Shown here: positions 1 to 64,000 of the stretch, piece after piece | Layout: each line of letters begins with the position of its first letter | Numbering within the stretch: position 1 is the stretch's first letter | Assembly: GCA_026636295.1 (NCBI GenBank) | Contig: CP089456.1 | Coordinates: forward strand, 620,001 to 684,000 | From: Medakamo hakoo | Lineage: Eukaryota > Chlorophyta > Trebouxiophyceae > Coccomyxaceae | Direction: 5' to 3' | Length of the DNA stretch: 64,000 nt | Made by a program: the position numbers and the translations under genes | The notes under the pieces: model-generated | Databases searched by the model: none | Seen by the model: the letters and a program-made list of their open reading frames with translations, nothing else | Told to the model about the DNA's origin: nothing

Positions 1-1053
1 TCCGCCGCCCTCGCGTCGTCGTGGCCTGTGCCCTCCCTGGCCAAGCTGACGGCCGCGGCGCTGGGCGCGCACCTGGACAAGGCCGTGCGCCGGTCCGACT
101 GGACGGCCCGGCCGTTGAGCCCGGCCCAGCTCGCGTACGCGGCCGCCGACGCGCACGTCTGCGTGGAACTGTTCGGAGCGCTGGCGAGCGCGCGCGCGTG
201 GGGGGACGGCGCGCCCGACCTCGCGGCATCGCCAGCGTGGCTCGCGTTCCTGGCCAACGGCGTCAAGGACGCGGCCGGCGGGCGCGGCGGCGGGAGTGCG
301 TCACGCCCGCGGCCTGCGGCAGGGCCGGGAAGCGGGGCAGGTTGGCGGGAGCGGGCGAGGGCGAGGGCGGAGGACGGCCCGGTCCGGCTGCCGCCGCGCG
401 CGCCGGCGGCGCAGCCACCCGCGGCCTCCAGGCCACCGCCCGCGCGTGAAACGACGGTCGACGTCGCAGCGCTCTTGGAAGACTTCCTGGGCGTGCCACT
501 ACCCGCGGGAGGGCGCCCTGCGGTCACCGCCGCGGCCGCCGGCCTGTTGCGGCCGGGCGCGGGGGCGGACGCCGCCGCCGCCGCCGCGCGCGCCGCGCCG
601 CCCGCCCCGCGCGGCGGCGTCCTGGAGTTCGCCAACGCGTGCGCCCTGCTCATCAACTTGCCGGGACACGACGGTGGCGCGCCACGCGGTCCTCCCCGCC
701 TCTACTCAAACGCGTTTTTCAGGCTGGGCGACGACCGCGGCGGCGGCGGGCTGGCCGTCTCCTGGTGGCCGTCCCCCGGCCAGGGGCGGGCCGCGCGGCT
801 GACGCGGCGGCTGTTGGGGCCGGAGGGCGATGGCGTCGGCGCCGAGGCGCCCGTGCTCCTGTTCGCGAGGCTGGCGGGCGGCAAGAAGTCGGCGTACGTG
901 CTGCTGGGTCGGCTGGAAGCCGCGGCCGTCGACTGGACCGCCGCGCACGGCGGGGGGGAGGTCGCGTGGCGGCTCGTTGACGTGGACGCGGCGAGGGCGC
1001 GGGGTGGGCGGACCGTGGCAGCGTTGCTAGAAGCGGGTGGGCTGGACGTGTGA
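1..1053 (+). CDS. 3'-5' exonuclease (RNase D/WRN-like, DEDDy), 3' end only
   Basis: The reading frame is open from the first base, so the N-terminal part of the gene lies outside the window; the stop is TGA at 1051-1053. The first 50 residues match the last part of a DEDDy exonuclease fold: an LDKAVRRSDW segment followed by QLAYAAADA, which carries the exo III Tyr-x3-Asp motif (YAAAD). Enzymes of this fold degrade DNA or RNA from the 3' end with two metal ions. About 170 residues of Ala/Pro/Arg-rich linker follow, then a compact C-terminal part (LEFANACALL, YSNAFFRLGDD, SWWPSP, LLFARLAGGKKSAYVLLGRL) that I cannot place in a named family. The active-site residues of exo I and exo II are not visible here. 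Internal GTG or CTG codons are not credible starts. Confidence 0.72.
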   Translation, partial: SAALASSWPVPSLAKLTAAALGAHLDKAVRRSDWTARPLSPAQLAYAAADAHVCVELFGALASARAWGDGAPDLAASPAWLAFLANGVKDAAGGRGGGSASRPRPAAGPGSGAGWRERARARAEDGPVRLPPRAPAAQPPAASRPPPARETTVDVAALLEDFLGVPLPAGGRPAVTAAAAGLLRPGAGADAAAAAARAAPPAPRGGVLEFANACALLINLPGHDGGAPRGPPRLYSNAFFRLGDDRGGGGLAVSWWPSPGQGRAARLTRRLLGPEGDGVGAEAPVLLFARLAGGKKSAYVLLGRLEAAAVDWTAAHGGGEVAWRLVDVDAARARGGRTVAALLEAGGLDV

Positions 1054-1390
1054 CGTAGGCGAGTGGACACTGTTAGACAAAAGACAGTCGACTGGTCGTG
1101 TTTGTTACAGGTGTTGTTGGCCGTCCGCCGAAAAATTGTCGGCGCGCCCGACGGTGGAGGGGTCCTGGCTGCAAAAATGAAATCAAAAAGGTTCACCTTT
1201 TTTATCTCTCTCGCCAGGGGGTGTGTGTTGTGTGTGGGAAAGGCCCGCTCCCCGCGGGAAAAAGAAAATGACGACGACGCCGCGCGTGTGCGCGCGTGCG
1301 CGGACACAAAAAAAACATCTGTGTCTGAAACAAAGGGCGTGCGCTTCCACGCCTAGTAAAAAAACTTCCGCATTCCTCTTCATTGCTTCA
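1054..1390. other. intergenic region between convergent genes
   Basis: This holds the 3' flanks of the exonuclease (+) and the hypothetical gene (-). It has short A- and T-runs and no coding pattern. No RNA gene or clear poly(A) signal was recognised. Confidence 0.5.
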
Positions 1391-2138
1391 TCAGACGCCG
1401 CCAAAGAACCAGGTGGCGTCCAGGGACCGGGTCATGGCCGCGACGGCGGCGTCACCACCATCATCGTCCCGCTGCAGGCGTCCCCTGTCGGCCGGCGCGG
1501 TCGGGGCGGACGCGGGCCGCTGCTGCTGGAGGCGGTGGTGAGGGCGCGCGGCCGCGGCCGCGCGGGCGGCTGCTTCGGCCGCGAGCGTGCGCCGCCACTC
1601 GTCCGCAGGGATGGGCGGCGGCGATGCCCGGCCCAGGGTGAGGGGGTGGGGGAACCCGCCACCGCGGGGCGTGGACAGGCAGGAAGAGTCCGCCGTTCCC
1701 CGCCGGACGAGGAGGGTCGAGGTCGGCGAGGCGGGCGGCGTCACGTCGGCGTCAGCGTCGGCGTCGGCCACGGCGGCCGGCCGCTGGCGCTTGGGCGGCG
1801 GCGGCGGCACGGCCGACGCCGTGGACGCGGTGGAGCCGGCGTTGTGCACGCCGCACTCCCAGTCATCGTCCGCACCCCCAGTCTTGCCCAGGTACGCGCG
1901 CAGGGCGTGCGGCGAGACGGGCGGCGGGCTGTCGGCCGCCGAGTGCAGCAGGCGCGGCGGGCGCGGCGGCGCGGGCGTGGCCGGCGTGGTGGACGAGCGG
2001 GCCGCGACGCGCTTGACGCCCGCCACGACGGCCGCCGCCACGCGCTCGGCGATGGAGGGCGGCGGCTCCGTGCGCCGGGCGATGACGGCGGCGGGCGCGT
2101 AGCAGTAGGACGCGAACGAGTCGTCGTCGGCGTCGCTG

Positions 2139-2179
<41 letters not shown>

Positions 2180-2353
2180 GTGGGTGGGTGGGGGGGGGGC
2201 AGCGAGTGAGTCGAGTGACGCGAGTGGAGCGACGCGAGTGAGTCGAGCGACGCGCGGCGGGTGTGAGGGTGAGGCAAGACACGGAAACTGCCTGTTTGGG
2301 ACCCGTCGTGCGCCCCCGAGTCCGACCGCCTGGGCACCGCCAGGCCCGCCCAT
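1391..2353 (-). CDS. hypothetical Ala/Pro-rich protein, probably nuclear
   Basis: The convincing part is the final exon, about 2135 down to the stop near 1391, which encodes about 248 residues beginning with DADDDSFASYCY and ending with SLDATWFFGGV. It holds a basic PPKRQRP stretch that could be a nuclear localisation signal, and an acidic DADADADV run. I recognise no domain. A (CA)n tract followed by CTCCAG lies directly upstream on the coding strand and looks like a 3' splice site at 2136-2137, the pattern used by other introns here. The only usable in-frame ATG upstream is at 2353. Either translation runs straight through the (CA)n tract as a Thr-His repeat, or a short first exon is spliced in; one phase-compatible donor follows the GGCAGTTTCC stretch. 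The start and exon 1 are therefore uncertain. Confidence 0.42.
2141..2173. repeat. (GT)n microsatellite at a probable intron end
   Basis: An uninterrupted GT repeat on the + strand reads as (CA)n on the minus strand, just before a CTCCAG acceptor candidate of the hypothetical gene. It is followed by a G-rich stretch. Confidence 0.9.
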
Positions 2354-3051
2354 GCCCTGCCGGCCAGGGGAGAGTCCCCCCCGTGGGGCCAGGGGGGGAA
2401 TCTCAGGGTTGCATGAGATTCTGCTGCCCTCCTGTGGGCCCAAAGCAGCAGGCAGCGCGCGTCACGAGGGCTTTAGCCTTTTCCCAGGCGGCCACGCCGT
2501 GCCGTGATCTGGGCCTGGCCTGGCCTGACACACCCGCGACGTTTAGGCCAGATGTCAGGACATCGATTTGAGCAAGAATTGGCGCGAGTCGCCGCGTCGC
2601 ACGGGCGAGCGGCGGCCGAGAGTGTGCGCCCCCAGCCCGTGCCGCCCGAAAAACTTGATGCGACGGCCGCAAAACCAAACACGCCCCGGACCGGCGGTAC
2701 CAGCGCGCAATTGGTCAAACCAGACAAGGTGGTCTGACCTGTAGACCTACCTCATTGCTTCACTCGCAAAAGCGGGGCGGGAGGGGAGGGGACCGGGGCG
2801 TGGGAGGCGGTGCCGAGTCGGCCCTGGTTTTGTTGGGTTGCCCGTCTAAGGCGACAGACGCAAGGGGGGCCTCGGCCCGGCTGGCCCCGCAGTGCTCGCA
2901 TCGCTCCTCGCATCGCTTCTCGCTTTCCCCGTTCTTTGCACCCAGGGGGCTTTCCTTCCCGCCAGGCGGGCGCCCCTCCCAACCCGACACGCCGCCCACG
3001 CCTGGAGACAAGGGCACGCATACCACGCACCACCCGCGTACACACCTGGCA
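2354..3051. other. shared upstream region of hypothetical gene (-) and citrate synthase (+)
   Basis: About 700 bp between two divergent starts. The citrate synthase frame stays open upstream to about 2755, but no in-frame ATG occurs there, so I treat it as 5' UTR. No TATA box or other named element was recognised. Confidence 0.4.
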
Positions 3052-4494
3052 ATGGCCGACCCGCCGCCCGAGCGGCCACCCCCCCACCCGTCGTCGCCCG
3101 CCGGCACCGCCACCCTGACGCTGCCAGACGGCCGGGCCATCGCCCTGCCCGTCCTGGCCGACGCGGTCGGCGCCCAGTTCCTGGACATCTCCCGCCTGCA
3201 CGCGGACGCCCGGCTGTGCACGTTCGACCCGGGCTACTCGTCCACGGCGTCCTGCGCGTCGGCCATCACCTACATCGACGGCGACGCGGGCGTGCTCTTG
3301 TACCGTGGCGTGCCCGTGGAGGACCTGGCGAACGACGGCGACTGGGGCGACGCGGCTTTCCTGGTCCTGCACGGCGACCTGCCCACGTCGGCCCAGAAGG
3401 CCGCCTTCCTGCGCGAGGTCACCACTCACACGCTCGTCAACGAGGCCATCATCCACTTTTACCGCGGCTTCCGGCCGGACGCGGCGCCCATGGCCATCCT
3501 GACGGGCGTGGTGGGCGCGCTGTCCTCGTTCTACCGCTCCGCCGAAAACATCCGGGACCCGGCCCAGCGCCTGCGGTCGGCCATGCGCCTCATCGCCAAG
3601 CTGCCCACGCTCGCCGCGTACGCGCACCGCACGTCGCGGGGCCTGCCCCTGCTGTACCCAAAAAACGCGCACTCGTACGCCGAGCGGTTTCTGTACCTCA
3701 TGTTCGCCACGCCCGCCGAGCCGTACGAGGTCGACCCCGTGGCCGCGCACGCCCTGGAAGCACTGCTCATCCTGCACCTGGACCATGAGCAGGCGGCGTC
3801 GGCGTCGACCGTGCGCACGGCCGGGTCGTCGCAGGCCAACCCGTTTGCGTGCGTCGCGGCCGGCATCGCGTCTCTGTGGGGGCCCGCGCACGGCGGCGCG
3901 AACGAGGCCGTCATGAAAATGCTGGAGGAGATCGGGAGCCCGGACGCCATCGGTGCCGCGGTCGCGCGCGCCAAGGACAGGGCAGACCCCTTCCGCCTCA
4001 TGGGCTTTGGGCACCGGGTGTACAAGGCGTTTGACCCGCGCGCGCGCGTCATGAAGCGCATGGCGCACGACCTGCTGGCCCACCTGGGCCGGTCCGACGA
4101 CCCCCTGCTGGACGTCGCGACCGCCCTGGAAGCCGCCGTCCTGGAGGACGAGTACTTTGTGTCGCGCGGCCTGTACCCCAACGTCGACTTCTACTCCGGC
4201 ATCGTCCTGCGGGCGCTGGGCTTTCCGACCGAAATGTTCACGGTCGTCTTCGCGGTCGCCCGATCCGTCGGCTGGGTGGCCCAGTGGCGGGAGATGGCGT
4301 CGGACCCCGTGCCGCGCATCGCCCGGCCGCGCCAGCTGTACACGGGCCACACGCGGCGGCCGTTTGTGCCCGAGGCCGACCGCGCGGGCGGGGGTGGGCG
4401 AGCGGGCGAAGCCGCGCGGCTGGAGGCCGACGCCCGGCGGACGCGGCTGGACAAGCTGATGTCCATGAAAGTCAACACCGCGCTCACCCGGTGA
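3052..4494 (+). CDS. citrate synthase
   Basis: A single exon of 480 residues that condenses oxaloacetate with acetyl-CoA to citrate. The full length of the family is present, with the catalytic set: His in GPAHGGANEAV (about residue 280), His in GFGHRVYK (about 320) and Asp in PNVDFYSG (about 379). The N-terminal YIDGDAGVLLYRG motif and the overall length resemble the bacterial/peroxisomal (type II-like) branch rather than the animal mitochondrial branch. The start is the first in-frame ATG; about 100 codons of open frame upstream lack ATG. The C-terminus ends in ALTR, so there is no PTS1, and I see no clear PTS2 or presequence after the chosen Met. The compartment (peroxisome, mitochondrion or cytosol) is therefore open. 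It is followed by Crooked neck on the same strand. Confidence 0.95.
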   Translation: MADPPPERPPPHPSSPAGTATLTLPDGRAIALPVLADAVGAQFLDISRLHADARLCTFDPGYSSTASCASAITYIDGDAGVLLYRGVPVEDLANDGDWGDAAFLVLHGDLPTSAQKAAFLREVTTHTLVNEAIIHFYRGFRPDAAPMAILTGVVGALSSFYRSAENIRDPAQRLRSAMRLIAKLPTLAAYAHRTSRGLPLLYPKNAHSYAERFLYLMFATPAEPYEVDPVAAHALEALLILHLDHEQAASASTVRTAGSSQANPFACVAAGIASLWGPAHGGANEAVMKMLEEIGSPDAIGAAVARAKDRADPFRLMGFGHRVYKAFDPRARVMKRMAHDLLAHLGRSDDPLLDVATALEAAVLEDEYFVSRGLYPNVDFYSGIVLRALGFPTEMFTVVFAVARSVGWVAQWREMASDPVPRIARPRQLYTGHTRRPFVPEADRAGGGGRAGEAARLEADARRTRLDKLMSMKVNTALTR

Positions 4495-4850
4495 TCGGGG
4501 TGTGGTGTTTGTTGAAGCGGGGGTGGGAGGGTGGGGATGGGGAGCAGGGCGGGGACGGGGAGTGAAGACGAGGGGGCTGGTCGTGGTCGGACGGGAGTGT
4601 GTGTGTGAAGGGGAGGCCGGTCGGGCCGTCCACTCGCTCGTTCTCTCGCGCCGCCGCACGCCGCTCAGGTCGGCGCGCGTGTGGGGGGATCACCCACCTT
4701 CCGAACCCTTACTCCACCCCACACCCGGCTGCAAGCCCACAATCGTCCCCCGCCTGTGCACGGCGTCGGCCCGCTGAGCGCGCGCGTCGCGCGGCGTCTT
4801 GGTTTTCTTGCATTCCCGCCGCCGCTTCGGCCGCCCCTTGCAAAAAAACC
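4495..4850. other. intergenic, citrate synthase to Crooked neck
   Basis: About 350 bp between two genes on the same strand: the 3' flank of citrate synthase is G-rich, and the region before the next ATG is pyrimidine-rich. No gene or RNA was recognised. Confidence 0.4.
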
Positions 4851-7581
4851 ATGGCCGACCCGGCCGCCAATCGCATGCCGCGCGCCACCCAAGTCCGCAA
4901 CAAGGCACCGGCCGAGCAGCAGGTGGGTGGGTGGGAGCGTGGTGTGTGCACGCGGTGTCCGCAACCGTGCTTTTTCTTTCCGCCGCCCGCCGTCGTGCAA
5001 TTGCTTTCGCTCCTCGCAGCAGGCTTTCGGCCCGCTCGTGCGCCACACCGCCTGCCCTCGCGCACGCACGCACGCACGCACTGATGACCGCCACCTCACA
5101 CTCCACACACCCATACACCCACGACAATGAAACACGCACTGCAGATCACGGCCGAACAGATCGTGCTCGAAGCCCGCCAGCTCCAGGACGCGCAGTTCAA
5201 GCCGCCCGAACAGAAGATCCAGGATGAGGCGGAGCTGGCCGAGTACCGCTTGCGCAAGCGCAAGGGGTTTGAAGACAACGTGCGGCGCATGCGGTGGAAC
5301 CAGGCGGCGTGGGCCAAGGTAAGGCGTGGGCATGGGGGATGCCTGGAGTGGGTGGGTCGCCTGGTGGTTGGGGGGGGGGGGGGGGGGGGGGGCACCACCC
5401 CGCCGCCCGCCACGCCTTCGTCAACCCCTCCGGTCTGTGCACGCGCGCGAGACGACCAGCGGGCCGCACTGCCCAGGCGCGACGGCTTGGAAGGGGCACC
5501 CTGGCCACACCACCGTCCTTCCCAACCATCCCTCATCCATCCTGTCCCCTCCATCCCATCCAAAAACACACACACGCGCACACTCACAGTACGCAAAATG
5601 GGAGGAGGACCAGCGGGACTACCGCCGCGCCCGGTCCGTGTACGAGCGCGCCCTCGAGGTCTGCCCCACGGAGGCGTCCCTGTGGGTCAAGTACGCGGAA
5701 ATGGAGATGCGCGGCAAGTTTGCCGCGCACGCGCGCAACGTCTTTGACCGGGCCGTCACCCTGCTGCCGCGCGTCGACCAGCTGTGGTACAAGTACGTCC
5801 ACATGGAGGAAGTCCTGGGCGACGTCCCCGCCGCCCGCGCCGTCTTCGACCGGTGGATGGCCTTCGAGCCCGACCACTACGCCTGGGCGTCCTTCCTCAA
5901 GTTCGAGGTGCGCTACAAGGACTGGTGCCGGGTGCGCGCCCTGTACGAAAGGTACGTCCTGTGCCACCCGACCGTACTGGCCTGGACCCGGTACGCCAAG
6001 TTCGAGGCGGGCGGCGGGCGCACGGCCGCGGCGCGGGCGGTGTACGAGCGCGCCGTCTGTGAGCTGGACCCGTCGTCCCTGGACGACGGCGAGCTCTACC
6101 TCGCGTTTGCGGGCTTTGAAGCGGGGGCGGGCGAGCCCGCCCGCGCCCGGGCCATCTACCGGTACGCCCTGGACCACGTCCCCAAGGCGTCCGCGCCCGC
6201 CATTTTCGACGCCCTGTCCGCTTTTGAGCGCGCGCACGGCGACCGGGCGGGCGTCGACGCCGTCGTCGCGGGCGAAGCGCGCTTTGAGCTGGAAAAGGCG
6301 GTGAAGGCCAACCCGCTGTCCTACGACGCCTGGTTCGAGTACGCCCGCCTGGAGGAAGACGCGGCGGCTGGCGCGGCGTCCGCCATCGGCGCGGGCGGCC
6401 GGTCCCAGACCAACGCGGACTGGGTGGCGGCGGCCGGGCGCGTGCGCGAGGTCTATGAGCGCGCGGTCGCCAACTTGCCGCCGTCGGGCGACGGCGCGTC
6501 CGCGGGCCTGGACCCTGCGTCCGCCAAACGCCTGTGGGCGCGCTACATCTACTTGTGGCTCCGCTACGCCGTCTGGGAGGAGTTGGGCGCGGGCGACCTG
6601 CCGCGGGCGCGGGCCGTGTACAGGGCCGCGCTGCGCGTTGTGCCCCACCGCGTCTTCACGTTCGGCAAGCTCTGGATCGCGGCCGCGCACGCCGCCGTCC
6701 GGGCGCACGACCTGGCGTCGGCGCGCAAGACGCTGGGCACGGCCATCGGCCTGTGCCCCAAGCCCAAGCTCTTCCGGGCGTACATCGCGCTCGAACTCGC
6801 GCTCGGCGCCGTCGACCGCGCGCGCACGCTCCACACAAAGTGGGCCGAGTGGGCGCCGTCGTCGGCCGAAGCCTGGACCGCGTTCGCCGACCTGGAAGCG
6901 GGCCTGGGAGAAGTCGACCGCGCGCGCGCGCTCTTCGAGCTGGCTGTCGGCCAGCCGGCGCTCGACGCGCCGGACGCGGTGTGGAAGGCGGCCATCGCGT
7001 TTGAGGTCGAGTGCCGGGACCGCGCCCGCGCGCGCGCCCTGTACGAGCGCCTGCTGGAGCGGACGCGCCACGTGAAAGTCTGGCTGGCGTACGCCGCGTT
7101 TGAGGGCGGGCGGTTGCCGGCCCCGCCGCCGGAGGACGGAGAGGGGGAGGACACGCCGGCCGCCGCGGCCGCGCGCGCCGACGCGGCCGACGCGGCCGAC
7201 CCGGCGGAAGCCCCTGCGGCCCGCGCCGCCGCCGCCCGGGCCGTGTACGAGCGCGCGCACCGGTACTTGCGTGAAGACGCGCCGGACGCCAAGGAAGACG
7301 CGGTCGCCGTCCTGAACGCGTGGCGGGCGGCGGAGGTCGCGGCTGGAGACGCGGCCGCGGCCGCGGCGGTCGAGGCCAAACTGCCGCGCCGCGTCAAGCG
7401 CAAGCGCCCTGCCGCCGACGGGTCCGGCGCCGTCATGGAAGAGTACTACGACTACGTCTTCCCGGACGAGGCGGACGGCGGTGGTGGTGGCGGTGGCGCG
7501 GCGGCCGCGCTCAAACTGCTGGAAGCGGCCCAACGGTGGAAGCGGGCGCGGGAAGAGGGCGGGGGTGGTGGTGGAGAGTAG
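4851..7581 (+). CDS. CRNKL1: Crooked neck / Clf1 (Syf3) splicing factor, HAT-repeat protein
   Basis: Three exons: 4851-4922, 5145-5318 and 5590-7581 (745 residues). The N-terminus RVKNKAPAE-like segment (VRNKAPAEQQ), then ITAEQI, RLRKRKGFED and YAKWEEDQ, is diagnostic of Crooked neck. The long third exon consists of tandem HAT (half-a-TPR) helices with the recurring pattern of aromatic-rich WxxYA and RARxVYERA. This is a scaffold of the NineTeen complex, needed for spliceosome activation. A basic PRRVKRKRP segment near residue 690 probably is a nuclear localisation signal. The tail is Gly-rich. The first intron ends in a CA-rich stretch with CTGCAG, and the second contains a run of 23 G and ends in a CA-rich stretch with TCACAG. 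The third exon stop is TAG at 7579-7581. Confidence 0.95.
5370..5392. repeat. poly(G) run of 23 in Crooked neck intron 2
   Basis: Uninterrupted guanines 50 nt after the GTAAGG donor of the intron at 5319-5589. The exact length is a likely sequencing weak point. Confidence 0.9.
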
Positions 7582-7762
7582 AGAGCGATTTTCACACAGC
7601 CTCCTTTTTTCCGTTTTGCGATCGAGCAGCCTCTTTCCGCGGCATCGGTGGACATCAGAAGACGCAGGGCCCGCCACAGTACACGGCCACGCGCGGTGGA
7701 GGAGGCATTTGGGGGGCCGGGCGGGCGTCCCACAAATAAACGCATTGGCCGACGCTCCCAAA

Positions 7763-9435
7763 ATGACGACGGACGCGCCGCCGCCAGACGGGCCATCGCC
7801 GTCATCTTCTTGCCTCATAGAAGAGGGAGACTCGCCCATCATGGCCGACCATTTCGTCCTGGGTGGCGGGTTGAGGCAGGTGAGTTGCTGCCGCGTTTTA
7901 GTTTTTCGGAGGGCGGCCCGACGGCTAGCCATTACGGCCTAGCCGAGGCTAGGCCGTAACTCTCACTTTTTCCATCTCACCTCACCTTCCACCAGGTCGT
8001 CCCCTACTTTTTCGACTTCAAGTGCACGGTCAAGCCCCGGTCGGAAGGCACCACGCTCGTCGATTTCATGGAAGCCGAGTTTCCGGCCATGCCACGGTCG
8101 TATTACGAGGCTGCGGTCGCGTCTGGTCGGGCGCGCGCACTTGCGCCTGGCCGCGGCGGCGCTGGCCGCCCGCCGCGGGCGGGGAGGAAACGCGGCGCCA
8201 ACGGCAGCACGCCTCAACAACCGTTTACACATCTAGACCCTGCAAAGCCCCTGCCCCACAACGCCGTCGTCCGCCACCTGCTCCACCGCCACGAACCGCC
8301 GGCGCTCGACCTCCCGCTCCCGCTGCTCGGTGAGGCCGGCGACCTGTTCGCGGTGGGCAAGCCGCCGGGCTTGCCCGTCCACGCCGCGGGCGGCTACCGC
8401 AAAAACACGGTGGTCGGCGTGCTGGAAGCGCAGGCCCGGGCCGGCGGCACCGGCCCGCCGCCGCCCCCTCCCCGCCCCGTCCACCGCCTGGACAAGCCGG
8501 TCTCGGGCGTCCTCGTCCTCGCCCGCACCGCCGCCGCCGCCGACGCGGCCGCAGCCGCCATCGCCAGGCGGGAGGTGGCCAAAACGTACGTGGCCCGCGT
8601 GAAGGGCGTGTTCCCGGCGAGTGTGGCGGGAGCGAGCGGCGGTGGCGGGCGGCTGAGCGCGGCGGGCCCAGCCGACGCGCCGCTGGCCGTGCCCGGCTTT
8701 GACGACGCCTCCCCCGACGCCGCCGCGGCTGAGGCCTTCGTGCTCGACTTGGCCCTGGCCTGGGATGCAGGCGAGCATGCGGCGAGGCCCGTCCCCGACG
8801 GTCCGTCGATGGAAGCGGAAGTGGCGGGCGCGCGGACGCAGGCGCCGAGTGGCAGCGGCGGCGGCGGCCGCACCGCCCCCAAACCGGCCGCCACGGTTTT
8901 TCGTCGCCTGGCCGTGTCGCCCGACGGCGCGACGTCCCTGGTCGCCTGCCGCCCGCTGACAGGCCGGTCCCACCAGATCCGGGCGCACCTGGCGGCGCTG
9001 GGCCACCCGATCGCGAACGATGGCGCGTACGGCGGGACGTGGCCGGGCCCGGAGCGGCCGCGCCTGCCCGCGCACGGCGGGCCGGCCGCGCCGGCCGGAG
9101 GCACGGCCGGAGGCGAGGAAGGCGAGGAGGCCGCTACCGCGTCCCTGGCCGGCCTGGTCGCCCAGTGCCGGTGGGTGGGGCTGGCCGGCGGCGGCGGAGG
9201 CGGCGGCACCGCGGCCGAGGCACCGGGTTCGTGCCCGCCACCCCCGCCGCCGCCGCCCGACCTGGCCCACGTCACGGCCTCCTGCCCCTTTTGCCCGCGC
9301 CTGGCCCGGCCCTGGCGGCCCATCGAGCTGGTGCCACTTTGGCTGCACGCGGCCCGGTATGAGGGCCCCGGTTGGGCGTTCGCCTGCCCGGCGCCCGGGT
9401 GGGCGGACGCAGGATGGGCGCCCGAGGGGAGGTAG
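7763..9435 (+). CDS. RluA-family RNA pseudouridine synthase
   Basis: Exon 1 is 7763-7879 (39 residues) and exon 2 is 7996-9435; the joined protein is 518 residues. It isomerises uridine to pseudouridine in RNA. An N-terminal segment (PYFFDFKCTVKPRSEGTTL, MPRSYYEAAVASGR) matches the S4-like/linker region of plant RluA-type enzymes, followed by LLHRHEPP, VGKPPGLPVHAAGGYRKN and the catalytic motif HRLDKPVSGVLVLAR with Asp at about residue 204. RPLTGRSHQIRAHL and GHPIANDGAYGG follow. The C-terminus carries a Cys-x2-Cys pair (ASCPFCPRL) and LVPLWLHAARYEG, typical of the eukaryotic subfamily. The stretch at about 8120-8230 between the S4-like segment and LLHRHEPP is low-complexity and may hold an unrecognised short intron. 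Target RNA and organelle cannot be told. Confidence 0.9.
7932..7959. repeat. perfect 13-bp inverted repeat in the pseudouridine synthase intron
   Basis: Arms 7932-7944 and 7947-7959 are exact reverse complements with a 2-nt GA loop, so the intron RNA would form a strong hairpin. It lies in the intron at 7880-7995, about 50 nt from the donor. A related GGCTAGCC hexamer-rich sequence lies just before it. Confidence 0.88.
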
Positions 9436-9578
9436 AAAGGGAGAGGCTTTTTTTGTGTGACGACCGTGGGTTCCCCCACTCCAGACTTTCCTTCACGCGC
9501 CCGGCTAGCCGGGGAGCGACCACCGCCCACACCTCTCCTCCAATCTCTCACAAGGAGGAGCACGCGTGCGCGGCCGCC

Positions 9579-10992
9579 ATGGCGCCGCCCGACCCCCTGG
9601 CCAATCACCCCAAGTACCGCAAAGTCAAGGACCTCAACGCGGGTGCGTTTTTTTTTCCTTCCCGCGCCAGCACAGTTTTTTGTTCGCGTCGCGCGCGGGC
9701 CTGCGTCTCGTGCCCATCTCCTCGCCGCCTCGATCTGGCTGACAGGGTTGCTACATGCTCGCGCAGCCGCGCGAGGTGGATTTCGTGGGCTTGCACCTGA
9801 GCGCGAGCCGCGCCTCAACCCACGCGCCGGAGGGAATGGGCTCGCGACCTTCCGCCCGCCTCCCCACACACGCCCACCCGCCCTCCCTTGCCCACCACCC
9901 TCCAGGCGCCTTCGGCTTTGTCGTCCTGGCCAAGGAGGTGGAGACGGGCGAGCACTGGGCCATCAAGTTCTTGGAACGCGGGAAAAAGATCACCAAGGTG
10001 TGAGGGTCGAAGGTGGGGGCGCACGGCGGGGATGCTCGCTGGGTGGTGGACCCTCGCATCCCACAACACATCCCACCCCCCTCACGCATCGCTCCTCCAA
10101 TCCCATCCCCCACCACCACCACCGTCACCGCCACCAGTACGTCGGCCGGGAGCTGATCAACCACTCCCGCCTCCTCCACCCGCACGTCATCCAGTTCCGG
10201 GAAGTCTTCCTCACCGACGACTACCTGGCCATCGTCATGGAATTCGCGGCGGGCGGCGACATGTTTCAGTACGTGAAAGCGCGCGGCGGCCTGTCCGAAC
10301 ACGACGCGCGCTGGTTTTTCCAGCAGCTCATCATCGGCCTGGACTACTGCCACCGCATGGGCGTCGTCAACCGGGACATCAAGCTGGAGAACACCCTGCT
10401 GGACGGCGGCGCCCGCCCCCTGCTGAAGATCTGCGATTTCGGGTACTCGAAGAACGAAAAGGATTCGCTGCCCAAGTCCAAGGTCGGCACGCCCGGCTAC
10501 ACCGCCCCGGAAGTCGTGTCCAACGCCCGGCACTACGACGGCCGGGCGGCCGACGTCTGGTCCGCCGCCGTCATGCTGTACGTCATGCTGTTCTGCGAGT
10601 ACCCCTTCGAACGGGCGGGCGACGCGGCCGCAGGCGTCAACAAGTTTGCGCGCGTGCTGGACCGCATCCGGCGCGTCGACTACCGCTTCCCGTCCGCCAT
10701 CCCGGTGTCGGAGCCGTGCAAGGACCTCATCTCCCGGATCCTGGTGGCGGACGTGGGGTCCCGCCTGACCATCGAACAGATCCAGGCGCACCCCTGGTAC
10801 ACGACCGACCTGCCGCCGGGCGTGACGAGCATGAACGAGCAGTGCCTCGCGCTGCGGGGGCAGAGCGCGGGCAACCAGTCGGAGGCGGAGATCCAGCGCG
10901 TGGTCATGCAGGCCATCGGCGCCCGGGCGGAGGCGGGGGACGATGACGTGGACGAGTACATCGACGAGGCGCTGGAGGAAGACTTCGAGTGA
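9579..10992 (+). CDS. SnRK2-type Ser/Thr protein kinase, copy A
   Basis: Exons 9579-9642, 9906-9997 and 10138-10992 give 336 residues. The kinase domain matches plant SnRK2: glycine loop LNAGAFGFVVLA, Lys in WAIKFLERG, DIKLENTLLDGG, the family hallmark KICDFGYSKN, VGTPGYTAPEVV and the APE-to-DVWS region. After the kinase domain comes a SnRK2-box-like helix (QSEAEIQRVVMQAIG) and an acidic tail (DDDVDEYIDEALEEDFE), as in plant SnRK2s involved in osmotic/ABA signalling. The HRD motif reads NRD (VVNRDIKLEN). Exon 1 ends in the middle of the glycine-loop codon (NAG/AFG). The gene converges on copy B at 11292-12722, which lacks this first intron but shares the second intron at the same place (ITK/YV). 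Confidence 0.93.
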
Positions 10993-11291
10993 GAGAGGAG
11001 AGAGAATGGTGGGATGGAAGGGCGGATGATATGCATCCGCCCGATGGTTGCAAACCTTCAGCGCGAGATCAGTTTTTCTCCATCGTCGTTGGGGTCTCTC
11101 GTCGATCACACACACGCCCACACGCCCACGCCCACATGCCCTCACCCACGCTAGCACACACCCGAGAGGGGGAGGGAAGGCAGCCAAAAAGAGAACACGG
11201 AAGAAAAAACATGGCGGAGATGTCCATCAGAAAAAAAAAAAGTCGCACGCGCTCGCCACTATCTCCAGGGGGGAAAGAAAAACTAACCATG

Positions 11292-12722
11292 CTACCCGTC
11301 CATCAGCCCGCTCGACAGCCGGGCGTCGAGCCCGCCCGCGGCCGACGGTTCGCCGCCGTCGTTGATGACGTCCTCGATGATGGCCTCGTCATCCACGCCG
11401 CCGGGGCCGCCGCCGGGCCCGCCGCCCAGGCCGCCGAGCGGCAGGCCCGCCTCCCGCACGATGGCCCGGATCTCGTCGACCGTCTGGTACGACGGGTGGT
11501 CGTGCGGGCGCAGTTTGAGGCACTCGTCGTTCATGCGCGCCGCGTCGGGCGGCAGCCCGGCCGTGAACCAGGGGTGCGCCATGATCTCGGCCACGGTCGC
11601 CCGGGCCGCCGGGTCCGCCACCAGGACGCGCGACAGCAGGTGCGCGCACTCCGGCGAAATGGGCTTGGCCGGCGGCAGCTCGTAATCGACGGTGAGAATG
11701 CGTTCCAGCACGCGCTGGAAGCCGCGCTGCTTGTCCTCCACGTCGCCCGGGCGCTCGAAGGGGTACCGGCAGAACAGCATGGTGTACAGCATGACGCCCG
11801 CGCTCCACACGTCCGCGGCCCGGCCGTCGTACCGGCGGGACGCGGCCGCGCGCACGACTTCGGGCGCGGTGTAGCCGGGCGTGCCGACCTTGGTCTTGGG
11901 CCGCGAGTCGGCCTCGTGCTTGGAGTAGCCAAAGTCGCAGATCTTCAGCAGCGGGTTGGGCGCGCCGTCCAGCAGCGTGTTCTCCAGCTTGATGTCCCGG
12001 TTGACGACGCCCATGCGGTGGGTGTAGTCCAGGCCGATGACGAGCTGCTGGAAAAACCAGCGCGTGTCGTCCTCGGACAGGCCGCCGCGCGCGGAGACGT
12101 ACGAGAACAGGTCGCCGCCGGGCGCGTACTCCATGGCGATGGCCAGGTGCGTGGGCGTGAGGAAGACTTCCTTGAACTGGATGACGTGCGGGTGCACAAA
12201 GTTGGAGTGGTTGACGATCTCCCGTTCGACGTACTGTGTGTGTTGTTGGTGTGGGTGTGTGCGTGGAGGTGGTGTGATGGAGGAGGGTTGGGGAGGGTGG
12301 GTCGAGCGATGGGAGGAGTGCAGCGCGCGCTCGCCTCCCCCACCCCACAGCGTCCCAGCCGTCCCACCCGATCGTCCGACCCCGCCAACAACCACACCGG
12401 TCCACCTCTCATGGACGCGGCGCAGGTCCCAAAGCCAGCGCCACATCCCCCAGCCGGAACCGGACCAAAAAGGACTGCGCAGTCCTTTTTTATTGCCAGG
12501 CGCGCCGTTTGCTGTCCGGTGACTCCTCGCCGCACGCGCAGCCCTCCCCACCCCACCCCACGCCATGCCTCTCACCTTGCCGATGCGCTCGCCGCGTGGC
12601 AGGAACTTGATGGCGACGTGCCGCCCCGTCCGCTTGTTGCGGGCGAGCTGGACAAAGCCAAACGCGCCCGCGTTCAGGTAGCGCACTTTCTCGTACTTTT
12701 CATTGCCGTCCAGCGGGTCCAT
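11292..12722 (-). CDS. SnRK2-type Ser/Thr protein kinase, copy B
   Basis: Exons 12722-12576 and 12233-11292 give 362 residues. It is a close relative of copy A: YLNAGAFGFVQLARN, HVAIKFLPRG, VVNRDIKLENTLLDG, KICDFGYSKH, VGTPGYTAPEVV, DVWSAGVMLYTMLFCRYPF. The C-terminal SnRK2 box reads QTVDEIRAIVREAG and is followed by Gly repeats and a short acidic stretch (DDEAIIEDVIND). The single intron (12234-12575, 342 nt) sits at the IGK/YV junction, matching copy A's second intron. It contains a 24-bp perfect palindrome and ends in a CA-rich acceptor. Head-to-head with TLS1 (359 bp between ATGs) and tail-to-tail with copy A (299 bp). Probable role: osmotic or nutrient stress signalling by homology only. 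Confidence 0.93.
   Translation of the reverse strand: MDPLDGNEKYEKVRYLNAGAFGFVQLARNKRTGRHVAIKFLPRGERIGKVRGMAWGGVGRAARAARSHRTANGAPGNKKGLRSPFWSGSGWGMWRWLWDLRRVHERWTGVVVGGVGRSGGTAGTLWGGGGERALHSSHRSTHPPQPSSITPPPRTHPHQQHTQYVEREIVNHSNFVHPHVIQFKEVFLTPTHLAIAMEYAPGGDLFSYVSARGGLSEDDTRWFFQQLVIGLDYTHRMGVVNRDIKLENTLLDGAPNPLLKICDFGYSKHEADSRPKTKVGTPGYTAPEVVRAAASRRYDGRAADVWSAGVMLYTMLFCRYPFERPGDVEDKQRGFQRVLERILTVDYELPPAKPISPECAHLLSRVLVADPAARATVAEIMAHPWFTAGLPPDAARMNDECLKLRPHDHPSYQTVDEIRAIVREAGLPLGGLGGGPGGGPGGVDDEAIIEDVINDGGEPSAAGGLDARLSSGLMDG
12467..12490. repeat. 24-bp perfect palindrome in SnRK2 copy B intron
   Basis: Two 12-nt arms (12467-12478 and 12479-12490) are exact reverse complements with no loop: an A-run, GGACTGC, then GCAGTCC and a T-run. 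It resembles a terminator-like hairpin but lies inside the intron. Confidence 0.88.
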
Positions 12723-13081
12723 GGCGGAGCGGTGTCTTGGACTCTAAAGTGGAGTGGCGGTCGGCTAAAGGGGGTGGGAAGGGCGGGCGCGGGCGCGGAG
12801 CAGCCAGCTTCCGGGCAGGGTGTTGCCCGCCCACCAATTCACGTGCGCGCCGGGAACCCGGGGCGCTGCTGCTTGAACGAGCCGGCCACCAGGCGTCAAC
12901 TCGCGCCTGCGGCCCACTCGACCTGCGGTAGACGGCCTCCGGGACGCGTGGGCGGGGGGACAGGTGGGAGAGGCGCCCCCGGCCGCGGGCACGGTGCGTG
13001 TTTTGTTTTTCCCTGAGCCGCGTGCCACGATAGGGAGAATGATGCACTAGGCCCTCACACCCCTGAAAAAGCACGGCAACG
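12723..13081. other. divergent promoter region, SnRK2 copy B / TLS1
   Basis: 359 bp between the two start codons. GC-rich, with no coding frame of note and no recognised core promoter element. Confidence 0.45.
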
Positions 13082-14020
13082 ATGCCGGCCGGCGACGACG
13101 CGCCAGGCGCCGCGCCAGGCGCTGGCGAGCCGACAACCGCCCTCCTCCGCCCGCGCCGGCCGCGCGGCAACTTGCGCAAGCGGGCCTTGGTCGCGGAAGA
13201 CGAGGAAGGAGGGGATGGCAGCGGCGGCGGCGTGGCAGAGGCCGCCGCCGGGGGCGGCTCTGCCAACCTTGCCACCGCCCCAGGCCCCGCCCTGGAAGAC
13301 CTCAAGTTCCTGCAGAAGCAGCGGGGGCGGCGGACGGTGAGTAGGGAGGGGGTGCGCGGCGCGCGGCGTGCGTGTTTTGCTCGACCATGCGTTTTTTTTC
13401 CACCATCCCCCCCCCTTCCCCTCTCCTCTCCATTCCATCCTCACGCCCCGTCCGTCCATCCCCCACTCCAGGGCATCACCGCCGACACGCTGCTGTCCGC
13501 CCCCGCCCGCGCCGCCGCGGGTGCGGCCGCCGACCTCCTGGACGGCGCGGCCGCGGACGGCGCCCTCGCCGTCAGCGCGACCGCCGCCGACGCGGGCGCG
13601 CTGGGCGACACATACGTCCGGGGCGCCGACCCCGCCGCCGTCGCGGCAGCGGAAGCCGAGGCTGAAGCCACGCGGTTCATTGAGCGGGAGCTGGCGGCGC
13701 GCACGGGGCGGGCCCGGCCCGAGGACGAGGAGTCGGGCCAGGGCGCCCGGGCTGGGGCGGGCGACCTGTTCGCCGTCCCCGCCGCCCTGCGCGGCCAAGC
13801 CGCCGAAGCGGGGCCGCGCGTGGAAGCCTACATGACTGGCGTCGTGGAAGTGGATGTGGGCCAGGCCGACCGGCTGGCGGCGTTGGAGGCGGCGGAAGCG
13901 GCGCGGCGGGCAGCGCTGGGGTTGGGCGGCGGCGCGAGCGGCGGCGGCACTGGGGTGGAGGCGCGGCGTGGGGCGTTTCCGAAAGCTTTCGGGGGTGGTG
14001 GGGGCAAGCGCAGGAGGTAG
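13082..14020 (+). CDS. TLS1: TLS1 / C9orf78 (HEP59-domain) spliceosome-associated protein
   Basis: Exons 13082-13336 and 13472-14020 (267 residues). Order of conserved parts: N-terminal RKRALVAEDEE, LKFLQKQRGRRTGITADTLL (the region of C9orf78 that runs from NLRKRP into ALL), GDTYVRG in place of GTSFSAE, ATRFIERELAAR matching the MxYIExEL motif, DLFAVPAALR matching LYELPENIR, and YMTGVVEVDVG matching MLSGIPEVDLG. Fission yeast Tls1 and human C9orf78 bind Brr2 and affect splicing of specific introns, including telomere-maintenance genes in fission yeast. The C-terminus ends in a basic GGKRRR. The intron is 135 nt and pyrimidine-rich at its end. Very Ala/Gly-rich overall, so the call rests on the ordered motif set. 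Confidence 0.85.
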   Translation: MPAGDDAPGAAPGAGEPTTALLRPRRPRGNLRKRALVAEDEEGGDGSGGGVAEAAAGGGSANLATAPGPALEDLKFLQKQRGRRTVSREGVRGARRACFARPCVFFPPSPPLPLSSPFHPHAPSVHPPLQGITADTLLSAPARAAAGAAADLLDGAAADGALAVSATAADAGALGDTYVRGADPAAVAAAEAEAEATRFIERELAARTGRARPEDEESGQGARAGAGDLFAVPAALRGQAAEAGPRVEAYMTGVVEVDVGQADRLAALEAAEAARRAALGLGGGASGGGTGVEARRGAFPKAFGGGGGKRRR

Positions 14021-14342
14021 GCGGGGTGTGTGTTGAAGCCGCGCAGGCTGGGCTGGTCTTCCCTGCTTGTCGCGTCGGCCGGTGAGGCGGGTGGGGCGGG
14101 AGGTGGCAGCAGCGTGCGCACTCCACCCATCCGCCCGCCCCCACGCAGGCGGAGGAGCGCGCGCCGCCCGCGGTTGTTTCTCGTGTTCAAGGCAGCCGGA
14201 CGCACCCTTCGCCTCGACCCCTCTCCCGCCCCGTCCAGCAGGCGAACGCGGATCACGCGCACGCCCGCCTGGTCGCGATCCCGGACGGAGACTGGGCGCG
14301 CCGTGCGCTGAAACGAGGGGAGTGGCGTGCGCGCTCGTCTCA
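14021..14342. other. intergenic, TLS1 to CTD phosphatase
   Basis: 322 bp between genes on the same strand; the 3' flank of TLS1 and the presumed promoter of the phosphatase. No other feature seen. Confidence 0.4.
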
Positions 14343-15770
14343 ATGCCCGAACCGGCCGCCCTCCTGCCCGCGGCGGCCGGCAACTCGTCCGCTGGCGGCG
14401 AGGCGCCCGGGCCCAGCGGCGGCAGCGAGAGCGTCATCCACCAGGTGAGGCGGTTGTGGCTGTTGCACGCACGGCCCGTGCGCGCGCGACGACGGAGGAG
14501 GAAAAGCAGACTGCTGCGTCTCCGGCGCGCCGGCCGCTGGCGCCAGCGCCCGTTGGGACGCGGGCCGCGCAGGGATGGTCGCCTCGGCGCCCTGCCAGCG
14601 GCAGGCGGCTGATGCGCGAACATGCCAGGTCACCTGCTGCAAGAGGCGGCGGGCGCTGGGAGGCATGTCGTTCCTGGTGGCGCCCCGGTTTTTGGGCGGC
14701 CAATGCCACCTTTTCACGCGGGCGCGCCGCGCCGTTTCTCCAGCTCGCCCGCCGGGGCCGCACCCACCCCCACCCACCCACACACCCTCCCACACACCCC
14801 GCCCCGTGCTGCCCAGGTCACGGCCGCGTCGGCCCTCCAAGTCTCGGCCCCGCCCCACCACCCCTACGGCCTGCCACCGGCCCCACTCCCCTCCCTCTGG
14901 GCCCGCTTCTGGGCGCGGGCCAGGGCGGTGGCTTGCTGCTTGCCCTACACAGGCCCCGGGCCCGGCGGCGGCGGCGGCGGCGGGCCGGCCACGTCGCCGC
15001 CCACGCCGCTGCCGTACCCGTACGGCGCGCCCGCTTCCGGCGCGTCCGCCCTGGCCCTGGGCGCGTACCCGGGCGCGGCCGGCGGCGGCGCGCTGCTGAG
15101 GCCGGCGTGCCCGCCCGTCCCGCCGCCCTACGCCGGGCCGCCCGTCATCGGCCCGCCCGACCCGGCGGACGCGGGCAAGAAGTGCCTGGTCCTGGACCTG
15201 GACGAGACGCTCGTCCACTCGTCCTTCAAGCCCGTGGCCGGCGCGGACTTCGTCATCCCCGTCGACATCGACGGCCGGCCCGTGGACGTGTACGTGCTGA
15301 AGCGCCCGCACGTCGACGCGTTCATGGCGGCCGTCGGCGAGAAGTTTGAGGTCGTCGTCTTCACGGCCTCGCTCGCCAAGTACGCCGACCCGCTCCTGGA
15401 CTTGCTGGACCCGGCCCGCGTCGTGCGGTGGCGCCTGTTCCGGGAGGCGTGCGTCCCCTTTGAAGGCAATTACGTCAAGGACCTGCAGTGCCTGGGCCGC
15501 CCGCTGGGCTCGACCATCATCGTCGACAACTCGCCGCACTCGTACGTGTTCCAGCCCGACAACGCCGCGCCCGTGGGCACCTTCATCGACGACCCGGCCG
15601 ACCGGGAGTTGTTGGACTTGCTGCCCGTCCTGGGCGCGGTCGAGGGCGTGGCGGACGTGCGGCAGCACCTGGGCTTCCACGTGGGGCGCATGCTGGCGGC
15701 CCAGGCGGCGGCGGCCGCGGGCGGTGGTGGGGGCAGCCTGGTCGACAGCGACGCGGCGTACGCCGCGTGA
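14343..15770 (+). CDS. SCP/FCP1-like CTD small phosphatase (NIF domain, HAD fold)
   Basis: Exons 14343-14444 and 14817-15770 give 351 residues. The HAD-fold NIF domain begins with [17 protein letters not shown] near residue 155; the first Asp of DLDET is the nucleophile. It continues with [47 protein letters not shown] and [20 protein letters not shown], all typical of small CTD phosphatases that dephosphorylate Ser5/Ser2 of the RNA polymerase II CTD or related targets. The N-terminal 120 residues are Pro/Gly-rich with a Cys pair (VACCLPY), a possible lipidation site as in animal SCPs, though this is inference. The 372-nt intron ends TGCCCAG. The gene converges on PWP2, with 104 bp between stops. 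Confidence 0.94.
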
Positions 15771-15825
15771 GAGGGGGGGGAGGTCCCGTGACTGTGTACT
15801 GCTTTAGAGAGGGAGGGGGTATTTC

Positions 15826-15830
15826 TGTAA
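15826..15830 (+). terminator. TGTAA poly(A) signal candidate for the CTD phosphatase
   Basis: TGTAA lies 56 nt after the stop codon. This pentamer is the main polyadenylation signal in chlorophyte algae. Assigned by position only. Confidence 0.5.
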
Positions 15831-15874
15831 TGCATGAAAAGCGCAACCGGTTTTGTTTTCGTTTTGTTTTTGTG

Positions 15875-18800
15875 TTACACAGCGACGGCCGCAGCGGTCG
15901 GCGCGGCGCCGGTGCCCACCCCTCCGCCACCGCCACCATCCTCTGCCGCGGCCTCGACTGGTGCGCTCGACAGGTATTCGAGCGTCCGCACATTTGCCGC
16001 CGCACCCGCGCCCAGGTCAGCCGCCATGGCTGACGCGGCAGCAGAGATGGCGCGTAAAGCGGGCGCAGTGACGGACCGTGGCGCGGCGCGGAGGGCACGG
16101 GCGTGGACGCAGAGCAGCGCCCGCGCCCAGGCCAGGCCGTGCTCGGCGTGGGGGACGCGCGGCAGGAGGCCGGCGAGCGCCGCCAGCACACCGGCCGCGC
16201 AGGCGGGGGGCAGCGCCCGGGCCGCCGCACCCACGTCCTCGGGAGCCGTGCCCAACAGCGCGGCTTCCAACAGGGCGGCGTCGCCCAGGCGCAGCGCCAG
16301 GCGCGCGGCGAGGACGGGGTTGCCGGCGGCCAGCGCGGCCCGTGCCGCGCCCGGCGTCACGTCCTCGCCCAGGTCGCCCGGGTCGAAGCGCGTGCCCGGG
16401 TCGTCGACGTACAGCAGGACGCCCTCGGTGGTGGCCGCAGCCAGGTGCCGGCCGAGCGGGCAGAGGGAGACGGCCCGGGTGGCGGGTTGGGGCGGGGCCG
16501 GCCGGCCGCCGCCGGCCGCGCCGACGCCGCCCCTCGTCCCGGGCAGGCCGGACGCGCCCGCCGCGCCGCCCGGCACGGACGCCGGCAACAGGCCGTCCTC
16601 ATCGTCACTGGCTCCGTCTGGCAGGCTGGCGCGCGGGCCGGCGTCGGTCGGGTGGCCCGACGTGTGGTGGGCGCCGGCCGCAGACCGCACGCCGCCGAGC
16701 GAGCGGTTGGTCGTCGTGACCAGCCGCCTCAGCAGGACGCGCTCTTCCGCATCGTACACGCACACGGCCGTCCCCGCCCCGCCTCCGACGAGGAAGGACC
16801 CATCGGCGGAGTAGGCCAGGGACGTGAAGGCGGCGGAAGCGGCCGCGTTAGCGGCGGAGCGCAGGTCGCCGGCCGGGCCCGCGCCCGCGCCCGCGAGCAC
16901 GTCGCGCCGCGCCTCGATCGTGCCCCGCAACACCGCGGCGCCCGTGTCCCACAGCGCGACGCACCCGTCCAGCGTGGACACGGCGAGCGTGTGCCCCGCC
17001 GGGTGCCAGGCCAGGGCCAGGACTTCGTGGGCGTGGGGCAGGGACTCCACGGCGCCCTTCCCCCCAAACACGTCCCAGAGCCGCACGGTCTTGTCCCAGG
17101 CGCCCGAGGCGAGCAGGGGGGAGCCGCCGCCAGCGCGCCCCGCGCCCGGGCCGGCGGCGTCTGCGGCGCCCAGGGACGCGCCGCCGGAGTTGGCGCCCGC
17201 CGCGGGCGAGAAGGCCAGGCAGGAGACGGGGCCCTCGTGGCCGGACAGGACGTCCAGGACGCGCGACGTGCGCACCGACCACACGTAGATCGACCAGCTG
17301 TCGAGCCCGCCCGCCGCGACGATGTCGCCGCCGGAGCCCGCGTCGGCGGCCACGCAGCCCAGCTGGGCGCGTTCGGGGGGGACGAGCGTGCGGAAGCAGC
17401 GGTACCGCGCCAGGTCCCAGGCGCGGACGGTGCCGTCGCGCGAGGCGGACAGCAGCGCGCCCGACGAGGGCAGGAAGGCGAGCCCGGTGATGGGCGCGGT
17501 GTGGCCGGGGGAGCGGCTGGCGGCGCCGCCGCTGCCGCCGCCTCCGTCGGTGGGAGCGGGCGCAGACGCGCCGGCGCCACCCAGCGTGACGTGGCAAAAG
17601 CCGGAGGCCACGCCCCACAGCTTGACTTTGGCGTCGTCGCCGCCCGTGGCCAGCAGCCCGCCGTCGGGCGAAAACGCGGCAGCGGCCGCCGCGTGCGCGT
17701 GGCCCTGCTGCCGCAGCACGTACGCCTCCGCCCGCCACTCCCAGGCGCACAGCTGGCCGTGCTGGGCCGCGCCCAAGGCCAGCCAATCCCCGCGGGCGTT
17801 GAAGGCCAGGGAGGAGAGCGGGCCCCGCGACGCAGACAGGGCGTGGATCGGCGCAAAGGACGGCAGCGCCCGCAGGTCGAACGCGCCGGAGGACAGCCCC
17901 GCGACGACCAGGCCCGCGCCCGCGTGGTGGGCGGCGCACGTCACGCGCGCCCCACGCTGGTTGAAAAAGTGTTTGGCCGCCAGGCGCCACCGGCCGCGGG
18001 CGTAGGCCCAGGCAGGGGAGGCCGGGGAAGGCGGGCTGGGCGGAGCAGCCCCCCCGCCCCCGCCGCCGCCGCCGCCTTCCTCACCCCAGCCGGGCAGGTC
18101 GCCGGACGTGCGGCCGGCCGCCTCGCCGTCTGGAGTGAACACCCAGGCAAAGAGCGCACCATCGCGGGAGACGGAGTAGAGCGTGGGCGCGGCAGCGCCC
18201 GGGTCGGCGCCCAACACCGCCGCGGCCGCGGCTTCGGCCGCGGCCCGCCCGGCTTCGCCCCCACTCCCGGCCGCCGTCCCGGCCCAAAACACGGCCACGG
18301 GCTCGTCCTTGTGCCCTGCGAGGACAGGGGGTTTAAAGCCGCCCTCTGGAGCCTGGTGTGCGGGGACCGGGTCGACGGACCAGACCCGGACGGTCAGGTC
18401 TTTGGAGCCGGCGGCCACCCAGGCCCCGTCGGGCGACCACGCCAGGCACGTGATGCCGCCCGACGCCTGGCCGAACGTGCGGTGCAGGGCGAGCGGCGCG
18501 ACGGTCTTCGCGCGCGGCGGCGCCGTCCACACTTGGACGAGCCTGCCGACCGCGACGGCCAGGTACCGGCCGTCGGGCGAGAAGGACGCGGCGGGGACGG
18601 GGCCGCCGAACGAGGCGTGGCCGAGCAGCGCGCGCGCGGTCAGGGCAATGATGAGGGCCCGGCCCGTCGCATCGATGGCGACCAGCGTGCGCCCAGCCGG
18701 GTCGATGGCCAGCGTGCGCGTTTGGTGGAGGGTTTCAAAGGGCAGGGTCGTGGACGTGGACGCGACGAGGTCGACCTGGTGCGTGCGTGCGTGTGTGTTC

Positions 18801-19114
18801 AAGTGCGGAGGGGGGGAGGGGGGTGATGGTGGAGGGGCGGCCTAGCCGTCGGCGGGCGCCCCATGCGGCCGCGTTTTCGGTTCACAAGGACGAGCTCGGC
18901 GGCCATCCACCCCTCGTGCTGAGTAGCCACACCCGCCTTGGTGAGCTGGGTGGGTGCGGGCGGGGCAGGCGGCCGGCTGGCCCGTGGCCAAAGGGGTGCG
19001 GCGGCTCACCTGCGTCACTCTGTTTCCGACGGGCGACAGCAGTGTGTCGCCGTGCAAGACGAGCGAGCCGCCGCGGTAGGGCGCGCCCAGCAAGTTCTTG
19101 AAGGTGAAGTTCAT
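15875..19114 (-). CDS. PWP2: PWP2 (UTP1), WD-repeat protein of the small-subunit processome
   Basis: Exons 19114-19010 and 18775-15875 (1001 residues). The N-terminus NFTFKNLLGAPYRGGS, then GNRVTQVDLV and TSTTLPFET, is diagnostic for PWP2. About 14 WD units follow (for example LAWSPDGAWVAAGSKDLTVRVW, LAFNARGDWLALG, FSPDGGLLATGGDDAKVKLW, LAFLPSSGALLSASRDGTVRAWD), forming two propellers, with Gly/Ser-rich loop insertions. A DDEDGLLPASVPGG loop precedes the C-terminal UTP12-type helical domain (AEHGLAWARALLCVHARAL, TLEYL). PWP2 is part of UTP-B, which binds U3 snoRNP and nascent pre-rRNA in the nucleolus. The intron is 234 nt and ends in CGTGCACCAG-like sequence. Somewhat longer than typical (about 920), because of the loops. 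Confidence 0.95.
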
Positions 19115-19878
19115 CTCGTCCCGGTCAGCTCGTCGCCGGGGGCGAGCTCTCTCTTGTCGACGGGCGAAATTTGTTTGCCTCCCTCTCCCAGCAAACGAAT
19201 TTGTGCCGCAGCGAAGACGGCTCGGCGGCGACGCTCACTCGAAAAAAAAAAGAAAAAAAAACAGCGCGTGGAAGAGGTGCGTGGAAGGCGCCCCCGCGCG
19301 AGGCCGTGGACCGCCCGCCCGCCCGCCCGCCGCCCACAGACGCCGTCTCTGACGTGTCGGCCGCCGAACGGGTGGGGTTGCGCTGGTCGCGCCGCCCTCT
19401 GTAGCCCTGCTTTTCGGCCGCCTTCCCGAAGAGAGAGAGCAGCAAGGGCAGCCGACGGCGGCGCGCACCAGTGTGGGGCGCCCGCGCCGGCCCGCCGCCC
19501 CGCCGCCACCGCCCGCTCGTCCGCCACCGCCAGCGGACGCGCAGCGGGCTCCTCTTTCAGCACGACCGGGGTGGAGCGGGCTTTCGGGTACGGTCCTGCG
19601 CGCGCGCTCACGTTTTTTCGTCACACTCTCCCTAACACCACTCGAAACGCAGCGTGCGACGGGCCCCTCTCCAGTCGCGGCCACTCGCGCTCCCCATTTT
19701 CCTCCGCGCCGTCGTCTGTCGACCCGCGGGCCGGCGCCAGGGCACACGCACACCCTCCCCGCCCACCCGCGCGGCAGGACTTGCAACCCTACACAGGCGG
19801 CACGCAAGCTCGTCCGCCTCCCGCCGGCGCCAGCCCCCCCTCCCTCCCGGGGCAGGCCCCCTCCCTGCCACACTCACC
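19115..19878. other. divergent promoter region, PWP2 / JmjC
   Basis: 764 bp with a purine run of A and G at 19230-19265 and GC-rich flanks. No gene, RNA or clear core promoter element was recognised. Confidence 0.45.
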
Positions 19879-21906
19879 ATGAGCGGGTTCGGGCGCGCGC
19901 CCGAAGTCCCCGTCTTCCACCCCACGGACTATGACATGCGCCGGTCGTTCGAGACGTACGTCGCGTCCATCGAGAAGCGCTTCGCCCACGTGGGCCTGGC
20001 GAAGATCGTCCCGCCAAAGTCGTGGCGGGCGCGCGCGAGCGGGTACGGCCGCGGCTGGGACGTCGTGATCCCCAAACCCATCAAGTGCGTGGTTTGAGAG
20101 TTGGTCGGCGTTTTGGGGGGGTGAGGGCGTGTTCTTTCTTGTTTGGGTCGGGCGCGTGTGCGTGACACGCGCCTGCCTCCGCGGTTGGAGTTGCGCGGGC
20201 AAAGGGCGTGGCAGCGCGCGCGCGCGTCGCACGTATCTGCCTTCCAGGGAGTGTGTGTGTGTGTGCGTGCGTGTGGAGCGGAAGGCGCCGCGGCGTTTTG
20301 TTCCGCGCACTGCGCGCTCGCCCGCTGCGCGCCTGCCGCCCGGCGATGTGGCCGCCGCACCCAGCTTGCTGCCGCCCCGTCCTGAAAGGCAGACGCCCAG
20401 ACAACACGTCCATGGCGGCAACACACCCGGCCGTCGCGTGCCACCCCGCCCTGTTGCCGCGCTTGTGGCATGGCGTCGTTCAAACGTCCGCACCACAACA
20501 CCCTCACACCGCCCACCCACCCCCTGCACCCATCCCACAGGCAACACGCCACCGGCACGCGCGGCCTGTACCGCACCCTCCTCGTGGAAGGCAAGCCCAT
20601 GTCCGCCACCGGCGACTTCAAAGCCGTCGCCGAAGCCGAGGAGGCCGCGCTGCCGCCCGCCGAACAGCTGCCGACGCCGGCCGAGGAAGCGGCCGAGCCG
20701 GGCCGCATGGCCGCCGCCCTGGCCGCCCGCGAACGCCGGTACTGGCGGTCCGTCACCATGACGCCGCCCATCTACGGCGCGGACGTGCCCGGGTCCCTGT
20801 TCGACAAGTCCGTCAAGGAGTGGAACGTGGCGAGCCTGGAGTCGCTGCTCTCGCGCACGCTCGCCGGCGCGGGCGCCGCCATCCCCGGCGTGTCCACGCC
20901 CTACCTGTACTTTGGCATGTGGCGGTCCACGTTCGCCTGGCACACGGAGGACTGCGACCTGGCGTCCGTCAACTTCCTGCACTTCGGCGCGCCGAAGCGT
21001 TGGTACGCCATCCCGCCCGCGGCCCGCGGCCGGTTCGAGACGGTCGTGCGCGGCCTGCTGCCCGACCTGTTCCGGACGTGCCCCGAGTTCCTGCGCCACA
21101 AGGAGCTGCTCATCTCACCGCAGCTGCTGGAGGCGCACGCCATCCCCGTCGTGCGCACCACCCAGTACGCGGGCGAGTTCATGCTCAACTACCCGGGCGC
21201 ATACCACGCCGGCTTCAACTTTGGGTACAACTGCGCCGAGTCGACCAACTACGCGACGCGCGCCTGGATCGGCGTGGGCGCGCACGCGCGCGCGTGCGCG
21301 TGCTCCTCCGACTCCGTCACCATTCAGATGTCCCTCTTCCTGCGCCACGCCGGCCCCAAAGCCCGGCAGGCCATCCTGGACGCCCTGCCGTCCGACTCCG
21401 AGGATGAGGAGAGCGAGTCGGAGGAGGAGGAGGTGTACGTGCGCGGGCGGGGCGGCGGCGCCAAGGGCGGCCGCCCGCGGTCGGGCACGCCCGAGTCGGT
21501 GACGACGTCGTCCCGCGGCTCCGGCGCGTCCGACGGTGATTCCGCCGGCTCGACCGCCATCCGCCGCCCGCGCAAGAAAGCGCGCGCGCCGGCGGAGGTG
21601 GCGGCCAACAGGAAGGCCGCGCCACGCCCGGCCGCGCCGCCCGCGGCTAAGAAGGCAAAAGCCGCCGCCGCCCGGCCGCCGCCGCCTGCGCCCAAGCGGG
21701 CCAGCGCCACGGGCGGCGGCCCCAAGGCCAAAGCCCCGCCCGCCAAGGCCCCGCCGTCCAAAGCCCCGCCTGCCAAGCGTGGGACCAAGACGACGACGCG
21801 CTACGCGGCGGTCGTGACGGCGGCGCCGCCCGGCGCGGGGCGGCGCGGGAAGCTCACCTCGCGCGCCGGCCGGCGCGTCGCCCCTCCCGGCCGCTTGTCC
21901 CTATGA
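19879..21906 (+). CDS. JmjN/JmjC histone lysine demethylase (KDM4-like)
   Basis: Exons 19879-20084 and 20541-21906 (523 residues). Exon 1 is a JmjN domain (VPVFHPTDYDMRRSFETYV, KIVPPKSW). The JmjC domain holds the iron/2-oxoglutarate ligands: HTED near residue 203 (His and Glu two apart) and the distal His in GAYHAGFN near 291, with FGMWRSTFAWHTED, NFLHFGAPKRWYA and YPGAYHAGFNFGYN as in KDM4/JMJD2, which removes methyls from H3K9 and H3K36. There is no PHD or Tudor domain. Instead the C-terminal 160 residues are acidic (SEDEESESEEEEV) then Lys/Ala/Pro-rich, like a linker-histone tail. After the catalytic core comes a CSSDSVTIQ segment in place of a zinc-binding site I could confirm. The intron is 456 nt. 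Confidence 0.92.
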
Positions 21907-22394
21907 CGGGGTGGGTGGGCGTCGCCCTGGGCAACCTTGGTCCGCGGCCTGGCCGGCGCGCTCGCAACCCGCCCCTTTTTCGGCCACGAGTAGTGGCCAC
22001 TAAAAAACGCGGCTGGGGTGGAAAGCATGAGTGAGAAGTGTGCGTGGGGTGGAGTGTGTGCGTTTGTGTGTGTGTGTGTGCGTCTTTTCCAACCTGGAGA
22101 GTGAGAGAGCGAGCGAAATGACCTTAAAGAACTGTGTGTGGGGGATGACGGGGGACGGGGCGTGCGTGCGGCGCCTGCGCACACACGTGCGGGTGCCCGC
22201 CGCTCGGCCCCCCCTCTTTTTTTTCTATCGATGGCACGGGCCTTCGAGAGCGAGACGGGATGGGTGTGGCTCTTTTTTTTCTTCTCTTTTTCCCTCCGTC
22301 CCCTCCGGTGAACTGTTACTTTCTTCCTCTTTTTTTTCTGCGAACGACAACACACAACACCGCCCGCCCTCCGCCCCTCACCCTCCCTCCCCAC
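21907..22394. other. intergenic, JmjC and DHAR (convergent 3' flanks)
   Basis: 488 bp with several T-runs and a GT-rich stretch near 22060-22082. It holds the 3' ends of both genes. No gene seen. Confidence 0.45.
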
Positions 22395-23331
22395 TCAGTG
22401 CGCCAGGTGGCGGTTCCACCCGGCGATGACGGCGTCGTCCGAGTACGCGCAAGCCTTCCAGGCCGGCAGAGCCCGCACGCGGGCCAGGTACTCGGCGACC
22501 GCGCCCGCGCCCGCCGGCATGTCCCACCCGCCCTGCTTGAAGTGCGGCAGGGCGACGGCCATGTGGTGCAGCTTGGGCGCCAGGGACGCGTCCCCCGACC
22601 CGAAGCCGTCGCCCGGGCCGATGAAGGTGCGGCCCTTCAAGTAGTCGGCCAGGCGGCCCAGCGCGGCGTCGAGCTCCTTCTTTTTTTCGGCGTCCTCGCC
22701 GGCGGGCGCTTTCAAGTATGCGACGAAGGCCGGGAAGACGTCCGAGCCGGCGTCAGGCGCGTCCGCGACGTGGCCCATCTTGGGCGTCGGGAACTCGTCT
22801 TCTAAGCGGTCGCAGATGACGTCCGAGCCGACGACCCACTCACCTCCCTTTAACAAATCTTTGGCCACCGGCACGGCGCCCTTTGGATTGACTTGCAAGA
22901 GCCAGTCGGGCTTGGCGGCGAAGTCGATGTAGCCGCGGGTGTAGGGCACGGCTTTCATTTCGGCGGTCAGGAGGGCGCGGTGGCAAAAGGGGCCTGGTGA
23001 TCGATGGGGTGGGGGAGTGGGGTGGGTTGGGGTCGGGCGTGGGTTCCGAGCGGACACGCGCGAGCGACACGCAAGGAGAAACGCCCAGGTCCGCGCGACC
23101 GCACAACCCCGGTTCCTCCACCCACCCGCCCCCTCTCTGTAAGCCACAATGAAACGCACAGTCCAGAAGGGTCCCCGTCTTGGGGTCGCCCTTGACCCAG
23201 ATCTCGTAGGCGGGCGTGGAAGCAGCAGCGGCCATGGTGACGGAGCGAGAAACGGCGCGGCGGACGGGGGTGGTCGGGGTCGAGGAGCGCAGCAGACGAG
23301 CCTGGCTGGTGCGCAGGATGGCACTGGCCAT
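22395..23331 (-). CDS. DHAR: dehydroascorbate reductase (GST superfamily), probably organelle-targeted
   Basis: Exons 23331-23160 and 22993-22395 (256 residues). DHAR uses glutathione to regenerate ascorbate. The intron interrupts a Cys codon, and only the spliced frame restores the active-site motif DCPFCH (Cys58 and Cys61), which supports the model. Further family marks: [51 protein letters not shown] and [11 protein letters not shown] at the end. The first 33 residues ([19 protein letters not shown] and on) are rich in Ser, Arg and Ala without acids, fitting a plastid or mitochondrial transit peptide; a second Met at residue 33 could give a cytosolic form. A Lys-rich EDAEKKKEL loop is inserted. 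The gene shares a 374-bp divergent promoter with TBP. Confidence 0.93.
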
Positions 23332-23705
23332 GTGCGTGCGTGGGTGTGGTGGGGGGAGGTGCGGGTCGGGACGGGTGCGGAAAGGGGGGGGAAGCGAATG
23401 CACGTGTGGGGCGAGTCTGGCCGACAAAAAATGCTCGCTCTTCAGACCGACGTTCGGCGGGCCTCAGCAGAGCAAAAACGCGTGCGCGAAGCGGAGGCCG
23501 GACCGTCCCGCCCTCGCTCGCGGCTTGCTCGCTCCACTCCGTGCCCACCGGACGCGCGAGCGCGTGGACCGCAGCTCGCGAGAGGCGCGCACCACGAGGC
23601 CCCGTTTTTCCGCCGCCCATTCTCCTGGCCGCCGCCTCCCAAACACTCTTCGCCTCGCCGTGCCGGGCCCAGCACACGCGCCCATCCACCCACACACGCG
23701 TCACC
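23332..23705. other. divergent promoter region, DHAR / TBP
   Basis: 374 bp between the two start codons. No TATA box is apparent, although the adjacent gene encodes TBP. Confidence 0.5.
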
Positions 23706-24849
23706 ATGGCGGACACCGCCGGCCCCTCGACCGCCGTCGTGCCGTCCGTCGATCCGGCCCGCCACCCGTCCGGCATCGTGCCCACGCTCCAAAACGTGGT
23801 CGCGACCGTCAACCTGGACTGCAAGCTGGACCTGAAGAACATAGCCCTGCACGCGCGTAACGCCGAGTACAATCCCAAGGTGCGGTGGGGTGCGGAGGGA
23901 GGCGTGGAGCGCGTCCTGCTGGGCGCACGCACGAGCTTTCGTTTTTTGTCTTTGCTCACATTCTTCAATGCCCTTCGACCGTCACACAGCGTTTCGCGGC
24001 CGTCATCATGCGCATCCGCGACCCCAAGACGACGGCCTTGATCTTTGCGTCCGGCAAGATGGTACGTTGTGAGGGCGGGGACGGAAGAGCGAGAAGGAAG
24101 GGGCCGCGCTGCTGTTTCCTTTCCAACCCGACCTCCCGCCCACTGTCACTGTCTCCATCCATCCCATTCCATCCATTCACGACCGTCACCATGCCCTCAC
24201 CCTCACCAGGTCGTCACGGGCGCCAAGTCCGAGGACGCGGCCCGCCACGCGGCCCGGCGGGTGAGTTGTGGTTGTTGGTGTCATGCGCTTTGCACGCCCG
24301 GGCCCCGCCCGCCCTCTCTTCTCCTCTCCCATCCCCCAGTACCACCCACGCCCCCCCCCCCCCCCCTCTCTTGTTTCATTTCAGTACGCCAAAATCGTCT
24401 CGAAACTGGGCTTCCCCGCCGGCTTCAAAGACTTCAAAGTCCAAAACATGGTCGGCTCCGCGGACGTCCGCTTCCCCGTGCGGCTGGAAGGCCTGGCGTA
24501 CGCGCACGGCTTCTTCTGCTCGTACGAGCCCGAACTCTTCCCGGGCCTCATCTACCGCATGAAGGCGCCCAAGGTCGTCCTGCTCGTCTTCGTGTCGGGC
24601 AAGGTCGTCCTGACGGGCGCCAAGGCCCGGGACGACATCTACGCCGCGTTCGAGGCCATCTACCCGGTCCTGCAAGAGTTTCGGAAGGGCGACGCGGCGC
24701 CGCACCCGGGCGGCGGCGGGGGTGCCGCGGTCGAGCCGCCGCCCGCCCTGCCCGCGCCTGCGGCCGGCGGCGGTGGCGGTGGCGGCGGCGTCGCCCCGCT
24801 GCCCGTCGCCGGTATCGGCGCGCCTGCGCCCGTCCTGCCGCGGCGGTGA
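23706..24849 (+). CDS. TBP: TATA-binding protein (complete copy)
   Basis: Four exons: 23706-23879, 23990-24061, 24210-24260 and 24385-24849 (253 residues). TBP forms the saddle that bends the TATA element and nucleates TFIID, TFIIIB and SL1. First repeat: [57 protein letters not shown]. Second repeat: [68 protein letters not shown]. The conserved core is intact. Unlike most TBPs, which end a few residues after EFRK, this one continues for about 52 residues of Gly/Pro/Ala ([19 protein letters not shown] and so on) to a terminal PRR. The last exon from 24533 onward is repeated twice more downstream as part of the 2,066-bp triplication, but the first three exons occur once only. Confidence 0.97.
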
Positions 24850-25199
24850 ATGCGCGGCTCGCGCGCGTATTTTCCTTTTTTTTTGTTCGCTCTGCCTGCC
24901 TTCCCGACCTCCCCTTCCCCTCCTCCAGCGCCCTTTTTTTCTGTGTGCCCTTTTTTTAGATCCGCCAGCGTTTTCCATTTATGACCAACAATCCCCCCAA
25001 AAACAATGAATGCGAGTGGCCATGTGTGCGTGTGTGCTTGTGCTGTGTGCTGGCGCTCCGCCTCCGCGTGCGCGTGGGGAGAGAGCGAGTGTGTGAAACA
25101 ACAAAAAAAACGATTGAAGATGAAAAAAAACAGAGAACACAAGTGCTTTGAGTGCAAGGAATTTTCACGGCAACACTCACCCCCAACCAACACACACTC
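24850..25199. other. 3' spacer between TBP and the fusion-gene end (repeated at 26916-27265 and 28982-29331)
   Basis: About 350 bp with T-runs, an A-run and a GTGTGTGC stretch; no gene recognised. In unit 3 it separates a TBP fragment from the stop of the intact fusion gene. Confidence 0.6.
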
Positions 25200-26598
25200 T
25201 CACGACCACCCGCCCGCCCGTGGCGACGCCGGCGGCCTGCCCGGCGTGCCGGACGCTGCCGACGCGCCAGCAGAAGGCCACGGGCGGAAATAGTCGCCCA
25301 GCAGGCAGGGCCGGCACCGTTGCCCGCCACACAGCAGCAGCCGCGCCGCCCGGCCTGGCGGGGGCAGGATGATGGGCGGCGTCCCTGGCGGGCCCAGCGC
25401 GGGCGCGGGCGACGCGGACCGGCGCGGCGACGCCCCGAAACCGGCCGCGCTCAGGACGGGCAGCGGGCGGGCGACACCATTCTGGGCGCCCCCGCCCCCG
25501 CCCGTGCCGTGCAACAGGGCCACAAGCAGGTCCAGGCCGTCGGCCAGGCGCGGGCCCGGGCGGGCGAGCAGCGCCCGGTCGACCAGGAAGACGCGGCCAG
25601 CACGCACGGCGGGCAGGGACCAAAAGCCGGGCAGCGCGGCAAGGCGGTCGAGGCCGGGCGGGTGGGTGAGCGGGCCGGTGGAGCCGCCCGCGCGCCCGGC
25701 CGCCGCCAAAACCAAGACGTCCGGCGCGCCCTTGCGCACTTCCTCCCAGACGGAGGGCAGGGGTGGAGGCAAGGAGGCCTGGGTCGTGGCAGCGGCGGCG
25801 CCGGGCGGCGCGGGCGCGGCCGGCCGGCCGGGCGGCTCGCCAGAGTTCATCCCCGCAAGCGCCGCCGGCGCGTCGCCCGGCTCCACGCAGCCGGCCAGCA
25901 CGTCCACCCCGCCCGCCAGGGACACGAGTTCGGGGACCCAGCCGCCTCCCGCGGACAGCGGACGGCCGTCGCCGTCGCCCAGACTGACCAGGACGGCCAC
26001 GCGCGGGCGGCGGGGCTGGCCTGCGGCCGCGCGCGCGGCCGCCCGCAGGCGCGCCCGGAACGCAGACACGGCCGCGCCCGCGGCGGCAGGGTGGACGCCC
26101 GCCGCGGCTGCGACGGCCAGCAAGGCGTCGCCCACGTCTGCCAGTGTGCGTGGCGCCAGAGCCAGGACGCGGGCGCCGTGGGCGGCCAGGCCCGCGGCGG
26201 AGACGGCGGCCGCCGCGGCAGGCGCGGGCACGCCGGGGCCGGCGGGGTCCATGCCCGCCAGCGCCGCTGCCGCGCTGCCGCCGCCCGCGGCGATGACCAG
26301 GCCAGGCCTCTCTGACGCGAGCCAGGACCCGTCGACGGCGGCCGCCACGCCAGGCGCGGGCGCGGTCGCAGCAATCGGGGGGTCGGCGCCGCCGCCGCCC
26401 AGCCCCGGCGCCGAGCCGCCCGCCACGACGCCGCACGCCCGCCCGCCCAAACCCAGGGCCGCCACGCACTCGGCTGCCAGCGGGGACAGGCACGCAATGC
26501 CATCGCCCGCCGTGCGCCAGGCCGCCACGTTTTGCAGGGCGGCGGGCGAGGAGGGAGTGGGGAGGGTGGTCGCCAGCAGTGGTTGAGGGGGCGGCGGC
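25200..26598 (-). pseudogene. headless C-terminal fragment of the CobB-BtuF fusion gene (unit 1)
   Basis: Encodes the same BtuF-like C-terminal region as the intact gene, down to the same TGA, but lacks everything upstream of the breakpoint: the first exon, the cobyrinate-synthase and GATase domains and most of the linker. On the minus strand the open frame continues up into antisense TBP sequence of unit 2 and reaches an ATG at 27044, giving an unplanned 614-codon chimeric frame. No promoter of its own is expected. Confidence 0.85.
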
Positions 26599-26915
26599 AA
26601 CTCTTCCCGGGCCTCATCTACCGCATGAAGGCGCCCAAGGTCGTCCTGCTCGTCTTCGTGTCGGGCAAGGTCGTCCTGACGGGCGCCAAGGCCCGGGACG
26701 ACATCTACGCCGCGTTCGAGGCCATCTACCCGGTCCTGCAAGAGTTTCGGAAGGGCGACGCGGCGCCGCACCCGGGCGGCGGCGGGGGTGCCGCGGTCGA
26801 GCCGCCGCCCGCCCTGCCCGCGCCTGCGGCCGGCGGCGGTGGCGGTGGCGGCGGCGTCGCCCCGCTGCCCGTCGCCGGTATCGGCGCGCCTGCGCCCGTC
26901 CTGCCGCGGCGGTGA
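26599..26915 (+). pseudogene. TBP 3' fragment (unit 2)
   Basis: The last 104 codons of TBP, from [11 protein letters not shown] to the Gly-rich tail and stop, joined upstream to antisense fusion-gene sequence. It covers only the end of the second TBP repeat, so it cannot make a DNA-binding saddle. Confidence 0.88.
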
Positions 26916-27265
26916 ATGCGCGGCTCGCGCGCGTATTTTCCTTTTTTTTTGTTCGCTCTGCCTGCCTTCCCGACCTCCCCTTCCCCTCCTCCAGCGCCCT
27001 TTTTTTCTGTGTGCCCTTTTTTTAGATCCGCCAGCGTTTTCCATTTATGACCAACAATCCCCCCAAAAACAATGAATGCGAGTGGCCATGTGTGCGTGTG
27101 TGCTTGTGCTGTGTGCTGGCGCTCCGCCTCCGCGTGCGCGTGGGGAGAGAGCGAGTGTGTGAAACAACAAAAAAAACGATTGAAGATGAAAAAAAACAGA
27201 GAACACAAGTGCTTTGAGTGCAAGGAATTTTCACGGCAACACTCACCCCCAACCAACACACACTC

Positions 27266-28664
27266 TCACGACCACCCGCCCGCCCGTGGCGACGCCGGCG
27301 GCCTGCCCGGCGTGCCGGACGCTGCCGACGCGCCAGCAGAAGGCCACGGGCGGAAATAGTCGCCCAGCAGGCAGGGCCGGCACCGTTGCCCGCCACACAG
27401 CAGCAGCCGCGCCGCCCGGCCTGGCGGGGGCAGGATGATGGGCGGCGTCCCTGGCGGGCCCAGCGCGGGCGCGGGCGACGCGGACCGGCGCGGCGACGCC
27501 CCGAAACCGGCCGCGCTCAGGACGGGCAGCGGGCGGGCGACACCATTCTGGGCGCCCCCGCCCCCGCCCGTGCCGTGCAACAGGGCCACAAGCAGGTCCA
27601 GGCCGTCGGCCAGGCGCGGGCCCGGGCGGGCGAGCAGCGCCCGGTCGACCAGGAAGACGCGGCCAGCACGCACGGCGGGCAGGGACCAAAAGCCGGGCAG
27701 CGCGGCAAGGCGGTCGAGGCCGGGCGGGTGGGTGAGCGGGCCGGTGGAGCCGCCCGCGCGCCCGGCCGCCGCCAAAACCAAGACGTCCGGCGCGCCCTTG
27801 CGCACTTCCTCCCAGACGGAGGGCAGGGGTGGAGGCAAGGAGGCCTGGGTCGTGGCAGCGGCGGCGCCGGGCGGCGCGGGCGCGGCCGGCCGGCCGGGCG
27901 GCTCGCCAGAGTTCATCCCCGCAAGCGCCGCCGGCGCGTCGCCCGGCTCCACGCAGCCGGCCAGCACGTCCACCCCGCCCGCCAGGGACACGAGTTCGGG
28001 GACCCAGCCGCCTCCCGCGGACAGCGGACGGCCGTCGCCGTCGCCCAGACTGACCAGGACGGCCACGCGCGGGCGGCGGGGCTGGCCTGCGGCCGCGCGC
28101 GCGGCCGCCCGCAGGCGCGCCCGGAACGCAGACACGGCCGCGCCCGCGGCGGCAGGGTGGACGCCCGCCGCGGCTGCGACGGCCAGCAAGGCGTCGCCCA
28201 CGTCTGCCAGTGTGCGTGGCGCCAGAGCCAGGACGCGGGCGCCGTGGGCGGCCAGGCCCGCGGCGGAGACGGCGGCCGCCGCGGCAGGCGCGGGCACGCC
28301 GGGGCCGGCGGGGTCCATGCCCGCCAGCGCCGCTGCCGCGCTGCCGCCGCCCGCGGCGATGACCAGGCCAGGCCTCTCTGACGCGAGCCAGGACCCGTCG
28401 ACGGCGGCCGCCACGCCAGGCGCGGGCGCGGTCGCAGCAATCGGGGGGTCGGCGCCGCCGCCGCCCAGCCCCGGCGCCGAGCCGCCCGCCACGACGCCGC
28501 ACGCCCGCCCGCCCAAACCCAGGGCCGCCACGCACTCGGCTGCCAGCGGGGACAGGCACGCAATGCCATCGCCCGCCGTGCGCCAGGCCGCCACGTTTTG
28601 CAGGGCGGCGGGCGAGGAGGGAGTGGGGAGGGTGGTCGCCAGCAGTGGTTGAGGGGGCGGCGGC
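27266..28664 (-). pseudogene. headless C-terminal fragment of the CobB-BtuF fusion gene (unit 2)
   Basis: Second copy of the same fragment, again with a chimeric minus-strand open frame, starting at ATG 29110 in unit 3 and ending at the normal stop. Confidence 0.85.
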
Positions 28665-28981
28665 AACTCTTCCCGGGCCTCATCTACCGCATGAAGGCGC
28701 CCAAGGTCGTCCTGCTCGTCTTCGTGTCGGGCAAGGTCGTCCTGACGGGCGCCAAGGCCCGGGACGACATCTACGCCGCGTTCGAGGCCATCTACCCGGT
28801 CCTGCAAGAGTTTCGGAAGGGCGACGCGGCGCCGCACCCGGGCGGCGGCGGGGGTGCCGCGGTCGAGCCGCCGCCCGCCCTGCCCGCGCCTGCGGCCGGC
28901 GGCGGTGGCGGTGGCGGCGGCGTCGCCCCGCTGCCCGTCGCCGGTATCGGCGCGCCTGCGCCCGTCCTGCCGCGGCGGTGA
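28665..28981 (+). pseudogene. TBP 3' fragment (unit 3)
   Basis: Second extra copy of the TBP C-terminal 104 codons, with the same upstream junction as in unit 2. Confidence 0.88.
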
Positions 28982-29331
28982 ATGCGCGGCTCGCGCGCGT
29001 ATTTTCCTTTTTTTTTGTTCGCTCTGCCTGCCTTCCCGACCTCCCCTTCCCCTCCTCCAGCGCCCTTTTTTTCTGTGTGCCCTTTTTTTAGATCCGCCAG
29101 CGTTTTCCATTTATGACCAACAATCCCCCCAAAAACAATGAATGCGAGTGGCCATGTGTGCGTGTGTGCTTGTGCTGTGTGCTGGCGCTCCGCCTCCGCG
29201 TGCGCGTGGGGAGAGAGCGAGTGTGTGAAACAACAAAAAAAACGATTGAAGATGAAAAAAAACAGAGAACACAAGTGCTTTGAGTGCAAGGAATTTTCAC
29301 GGCAACACTCACCCCCAACCAACACACACTC

Positions 29332-32300
29332 TCACGACCACCCGCCCGCCCGTGGCGACGCCGGCGGCCTGCCCGGCGTGCCGGACGCTGCCGACGCGCC
29401 AGCAGAAGGCCACGGGCGGAAATAGTCGCCCAGCAGGCAGGGCCGGCACCGTTGCCCGCCACACAGCAGCAGCCGCGCCGCCCGGCCTGGCGGGGGCAGG
29501 ATGATGGGCGGCGTCCCTGGCGGGCCCAGCGCGGGCGCGGGCGACGCGGACCGGCGCGGCGACGCCCCGAAACCGGCCGCGCTCAGGACGGGCAGCGGGC
29601 GGGCGACACCATTCTGGGCGCCCCCGCCCCCGCCCGTGCCGTGCAACAGGGCCACAAGCAGGTCCAGGCCGTCGGCCAGGCGCGGGCCCGGGCGGGCGAG
29701 CAGCGCCCGGTCGACCAGGAAGACGCGGCCAGCACGCACGGCGGGCAGGGACCAAAAGCCGGGCAGCGCGGCAAGGCGGTCGAGGCCGGGCGGGTGGGTG
29801 AGCGGGCCGGTGGAGCCGCCCGCGCGCCCGGCCGCCGCCAAAACCAAGACGTCCGGCGCGCCCTTGCGCACTTCCTCCCAGACGGAGGGCAGGGGTGGAG
29901 GCAAGGAGGCCTGGGTCGTGGCAGCGGCGGCGCCGGGCGGCGCGGGCGCGGCCGGCCGGCCGGGCGGCTCGCCAGAGTTCATCCCCGCAAGCGCCGCCGG
30001 CGCGTCGCCCGGCTCCACGCAGCCGGCCAGCACGTCCACCCCGCCCGCCAGGGACACGAGTTCGGGGACCCAGCCGCCTCCCGCGGACAGCGGACGGCCG
30101 TCGCCGTCGCCCAGACTGACCAGGACGGCCACGCGCGGGCGGCGGGGCTGGCCTGCGGCCGCGCGCGCGGCCGCCCGCAGGCGCGCCCGGAACGCAGACA
30201 CGGCCGCGCCCGCGGCGGCAGGGTGGACGCCCGCCGCGGCTGCGACGGCCAGCAAGGCGTCGCCCACGTCTGCCAGTGTGCGTGGCGCCAGAGCCAGGAC
30301 GCGGGCGCCGTGGGCGGCCAGGCCCGCGGCGGAGACGGCGGCCGCCGCGGCAGGCGCGGGCACGCCGGGGCCGGCGGGGTCCATGCCCGCCAGCGCCGCT
30401 GCCGCGCTGCCGCCGCCCGCGGCGATGACCAGGCCAGGCCTCTCTGACGCGAGCCAGGACCCGTCGACGGCGGCCGCCACGCCAGGCGCGGGCGCGGTCG
30501 CAGCAATCGGGGGGTCGGCGCCGCCGCCGCCCAGCCCCGGCGCCGAGCCGCCCGCCACGACGCCGCACGCCCGCCCGCCCAAACCCAGGGCCGCCACGCA
30601 CTCGGCTGCCAGCGGGGACAGGCACGCAATGCCATCGCCCGCCGTGCGCCAGGCCGCCACGTTTTGCAGGGCGGCGGGCGAGGAGGGAGTGGGGAGGGTG
30701 GTCGCCAGCAGTGGTTGAGGGGGCGGCGGCGGCGGGGGCGCGAGCGGGTGCTGCTGCTGCTGCCCGGCGGGCATCCCGCCAGCCGACGCAGCCAGATCCG
30801 CCGGGCTGGGGAAGTGGAAGGACGGCGGGCGGGGAGGCGGCGGCGGGTGGTGGTGTGCGACGGCCCCCCTTGCAGACCGGCCGCCTCCGCTGCCGCTGCC
30901 ACGCCGGCCACCCGGGCCGTCGCCCGACGACGGCGCGCGGGCTAGAGTGGTGACAGGTGACGAGCCGGATGGGGCGCCACCGCTACCGCCCCCTCCGGCA
31001 GGACGTGGCTTCGCCCGGCCGGACGCGGGCGGCGGCGGCGACCACGGCGCTTCGCCGCCAGAGGCCGCCGCCGCGCACGCCGGGCAGGGGCAGCCGGGGA
31101 CGGGCGCACTCCCGCCAAAGCCGGCCAGGGAGCCGGATGAAGCGGTGCGGGCGTGTCCCGCAGCGTGCTGGGCGTGGTGGACGGACCCACCGCGCGCCGG
31201 GCTGCCGCCCGAGCCGGCCTCCGAGCCAGGGTGCAGCGGCGGCGGCGGGGCGGGGCGCGTCGGGTGGAACGGCGAGGCGCCGCCCGCCGCCAGGAGGTTG
31301 GGCACGGACGCGGACGGCGGCAGGTGGCCGTACCCGCCTGCCGCGCCTAGAACCGAGGGCGGAAAGGCGGCGTGGGCGTGGGGCGGGCCGAGCCGGGCGG
31401 CCGCCGCGGCCGCGGCGGCCGCGGCCGCAAACGCGGACAGGCCGTCCCCCACCGGCCGGTCGGGCGACGCGGCCACGGACAGCGACCGGGGCATGCCACC
31501 ACTGCCCGCCCCGCTTTGAGGCGAGGCCAACAGGGCCGGTGACAAGCCGCCGGGCGGGGACCAGCCGGGCGGACCGCGGGGCGCGGGCGCGGCGTGGCCT
31601 TCGCCGACCGAGGCGCGGCGGGCGTGGCCGGCGCGCGCGCGGCCGCTGCCGCCCGCCGCCTTGGCCGCCCGCGCGTGCGCGGCGTGCGTCGCCGCCGCCA
31701 CCCAGGCCGGGTCCGGGACGGCAGCGGCCGCAGCAGCAGCCGCGGCGGCGCCCGCGGCCGCGGCGTCGACGGGCGCCAGGGCGCACGCCACCCAGGCGGC
31801 CACCAGGTCGGGCGACGCGCCCAGGTCCAAGCCGACGGCCGACGCGAGGGCCCGCCGCCGGGCGTACCCCTCCGGCACGGCGGACGCGCCGGGCGCGGCG
31901 CGGCGGGCGGTGTAGGCCGCGGACCAGGCGGGGCGGCGGGCGCGGGGGGCGCCGGTGAGGGCGGAGGGGCTGCCGTGGCCGGAGGAGGTCGGCGTGCGCG
32001 GCCCGCCGTCGCCGTCGCCGTCGCTGCTCCCCGCGTCAACGCCGCTGGCGACCGACCGACCGCCGTCGTCGTCCGTGCCGTCATCCACCCCAGCCGACCC
32101 CAGCGGGCTGGACGGCCCGGCCAGGTCCGCGCCGACGGGCGACTCGACCAACAACTCCACGCGCCGGGTGGCCGCGCCGCGGCCGACCAGACCCGCCGGC
32201 CACACTCCGCGCCAGGCGCCCGTGGTGACGACTTCGACGGGCGACGGCCGGCGCCGGCTCAGGTAGGTGGACGGAGCGAAGGGACCGTCCCGGCCGGCGC

Positions 32301-34081
32301 CGCCGCCGGACCCGCGCCACCGCGCGCGGAAGGGGAACAGGCCCGCCATCGGGGCGGCCGCCGCCCCCGCGCCCGCGATGCCGCCGCGCCCGCCGCCGCC
32401 GCACGCGAGGCTCTCGCCCGCGTACGCGCACCCTTCCCCGCACGCCCAGACCGCGCCGCCCGCGGACGCAAAGGCGGCCAGCGCGGCTCGCGCCGCCGCA
32501 TTGGCGGCCAGGGCCGCGGCGTGGCGGGCGGGCGCGCCGCAGGGGCCGATGACGACGCCCGAGACGCCGGGCGGCAGGCCGCCGTCGGCGAGCGGCGACC
32601 AGGGGACGAGCGCGCACCCCGCCGCCTCCAGGGCGGCGGCGTCGCCGGGGCCGGACGCCCAAAACGCCGCGTCGGCCGCGACGGCGACCTTGAGCGGGGT
32701 GGAGGACGGCGGCGGGCGCGGCGGCGGGGGCGCGGGCGGCGGCGGTGGGACGGCCGCCCTGCGCGCTGCGGCCAGCACCGCGCCCAAGTCTGCGTGCATG
32801 GCCGTCAGCGCGCCCGCGCCCGCGGCGCGGGCGGCAAGGGCGGTGGCCGCAGGACTGCCGGGCGCGGGCGGCGGGGCGTCGTAGGCCAGGGCGGGAGTGG
32901 AGGCTTTGCCGCGCCCGCCGCCGCCCGGCGCGCACCGGGCGGGGCCGAGACCGGCGGCCGGGTCGTCCGGCAGCGCGCCCAGCACGGGCGCGCCGACGCG
33001 CGCGGCCGCCAGCTCGCCCGCCAGCCATTTGCCTGCCTGTGGCGTGGGGACACGCGCCAGGAGGACGCCGGCCAAGAAGGCGCGGGACGGGGAGGGCGGG
33101 GAGGGCGGCGGCGGGTGCGACGCCCACGCCTCTGCCAGCAAGCCGGCGCAGCCTTTCACGAGGGCCGCGACGCCGCGGGGCGCGCCCGCCAGAGGGCCGC
33201 CGCCGCCCGCGCCGTCGACGACCAAGACGAGTGGGGCGCCCAGCAGGGCGGCCAGCTGGGCTGGGGAGCCGTCGGCCGCCGCGTCGAAGGCGGCGTCGGC
33301 CGCGGCGGCCGCGGCGGCCACGGCGGCCGCTTTCCGCCCACCGCCTCCCGGCGTGGCGGCCCCGGTCTTGGCGGGCGAAGGGTCGGTGGACGACGCGTCG
33401 TCCGCCATGGACGAGCCCGCGGACCCAAAGGCGGCTGACCCACCGGGCGTGGACGCGTCGCGTGGGGAGAGCGCCGAGGCGGCCGACACGGGGGAGGCCG
33501 CGCCGGACGTGCCTGCCCGGCGTGCTGCTGCTGCCGCCGCCTCGGCCTCCCGCTTCCACGCGGCTGGCAGGGACAGCGCCGGCGCCAGGCTAGCTTCCCG
33601 GGTTTCGTCCGCCCCACACCGCCCACGCGGGCCGGGGAGCGCGCCGTCCAGCGCTCCCCCGCTGCCGTCGACGACGCACACGCCCGCGCCCTTTGCTCCA
33701 TCCCACAGGCTGGCCAGGACGGCGGCCCGGCCGCGCGTCCAGGCGTCGAGTGGCGGGCCGACGGGCCGGCCTGTGGCGGCGAACAATACAGCCGCGGCGT
33801 GCGGGTCCGGGCCGGTGGTGAAGGCCTGGACGACGTGGCCGCGGGACCTGCGCAGATGGACGGGGGGTGGATGAGGGGCGGGGGGCGAGGCGACGGTTGG
33901 GAGGGCGCGAGCGCGAATGCACCGTTCCCTCATTTCTTTACCTCAACGCCGCGCACAGCCCGGCAGTGACGGACGTGCACCCCGCGCCCGGCGTCACACC
34001 CGCCACTACCAGGACGGCGGGCGAAGGCGGCTGGGCCGGCGCGCCGCCCGCGGGCGCGCCGCCCTTTTTTCGGTGGGGCAT
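29332..34081 (-). CDS. cobyrinate a,c-diamide synthase-like (CobB/CbiA) fused to a BtuF/TroA-like binding domain
   Basis: Exons 34081-33942 and 33847-29332 (1551 residues). Residues 22-420 match the CobB/CbiA ATPase domain: AGVTPGAGCTSVTAGLCAAL, a GPDPHAAAVLFAATGRP segment corresponding to GPDYIDPxxxxxATGRP, CVVDGSGGALDG, LGAPLVLVVDG and LAGVLLARV. Residues about 431-640 match the class I GATase half (LKVAVAADAAFW, ALVPWSPLADGGLPPGV, AVWACGEGCAYAGESL), retaining a Cys at the nucleophile position. A 450-residue Pro/Gly/His-rich linker follows, then from about 1108 a BtuF/TroA-like domain ([54 protein letters not shown]). CobB amidates cobyrinic acid with ATP and glutamine; BtuF binds B12. The Walker A Lys is replaced by Cys35, so the ATPase activity is doubtful. 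A role in corrinoid binding is inference. Confidence 0.82.
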
Positions 34082-34525
34082 GCGGCGGTGCGACGGCGCA
34101 AAGACTCTCGACGGCGCTTGAGCCCACAGCCGCGCACGAGTCTCTCTCAGCGACGCGACGTGATGCGTCCGGGGGTCACAGCCACGCCGGCGTGGCTGAC
34201 ATCGCGGGCCACGGCGTGCGTGTTTTGGTGCGACGAAGGAGAGAGAACGAAAGAGTGTTCGCGGCAACACGGCCTCTCTTCCCCATCCATCCCATTCCCC
34301 AGCTCTCCCTTCATACCGCGGCCGGACGCACCCGGCCGCACACACATGCACACGCACACACCTCCGGACTTCGTTGTACGCAAAGCATGAAAAAAGGCCC
34401 CGACTCGCGCGCTCTCCCTTCTTGACCCCCCCCCCCCCCACACACACACACACACACACCCCACCCCCACCCCCAACCCATGCATGTACCCGCCCTCACT
34501 TTTTTGTTTTGTCATCATTTTTTTC
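34082..34525. other. intergenic, Ca2+-ATPase 3' end to fusion-gene start
   Basis: 444 bp upstream of the fusion gene on the minus strand. It holds a C-run next to a (CA)n tract at about 34426-34460. No gene recognised. Confidence 0.45.
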
Positions 34526-37500
34526 TCAACGCCTGTCCTCGGCCTCGATCCGCGCCCGGGCCGCCGCTGTGGGCGCGATGAAGACCGGGTCAGCAGCCAG
34601 GCCGTCGACGACAGGCGCCGCGGGCGTCAGGGCGTCGGCGGCCATGGCGGCCCGCCGGCGGCGGTCGCGGGCGCGGAAGCACGCAATGCACGCGCTGGGG
34701 TTTGGTGTGGGGGATGGGATGGGTGAGCAACCCCCGACGGAAATCGGGGAGGGGGCGCACACGCTGTCTCCCAGCCCACGCGGGCGCGCACGCACACACC
34801 ACAACAAGGCTTCACACCGGCAGCACCCGCGCCGACGCGGCCCGCCCAAAGCTGGCGCCGCTGGGGGCGGGCCCGCCACCGGTCGCCCCGCCGCCGCCGC
34901 CGCCGCCGCCAGCCCGCACCGCCAGCGTCAGGGCGCGCACCCGGCGCGAGCCGCGCAGCCGCAGCGGCCAGACGGGCGGTGGCGGGATGGACGCCGCGTC
35001 CACAGCGGGCGGCGGCGGCGGCGCGTGGTTGAAGCCGCCGCCGCCGCCGCCGGCCGCCGTCGCCGTGAGCGGGAGGACGGCGCCCGACCGCCCACCCGCA
35101 CAACCACCGCTCCGCCCCGCTTTGGCCGCGGCCGTCGCGGCCGCGGACGCCGCCCACCCGCCCAGCACGATGCGGGGCAGGACGATGTAGCTGTGTGAAT
35201 TGAAAGCGTTCAAAAAACACAGGAAAGAAAAGGGGTGGGGGGAAAGGGCAGGGGTGGAGGGAGGGGGAGACAGCGCGCGCGCGCGCGCTCCGAGCCGGCC
35301 TCTCCTCCACCCGTGCGACCAGCGCACCCCCCTCACCCGGCCCGCGACCGGGCGGACGCGTTCGCGCCAACCCCACCCCCCGCGCGCTGCCCCCCCCCCC
35401 TGCCCCTCCTGCCCCCTCCCTCTGAGAAAACGCGCAGACTCACCGCGTCGCCAGCTTGACGGCCAGCGCCCACAGCATGCACCCCGCCCCGATCGCAATC
35501 GCAAACAGCCACTCCTCCCAGGACTGGGACACGACCTTGAAAAAGTAGCGGACGGGCGTGAGCATGATGACGAGCTGGCACAGGATGGTGATGCCCATGA
35601 CCCAGAAAAAGACCGGGCTCTTCCACAGCTTGGAGAAGATGTTGAGCTCGTCGTTGATCTTGCGCGCGTTGAGCTCGTTGAAGAGCTGCATGAAAATGAA
35701 GCCGTTGAAGACGATGGAATTGTACTTTTGGCGCCCCGCCTCCGTGTCGGCGTGGAACTGGCGGGTGGCCTGGGTGTCCAGGGCTTTGAATGCCGCCGCG
35801 CGCTCGCAGGCGGACCCGGCCCCGCCGCAGAAGGACGCCGCGTGCTTCTTGGCGTGCTGGAAGGACGCGGTCGGGCGGCCTTTCGCGTCGAGGCCGCCTT
35901 TCAGGTAGCACAGCGGGACCTCGCCGGGGAGGTACAGCCCGCCGTCCACGCCCGCCAGGTTGTCGGCGCAGCCGCCACCGGGAGCGGGCGTGCAGCAGGT
36001 GTTGAGGCAGGGGCCCTTCAGGCAGCGGGCGGCTTCGGGCAGCTTGTCGCCCGACGGGCCGACCTCGGGCGGGGAGGGCGCGGCCGGGGAGAACGGGCCG
36101 CCGGGGGTGACGCCGTCCAGCAGCGGGCCCAGGCCCTTGATGCCCGCCGTGTCGACGGCCGAGTAGGTCGCGGCCGGCGGCGGCAGGCCGTACCGGGACG
36201 GCAGGGCGCGCGGCGCGCCGTAGATGATGAGGAAGAGCCAGAACAGCTGGTACAGGCCCTGGGTGATGATGTGCTTCCACATCTTGCGGGAGATGAGGGC
36301 TTCCGACCGGCCGTGCGGGGCTTCGCGGAGCAGGGCGGGGGTCGGGGCTTCGGTGGCGAGGGCCAGGGCGGCCATTGCGTCCATGATCTGTGGGGCGGGC
36401 GGGGAAGGGAGGGGCGGGAGGGGGAGGCGTGAGAGAAACACGGGAGGGGAGGGGGGCGCGGCCGTCCGACCCCTCCCCTCCCCACCCACCCACCCACCCA
36501 CCCACCCCTCTCCCACCATCCCATTCGCACCAGGTTGACCCACAGCAGTTGGAGGACGTTGAGCGGCGTCTCCCCGTTGGTGACGGCCGCCACGAACGCG
36601 ACGACCAGGGCCACGAAGTTGACCGTCAGCTGGAATTGCAGGAACTTGCGGATGTTGGCGAAGACGGACCGCCCCCACATGACGGCCTTGACAATGGAGG
36701 AGAAGTTGTCGTCGAGGATGACGATGTCCGCCGCCTCCTTGGACACCTCCGTGCCGGCGATGCCCATGGCCAGGCCGACGTCCGACTCCTTCAGCGCGGG
36801 CGCGTCGTTCGTGCCATCGCCCGTCACGGCCACGATTTCGCCCATCTGTTTCAGGGTGCGGACGAGGACGAGCTTGTCGGCGGGCGACGAGCGCGCGAGC
36901 ACTTGCAGGCGGGGCAGGATCGAAATGAGTTCGGCCTCGCTCATGGCCCGGAAGGTGGGCCCCTCCATGGCCAGGCCGCCCTCGCTCATGATGCCGCACT
37001 CCTTGGCAATGTGTTGGGCGGTGTGGATGTTGTCGCCCGTCACCATGCGGACGGTGATGCCGGCGGACTGGCACGTCGACACCGCGTCGGGGACTTCGGC
37101 CCGGACCGGGTCTTTGATGCCGACGATGCCCATCAGCGTCAGGCCGTCCTCAAACGGTTTTTCGGGGGGCCCGCCGCCGGGCAGGGCGGAGGCGGGGACG
37201 TCCTTCTGGGCCAGGCAGATGGTGCGCAGCCCCGACGCGGCCATGGCCGTGACTTCGGAGATGAGCGCGTCCCGGTCGGCGTCGTCCAGGGGGGACGGCG
37301 CCCCGCCGCCGGGCGCCCAGGCCGCCACGCACCGGCGCACCACGATTTCCGCGGCGCCCTTGGCGTACAGCAGGCAGCCGCCCTTGGCCGACACGCCCGG
37401 CTCCGGGTGGCGGACCAGGACGGACGCCATCTTGCGCTCCGACGAAAAGTCGTACTCGCGCACGACGCGGTGCGCGTGCGCGTCGCGCAGCGCCTTGTAG

Positions 37501-39453
37501 GGCGTGCCCCACGACCGCAGCATCATGAGCAGGGCGCACTCCGTCCGGTTGCCGACGAAGCCGACGCCGTCGGACGACGTGTTGAGGGCGGCGGCCGCGG
37601 CGGCCACGCCTTCCGCGCCGCCAGCCTTTTTGGCCTTCTTCTTCTGCTTGCCGTCGGCCGGGCCGGCCGGCTCGGGCGCGGCCGGCGCGGCTTTGGGCTC
37701 GAGCAAGAAGGCCTTGGAATTCAGGGCGCAGTTCAGTTCCAGGTGGTTGGACAGGTCCGGGTCCAGCGTGGACTTGTGCGGCGGCGGCCGGACGAGCGCC
37801 GCGTCCTTGCCGCCCAGGCGGGCGGCGACGACGGTCATGCGGTTTTCGGTGAGCGTGCCCGTCTTGTCGGAGCAGATGGCCGTCGCGCCGCCCATGGTCT
37901 CGCACGCGGCCAGGACGCGCACGAAGTTGTTGTCCTTCATCATCTTGCGCATGGAGTAGGCCAGCGAGATGGTGACGGCCAGCGGCAGGCCCTCCGGCAC
38001 GGCGACGACGATGATGGTCACCGCGAAAATGAAGAAGCGGAGGGGGCCCTCCGCAAACTGTTTGACGGGGAAGCCCCGGTTTTCGACGATCCACCGGATG
38101 AGCAGGACGACGAAGCACAGGACGCCGACGCCCAGGCCGACCTTGCCCACGGCGGCGGCCAGGACGGTCAGGGCTTCTTGCAGGGGGGTGTCGCCCGTCT
38201 CGCCGACGACCATCGCCATCGTGCGGCCCCACTCCGAGTTGACGCCGACCGCCGTCACCAGCAGCGCGCCCGACCCTTCCGTGACCTGCGTCCCGCACCG
38301 CACCCAGGGCGCGCCGTCCACCGATTTCTTGATGGGGTCGGACTCGCCGGTGAGCGAGGCTTCGTCGATGACCAGGCCCTGGGCCGCCAGCAAGACGCCG
38401 TCGGCCGCGACCTTGTCGCCGGTGATGAGGCGCACCACGTCGCCGACGACCAGGTCGGTGTTGAGGACCAGCTGTTCGACGCCGCCGCGGACGACCTTGA
38501 TTTCGACGCGCTCCTTCTGGGCGTTGAGCTTGCGGAACTGCAGGTCCTTTTGGTAGTCGTTGCCCGACGCGACGAGCGAGACGACCAGGACGGCGATCCA
38601 AATGGCGACGCCCTCGGACCAGGCGGACTGGGCGCGTTCTTCGGGGATGGCGACACCCAGGACGGTGGAGATCTGGGGGGGAGGGAGTTGGGCGGGTGGG
38701 GGAGGGCGTGGGGAGGGGACGTGTGTGTGAGGTGGGTGGGGATGGGATGGATGGGATGGAGCAGAGCAGAGCAGAGAGCAAGGCTGGCGACCAGAGGCGC
38801 GGCCGCCCCACACACACACACACGACGCCGCCACAACGTACCAGGGCCGCGCCCATCAGCAGGACCAGCGTCGGGTCCTTCAAGTTCTCGAAGAACAGGC
38901 GGAAGAAGGACTTGGACTTGGCGGTCTTGAACGTGTTGGGGCCGAAGGCCTCGCGGCGGGACGCCACGTCCGCGGCCAGGTCGGCGCTCGTGCGCGGCGC
39001 CCCGTGCGGTCCGCCGCCGCCATCGCCGACGCCGTTGGTCAGGGAGGAGCCGAGGGCCATGGCCAGGCCGCCCGGGCCGCCCAAGTCGGCGAGGGCGACG
39101 TCGTCTTTTTCCTGTTATGGGGGGGGTGGGGGTGGGGGGTGGGGAGGGGACGTGAGGGGGCGGGGGGCCTGGACTGTCCGCCTCCCTCTCCAACGCGCAC
39201 GCACACACGACCGCGCGGGCGAGCACAAAACCGCGCGCGAGAGTGAACGCGGGCCGCCAGCCCCTTCCCTGCCCCCCTCCACCACGCTCTCTGCGTCACG
39301 CACCTCCGTCAGGCGGGCCAGCTCGCGTGGCGAGACCGTGAAGCCGGGCGGCGGCGTGTCCGACAGGGCCGGGCCATCGCGTGCGGCCGCAGCCGCGCCG
39401 ACAGACACGCCGGGCGCGGCGCCGCCGTTAGGCGCAGCGCCCTTTTTCGGCAT
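34526..39453 (-). CDS. type IIB (PMCA/ACA-like) Ca2+-transporting P-type ATPase
   Basis: Six exons: 39453-39304, 39111-38842, 38672-36531, 36387-35444, 35190-34816 and 34694-34526 (1349 residues; phases close exactly). N-terminal FTVSPRELARLTE, then LADLGGPGGLAMAL, is typical of type IIB. Catalytic parts: the TGES-type actuator loop (SLTGESDPIKK), phosphorylation site CSDKTGTLTENRM, hinge GDGTNDAPALKESDVG, and VTGDNIHTAQHIA. Membrane helices include IWIAVLVVSLVAS, FIFAVTIIVVAVPEGLPLA, VNFVALVVAFVAAVT and FFWVMGITILCQLVIML. Between M7 (GLYQLFWLFLIIYG) and M8 an insertion of about 140 residues holds eight Cys. After M10 comes a Gly/Pro-rich tail with SRRVRALTLAVRAG and a basic CFRARDRRRRAAM, possible calmodulin-binding or autoinhibitory segments. 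It pumps Ca2+ out of the cytosol. The last two small exons are set by phase and splice sites. Confidence 0.93.
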
Positions 39454-39836
39454 GGTTTCGAGGGAAGATGGATGCGCACCAGCGACTGCAGCTCAGATCG
39501 CCAGGGAGCAGTGGCCCCGGCGGTGTGCAGGCGTCAAAAAAGGGCGGCGACGACCAATCGGTCGCAAAACACACGCACGAAGCGCGCGAGTGTCGGGCAG
39601 GAGCGCCGTGCGCTGCGAACGTCGCCGCGACGCGGGCCCGATGCGACGCACGCACCGCCCGGAAAGGCGCGCGTGGGTTGGGAGGGGAGGGGAGGGGAGG
39701 GGCGGCGGCGTGTCGGCGGAGCCACGGTCTCACCACACCAAAACTGGTTTGTGCCGCGTGTGCAACCCCAGGGCGACCCACGCAGAGGGCACCAAGGGGA
39801 TTGATTCTCTCTCTATTCCAGTCGGTACGTTTTTCC
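39454..39836. other. intergenic upstream of the Ca2+-ATPase
   Basis: 383 bp between the Ca2+-ATPase start and the stop of the next minus-strand gene. No extra gene seen. Confidence 0.4.
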
Positions 39837-41711
39837 CTACACGCCTCCCCTCCCCACGGCCGCCGCCAGGCCCTGGTACCAACCCACCAGCGTCGGCTTC
39901 CTCACCGCGTCGTCCCACCCGGCGATGACGCCTCCGACCGCGGCGACGGCTTCCTTCGCGGCCCGGCTGCCTGGGCGGCCGCGGCCGACCGCGGCCGCCA
40001 GGGCCACCGCGCCCGGCCCCGCCGCCGCCGCGTCGGCGGCCACCAGGCCTGTCGTGGCGGCGGATAGGAGCCGCAGCGCGCCTGGTGGGGCGGGCGCGTC
40101 CACAGGCCCGGCGGCCGCCAGGCGGTCGCCCGCGGCGGCGGCGGCGCGCGCGAGGGCGGCCGCCAGCGCGGGCGGTGGGCAGCCGCGCGCGGCCGCGGCG
40201 AAGAAGGCCGGCAGGTCTGGCCCGTCGTCCGGTGTTCCGGACGGTGCGTCCAGCCAGGGAGACGCTTCGGCGACGCGAGACAGGGTGGCGGACGCGACCG
40301 CCGGGCGCAAGGCGGGCGGGCCGGCAGAGACCAGGGCAGCGCCGGCCGCCAGCGCGGCCGCGGCCACGCCGGGCGCCGGGTGCGCCATGAACAGGAGCGC
40401 GACGGGGACCAAGCCACGTTCTGCAGTCTGTGCAGGCACCCCCGCCACGCACGCCGCCAGGGCGTGCAGCAGGAAAGACACCCGGGCGGCGGCGATGGTG
40501 TCGGCCTGCCAGGCCGGGGGGGGGCCGCCCCGCGTCAGTTCGCCATAGGGCGGCAGGCAGGCCGCCAGGGCCGCCGCAGCGGGGCCGCCCACCCGTGCGT
40601 CCGCTGCCGCCGCGCCAACCAGGGCCCCCACCACGTCCGCGTGGGCGGGCAAGCCCGGCGGGGGTGGGCGGGCAAAGGAGAGGGAGGCGAGCGCGTCGAG
40701 CGCAGACACGGTGGCAGCAGGGTTGGGAGGGCCGCCGCCGCCGTCCAAGCCCACCACCGCCCCCGCCGCGGGCGCCGCAGCCCGCACTAGCGCCAACCCG
40801 CTCAAGAAGGCGCCGTCCAGCGCGCGGCGCAGGCGGGCCGGGCCCACGGCGCCGAGGAAGGCGGGGGAGGTGATGGCGAGGCGGCCGTAGCTGGCGGCCG
40901 TGTCACGTGCAGACGCCGCCACGGCGGTCAGGGCCGCCGACGCAGCGGCGTGCGTCGCCGGCTGGTGGAGACGAGCGCCCAAGACAGCCGCCAACGCCCG
41001 GGCGCACAGCGGCGCGGCCCGGGCGGACGCGGACGCGGACGCGGCGTCCAGGGCGGCGCCCGCCGCGGCCGGCGCCGCGCCCTCGGCCGCGGGGGTGAAG
41101 AGGCACCGCCCGAACACGCCGGCCAGGGCCGCGTCCGCCGCCGTGTCCGTGATCAGGGAAGCCAGCGGACCTGCGTCAGGGCAGGTGGACGCAGACGGCA
41201 GGCCACCCGCGACGGTCGACGCGGCGAGGGCGGCACCAGCGGCCGACCGCTGGAGGGGTGGGCCGTGTCCCGCCTCACGCGCCACGGCCGCCAACGCCGC
41301 GTCCAGGTCCCGGTCACGCAGCCCGCCCTCTGCCAGGCCGGCCAGCGCCAGCGCAGACGCGGACGCGACGGCCGGATCGGGCGCGCAAGGGCGGGCGACG
41401 GCGCACACCAGGGTGGGCGGCGGGTGCCGTCCTGCCCGGGCCGCCACGGCCGCCGCCGTCCGCACAGCGTCCAGATCATCCAGGGACAGCGGCGGGCCGC
41501 GCACAAACGCCCAGGCGTCCACCGCTGCTCCCAGGACTGGCGGCGAGAGCAGGAGGGGCGTCGTCGCAGCGGCGACGGCGGCGGCCAGGGCGGCGGGCGA
41601 CGGGGGAGGCGGCGGGGTAGGTCCGCCAGAGCGGTCGACCAGGCCCGTCAAAACGGCCGCCGCCGCCGCGGCTGAGCTTGGCGCGAGGGCCCAGGTGTCG
41701 GCAGGATCCAT
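39837..41711 (-). CDS. hypothetical Ala-rich all-helical (HEAT/ARM-like) protein
   Basis: One exon of 624 residues from ATG at 41711 to TAG at 39837-39839. The sequence is a series of Ala/Leu-rich helices with short Gly/Pro turns, as in armadillo or HEAT solenoids (for example [64 protein letters not shown]). I do not recognise a named family, and the low-complexity composition weakens any fold guess. The open frame extends far upstream across the divergent neighbour, but that part is antisense to RKP. The ATG at 41711 is 153 bp from the RKP start, so the two share a promoter. No signal peptide is seen. Confidence 0.7.
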   Translation of the reverse strand: MDPADTWALAPSSAAAAAAVLTGLVDRSGGPTPPPPPSPAALAAAVAAATTPLLLSPPVLGAAVDAWAFVRGPPLSLDDLDAVRTAAAVAARAGRHPPPTLVCAVARPCAPDPAVASASALALAGLAEGGLRDRDLDAALAAVAREAGHGPPLQRSAAGAALAASTVAGGLPSASTCPDAGPLASLITDTAADAALAGVFGRCLFTPAAEGAAPAAAGAALDAASASASARAAPLCARALAAVLGARLHQPATHAAASAALTAVAASARDTAASYGRLAITSPAFLGAVGPARLRRALDGAFLSGLALVRAAAPAAGAVVGLDGGGGPPNPAATVSALDALASLSFARPPPPGLPAHADVVGALVGAAAADARVGGPAAAALAACLPPYGELTRGGPPPAWQADTIAAARVSFLLHALAACVAGVPAQTAERGLVPVALLFMAHPAPGVAAAALAAGAALVSAGPPALRPAVASATLSRVAEASPWLDAPSGTPDDGPDLPAFFAAAARGCPPPALAAALARAAAAAGDRLAAAGPVDAPAPPGALRLLSAATTGLVAADAAAAGPGAVALAAAVGRGRPGSRAAKEAVAAVGGVIAGWDDAVRKPTLVGWYQGLAAAVGRGGV

Positions 41712-41864
41712 CGCAACGACGTCGTGTCTCTCAGCGTGGTCGGGCCATGGTGGCCAGGGCGCGGAACGGCGAGCGCATGCGTCGCGCTCAACGCGGCACA
41801 AATGGAGGTGTGTTGGTGGCAGCGACGAACGCACAAGAAGAGAAAAAAAACGCGCACAAGCGCG

Positions 41865-44800
41865 ATGGGCCTCGACGACCCGGCCACACCCGGCGGCCCG
41901 TCCGGGTCCGCCATGCGGCCACCGCCAGCAGGCCAGGCTGGCCTGGCCTCGCTCCTGCGGGACGACAAGCCGGATGGATTGGTCGCTGCGGGCCTGGCGG
42001 GCGGTGCGGCGGGCACGCCCGCCGACCTGGCGTCCGCCGCGGCCGCGGTCACGCCGCCGCGCCTGGCGGATGTGGGCGAGTTGAACCTCGCTTTGCAGCA
42101 CGTCTTGCACGCATCGGACCCTGCCCGAGCCCTGGCCGTGGGCGATGCGGTCCTGGACGGCGCGGTCAGCGCGCACGTTGCGGGCGTGGCCGACGCGCTG
42201 CTGCTGGCCGCTGCGGCGGCGTCGGCATTGCCCGCGCAGCGCGACAAACGGGCCGGCCTCATCCTGCCGCCCTCCCCGCTGGAAGCCGCGATGCGGTACC
42301 GCGAATCCCAGTCCAGCCGAGGGTCCAGCGGAGGCGTGGGTGGAAGCGGTGGGCTGGGCCCGCCCAGCCCGGCCGGGTCGGGCGGGTGGCCGGCCACCGC
42401 ACTCGCTGGCGGTGGCACGGCCGCGGCCGCGCCCGCCGTCCCACCCCCCGCCCGCGGCTGGACGCCCGCGCCCCAGCCGCCCAGCCCGACGGCTGCCGCG
42501 CCGCCCGCGTCGCCCTTTGCCACGACGGCACCGCCGCCATCCCCCCCCGCCCCACCCCCGCCCGCCCCCTTCCCGCTCGACCGCAACACGGCCGTCGGCG
42601 ACGTGCGGTTTGCGGGCGACGCCGCGATCTCGGCCGCGGCCGCGGCCGCCGCGGCCGCGGGCGCGGGCCCGTCCCCCTCCCTGCCCTCCGTCGAGTCCTG
42701 GTCCAATTTCGGGTCCGTCCGCGCCCGGGCGGCGGTGCGGTCCGGGCGGTGGGCCTTCGACGTGGTCCTGGGCTCGGCCGGCATCGCGCAGGTGGGGTGG
42801 GCGACCGCGCGCGCGGCGTCCCGCTTCACCAACGAGGAGGGCGTCGGCGACGCGCCGGACTCGTACGCGTTCGACGGGCGGCGCGTGCGCAAGTGGGCGG
42901 GCGCGGCGGCGGCGTACGGCGAGGCCTGGGCGCCGGGCGACACGGTCACGTGCGCCCTGGACCTGGACGCCCGGTCGGTCGCGTTTTACCGCAACGGCCG
43001 CGCGCTGGGCACAGCGTTTGTGGGCGTCCGGGTCGCGCCGCCGGCGCCGCATCCGCACCCGCACCGTGACGGCGCCGCGCCGCCGAGCCCCGGCGGGGCG
43101 GCCCGCCCGCCGTCGAGCAGCCCCGGCCCGCTGGACTACCACCCGGCCGTGTCCCTGTCGTACGGGGAGCGCCTGGAGGTGTGCCTGGGCGGGGCGGCCC
43201 CCCTGAGTGCCGCGGCCCTGGCCGACGGGTACGAGCCGGTCGAAGCCCCGCCCGCCTGCCGGGAAGCGGCGGCCTGGCTGGTCGGCTGCCTGGCCCGCCT
43301 GGCGGAGGTCGGCTGCGCGGGCGGCGGTGGGAGCGGCGCGCCGCCGCCGCCCGACCTGCCGCCCGCCGCCGCCCGGGCGACGACGCCGCCGCCCCCACCG
43401 CACTCGGCCGCCTTTGTGCTGGGCACGTCGGGCGCGCCCGCGGAGCGAGCCGCCCGCCTGCTGTGCCCGGACGGGCGGGCGGCGGCCGCGGTCACGGCCG
43501 CGGTCGGTGAGCGGCTGGCCGGCCTGCTGCGGTCGTCGCCCGGCGGGCCAGCCGGCCCGGCCACGGCCTTCGTGGCGGCGGACGCCCTGGTGCCGGCCCT
43601 GGTGCGGCTGCACAGGCGGGCGACGTCGGCGGGCGGCGGCGGCGGCGGCGGCCCGGCCCCGACGCGCGCGTTTGCCCGCCTCCTGGTCGCGGGCCTGGCC
43701 GGCGACCAGGCCACCCGGTCCGCCCTCCTCGCCGCTTTGTTGGCGGCCCTGGCCCGGGCCGCCCGCACCGCGGCCGTGTCCATGGCACCGGAGGACGAGG
43801 CGGCGGCCGCGGCCGCGGACGCGGCGGTGGGCGCGGCGCGCGCGGCCGCGCTCGCCGCGGGCTGGGAGCGCCTGGCGGCCGCGGCCGGCGGCGCGGGCGG
43901 CGGGGGCGGGCCGCCGGCCGCCCTGCCCGCCGCCGCACGGTCGCCGCCGGCCCCGCTCTCCCCCCCACCCCGCGGCTCGGAGCTCCTGGCGGTGGCGGCC
44001 GACCTGCTGGCGGAGCGGGGCGTGGCGTCCGCCTGGTGCGCCGCCCCCGGCTGGCACGCCGCGCTGGAAGGGCTGCTGACGCTGCGGCCGCCCACGCCCG
44101 GCGACCTGGCGGCGCTGGTCCCGGCCGGCTGGTGGCCTGGCGCGCCGCGGAGTGGGCTGCCGCCCGCCGGCGCGCCGGTGGTGTGCGCGGCCGCGGCCGC
44201 GGCCCAGGCGGGCGCGCTGGCCGCGGCCGTCGCGGCTGTCGAAGCCGGCCACGCCCGCCTGCTGGCCGCTCTCGCGGGCATGCCCACGCCGGGGGCGGTC
44301 GCGGAAGCCGCGCTGGCGGCGCTGGCGGCCCTGGACACGCGCGGCGGTGGTGGGAGCGAGCGCGAGGGAGAGGGCGGGAGCGGCGGAGGCGGGCCGCCCG
44401 CTGCCGCGGCCGCGCCCCCGGCCCACCCACCGCCGCCGTCGCCGCCGCCGCCGCCCACCGCCCACGCCGCGGCCCTGCCCGCCATCGCCGGCTTGGGCGG
44501 CCGCCACCCGTCCACCAGGCTGGGCGCGTTCATCACTCACCTGCTGCGCCGCAACCGGGCCGCGCTGCGCACGCTGCCGCCGCCGGGGCTGTCCGACCCG
44601 TCCGCACTCGTCTCGGCGTTTTGGGCGCTGCTGGCCCTGGCCGCGCCCGCCCTGCGCCGCCAGGCCGGCGCCGGGTCCGGCCCCGACCCGCTGTCCCACT
44701 TCCCGGCGGGCGCCCTGTTCTTGCAGGGCGTCGGCTGTGCTGGGCCGGAGAGGTACGCGGGCCTGCCGCGCCTGGGCGGCTCGCTCGACCACCTTGCGTC

Positions 44801-47800
44801 GGCCGGGCCGCCGCTCGCCCTGCCGTCCGCCCGGTCCGCCGTCGTCCGCGTCCCGCCCGTCGCGCCGCCCTCGCCCGCTGCCGCCGCCGCGGCGGCTGCC
44901 GCGGCTGCCGCCGCCGACGCCCGGCGTGCTGCCGCGGCGGAAGCCGTCGCGGCCGCCACGCGGTCCGCGCGCGCGGCCGGCGGCGTCATCGCGATTGACG
45001 TCGTCGCGTCTGCCGTCGCCGGCGCGGTCGCGGGCGGCCCGCCGCCGCCGCCGCCGCCCCTGCACCCCCGCCTGCCGCCCGTCTCGCGTGCCCGCACGCG
45101 CACGCAGACAGACGCGGACACCGAACCCGACGACGGCGAGGAGGAAGCGTGGGCGACGCCCGCGGCGTCGTCCCGCGAAGACGGCGGCGGCGGCGGCAGC
45201 GGCAGCGAAGGGGATGGCGCGTCCACCCGTCGCCTGCGGCGCCGCGGGCCCGACGGCTCGGCTTTATCCGCGTCCTCCTCCGACGGCAGTGGCGCGGCCT
45301 GGGCGTCGGCCGGGTCGGCGTCCCCGCCCGCCGCTGCGGCGGACGCGGGCGGGGACGCAGGCGGCAGCCCGTCGCCGGCCCCGTCCTCGCTCGCGCCCGC
45401 GTCGGGTGGCACCACCGCCCCAGCCTCTCGCTCGCCCTCCCCCCGCCATGGTGGCGGGGGTGGGGCGGCGACCACCCGCGCCACGCCGTCCGCCATGGAC
45501 GTTGACTCCAGCCGGGGTGGCACGCCCGGCCCGGGGCGCCTGCCGGTCGCCCGGACGCCCACGCCCGCCGCGACGCCGGCCGCGACGCCCGCGGCCGGCC
45601 CGCCTGGCCTGACCGACCCGGCCGCGGCCGCGGACGTCGTTGACTGGGCCCTGCTGCTGTACCACATCGCGGGTGCGGCCGCCTTCAAAGAAGCGGGTTA
45701 CCACCAGCAGTCCATCGCGGCGGGCGCGGCCCAGGCGGCGGCCGCGGCCGCGGCCGCGGCGTCGGCCCGCGCCGCCGCCGACGCGGCCGGCCCCTCCGCC
45801 TGGGCCGCCGCCGACGCGGCCGCCCGCGCCGAAGCGGGCGTGGCCTCCCTGCGCGCCGGCCTCGTCGCCGCCTCCCGCGTCGCGGCCTGGCACGATGCCC
45901 GGCTCTTTGCGGGGCCCAAGGTGGGGGCGGCCGCGGCGCTGTGCGCGTACGCGGCCCGGGTGCTGACGACGCTCGCGGCGGTCGCGGGCGGCGAGCGCCA
46001 CCGCGCCCTGTTCGCCCACGCCCCCGAGTTTTGGCTGGAAGCCATGCTGGACGCCTTCCACTCGGCCCGGTCGGCACGGGCGCGGGCGGCGCGGGCGGCG
46101 GCGGCGGCGGCCGCGGCCGCGGCCGCGGCGGCGGCCGCGGGCGCGGCCGCCGACGCGCCGCCCGCCTCCTCGCCCCGCTCCCACCCGGTGGCGCCGCCCC
46201 CGCCGCCGGCCCTCATCACCACGGCGCTGGGACCGCTGGCCGTGCCCCGCCCACCGGGCGCGCCACCGCTGGACGCCGCGTCGGCGGCGGCCGCGACCGA
46301 GGCCGCGTCGTCCGCGGCGGCGGCCGACCACCGGGCCTGGTCGCGCGCCGTGCAAGATGTCATCACCGCCGTGGCCGGCCGCCTGGCCGACCCGCTGATC
46401 GCCGGCCCGGACGCGCGCGAGCTCATGGTCCAGTCCCTGGGCGTCCTGGCCCAGTCCTCGCGCGGCGCGGCGGCCCTGGACAGGAACCCCGACGCGCGGG
46501 CGGCCGCCGTGCCGGCCCTGCTGGCCCTGTTCCAGGGCCGGGCGTGGGTGCCGGCCTGCACGCTGCTCGCCGCGCTGGCGGCGCCGGCGGGCCTGGCGCC
46601 GTCGCCGGGGCGGTACCGCGGCCGGCCCGGCGGGGCGCTGGCGGCCGCGCTGGCGGCCTGCCTGGTCGAGCCGGCGACGGCCGGCGCGACGCTCAACCGC
46701 GCGTTTGCGATGCTGTCGTGGGCGCTGACCGAAGCGGCCGCGTCGCGCGGCGAAGCCGCGGCGTCGCCCCCCGACTCCGCCCTGCGCCGGCGGCGGGCTG
46801 CCACGCTGGAACTGGCGGCCGCGCTGGCGCGGCTGGTGGAGTTCACGGCCCTGACGGCCCCCGGCGCGTTCCTGGACCTGCCGCCCAACCTGACGGGCGC
46901 GCCGGGCGGCGGCGGCGGCGCGCTGGACGGGGGGCGGCCGCGCGCGCCGCCGCTGCCGCCCGCCCCACTGCTTGTGGCGGTGCCTGCCGCCGCTGCTGCT
47001 GGAGGTGCGGCCGCCGCCACCATTCCGCCGTCGTCCTCCCCTCCGCCCGCCTCCCTCAACCTGGCGCGGGCCCTGGAAGCCGCCACGTTTGTCTTGGGCC
47101 CGGCCGCGGCCGCGGGCGTCGCGCGCGCTGCGACACCCCCTCCCGGCCCTTCCACTGACGCGCCCGACGCCTCCTCGCTCGACGGCGCGCCGGACGTCGA
47201 CCTTATCGCGCCCATTGCCGGCTTGCTAGCCGTGCTGTGGCACTGGGAGCGGGCGGCGTTGGAGGCCGGCGCGGGCGCCGCCCGGCGCCCAGACTCGGCT
47301 CACGAGCGCGGCGGGCGGGCGCCCGCCCCCCTCCCGCCCGCCCTGGCCGCCCGGTCGTCCATCATCCCCGCCCTGGCGGGGCCCGGGTCGGGCGTGCCCC
47401 GCACGCTCGTCGCCCTGCACGTCGCCCGGTGGGAGCCGTTGCTGGCGCCCATGGCGCCCGGGCACGCCGCCGCCGCGCGGTCCGACCCGCGCCTGGGCGA
47501 CCTGGCCGACCTCGCGCGCGCGCTCCACGCGCACCAGCAAGCAGCCGCGTCCGCGGCGGCCGCGGCGGCCGCGGCGGCCGCCCGGCCGGCGTCCCGGCCG
47601 CCCTCGCGCCCGACGTCGGCCGGCACGGCGGGAGGGACGGCACCGCCCCCCCTGTCCGCGGCCGCCGCCGCCGCGTGCGCGGCCGCCGACGCGGGCGAGG
47701 AGGCGGGCGCGCCGCCGGCCTTCCTCGACCCGCTGACGTGCGCGCTGATGGCCGACCCGGTCGTCCTGCGCTCCTCCCGCCAGCGGGTCGACCGGTCGAC

Positions 47801-47948
47801 GGCGGCCCGGCTGCTGCTGGGTCCGGCGCCCGCCGACCCGTTCTCGCGGGCGCCCCTGTCGGCGGAAGACCTGGAGCCGGATGAGCAGCTGCGGGCCGAG
47901 ATCGCGGCCTGGAGGGCCGCGCGCGGCAGCACGACGATGGAGGAGTGA
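41865..47948 (+). CDS. RKP: RKP/KPC1-like E3 ubiquitin ligase with SPRY domain and C-terminal U-box
   Basis: A single exon of 2027 residues. Residues about 275-395 are a SPRY domain closely matching plant RKP and animal RNF123/KPC1: GIAQVGWATARAASRFTNEE, GVGDAPDSYAFDGRRVRKWA, YGEAWAPGDTVTCALDLD, YRNGRALGTAFVGVR. The central part also matches RKP: LLLYHIAGAAAFKEAGYH, HAPEFWLEAMLDAFHSAR, AFAMLSWALTEAAAS, ALARLVEFTALTAPGAFLDL. RKP/KPC1 degrades the CDK inhibitor p27/KRP. Known members end in a C3HC4 RING; here the C-terminus (about 1952-2015) is a U-box like that of Ufd2: FLDPLTCALMADPVVL, VDRSTAARLL, DPFSRAPLSAEDLEPDEQL. No RING Cys/His pattern is seen. Long Ala and Pro-rich loops inflate the protein. 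TGTAA follows at 48066. Confidence 0.93.
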   Translation: MGLDDPATPGGPSGSAMRPPPAGQAGLASLLRDDKPDGLVAAGLAGGAAGTPADLASAAAAVTPPRLADVGELNLALQHVLHASDPARALAVGDAVLDGAVSAHVAGVADALLLAAAAASALPAQRDKRAGLILPPSPLEAAMRYRESQSSRGSSGGVGGSGGLGPPSPAGSGGWPATALAGGGTAAAAPAVPPPARGWTPAPQPPSPTAAAPPASPFATTAPPPSPPAPPPPAPFPLDRNTAVGDVRFAGDAAISAAAAAAAAAGAGPSPSLPSVESWSNFGSVRARAAVRSGRWAFDVVLGSAGIAQVGWATARAASRFTNEEGVGDAPDSYAFDGRRVRKWAGAAAAYGEAWAPGDTVTCALDLDARSVAFYRNGRALGTAFVGVRVAPPAPHPHPHRDGAAPPSPGGAARPPSSSPGPLDYHPAVSLSYGERLEVCLGGAAPLSAAALADGYEPVEAPPACREAAAWLVGCLARLAEVGCAGGGGSGAPPPPDLPPAAARATTPPPPPHSAAFVLGTSGAPAERAARLLCPDGRAAAAVTAAVGERLAGLLRSSPGGPAGPATAFVAADALVPALVRLHRRATSAGGGGGGGPAPTRAFARLLVAGLAGDQATRSALLAALLAALARAARTAAVSMAPEDEAAAAAADAAVGAARAAALAAGWERLAAAAGGAGGGGGPPAALPAAARSPPAPLSPPPRGSELLAVAADLLAERGVASAWCAAPGWHAALEGLLTLRPPTPGDLAALVPAGWWPGAPRSGLPPAGAPVVCAAAAAAQAGALAAAVAAVEAGHARLLAALAGMPTPGAVAEAALAALAALDTRGGGGSEREGEGGSGGGGPPAAAAAPPAHPPPPSPPPPPTAHAAALPAIAGLGGRHPSTRLGAFITHLLRRNRAALRTLPPPGLSDPSALVSAFWALLALAAPALRRQAGAGSGPDPLSHFPAGALFLQGVGCAGPERYAGLPRLGGSLDHLASAGPPLALPSARSAVVRVPPVAPPSPAAAAAAAAAAAAADARRAAAAEAVAAATRSARAAGGVIAIDVVASAVAGAVAGGPPPPPPPLHPRLPPVSRARTRTQTDADTEPDDGEEEAWATPAASSREDGGGGGSGSEGDGASTRRLRRRGPDGSALSASSSDGSGAAWASAGSASPPAAAADAGGDAGGSPSPAPSSLAPASGGTTAPASRSPSPRHGGGGGAATTRATPSAMDVDSSRGGTPGPGRLPVARTPTPAATPAATPAAGPPGLTDPAAAADVVDWALLLYHIAGAAAFKEAGYHQQSIAAGAAQAAAAAAAAASARAAADAAGPSAWAAADAAARAEAGVASLRAGLVAASRVAAWHDARLFAGPKVGAAAALCAYAARVLTTLAAVAGGERHRALFAHAPEFWLEAMLDAFHSARSARARAARAAAAAAAAAAAAAAAGAAADAPPASSPRSHPVAPPPPPALITTALGPLAVPRPPGAPPLDAASAAAATEAASSAAAADHRAWSRAVQDVITAVAGRLADPLIAGPDARELMVQSLGVLAQSSRGAAALDRNPDARAAAVPALLALFQGRAWVPACTLLAALAAPAGLAPSPGRYRGRPGGALAAALAACLVEPATAGATLNRAFAMLSWALTEAAASRGEAAASPPDSALRRRRAATLELAAALARLVEFTALTAPGAFLDLPPNLTGAPGGGGGALDGGRPRAPPLPPAPLLVAVPAAAAAGGAAAATIPPSSSPPPASLNLARALEAATFVLGPAAAAGVARAATPPPGPSTDAPDASSLDGAPDVDLIAPIAGLLAVLWHWERAALEAGAGAARRPDSAHERGGRAPAPLPPALAARSSIIPALAGPGSGVPRTLVALHVARWEPLLAPMAPGHAAAARSDPRLGDLADLARALHAHQQAAASAAAAAAAAAARPASRPPSRPTSAGTAGGTAPPPLSAAAAAACAAADAGEEAGAPPAFLDPLTCALMADPVVLRSSRQRVDRSTAARLLLGPAPADPFSRAPLSAEDLEPDEQLRAEIAAWRAARGSTTMEE

Positions 47949-48065
47949 AAAGTAAGGAGTGGGGTGGGGTGGGGAGCAGTACTTTCGTTGCTCTGAAGTT
48001 GTCCTACAATTCTGGGTCCCATTTTTCCCCCCCGCGCGCGCGCGTCAGAGTGAAGCGCGACCCTC

Positions 48066-48070
48066 TGTAA
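48066..48070 (+). terminator. TGTAA poly(A) signal candidate for RKP
   Basis: TGTAA 117 nt after the RKP stop. Position-only assignment, and it also lies in the 3' flank of the convergent CCX gene. Confidence 0.42.
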
Positions 48071-48130
48071 AAATTTTCTACGCTCGGAGTTTTTTTTTCC
48101 CCCCACACCCCGCACCGCCGTGTGTGTGAG

Positions 48131-50257
48131 TCACGCACGTGGTGTGGCCGCCAAAGACACCGACACCACCATGTGCGCCGCGTACACCCCGCCCAACACC
48201 CACGCCGCCCGCCGTGGCAGGCGTTGGTTGAAGGCCAACGAGCAGCCCAGCACGACCGCGGCCATGGCCCACACAAAGCCCGTCGCAGCCCGGCCGGCGG
48301 GCGTGAGGCGGGTGGGGAGGGCGCCGCCCTTGCCCGCGGCCGCGCGCGCGCGCACGCCCGCCAGCAGGCCGCCACCCAGCCCCAGGAGCAAGTTGGTGGC
48401 GGGCCCGGCAAAGCAGGCCGTCAGCGCCATGTTGGGCAGGCCCGCCCGGGCGATGGCCACGTTGGCGGCCGCGTCCCCCGCCGAGTTGCCCCAGGCCAGG
48501 AGCGTCGCGCCCGCCAGGGCCGGCGGCGCGCGGCCGACGGTGGTGAGCAGCTGGAGGGCGCCAACGAGGGCGGCGGCCGTCGCGTCCACCCACAGGACAG
48601 CCAGGACGGCCGACAAGGCTGTGAGGGCGCCACGGACAGCGGGGCGTTGGTGGAGGGGGGAGGGCGGCGCACCGCACCCGAGGGCGAGGGCGGCCGCGCA
48701 CGCGGCGCCCGCGCACCCGACAGGGAGCAGCACAAACCAGGGCGCGCCCGCGTACGCCGCGCCGGCCAGGGGGCCCAGCACACACGCGACAGGCAGCCAG
48801 GGGTCGGCCGGTGGGGACGGCGAACTGGACGCGTCCGGCCGGGGAGCCGGCGGGACGGGGATGGTGGCGGACCGGGCGAGCGCGAGGGGCAGCTCCACCA
48901 CGCGCGCGGCGGTGGAGGCTGCGGACGCGAGGGCGGCGAGCCTGTCTGTAAGGGCAGACAGGGCAGTAGAAGAGTGGTTACTGCGCGTCCAGGCCGAGTC
49001 AGCCAGGCCCGGGCCGGACGCGGGGTCGTACGAGGGCGGCGGCGGCGGGTGTGGGCGGCCACCACCCCCGCCGCCGACGTCGGCCCACACCTCGGTCGCG
49101 GACAGTTCCAACTCGTCGCCGTCCCACGCACGCGTGTGGGCGCGCGCAGACCCGCCCTCCCCATCCGCGGGCGGCGCGGCGTGGAGTGGCAGGTCGGCCG
49201 TCGGCGGGGATGGAGGCGTCTCCTCGTCGGCGGTGTCGGGTGAGAGCAGCGCGGCCACGCCAGCGCTCGCCGCGCGCTGCCGCGCCGCGACAGCGTCGGC
49301 CGCCGCGACGCTCGCCACGTACACGCCGTACAGGCCCAGCAGGCACCCCGCTTTGAGAGGCGTCACAGCTCCTGATCCAAGCACTGCCGCCGCGGCGGTG
49401 GACGCGGCCGCGTACGCGGTCACGTCGCGGAGCAGAGCGCCGCGCGCGGGCGCGCCCCCCGCAGTGCGGACGACCAGGCCGCCCACCACGCACCCGACAA
49501 ACAGGCCGGCGCCCAGCAGGGCTGAAAAGGCGAGCTCAATGGACGACCGCCGCCCTGTGCGCGCCGCGGCAAAGGAGGACGCGATGTCCGGCGCGCCGTT
49601 GCCCAGGGCCAGGAGCGTGGCGCCGGCCAGGCGGGGCGGCAGGCGCGCGGCCGAGGCGGCGGACGCCATGGCGGGCGCGAAGTGCGCGCCGGCCGTCTCG
49701 CCCAGGGCCCGGAACAGGGCGATGAGCAGGATGACGGTCAAGCACAGGGCCGCGGCCTTGGCCAAGATGCCGGCGGGCGCGGCGGCGCAGTAGTAGAGGG
49801 TCAGGTACGGGATGAGGGATTCTGTGTGTTTTTGTGTGTGTTTTGTTTTTTTGGGTATGGAAAAAAGGGTTTGATGGATGGAGAGGAGGGCAGGAAGGGC
49901 AGAGGCAGGGCGCGTCATCCTCCCTCCCTTCCACCACGCCTTACCTGTCGGGCAGTGCGCCCGCGCGAAAGCGCACCGGTCCTGGCCAGCAGGGAGGCGG
50001 GCGACGTCCTCGCACTGCGTTTGGATGGGGTGGGATGGGATGGGATGGATGGAGTGGCGATGAGAGGCGTTGGCAGGTTGAAAAAAAAAACATCGCGACA
50101 ACAGCGTGCAAAGCGTTCAGCGACCACGCACCTCGGCTTCCGCCATGCCCAGGCTGGGTGAAATTGACTCCGCCACAGTGAAGGCGGGCAGGAAGGCCAG
50201 GGCGGCGACTGTGGCCAGCACGGCCAGCAGCCGTGCGCGGCGGCGCGGCAGCGCCAT
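48131..50257 (-). CDS. cation/Ca2+ exchanger of the CCX (SLC24A6/NCLX-like) family
   Basis: Exons 50257-50132, 50014-49945 and 49821-48131 (628 residues). Begins with a signal peptide or signal anchor (MALPRRRARLLAVLATVAAL), then a Cys-containing extracytosolic segment (CEDVARLPAGQDRC, FARAHC, LTLYYC) as in CCX/NCLX. The two alpha-repeats of the CaCA superfamily are present: LAGATLLALGNGAPDIASS and LAGATLLAWGNSAGDAAANV, carrying the ion-binding Asn/Asp residues. About ten hydrophobic helices flank a 150-residue cytosolic loop rich in Pro and acids. CCX proteins exchange Ca2+ (or other cations) for Na+, K+ or H+, in internal membranes. Exons 2 and 3 join within a Gly/Glu codon. It shares a 198-bp divergent promoter with the SPPL gene. 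Confidence 0.92.
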
Positions 50258-50455
50258 CATCGTCGGTGCGACCGCGCGCTTTTCTCTCTAGGCGGAGGCG
50301 CGGCTTGCTGAGGCTAGCAAGTGAGCTGGTGCGGGACGGTGTCAACGGCCGGCCATGGCGAGTTAAAATGTGCGCGGGACGGGGACGTGCTGCTTGCCGA
50401 AACGAACAAGTGAAACGCTGCGCCCGACTCCCATTCATTTTTTCTCGTCCTGCCC

Positions 50456-51991
50456 ATGCGCCTGCCCCTCTTCCTGGCCGCCGCGGCCGCCTTCCTCCAC
50501 GCTCCCGAAGGTGTGGCAGCATGGTCCATCACCCACCCATGGCCGGACGAGAGCTGTGACGGGTCTGTGGTCCTCGTCGCTCGGCTCGGCGCCCACAACG
50601 CACGCGCGCCGCCCCTGTACCTTGCGCCATCCTTCTTGGGCCCACCCCTCCTGCCAGGCTCCACACTCACCGGCCGCCTGGCCCGGGCCGACCCACTGGA
50701 CGCGTGCGGCAAGTTGAAGGGCGTGCATCCAGGCTCCATCCTGGTCGCCGCGCGCGGAGCCTGCCCCTTCACGGCCAAGGCGGGCCGGGCGGCCGCGGCG
50801 GGCGCCGCCGGCCTCGTCCTCTACCAGGCAGGCGCCAACGACACGGCGGCCTGCTTCTTTGCGGGGGCGGGCAACGCGAGCGCCGCGGACGTCGCGGCCC
50901 TGCCGCCCACCTTCACCGCCGACGCGGCGACGGGCGCGGCCCTGCTGGACGCGGCGGGAGGGGACGCGTCGCTCACCATGCCCGACCTGGCCGGCCCGGA
51001 CCCCGGCGCCGCCGTCCTCTGGGCCCTGGCCGTGGCGGGCGTGTGCCTCGGCGCGGTCAGCGCGGCCCGGGCTGAGCTTGGCGCGGCTGGGCAGGAGGAG
51101 GGAGGAGGGGAGGGTGAGGCACTGACGGGCGACGGCCACGGCCGCCACCACCACGCCCCGACCCTCGACGCCCGGGCGGCCGCCTCGCTCGTCGGGCTGA
51201 TGGCTTGTGTTTTGTTGCTCGCGTTCGCCTTCCCGCGCACCGCCCGCCTGCTCTTGTCCGCCTGTTTCTTGGTGGGCGCGTCCGACGCGGCGTGGCGGGC
51301 GCTGAGTGCGGGCGGTGTGGCTATGGGCCTGCCTCGCTCCACCGCTCGCTTCACCGCGGCGGCGGCCACGGCCCTCACCACGCTGGCCTGGCTCGCCCGC
51401 GGCCCGCGCGGCGCCTGGCCCGTCCACGACGCGCTCGCCCTCGCGTTGGCGGCGTCCGTCCCGGCGGCCCTGCGCCTGGGCTCCCTGGCCTCCGCGCTCA
51501 CCCTGCTGGCCGTCGCCGCCGCGAACGACGTGTGGTGGGTGTTCCTCCAACCCCTGGTCACGCCGCACACGGGCAGCGTCATGGTGGCCGTCGCGTCGGG
51601 CACGCCCGCCCTCGTCTTCCTGGCGCCCCTGGTCCGGGGCGGCCCCCACGCGGGCGTGGCGTTGCTGGGCTTGGGCGACGTCGTCATTCCGGGCCTGGCC
51701 GTCGCGGCGGTCGCGCGCTGGGAAGCGGCCCACGGACGCCAGCGGGCGCCCCGGTGGCGGTGCACGGGCGCGGCGGTCGCTGGGTATGGGGTCGGCCTCG
51801 TCGCCACGTACGGCGCCCTCCTGGCGGGCGTGGGCGGCGGGGCCGGGCAGCCGGCGCTGCTGTACCTGTCGCCGTGCGTCGGCGCCGCGGCGCTCGCTGC
51901 GGCGGCGGCGGGTGGGGAGCTGCGGGCGCAGTGGGCTGGAGTGGGTCCTGGCGAGGTCCAGGGCGGGGAGAGGAGTGCCGAGGTAGCGTGA
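50456..51991 (+). CDS. signal peptide peptidase-like (SPPL) intramembrane aspartyl protease with PA domain
   Basis: Intronless, 511 residues. A signal peptide (MRLPLFLAAAAAFLHAP) is followed by a lumenal protease-associated (PA) domain (about 60-190: ILVAARGACPFTAKAGRAAA, AAGLVLYQAG). Nine hydrophobic helices follow. The catalytic GxGD motif is present as LLGLGDVVIPGLAV (about residue 404), and the PAL motif as QPALLYLSP (about 465). The other catalytic Asp normally sits in a YD motif; here it reads AANDVWWVFLQP (about 356), so the Asp is kept and the Tyr is Asn. SPPLs cleave type II membrane proteins in endosomes, Golgi or vacuole. A His-rich GHGRHHHAPTLDA loop separates the PA domain from the membrane core. 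Rps5 follows on the same strand. Confidence 0.93.
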   Translation: MRLPLFLAAAAAFLHAPEGVAAWSITHPWPDESCDGSVVLVARLGAHNARAPPLYLAPSFLGPPLLPGSTLTGRLARADPLDACGKLKGVHPGSILVAARGACPFTAKAGRAAAAGAAGLVLYQAGANDTAACFFAGAGNASAADVAALPPTFTADAATGAALLDAAGGDASLTMPDLAGPDPGAAVLWALAVAGVCLGAVSAARAELGAAGQEEGGGEGEALTGDGHGRHHHAPTLDARAAASLVGLMACVLLLAFAFPRTARLLLSACFLVGASDAAWRALSAGGVAMGLPRSTARFTAAAATALTTLAWLARGPRGAWPVHDALALALAASVPAALRLGSLASALTLLAVAAANDVWWVFLQPLVTPHTGSVMVAVASGTPALVFLAPLVRGGPHAGVALLGLGDVVIPGLAVAAVARWEAAHGRQRAPRWRCTGAAVAGYGVGLVATYGALLAGVGGGAGQPALLYLSPCVGAAALAAAAAGGELRAQWAGVGPGEVQGGERSAEVA

Positions 51992-52109
51992 GATGTGACT
52001 GTCTGGTCGAGGAAGAAAAAAACGTGCTCGCTCCACCTCCTCTCTCGTCCCAGGGCCTCACTCTTCTTTTCTCCCGTTTGTGCCGCGGAGAAACTACACA
52101 CCACCCCCA

Positions 52110-53460
52110 ATGCAGGCTCTCACCCGTGCTGCGCCCTGCGCAGCTATGCGTCCATCGACGGCGCGCGCGCCCGCCCGCGCCGCCATCGTCGCCCGCGCAT
52201 CGGCCGAAGCCGGCGCCGACTCCGACTCGGACATCGACCCGCTCTACATGGTCGCCGCCGACGACACCGCGGCCCGCCGCCGGACGGGCGGTGGTGGCCG
52301 TGGCGGTGGCCGTGGCGCGGGGGCGGGCCGCGGCGGCCGCGGCGCCGGCCGGCGCCGGGACGACGGCCCGGCCGAGCCCGAACTGACCGAGCGCGTCGTG
52401 CAGGTGCGGGAATTTGAGGGGCGAGAGGGAGCTTGCCGCCGTGCACAGCCGCCTCACGCGCTTGCGGTGGGCAGTGCACACGCGTAGTGTGCGAATGTGC
52501 ATGTGTGGGACGGGCGTGCAGCGTGGCACGCGCCCGTGGGGCGCGTCCAAAGCCAAGCGGCCGCGAAAAAACGGCGGCCGTCGCTCCGTGTCGGGGGAGC
52601 GCACACTCTCACCCTGCCCACCCCCCTCCACTCTCCCCCAACACACAGGTCTCCCGCGTCACCAAAGTCGTGAAAGGCGGCAAGCAGCTGTCCTTCCGGG
52701 CGGTCGTGGTTGTCGGCGACGAGAAGGGCAAGGTGAGGGCGCACACGCGAATCAGGAGCCTCTCACGCACGTCTGGAGCCTAGCCACGGGCGCGTGTGTG
52801 TGGCTCTCGGAGCGGCGGCGCATTTGCCGGGGGCGCGGCGGCGGCTAGTTACGGCGTTTTGGTCGGTCCTCGCTTCTCTGAGCGGGGCTGGTCGTCTCTG
52901 CTACGCTATGAAAGCGACGAGCGGGGATTGGGGGCCGTCCTGGCGCGGCCACGGCGCCCCGCAAGAGCCGGGGGAGCCGCGCCCGGCGGCTGCGCTCCCC
53001 CGACCTCCCTCCCCCGCACCCTCTCACCCCTCTCCCTCCCTCTCAACCCACACACACACACACGCACACACACACGCAGGTCGGCGTCGGCGTCGCCGCC
53101 GCCAAGGAGGTCGTCAACGCCGTCCAAAAAGCCGTCATCGACGCCAAGAAGTCCATGGTGTCCATCCCCCTGACGCGCGGGTCGACGTTCCCGCACCGCG
53201 CCGACGGGCGGGCGGGCGCCGCACACGTCATGCTCCGCCCCGCGTCCGAGGGCACGGGCGTCATCGCCGGCGGCGCCGTCCGCGTCGTCCTGGAGCTGGC
53301 CGGCGTGAAAAACGGTTTCGGCAAACAGCTGGGCTCGCCCAACCCGCTGAACAACGCGCGCGCGGCGGTGAACGGCCTGGCCGGCCAGCGCACGGTCGAC
53401 CAGGTCGCCGCGGAGCGCGGGCTGAGCGTCGGCGAGATGCTGGCGTACAAAAAGGCGTGA
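52110..53460 (+). CDS. rps5: plastid-type 30S ribosomal protein S5 (uS5c), nucleus-encoded
   Basis: Exons 52110-52403, 52649-52732 and 53080-53460 (252 residues). The S5 core reads [33 protein letters not shown], then [50 protein letters not shown] and [18 protein letters not shown], as in bacterial and chloroplast S5. The N-terminal 60 residues are Ala/Arg/Ser-rich ([20 protein letters not shown]), fitting a plastid transit peptide, and are followed by an RGG-rich linker ([16 protein letters not shown]). S5 lies at the mRNA entry site of the small subunit and affects decoding fidelity. The two introns (245 and 347 nt) have CA-rich 3' ends. Converges on V-ATPase subunit G, with 307 bp between stops. 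Confidence 0.94.
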
Positions 53461-53767
53461 CATCTTCCTGACGTGAAGTCGCCCGGAGCCCAGCGTGCGG
53501 TGTGCGGGGGATTGAGAGGAGTGGCGTCCACATTTGAGAGGGGCGGGGACGGAGAGAGACTGGCGGGAGGGAGAAACAAAACAAAACAAAAAACTGTTCT
53601 TCTTTTTTTTCGCTCGCACGCACGCGCAACGACCGTTTTCTTTTTGGGTTTTTGCTCTTTTTCTACACACAGCACACACACACCACGGGAGAAAACACGG
53701 CACGAGAGGGAAGGCCCGCGCGCCGCCCGTCGCGCAACTCTCCCACCCAGTTTCCGTTTCCCACCCC
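53461..53767. other. intergenic between convergent rps5 and V-ATPase G
   Basis: 307 bp with T-runs, an AAACAAAAC repeat and CA-rich parts. It holds both 3' ends. No gene recognised. Confidence 0.45.
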
Positions 53768-54602
53768 TCACCGCCCGCTGGCGGACTTGACCGCCGTCAC
53801 GTGCGCCAGGAGCGCGTCCACCACTTTACCCGCCCGGGACGCGGCTTTGGCCTCCATGGCTTGCACGTCGGCCGCGGCCTGGGCGGCCAAGCGGTCGGCG
53901 GCTTCGCCCGACGCGGCGGTGGACTGTTTTTTTTTTCAAGGGGACAGGGTCGGTTGAGAGCGTTGGAGGCGAGGGCGGACGGGCGCCTGGAGAACGGCCG
54001 CACCACCCCACTCCCTCCTTACCTCTGCCAGCGCGCGCTGGTACGCTTCCTCCCGCGTGGCTTTGAATGCCGCGATTTCGCGGTCGGCCTCGGCTTTCGC
54101 TTCCTTCAAGCGGTCGGCCTTGGCTGTGGGGTGTGGGGGTGGTTGAAGAGTGGGGCGGGGAGAACGTGAGAGCGCTCGTCGGGCAGAAGGGCGCATCGGG
54201 GAAGGCTCCAACTCCAGTGCGTAGACCTTAAACATCCGCAATACACCTCCACGGTGTCAAAGTCTCAGAAAAGAGCGTGGAGCCGGCGTCCGGCGCCGGA
54301 AACCAAAACCAATCAAACACGCGCTCGCGAATGGTCCACGAGTGGAAAACGGACGGGGGTGGCGGTGGTGCTGACGCGCGAAGGCGGTCAAACGCTGTGC
54401 AAGTGTTGCACCAATGCCAAACACACTGTCGACACGGGCGCGGCCGGCAGGCAACGGGTTTCTGGGTGGCGGGAGGGCGCGGGGGGCGAAAGAAACTCCC
54501 CTTCACACACGCACCCTTGCGCGCTTTGGCGACGACCTGCTGGGCTTCGGCTTCCGCAGCCAGCAGGCGCTGGATGCCGTCCTGGCCAGAGGAGACCTGC
54601 AT
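53768..54602 (-). CDS. VMA10: V-type H+-ATPase subunit G
   Basis: Exons 54602-54515, 54123-54023 and 53923-53768 (114 residues, the usual length for the family). Begins with SSGQDGIQRLLAAEAEAQQ, matching the GIQxLLxAExxA hallmark, followed by VVAKARKAKADRLKEAKAEAD, EIAAFKATREEAY, and a C-terminal part of Ala/Lys helices (AADRLAAQAAADVQAMEAKA). Subunit G pairs with E in the peripheral stalk that links V1 to Vo, so it acts at vacuolar and endosomal membranes. The long coiled-coil character fits. The introns are 391 and 99 nt. It shares a 184-bp divergent promoter with RPL3. Confidence 0.94.
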
Positions 54603-54786
54603 TGTCTCGGAGGGTGGGCGGAGGCCTTCCGGAAAAGCTGAGAGGGGGAGGGGAGACGCGTCTCGAAGGGGGGAAATGCCCAGAGTGAAGACGGGAGGGA
54701 GTGCGAGCGTTCTTCTCTCTTTCACCCATACCAGCATTCTTTGGAGAGGGCGACCCCGTCCTCACCCCTAGCACACACCTGCAGCG

Positions 54787-55537
54787 ATGTCTCACTGCAA
54801 GTTCGAACGTGAGTCTCCTCTGCGCACGCGCGGGGTATTGGAGGGAGCGGGTGGGCGCGGCTGGCGGGAGGCCGGGGCCAAACGCAAGCAGACGGCGGCC
54901 CGGCGCGCCTTCCAATCAGACAGTCGCGCCAGTGGCGCCCAGGCCGCCGCAGTGAGGCTGGCGCCGCAGGCGACGGGCGCTCCGATGCCTGATCCAGAGT
55001 CTGGACGGTGGCCGGGCGATGGCGTGGCGAGGCACGCCGCCACGGCCGGCCCCGCGCCTGAGCCTTTGGCCGTCGTCTCGCGAAAGAACGGCTTGGCTTG
55101 TCCGTCGCGGCCCTCCTGGCGCCAGGGCCCGTGCCCTGCCGCGCTTCCGCCGCTTGCATGTAACGCACAGGCGTGTCTAGAACGCCGTTGCGAGGTTGGG
55201 AGTGGGGGTAGGAGCCTCCATGACTTCGGCCCTCGCGCGCGACCAAATGCGGAGCGATCGTCGCCCGGGCCTGTGGCGGCTCGCTCCTGCGGCGGCCACC
55301 CCAGCCGCACCCACGCGCCACCAACCGCTTGCCTGTGTGTTTTGAATGCACGCTGGGTCCTTGTTGTACCCGCTTGCGGCGGCAAAAGGGCTGATGAGCG
55401 ATCCCAGCCCCTGGCGCTGGCCTGAGGCGGCTTGCTTCTGCGCGCGCCGCCCACAGCTGAGAGACGCCGCCGAAAGGAAACCCACCCCCGCCCTCGACAC
55501 TGGGTCCGCTCACGCACTCCCACTCCCCCCACACACG

Positions 55538-55636
<99 letters not shown>

Positions 55637-56782
55637 CCCCGCCACGGCTCGCTGGGCTTCCTGCCCAAAAAGCGGTGCCGCCGCGGCCGCGGCAAGGTCA
55701 AGTCCTTCCCCAAGGACGACCCGACCAAGTCGCCGCACCTCACCGCTTTCATGGGCTACAAGGCCGGCATGACGCACATCGTCCGCGACGTCGAGAAGCC
55801 CGGCTCCAAGCTGCACAAGAAGGAGACGTGCGAGGCGGTCACCCTGGTGGAGGCGCCCCCCATGGTCGTCGTCGGCGTCGTGGGCTACGTCCCCACCGTG
55901 CGCGGCCTGCGCACGCTCGGCACGGTCTGGGCGGAGCACCTGGGCGACGAGGTCCGCCGCCGCTTCTACAAGAACTGGTACAAGTCCAAGAAGAAGGCGT
56001 TCACCAAGTACGCGGGCGCGGCGTACGGCGGCAAGGACGGCGCCAAGTCCGCGGCGGCGACGCTGGAGCAGCTGAAGAAGCACGCGACGGTCGTGCGCGT
56101 CCTCGCCCACACCCAGGTCCGCAAGGTGTCCATCGGCCAGAAGAAGGCGCACCTGGCCGAGATCCAGGTCAACGGCGGCAGCACGGAGGAGAAGGTCGAC
56201 TTCGCGGTCGGCCTGTTCGAGCAGGCCGTCCCCATCGACGCCGTCTTCGCCAAGGACGAGATGATCGACACGATTGCGATCACCAAGGGCCGCGGCACGG
56301 AGGGCGTCGTCACCCGGTGGGGCGTGACCCGCCTGCCGCGCAAGACGCACCGCGGCCTGCGCAAGGTGGCGTGCATCGGCGCCTGGCACCCGTCCCGCGT
56401 CTCCTGGACGGTCGCCCGGGCGGGCCAGCACGGCTTCCACCACCGCACCGAAATGAACAAGAAGGTGTACAAGCTGGGCAAGGCGGGCGAGGACTCGCAC
56501 GGCGCGGCCACGGACTTTGACCTGACGGAGAAGCCCATCACCCCGCTGGGCGGCTTCCCGCACTACGGCGTCATCAACGAGGACTACGTCATGCTCAAGG
56601 GCGCGGTCCCCGGCCCCAAGAAGCGCGTCATCACGCTGCGCAAGTCGCTCGTCGCCCAGACCTCGCGCTCGGCCCTGGAGGAGATCAAGCTGAAGTTCAT
56701 CGACACGTCCTCCAAGTTCGGGCACGGCCGGTTCCAGACGGCGGAGGAGAAGGCCAAGACGCTGGGCCGGGTCAAGGCGTGA
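54787..56782 (+). CDS. RPL3: cytosolic large-subunit ribosomal protein L3 (uL3)
   Basis: Exon 1 is 54787-54808 (7 codons and one base) and exon 2 is 55635-56782; the protein is 389 residues. [20 protein letters not shown] matches the start of eukaryotic L3 ([18 protein letters not shown]); the His codon is split by the intron. All of exon 2 is conserved ([53 protein letters not shown]). uL3 helps shape the peptidyl-transferase centre. Arg4 is Cys here, a minor change. Low tolerance for variation and codon use are in keeping with high expression. The 826-nt intron, the longest in the window, ends in a run of about 46 CA dinucleotides before CAG. TGTAA follows at 56902. It converges on the Rieske gene. 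Confidence 0.97.
55377..55472 (+). ncRNA. possible C/D-box snoRNA in the RPL3 intron (weak)
   Basis: TGATGA at 55392-55397 and CTGA at 55457-55460 are spaced as C and D boxes, and CGGCGGC at 55377-55383 could pair with GCCGCCG at 55466-55472 as a terminal stem. L3 genes host intronic snoRNAs in animals. However, the base before TGATGA is C rather than a purine, no clear C'/D' pair is visible, and the terminal stem is GC-rich and not well spaced. Speculative. Confidence 0.18.
55542..55634. repeat. (CA)n microsatellite at the 3' end of the RPL3 intron
   Basis: About 46 uninterrupted CA dinucleotides ending in CAG, the splice acceptor of RPL3. Confidence 0.95.
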
Positions 56783-56901
56783 GCCGTGCGTGCGGGCCCT
56801 CACCCCCGTGTGTCATTTTTCTGTTTCCGTGCCGTTGCTTTGTGTGTGGCACACGCTCTGTCGACAGGTGTGGTCTGGCGGGCGGGGGGGTGGGTGGCGA
56901 G

Positions 56902-56906
56902 TGTAA
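56902..56906 (+). terminator. TGTAA poly(A) signal candidate for RPL3
   Basis: TGTAA 120 nt after the stop codon, followed by an A-rich stretch. Consistent with the chlorophyte signal. Confidence 0.5.
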
Positions 56907-57035
56907 GAAAACAACACACACCCGCCGCGCCCCGTTGCCTGGCGCCCCCTGTTTTTTCAACTGCGTTTTGCTGTCTGTGCGTGTGCGTGTGCCCCGTCCG
57001 TTGTGTGCCCCGTCCCCTCGCTGTCTAACACGCTC

Positions 57036-58696
57036 TCACTCATCCATCGCGACGACCCCACCACCCCCGCCCCGCCCGCCGCGCGCGCCGAAGAAGGCGT
57101 CCAGCGTCAGCTGCTGGCCCGGCGTCCCGGCGAGCGGGGCGCGCACAACACCCGCCGCCAGCGGTGGCGGCCGGGCCGCCGCCCGTTCCAGGACCGCCCG
57201 GCGGGCGGCTGCGCCGCGCGCCGCAAACGCGGCCGGGCCGCCGGGCGACGGCGGGCCAGGCGGCAGCGCGGGCGCGCCCAAGCCGACCGCGGGACCTGCG
57301 CCAGCAGCAGCCTGGACGGGCGCTTTAGGCGGCGCGGCGGCCGGGGCCGCGCCGCCCAGACCGCCGGACGCGGCGCGCTTGGCCCGAAAGACGGCGGGCA
57401 GGCCGCCGCCGACGGTGCCGCCGCCGGGCGCGGTCGGCGCCCACCCCGCAAACGGCGTCAGCGGGCCCTGGCCGGCGGCCCCGGCACCCTCCCCGCTCGT
57501 GGACGCGCGGGCGGCAAAGCCCTCGCTGCCGCTGGCGCCGCCACCGCTGCCGCCACTGCTCAGCGCGGGCGGCGGCGAGGAGGATGACGTGTCGCGCCCG
57601 TCGTCCTCGTACGCCATGGGCCGGGGCGCGCCGCGGGCCGTGGCGGTGGCCAGCCCCACGGCCCGGCGCGGACTCACGGGGAAGGCGCCCAGGCCGACGC
57701 CGGCCGCGCCGGGCGGGCGGGGGGGGACGGGCCACGTGGACCCCCCGGGACCGCCGCCGCGCCCGCCCCCCGTCGCATTGTACCGGTCGCACGGCCGGGG
57801 CGGGCCGCCGTCCTGGACCAGCACCCGCAGCGTGCCGTCGGTGTCGACGAAGACGGGGTGGACCCGGTGCGGCGGCGGGCCGTCCGGGTCGCCCTGGGAG
57901 GGCAGGGCGGCCGCGTCGCCCTGGGACGTGGCCACGACAAAGACCTCGCCGTCCAGGTTGGTGTCCAGGCACCGGCCGTCGGCCAGGTCGATGCGCCGGC
58001 CGTGGACGGGGCAGCGCACGACGCAGTGGCCGTGGAAGTCTTCGATGTCGCCGGCCCCGCCCAGGTCGCCGCCCTGGTGGAAGCAGCGCGAGTCAAAGGC
58101 GTAGACCTGTGGTCCCACCGGTGGGAGGGGAGGGGGGGGGAGGGGGCAGGCGGGGTGTGGGAAGGTTGAGTGCGGCGGCGGCGGAGAGCAGAGAGTGTGG
58201 GAGCGAGGGTGACGCGCCCGGAAAGCACCGGCCCCGGCCCCTCCACACGCCACACTCCACTCACCTGGCCGTTGTGCTTGAGGATGGTGATGAGGCGGCC
58301 CTGGACTTCCTGTCGGTTGGGCGGGCGAATTCGGGGAGAAAGGAAACAAGAAGATGAGAGGAAACATTGCAACTGCCGCGAAAGGTGACGCGGCGCGCCC
58401 CGAAAAGAAATGGTTGCGGACCCTCGGCCGGCGCGCCGCCCTCATGGCCGGGGTGGCACGGGTGTTGGCTGCACACAGAGAGCGGGAGCGAGGTGGTGGT
58501 GCGCGGCGGTGCTCGGGAGGGCCCGCAGACAATGGACAGGAGCCGTTGCTCGTGGGCAAACGCATGCGTCGCTGGAAAGCAGCAAGGAGAGACGGAAGCC
58601 TCGCTGCTCCCCGGCGCCTCCTGCTGAAAATTGACTCACCCGGTGGACGCGGCGCCCGCCGTCCAGTTCGCTGATATGGAGGCCCAGGGCTTGCAT
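57036..58696 (-). CDS. Rieske [2Fe-2S] domain protein (RFESD-like) with C-terminal PIP-box-like motif
   Basis: Exons 58696-58640, 58309-58265 and 58106-57036 (390 residues). Residues 1-150 are a single Rieske domain like that of RFESD: VYAFDSRCFHQGGDLGG, GDIEDFHGHCVVRCPVHGRR. The cluster ligands are Cys42 and His44, and Cys66 and His69. A VATSQGDAAALPSQ loop and TDGTLRVLVQDGG complete the fold. Rieske proteins carry electrons; partner and substrate are unknown here, with no oxygenase catalytic domain. About 230 residues of Pro/Gly/Ala-rich, probably disordered sequence follow. Near the end is QLTLDAFF (366-373), an exact match to the PCNA-interaction consensus Q-x-x-L-x-x-F-F. No transit peptide is evident. 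It shares a 477-bp divergent promoter with the SABATH-like gene. Confidence 0.88.
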
Positions 58697-59173
58697 TTGC
58701 GAGCGTCGCTTTGGCCCTGGTGACGGAGACGGGGAGCAGCGCGCGCGCGTGTGCTGTTTTCGCTAGGGTTGGGGTCTGCTGCGCTGTCCACCGGCAGAGC
58801 AACGCGCCGGCAGTTGCGAGAGCCGGGGGCGTAGGTGTGTGAGACCGGAAATTCACGCCAGGCTTTGTGGCGCGCGTTGGGGAGGTCCCTGCCAGCGAAA
58901 CTGCGGGCGTCTCGGGAGACGACGAACGGAAAATGAAGTGAAGCCGTAAAAAAAAGCGTTCCTCCAAAGCACACATTGAAGCGGCGAGTCTCCGCCAGGC
59001 CCGCCACCCCGTCCCACCCAGCTTTCCAACACGCCCAGAGTGTGGCGTGGCTCGCTCGTGTCTCGATTCAGGGGTTGCATCCCAAACGACGCCCGCCTCG
59101 CCCTCAGTTGGCAGGGCGACACGAGCAGCCCGCGACGCCCGGCGCCACCTCCTCCATCAACAACTATCCCACC
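58697..59173. other. divergent promoter region, Rieske / SABATH-like
   Basis: 477 bp between start codons. No core promoter element or gene recognised. Confidence 0.45.
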
Positions 59174-60598
59174 ATGGTCGCCGCCGACTCCCCACTCCCA
59201 GCCGTCACGACGACGGCGCCTGCACCGCTGACCCGCACCTCCATCGACCCGCCGGCCCTGTCCTGTCCCCTAGCCTCGCCCACCGCCCGGTGCGCCACCC
59301 CGCCCGGCGGCGACGCGTTTGCCGCCTTCCAGCCCTGGCTGGCCTCGGCCCTGGGCGTCGCCAGTGACGGCGGCGCGGCCGCGGCCAGGGCGCTCGCGGC
59401 CCTGGACGCGCCGCGCCTGCCTCCTGGCGCTACGCCCTGCATCGCCGTCTACGGCTGCGCCGACGCGCCGTGTGATGTCGCGGGCCGGGCGGTGGGCCTG
59501 GCCGACCTCGTCGCGTCCGCCGGCCTTTTGGGCGGCGGCGACGGCCGCGCCGCGAAGGCGCCCGAACCTCCAGCCCCGGCCCTGCTCGCGCTCTTTGTCG
59601 ACGGCCCGGGCGCCGTGGACTGGGCCGCCCTCGCGTCCGCCGCCGCCGCCGCGTCCGCGTCGTCGACGGGCTCGCGCGCCTGGTGCGCTGGCGCGGCCTG
59701 CCCGCCGTGCGTCCCGGCCCTCATCCCGCGCGCCCTGCACTGCGCCGCGCCCGCCGGCCCGCCAGGGTCCGTCTTGGCGGGCGTCCTCGCCGGCGGCGAC
59801 GGCCTCGTCCGCCTGGCGTCCGCGCCCACGGATGACGGCGGCGGTCCGCCTTCCGACGGTCCGCCGCCCTTTTGGTGCCGGGACGGGTCGCCGACCCCGC
59901 ACCCGGCCTGGGCGAGGCAGGCGCGCGCGGACGCAGTCACCTTCCTGCGCGCGCGCGCGCTCGAGACCGCGCCCGGCGGCCTGCTGCTGATCGTGACGCC
60001 GGGCGCCATGGGCGCGGTGTGCGCGGGCGCCGGCGCGCTGGACGCGGTGCGGGACGCGGCCGCCGCCGCCGCGGCCGACGGGCACGTCGACCGCTGCCTG
60101 TTGGACGGGTTCCGTGCGCCCCTCTACTTTTACGAGGCGCGCGACCTGGAAGCCGCCGCGTCGTCGACCGGGGAGTGGGCCGTGCTGCAGCGCGGCGCCG
60201 TCACGCTGCCCTCCCTGGTCGACGACTTCAAGGCTGGCGCCCTGTCCGCCGACGCGTACGGCGCGGCCGTCGCGGCGGCGGGGCGCGCCCTGGTCGGCCC
60301 GCCCCTGCGCGCGGCGCTGGGACTGGATGATGCCGCCATGGACGCGCTGTTCGCCCGGGCGGCGGCCTTGGTGGCGGCCCGGCCGGACCGGTACCCCGTC
60401 CGCAACGCCCAGGCGGCCGTGCTGCTGCGGCGGCGGGGCGGGGGTGGCGCCGGCGCCGGCGCCGGCGCGCCTCCACCCGCAGCAGCTGCGCCGCGCCAAC
60501 CCCCACCCAGCGGCCGGGCCGGCTCCCGGTGGGCGGGCCGCCTGTGGCCGCCCGTCGCGGACGCGTGGGCGTCCCGCCGCCGGTCCACCGACATCTGA
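59174..60598 (+). CDS. SABATH-like SAM-dependent carboxyl methyltransferase
   Basis: A single exon of 474 residues. The pattern of the plant SABATH family (Methyltransf_7) is recognisable in order: a helix ending in ARADAVTFLRARALETAPGG (family: LFLRxRxxELVPGG), LLLIVTPG, FRAPLYFYEARDLEAA (family: PxYxPxxEE), STGEWAVLQRGAVTLP, and a C-terminal GRALVGPPLRAALGLDDAAMDALF (family: RAxxEPLLxxHFG). The N-terminal SAM-binding region is divergent and Ala/Gly-rich. SABATH enzymes methylate small carboxylic acids (salicylate, jasmonate, gibberellins) or N atoms; the substrate is unknown. The C-terminus is Arg/Pro-rich and may be disordered. The call is at superfamily level. The last codons and stop are duplicated downstream as part of a direct repeat around a plastid DNA insertion. 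Confidence 0.72.
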   Translation: MVAADSPLPAVTTTAPAPLTRTSIDPPALSCPLASPTARCATPPGGDAFAAFQPWLASALGVASDGGAAAARALAALDAPRLPPGATPCIAVYGCADAPCDVAGRAVGLADLVASAGLLGGGDGRAAKAPEPPAPALLALFVDGPGAVDWAALASAAAAASASSTGSRAWCAGAACPPCVPALIPRALHCAAPAGPPGSVLAGVLAGGDGLVRLASAPTDDGGGPPSDGPPPFWCRDGSPTPHPAWARQARADAVTFLRARALETAPGGLLLIVTPGAMGAVCAGAGALDAVRDAAAAAAADGHVDRCLLDGFRAPLYFYEARDLEAAASSTGEWAVLQRGAVTLPSLVDDFKAGALSADAYGAAVAAAGRALVGPPLRAALGLDDAAMDALFARAAALVAARPDRYPVRNAQAAVLLRRRGGGGAGAGAGAPPPAAAAPRQPPPSGRAGSRWAGRLWPPVADAWASRRRSTDI

Positions 60599-60671
60599 TT
60601 GAAAAGGGTGTGGTCGGAGCGTGTTGTTGTTTTTTGTGTTGTGTGGTCACCTCTCCGCGGAGAAAAAAAAA
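60586..60671 (+). repeat. 86-bp direct repeat, copy 1
   Basis: Starts inside the last codons of the SABATH-like gene and ends in an A-run. It is identical to 60796-60881. It contains a 12-bp palindrome (TCTCCGCGGAGA, 60652-60663). The A-run is 16 long in this copy and 9 in the other, so the boundary within the run is approximate. Confidence 0.93.
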
Positions 60672-60795
60672 AAAAAAAGTTCTAGTTTTAATTTACCAGC
60701 AACTTGTTTCATCGCTTTAACTTGTGCTGCCGAACCAACACGTGATACTGAAATACCAACGTTAATAGCTGGACGAATACCTGAGTTGAAAATAT
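60672..60795 (-). other. nuclear insertion of plastid-type atpA fragment (NUPT)
   Basis: An AT-rich segment of about 120 bp, strikingly unlike the surrounding GC-rich DNA. Read on the minus strand it gives one open frame that matches F1 ATP synthase alpha: [20 protein letters not shown], then [20 protein letters not shown]. The codons are mostly A/T-ending (ATT AAC GTT GGT ATT TCA GTA TCA), as in a plastid genome, not the G/C-ending codons of this nuclear genome. The wording fits the plastid atpA rather than mitochondrial atp1 ([20 protein letters not shown]). Only an internal 40 codons are present, flanked by an 86-bp direct repeat of the nuclear sequence. Confidence 0.9.
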
Positions 60796-60881
60796 CACCG
60801 ACATCTGATTGAAAAGGGTGTGGTCGGAGCGTGTTGTTGTTTTTTGTGTTGTGTGGTCACCTCTCCGCGGAGAAAAAAAAA
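60796..60881 (+). repeat. 86-bp direct repeat, copy 2
   Basis: Same sequence as 60586-60671, following the plastid insertion. It begins with CACCGACATCTGATTG, the end of the SABATH-like coding region. Confidence 0.93.
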
Positions 60882-61025
60882 CAGTGCTGCGTGTTTTTGG
60901 TGTGTTTTCGTCCCAGCGTCCCCGTTGTGTGTGCAACCAGCAAAGAAAAAGAAGAAAAAGATGCGCGCGCTTCTAACACACAACACACCAGGCGAGTCTC
61001 TCTCTGACCTCAACCCACGAGTCTC

Positions 61026-61031
<6 letters not shown>

Positions 61032-61087
<56 letters not shown>
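61032..61087. repeat. (CT)n microsatellite
   Basis: Uninterrupted CT repeat of about 28 units just downstream of the DnaJ stop. Confidence 0.92.
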
Positions 61088-61090
<3 letters not shown>

Positions 61091-61102
61091 CACCCCACCT
61101 CT

Positions 61103-62600
61103 TCAACTCGCCGGCAGCGCCGCCCGAATGGCCGCCCGCTGCTCGTCCGTCAAGCTCTTAGGGAACACCGGCTCAAACCGGATGCGCAGGTCGCCCTTGC
61201 CGCCCTTCGAGACGGGCATGCCCTCGCCACGCACGACCTTCTCCACCGTCGGGCCCGCGACGGCCGACACCTTGGTGCTGACGGTCCGCCCGTCCAGCGT
61301 CTGCACGTCGATGGACGGCCCACACAGCGCGTCCACCAGCGGCAGCTTGGCGGTGTAGATCAGGTCGTTGCCCTCCCGCCGGAACCGGGCGTGCGGCTTC
61401 TCCTCGATGACGAAGACCAGGTCGCCCGCCGCGCCGCCGCCCGGCGGCTCGTCGCCCTTGCCCTCAAACGTGACCTTGGTCCCGGCCTTCCACCCCGGCT
61501 TGACGTCGATGGTCAGGACCTCCTCCACGCGGGCGGGGCGGCCCGTGGCCGGGTCGGTGCCGTTGCGCGACAGCTTGACGCGCTTGGTCGCGCCCTGTGT
61601 TGGTTAGTGTGTGTTTGTGTGTGTATGCATGTGCGTGTGTGCGGGGTGAGGAGGGGGGCAGGGCGCGTGGACAAACCATGGACGGGGCATGGGAGAGAGG
61701 CTCTCCCAGCCTCCCGCCTCGTCCCGTCCCGCTCCCAACGCACCTTGTACAGCTCTTCCAGCGTGCAGGCCAGCTGGTGCGACGCCGTCGCCCCCTTGGC
61801 CTGGCGGGCCGCCCGCCCGCCCATGCCGCCACCACCGAAACCGCCGCCGCCGCCAAACAAGTCTTCCAGGCCGCCGCCGCCGCCCATCCCGCCGCCGCCC
61901 ATGCCGCCAAAGGGCGAGCCGCCCGTGCCCATGCCGAAAAACTCGCGGAAGATGTCTTCGGCCGACCGCGGGGTGAAGCCGCCGGAGAAGCCGCCGCCCC
62001 CGCCGGGGCCGCCAGGGAAGCCGCCAAAGCCGCCGCCGCCGCCCGGAAACCCGCCGCCCCCGCCCGGCGGCGGCGGGCCGTGCTTCAGCCCTTCCTCGCC
62101 GTACATGTCGTAGATCTGCTTTTTTTGAGGGTCGGACAGCACTTCATACGCTTCGGAAACTTCTTTGAACTTGTCCGCCGCGGCCGGGTTGCCCTGGTTT
62201 TTGTCCTGGTGGGATGGTGTGTGTGTGTGTGCGTGGGGATGGGAGTGGGATGGGAGGGGGTGAGCCCACGGACAGCGGCGTGGCGCGCGGCGCTGGAGGA
62301 ATGAAAGTCGACAAACGAGGACGACCACCCGACCACAGCCCCACAACTCACCGGGTGCCACTTCATGGCCAGCTTGCGGTAGGCTGTGTGGTGGTTTGGC
62401 GGGAGGTGGGGGCGTGGGTCCGTGAGAAAACGATGCGAGAAGGCGGCCGGCACGTGGACTGTGGCGCGGAAGAGCCCGGGCTGCCACGAGTTCCAATGCT
62501 GTGCCCGCGGCCCGTTCACCCACACCACCCTACCTTTCTTGAGCTCATCATCGGTCGCGCCCTTGGACACGCCCAGGACTTGGTAGTAGTCGCGGCCCAT
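61103..62600 (-). CDS. type II DnaJ/HSP40 co-chaperone (DNAJB1/Sis1-like)
   Basis: Four exons: 62600-62534, 62383-62352, 62205-61744 and 61594-61103 (350 residues). The J domain starts at residue 3 ([20 protein letters not shown]), with [10 protein letters not shown] then DKNQG; HPD is residues 32-34 and an intron falls between Pro33 and Asp34. A Gly/Phe-rich region follows ([20 protein letters not shown]), with no zinc-finger CxxCxGxG repeats, so it is type II. Two C-terminal beta domains follow ([34 protein letters not shown]) and the dimerisation end ([20 protein letters not shown]). It stimulates Hsp70 ATPase and delivers clients, in cytosol or nucleus. It has no C-terminal CAAX box. It shares a 381-bp divergent promoter with the FYR gene. 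Confidence 0.95.
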
Positions 62601-62981
62601 GGCTGAGTCGACGCGCGCGCGTTTGCGGTCTGCGCCGGCGCTTGACGCGTGCGCCGACGCCGTTGTGCCTCTTTCGTGTGAGCGCGGCGTGCGTGCAACG
62701 GGTTGCCGCACGCAGCAGTGAGGGTTGGACAAACGTGTAAGAGGCTGCGCGAGGGTGGGTGGTGTGCGCAGGCCTCGTGGGTCGCGCCCCCGGGTTTGCT
62801 GTGAAAAAAATGAAAACGGAGTGGGAGCACAGATGGGCGCGGCGCCCGCCCCGCGCCCCACTGGCTTCATTGGCGACCGCGAACGCCGAGCCGCGGCTCA
62901 AAAACCGCCGCCGTTGCCGGCCTTTTCAAACGTGCACCTCTCGCACAGCGACTGCCAGTGGAACGCTGAGACACTCCTGCA
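62601..62981. other. divergent promoter region, DnaJ / FYR-domain gene
   Basis: 381 bp between start codons. No named element was recognised; heat-shock elements were not clearly seen. Confidence 0.4.
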
Positions 62982-64000
62982 ATGACGCCTGTGCAGCGTG
63001 GTCGCAGCGGACACGTCCGCAGTGCCAGCGCCGCCGGCCCGCAAGCAGGCCCGAGCGACGCATGCGCTGCGACCACCCCGCCCGATGGCCTGTCTGCGTA
63101 TGAAGCCGCCCGGGCCGCCCGGATCGCCCAGAACGCAGCCCGCCTGGCCGCGCTGGGCATCCCAGGGGCGGCACAGGCGATGGCGCCTGCCCCGCCGCGC
63201 CCGCGGCCGCCCGCGGTGCGCCGACCCCGGCCCACGGCTCCACCTTTGTCACCTCGAGCCACGCGCGCGCTCCGCCCGCGCCCGCCGCCCCGCGCCCTCC
63301 CAGCGCCGTCGGCCGCCGAACTGCGCCACCGCCGGCCCGCGACGGCCTGGTCACCCTCGGACCTGGACCCCATCCCACGCACGGTCGTGGGCCCCTTCAC
63401 CACCCGGTGCGGGACGCTGACGATCCACTCGCTCGGCCGGCTCGTGCACGCGTCGCCGGACGAGTCGCTGTGCGCCTCCACCTGGTGGTCGTCAGCGGGC
63501 GCCCGCTTTCGGCACGCGTACACGGCCGGGTACAGCGCGACGCGGCACCGGGCTTTAGGAGGGCGCGACTTCAAGTGTGAGGTCGCACTCTGCGAAGGCA
63601 CGGGCGCACCCGTGTTTCGGGTGACCGACCTCGACCGGGGGCGGGGTTTCACGGGGCCGAGCCCGACACGCCCCTGGACGGCACACTGCATCCAAACTGG
63701 TACGGGCGTGCGCGTGTCAGGTCCGCTGTTTTACGGGTTCACGCACGTCCTGGTGCAGGCCGCGCTGTCGGCGATGGTGATGGGAGGTGGCGGGGCAGGG
63801 CAGCCACCGCCGCCCGCGCTGTCGGCGATGGTGATGGGAGGTGGCGGGGCAGGGCAGCCACCGCCGCCCGCGCTGTCGGCGATGGTGATGGGAGGTGGCG
63901 GGGCAGGGCAGCCACCGCCGCCCGCACTGCGGTCTCCCAGCCTGGGGAGTGGAGGCGTCGCGGAGCCCTCGCCCTCTCCCTCCCCTCCACACCAGCAGCG
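62982..64000 (+). CDS. FYRN/FYRC-domain chromatin protein, 3' end outside window
   Basis: An open frame from ATG 62982 to the end of the window (339 codons, no stop), so the C-terminus is missing. An N-terminal helix, LSAYEAARAARIAQNAARLA, matches a motif common in algal proteins (YExxRxxNIxxNxxxLxxLG). After a Pro/Arg linker, a FYRN/FYRC module starts near residue 127: CGTLTIHSLGRLVH, then AYTAGYSATRH, FKCEVALCEGTGAPVFRVTD, FTGPSPTRPWT, ISGPLFYGFTH-like VSGPLFYGFTHVLVQAALS. This module occurs in TBRG1, MLL/trithorax and plant ATX proteins, and may bind chromatin or partner proteins. Residues about 261-314 are three copies of an 18-residue unit from a 54-bp repeat. Confidence 0.83.
   Translation, partial: MTPVQRGRSGHVRSASAAGPQAGPSDACAATTPPDGLSAYEAARAARIAQNAARLAALGIPGAAQAMAPAPPRPRPPAVRRPRPTAPPLSPRATRALRPRPPPRALPAPSAAELRHRRPATAWSPSDLDPIPRTVVGPFTTRCGTLTIHSLGRLVHASPDESLCASTWWSSAGARFRHAYTAGYSATRHRALGGRDFKCEVALCEGTGAPVFRVTDLDRGRGFTGPSPTRPWTAHCIQTGTGVRVSGPLFYGFTHVLVQAALSAMVMGGGGAGQPPPPALSAMVMGGGGAGQPPPPALSAMVMGGGGAGQPPPPALRSPSLGSGGVAEPSPSPSPPHQQ
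63762..63923 (+). repeat. 54-bp minisatellite, 3 copies, in the FYR gene
   Basis: Three tandem units starting at 63762, 63816 and 63870; each encodes ALSAMVMGGGGAGQPPPP. A partial fourth unit begins at 63924. No difference was seen between the units. Confidence 0.93.

Follow-up and report, generated by a model that had tools for sequence, protein, structure and literature searches.

Introduction

Non-recurrent tandem duplications and triplications with blunt junctions constitute a class of CNV breakpoint for which the closest described figures come from Drosophila: In the available text of PMC4056370, 223 of 644 CNVs (35%) are blunt, CNV breakpoints are enriched in non-B DNA, and the median sizes of the events are 32 and 43 bp depending on the type of breakpoint. 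Among the polarised insertions of that set, tandem duplications account for 2 of 50, seven further putative ones having been filtered out.

Here, we analyze a stretch of 64,000 nucleotides (the window, to which all coordinates refer) from Medakamo hakoo, an ultrasmall green alga. The published genome of M. hakoo 311 comprises 18 contigs (2 organellar) with 15.81 Mb and 72.7% G+C, and of the organisms compared there, M. hakoo has the highest frequency of predicted quadruplexes (PMC9871001, available text). A first-pass annotation of the window had described an identical triplication that joins the 3' halves of a TBP gene and of a convergent gene. Neither paper on this alga touches on it in the text available to us: The terms tandem, duplicat- and TBP are absent from that of PMC9871001, as are duplicat-, copy number, structural variant and tandem from the main text of PMC12868012.

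Results and Discussion

Structure of the Repeat Array

The stretch 24533-30730 is made up entirely of a 2,066-bp unit that occurs three times head to tail, with 0 differences between the copies; a separate repeat search yields the same spacing. When the window is compared with itself at an offset of 2066, the run of identity measures exactly 4,132 bases (24533-28664), which corresponds to 3.000 copies. As the run equals exactly two periods, the junctions must be clean: Filler or microhomology would make it differ from two periods. Direct comparison of the breakpoints likewise yields 0 bases of microhomology leftward, 0 rightward, and no filler. The initial description of the repeat and its blunt junctions was thus correct to the base; the joined gene portions are indeed 3' parts, but not quite halves (about 41% of TBP and about 30% of the convergent gene). 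The array is composed as follows:

24533..26598, + strand: repeat unit 1; left edge in TBP exon 4 (codon 149), taken to be an ancestral edge
26599..28664, + strand: repeat unit 2; same sequence as unit 1, with a derived junction at either edge
28665..30730, + strand: repeat unit 3; identical, with a right edge taken to be the ancestral continuation into the convergent gene
26583..26613, + strand: derived junction 26598/26599; 31-base pattern with 2 occurrences in the genome
28649..28679, + strand: derived junction 28664/28665; same sequence as junction 26598/26599

An exact repeat of this kind is unexplainable by chance. We searched the genome (15,638,232 bases in 16 contigs; the window itself has 73.5% G+C) with the unit, the junction, and both flanks. 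Three of the 37 unit matches listed, a count that is a lower bound, are full-length and all lie in the array, while the remaining 34 are short, with identities of 69-90%. The 31-base junction pattern has two matches, both inside the array. The left 2-kb flank matches only itself; the right 2-kb flank has one full match, namely itself, in addition to 78 partial ones, the longest of which spans about 440 bp at 67%. Consequently, this search found no second full-length copy of either flank. Adjacent head-to-tail copies without a single difference, enclosed by apparently ancestral outer edges and separated by derived inner junctions, are what characterizes a recent tandem segmental duplication. 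The array is absent from the output of Tandem Repeats Finder, whose longest period is 500, and Rfam yields 0 matches in the window at gathering scores, so that its edges are not explained by any listed RNA family.

We also surveyed a contiguous block of 264 kb around the window (1.7% of the genome). Besides the array, it contains a single self-match of at least 100 bp and at least 90% identity, a 54-bp minisatellite (window 63760-63929, 3.1 copies, 99% matches). By direct count, 317 repeated 40-mer positions lie outside the array, all within ten 100-bp bins. A (CA)n run occupies window positions 55530-55633 (52 copies, 96% matches). A 21-bp minisatellite at 38677 resembled the unit end and was discarded as a candidate: Within the block, the 18-mer compared occurs only in the three units, and its central 14-mer has one further occurrence, on the other strand. 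In viral contigs, the TBP exon-4 frame found no tblastn relative among 12 pattern matches and the array junction was not found, in searches from which records of this genome were possibly excluded.

Genes at the Array Edges

Each outer edge of the array lies within a gene, and pieces of these genes recur inside it:

23706..24849, + strand: complete TBP gene, predicted; exons 23706-23879, 23990-24061, 24210-24260, and 24385-24849; 253 aa
26532..26915, + strand: truncated TBP copy; covers only positions 34-85 of the 85-position profile, without exons 1-3 and without the exon-4 acceptor
28598-28981, + strand: second truncated TBP copy, as at 26532..26915
29332..33933, - strand: complete convergent gene; single open frame of 1,533 aa

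The splice model of TBP was built by eye and by script and is predicted from the sequence alone; its introns measure 110, 148, and 124 bp and are all of the GT..AG type. The second TBP repeat lies complete in exon 4 (PF00352, 110.9 bits versus a cut-off of 22.9). The first is detected piecewise, with exon 1 covering profile positions 2-37 and exon 2 positions 36-61, each above the cut-off, while its end in exon 3 follows from the splice model only. The gene into which the left edge of unit 1 falls is therefore a two-repeat TBP, in line with its original identification. For the open frame that holds exon 4, the best solved relative is the plant TBP 1vto_A (E 7e-60), and the alignment is collinear and unbroken across the breakpoint codon. 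With TBP complete across it, the left edge of the array is, by this model, ancestral. Following the conserved EFRK core end, the protein carries a C-terminal tail of 53 Gly/Ala/Pro-rich residues (window 24688-24849, + strand).

The unit starts at codon 149, 148 bp into exon 4 (exon start 24385), and thus contains TBP from codon 149 onward. Since the exon-4 acceptor hence lies outside the unit, units 2 and 3 hold an acceptor-less fragment that covers positions 34-85 of one repeat only and does not amount to a two-repeat TBP. All five TBP matches in the genome are located at the array locus.

For the convergent gene, we collected nine related proteins, seven of which were aligned and six scanned with Pfam; all nine were compared with the chimeric frame described below. 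The proposed fusion of a CobB/CobQ-like amidotransferase part with a B12/iron periplasmic-binding-like part is recognizable as a layout, with both parts below the Pfam cut-off in the window protein: The best stretch of the former (residues 415-514) reaches 17.1 of 27 bits, that of the latter (Peripla_BP_2, residues 1209-1303) 21.5 of 27.5 bits. P0008 (SM000072S21159) passes the cut-off with both domains and P0002 with the second. The same layout is also found in Raphidocelis subcapitata (P0004) and in P0008, and the convergent gene groups with this family of green algae and their relatives. The nucleotide-binding motif GTHSGVGKT is present in P0008 and P0003 but cannot be made out in the window protein, P0001, or P0002; from this, the enzyme activity of the first domain may have been lost in the lineage of the window protein.

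The right breakpoint is located in a poly-proline linker, two bases past residue 1067, and leaves the last ~465 of 1,533 residues inside the unit. In the MAFFT alignment, the identity of the window protein amounts to 67% with P0001, 51% with P0002, and 33% with P0008. The best local BLASTP alignments span only 30% (P0001) and 26% (P0002) of it because long low-complexity stretches intervene. The metagenomic relative P0001 is collinear with the window protein over the right breakpoint, although the glutamine/proline stretch located there is largely missing in P0001. This continuity identifies the copies in units 1 and 2 as the truncated ones, and with the convergent gene complete and collinear with P0001, the right edge, too, is by comparison ancestral. 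Both genes thus survive as had been proposed, by virtue of N-terminal parts that lie outside unit 1 and unit 3, respectively: The four TBP exons read through the left edge and the 1,533-aa frame reads through the right one.

We directly observe an exact repeat, identical junctions, outer edges that continue into intact genes, and no second full flank copy. From this we infer the presence of the array in cells, the succession of events, and the absence of a function: The array is likely a real and evolutionarily young tandem triplication in the nuclear genome without a function of its own.

Real Array or Assembly Artefact

The most probable alternative, which we nevertheless consider unlikely, is an assembly artefact, in which the assembler would either have tripled a single true copy or have assigned a wrong copy number to a true duplication. 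Perfect identity of the copies speaks for such an error, and some assemblies contain many false duplications (PMC9516828, available text). They are, however, mainly divergent haplotypes or accompanied by border gaps in that account, while neither the window nor the 264-kb block contains an N, and hence no gap separates the copies. Moreover, the junction sites share neither microhomology nor notable similarity, which leaves an overlap assembler nothing to join by, and the block harbors no second array of this kind. Missed SMRTbell adapters produce inverted repeats, not direct ones.

The published assembly method also makes an error unlikely: According to the available text of PMC9871001, M. hakoo 311 was sequenced on a PacBio RS II with a BluePippin cut-off of 15 kb and assembled with HGAP 3 at 246.8x, and the method section contains no mention of whole-genome amplification. 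For assumed uniform read lengths, from which the actual ones may differ, we computed that the array plus 500 bp on each side would be spanned by about 25 reads if all measured 8 kb, by about 69 at 10 kb, and by about 99 at 12 kb, whereas none would span it with such anchors at 7 kb. As a 15-kb size cut is probably long enough for an array of 6.2 kb, a real triplication is favoured over an assembly error. The copy number of three is the least secure figure and may be incorrect even for a genuine duplication. Read depth would have to be judged with care in this respect: A threefold depth over the unit is expected only on a one-copy reference, while on the three-copy assembly each copy should show about 1x.

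Age and Homogenisation

The absence of differences had been taken to imply a very recent event. To translate it into an age, we used mutation rates from the available text of PMC6604790, 4.79e-10 per site and generation for Ostreococcus tauri and 1.01e-9 for Picochlorum costavermella. Assuming a star phylogeny without conversion, 0 differences in 3 x 2,066 bases yield 95% upper bounds of about 1.0 million and 0.48 million generations, respectively. "Recent" is therefore right, but in a looser sense than first worded, and an origin in culture is not required.

An old array held identical by gene conversion, or by repeated contraction and expansion, would look the same in one respect, as identity by itself cannot tell youth from homogenisation. 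Yet youth suffices, given that 0 differences are compatible with 0.5-1.0 million generations, and the array contains no diverged unit, no edge decay, and no partial copy. We regard long-term homogenisation as improbable.

Chimeric Frames and Possible Function

A chimeric open frame runs across each derived junction:

25200..27044, - strand: chimeric open frame of 614 aa over the first junction
27266-29110, - strand: second chimeric open frame of 614 aa, as at 25200..27044

These frames are the only potentially new product we see. Each consists of a leader of about 148 residues antisense to the end of the TBP fragment (in unit 2 for the first frame), followed by the ~465 C-terminal residues encoded by the convergent gene. 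One could therefore imagine that the array was selected, either because the chimeric frames are expressed or because antisense or read-through RNA lowers TBP output. The right breakpoint does lie in the linker ahead of the periplasmic-binding-like part, which the 614-aa frames retain behind an ATG, and two metagenomic proteins, P0005 (649 aa) and P0006 (598 aa), have the periplasmic-binding domain as their sole Pfam match, though they are possibly incomplete predictions. A protein search with one of the frames returned five proteins that cover 40-58% of it, all with a periplasmic-binding domain. Residues 1-152, which comprise the leader, are matched by none of the nine relatives compared, and the truncated TBP copies possess neither the exon-4 acceptor nor the first repeat. 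Furthermore, this G+C-rich window contains 18 ORFs of at least 614 aa, several of which overlap on opposite strands (e.g., 15875-18802 and 16103-18826), so that the openness of the chimeric frames is no evidence of function. Selection for the array is on these grounds highly improbable. Very little credence can likewise be given to the birth of a gene of near-zero age, in which the periplasmic-binding-like part would have been freed twice behind an antisense-TBP leader, with transcripts affecting TBP or cobalamin/iron handling. TGTAA is the usual polyadenylation word of green algae; it occurs on neither strand of the array, and thus no transcript end is predicted from that word.

The event, if real, had also been called neutral for both genes. 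This is true but automatic: When L-U-R turns into L-U-U-U-R, an intact L|U edge and an intact U|R edge are always left. Any tandem duplication retains one intact gene per outer edge, and the survival of TBP and the convergent gene is consequently a matter of geometry rather than evidence of selection.

Proposed Origin

For a young tandem triplication, we propose the following course: A break or stalled fork would have arisen at the right edge, where the convergent gene encodes its G-rich poly-proline linker, and this site would have been joined back, without microhomology, to the site in TBP exon 4, 2,066 bp away (the left edge), through end joining or a template switch. Two copies in head-to-tail order would have resulted. 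The third copy could then have originated from homologous unequal exchange between the identical copies or from the same replication event going through another round. The 3.000 copies and two identical, filler-less junctions are what a single illegitimate joining with subsequent homologous amplification would produce; two separate joinings at the same bases are implausible. The junctions hence suggest that a single illegitimate joining created the duplication and that homologous exchange or continued replication added the third copy.

The lack of microhomology fits end joining without discriminating power: In 50,000 random draws of two sites in this DNA at a distance of 2,066 bp, 47.5% show none, which is the commonest outcome. 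Homology-driven joining was rejected, as the breakpoint contexts rank at the 20th percentile for direct and at the 1st percentile for inverted similarity. The G-quadruplex score at the right breakpoint reaches a maximum of 2.04 (93rd percentile of the 264-kb block), while the left breakpoint has no quadruplex signal (17th percentile). With only a moderately high value on the right and a low one on the left, the fragile-site step is the weak part of the proposed course; a fragile right edge is plausible. A 12-bp palindrome (24518-24529) adjoins the left edge, from which we do not argue because such palindromes occur about once per 627 bp.

Conclusion

If real, the locus is a clean example of a tandem amplification with blunt junctions that can be dated, in a green alga whose genome is very small and rich in G-quadruplexes; as it may be unstable, it would also be useful for measuring contraction and expansion. 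Annotators should not count the two truncated TBP pieces of this genome as extra TBP genes. Our understanding of TBP or of tandem duplication is left unchanged by the array.

Compared with known systems, the array resembles the false duplications of PMC9516828 in that these, too, can place copies of gene pieces next to each other; it differs from them, as far as the available text describes them, because for the most part they are divergent haplotypes that show abnormal depth or have gaps beside them, while the copies here are identical and ungapped. It also resembles non-recurrent blunt-junction tandem duplications and triplications, with which it shares the head-to-tail order, the blunt junctions, and the lack of long homology at the edges. 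Within this class, it departs from the Drosophila CNVs in the available text of PMC4056370 by having three copies rather than two and a unit of 2,066 bp, the Drosophila events being far smaller. The array is probably an ordinary recent tandem triplication.
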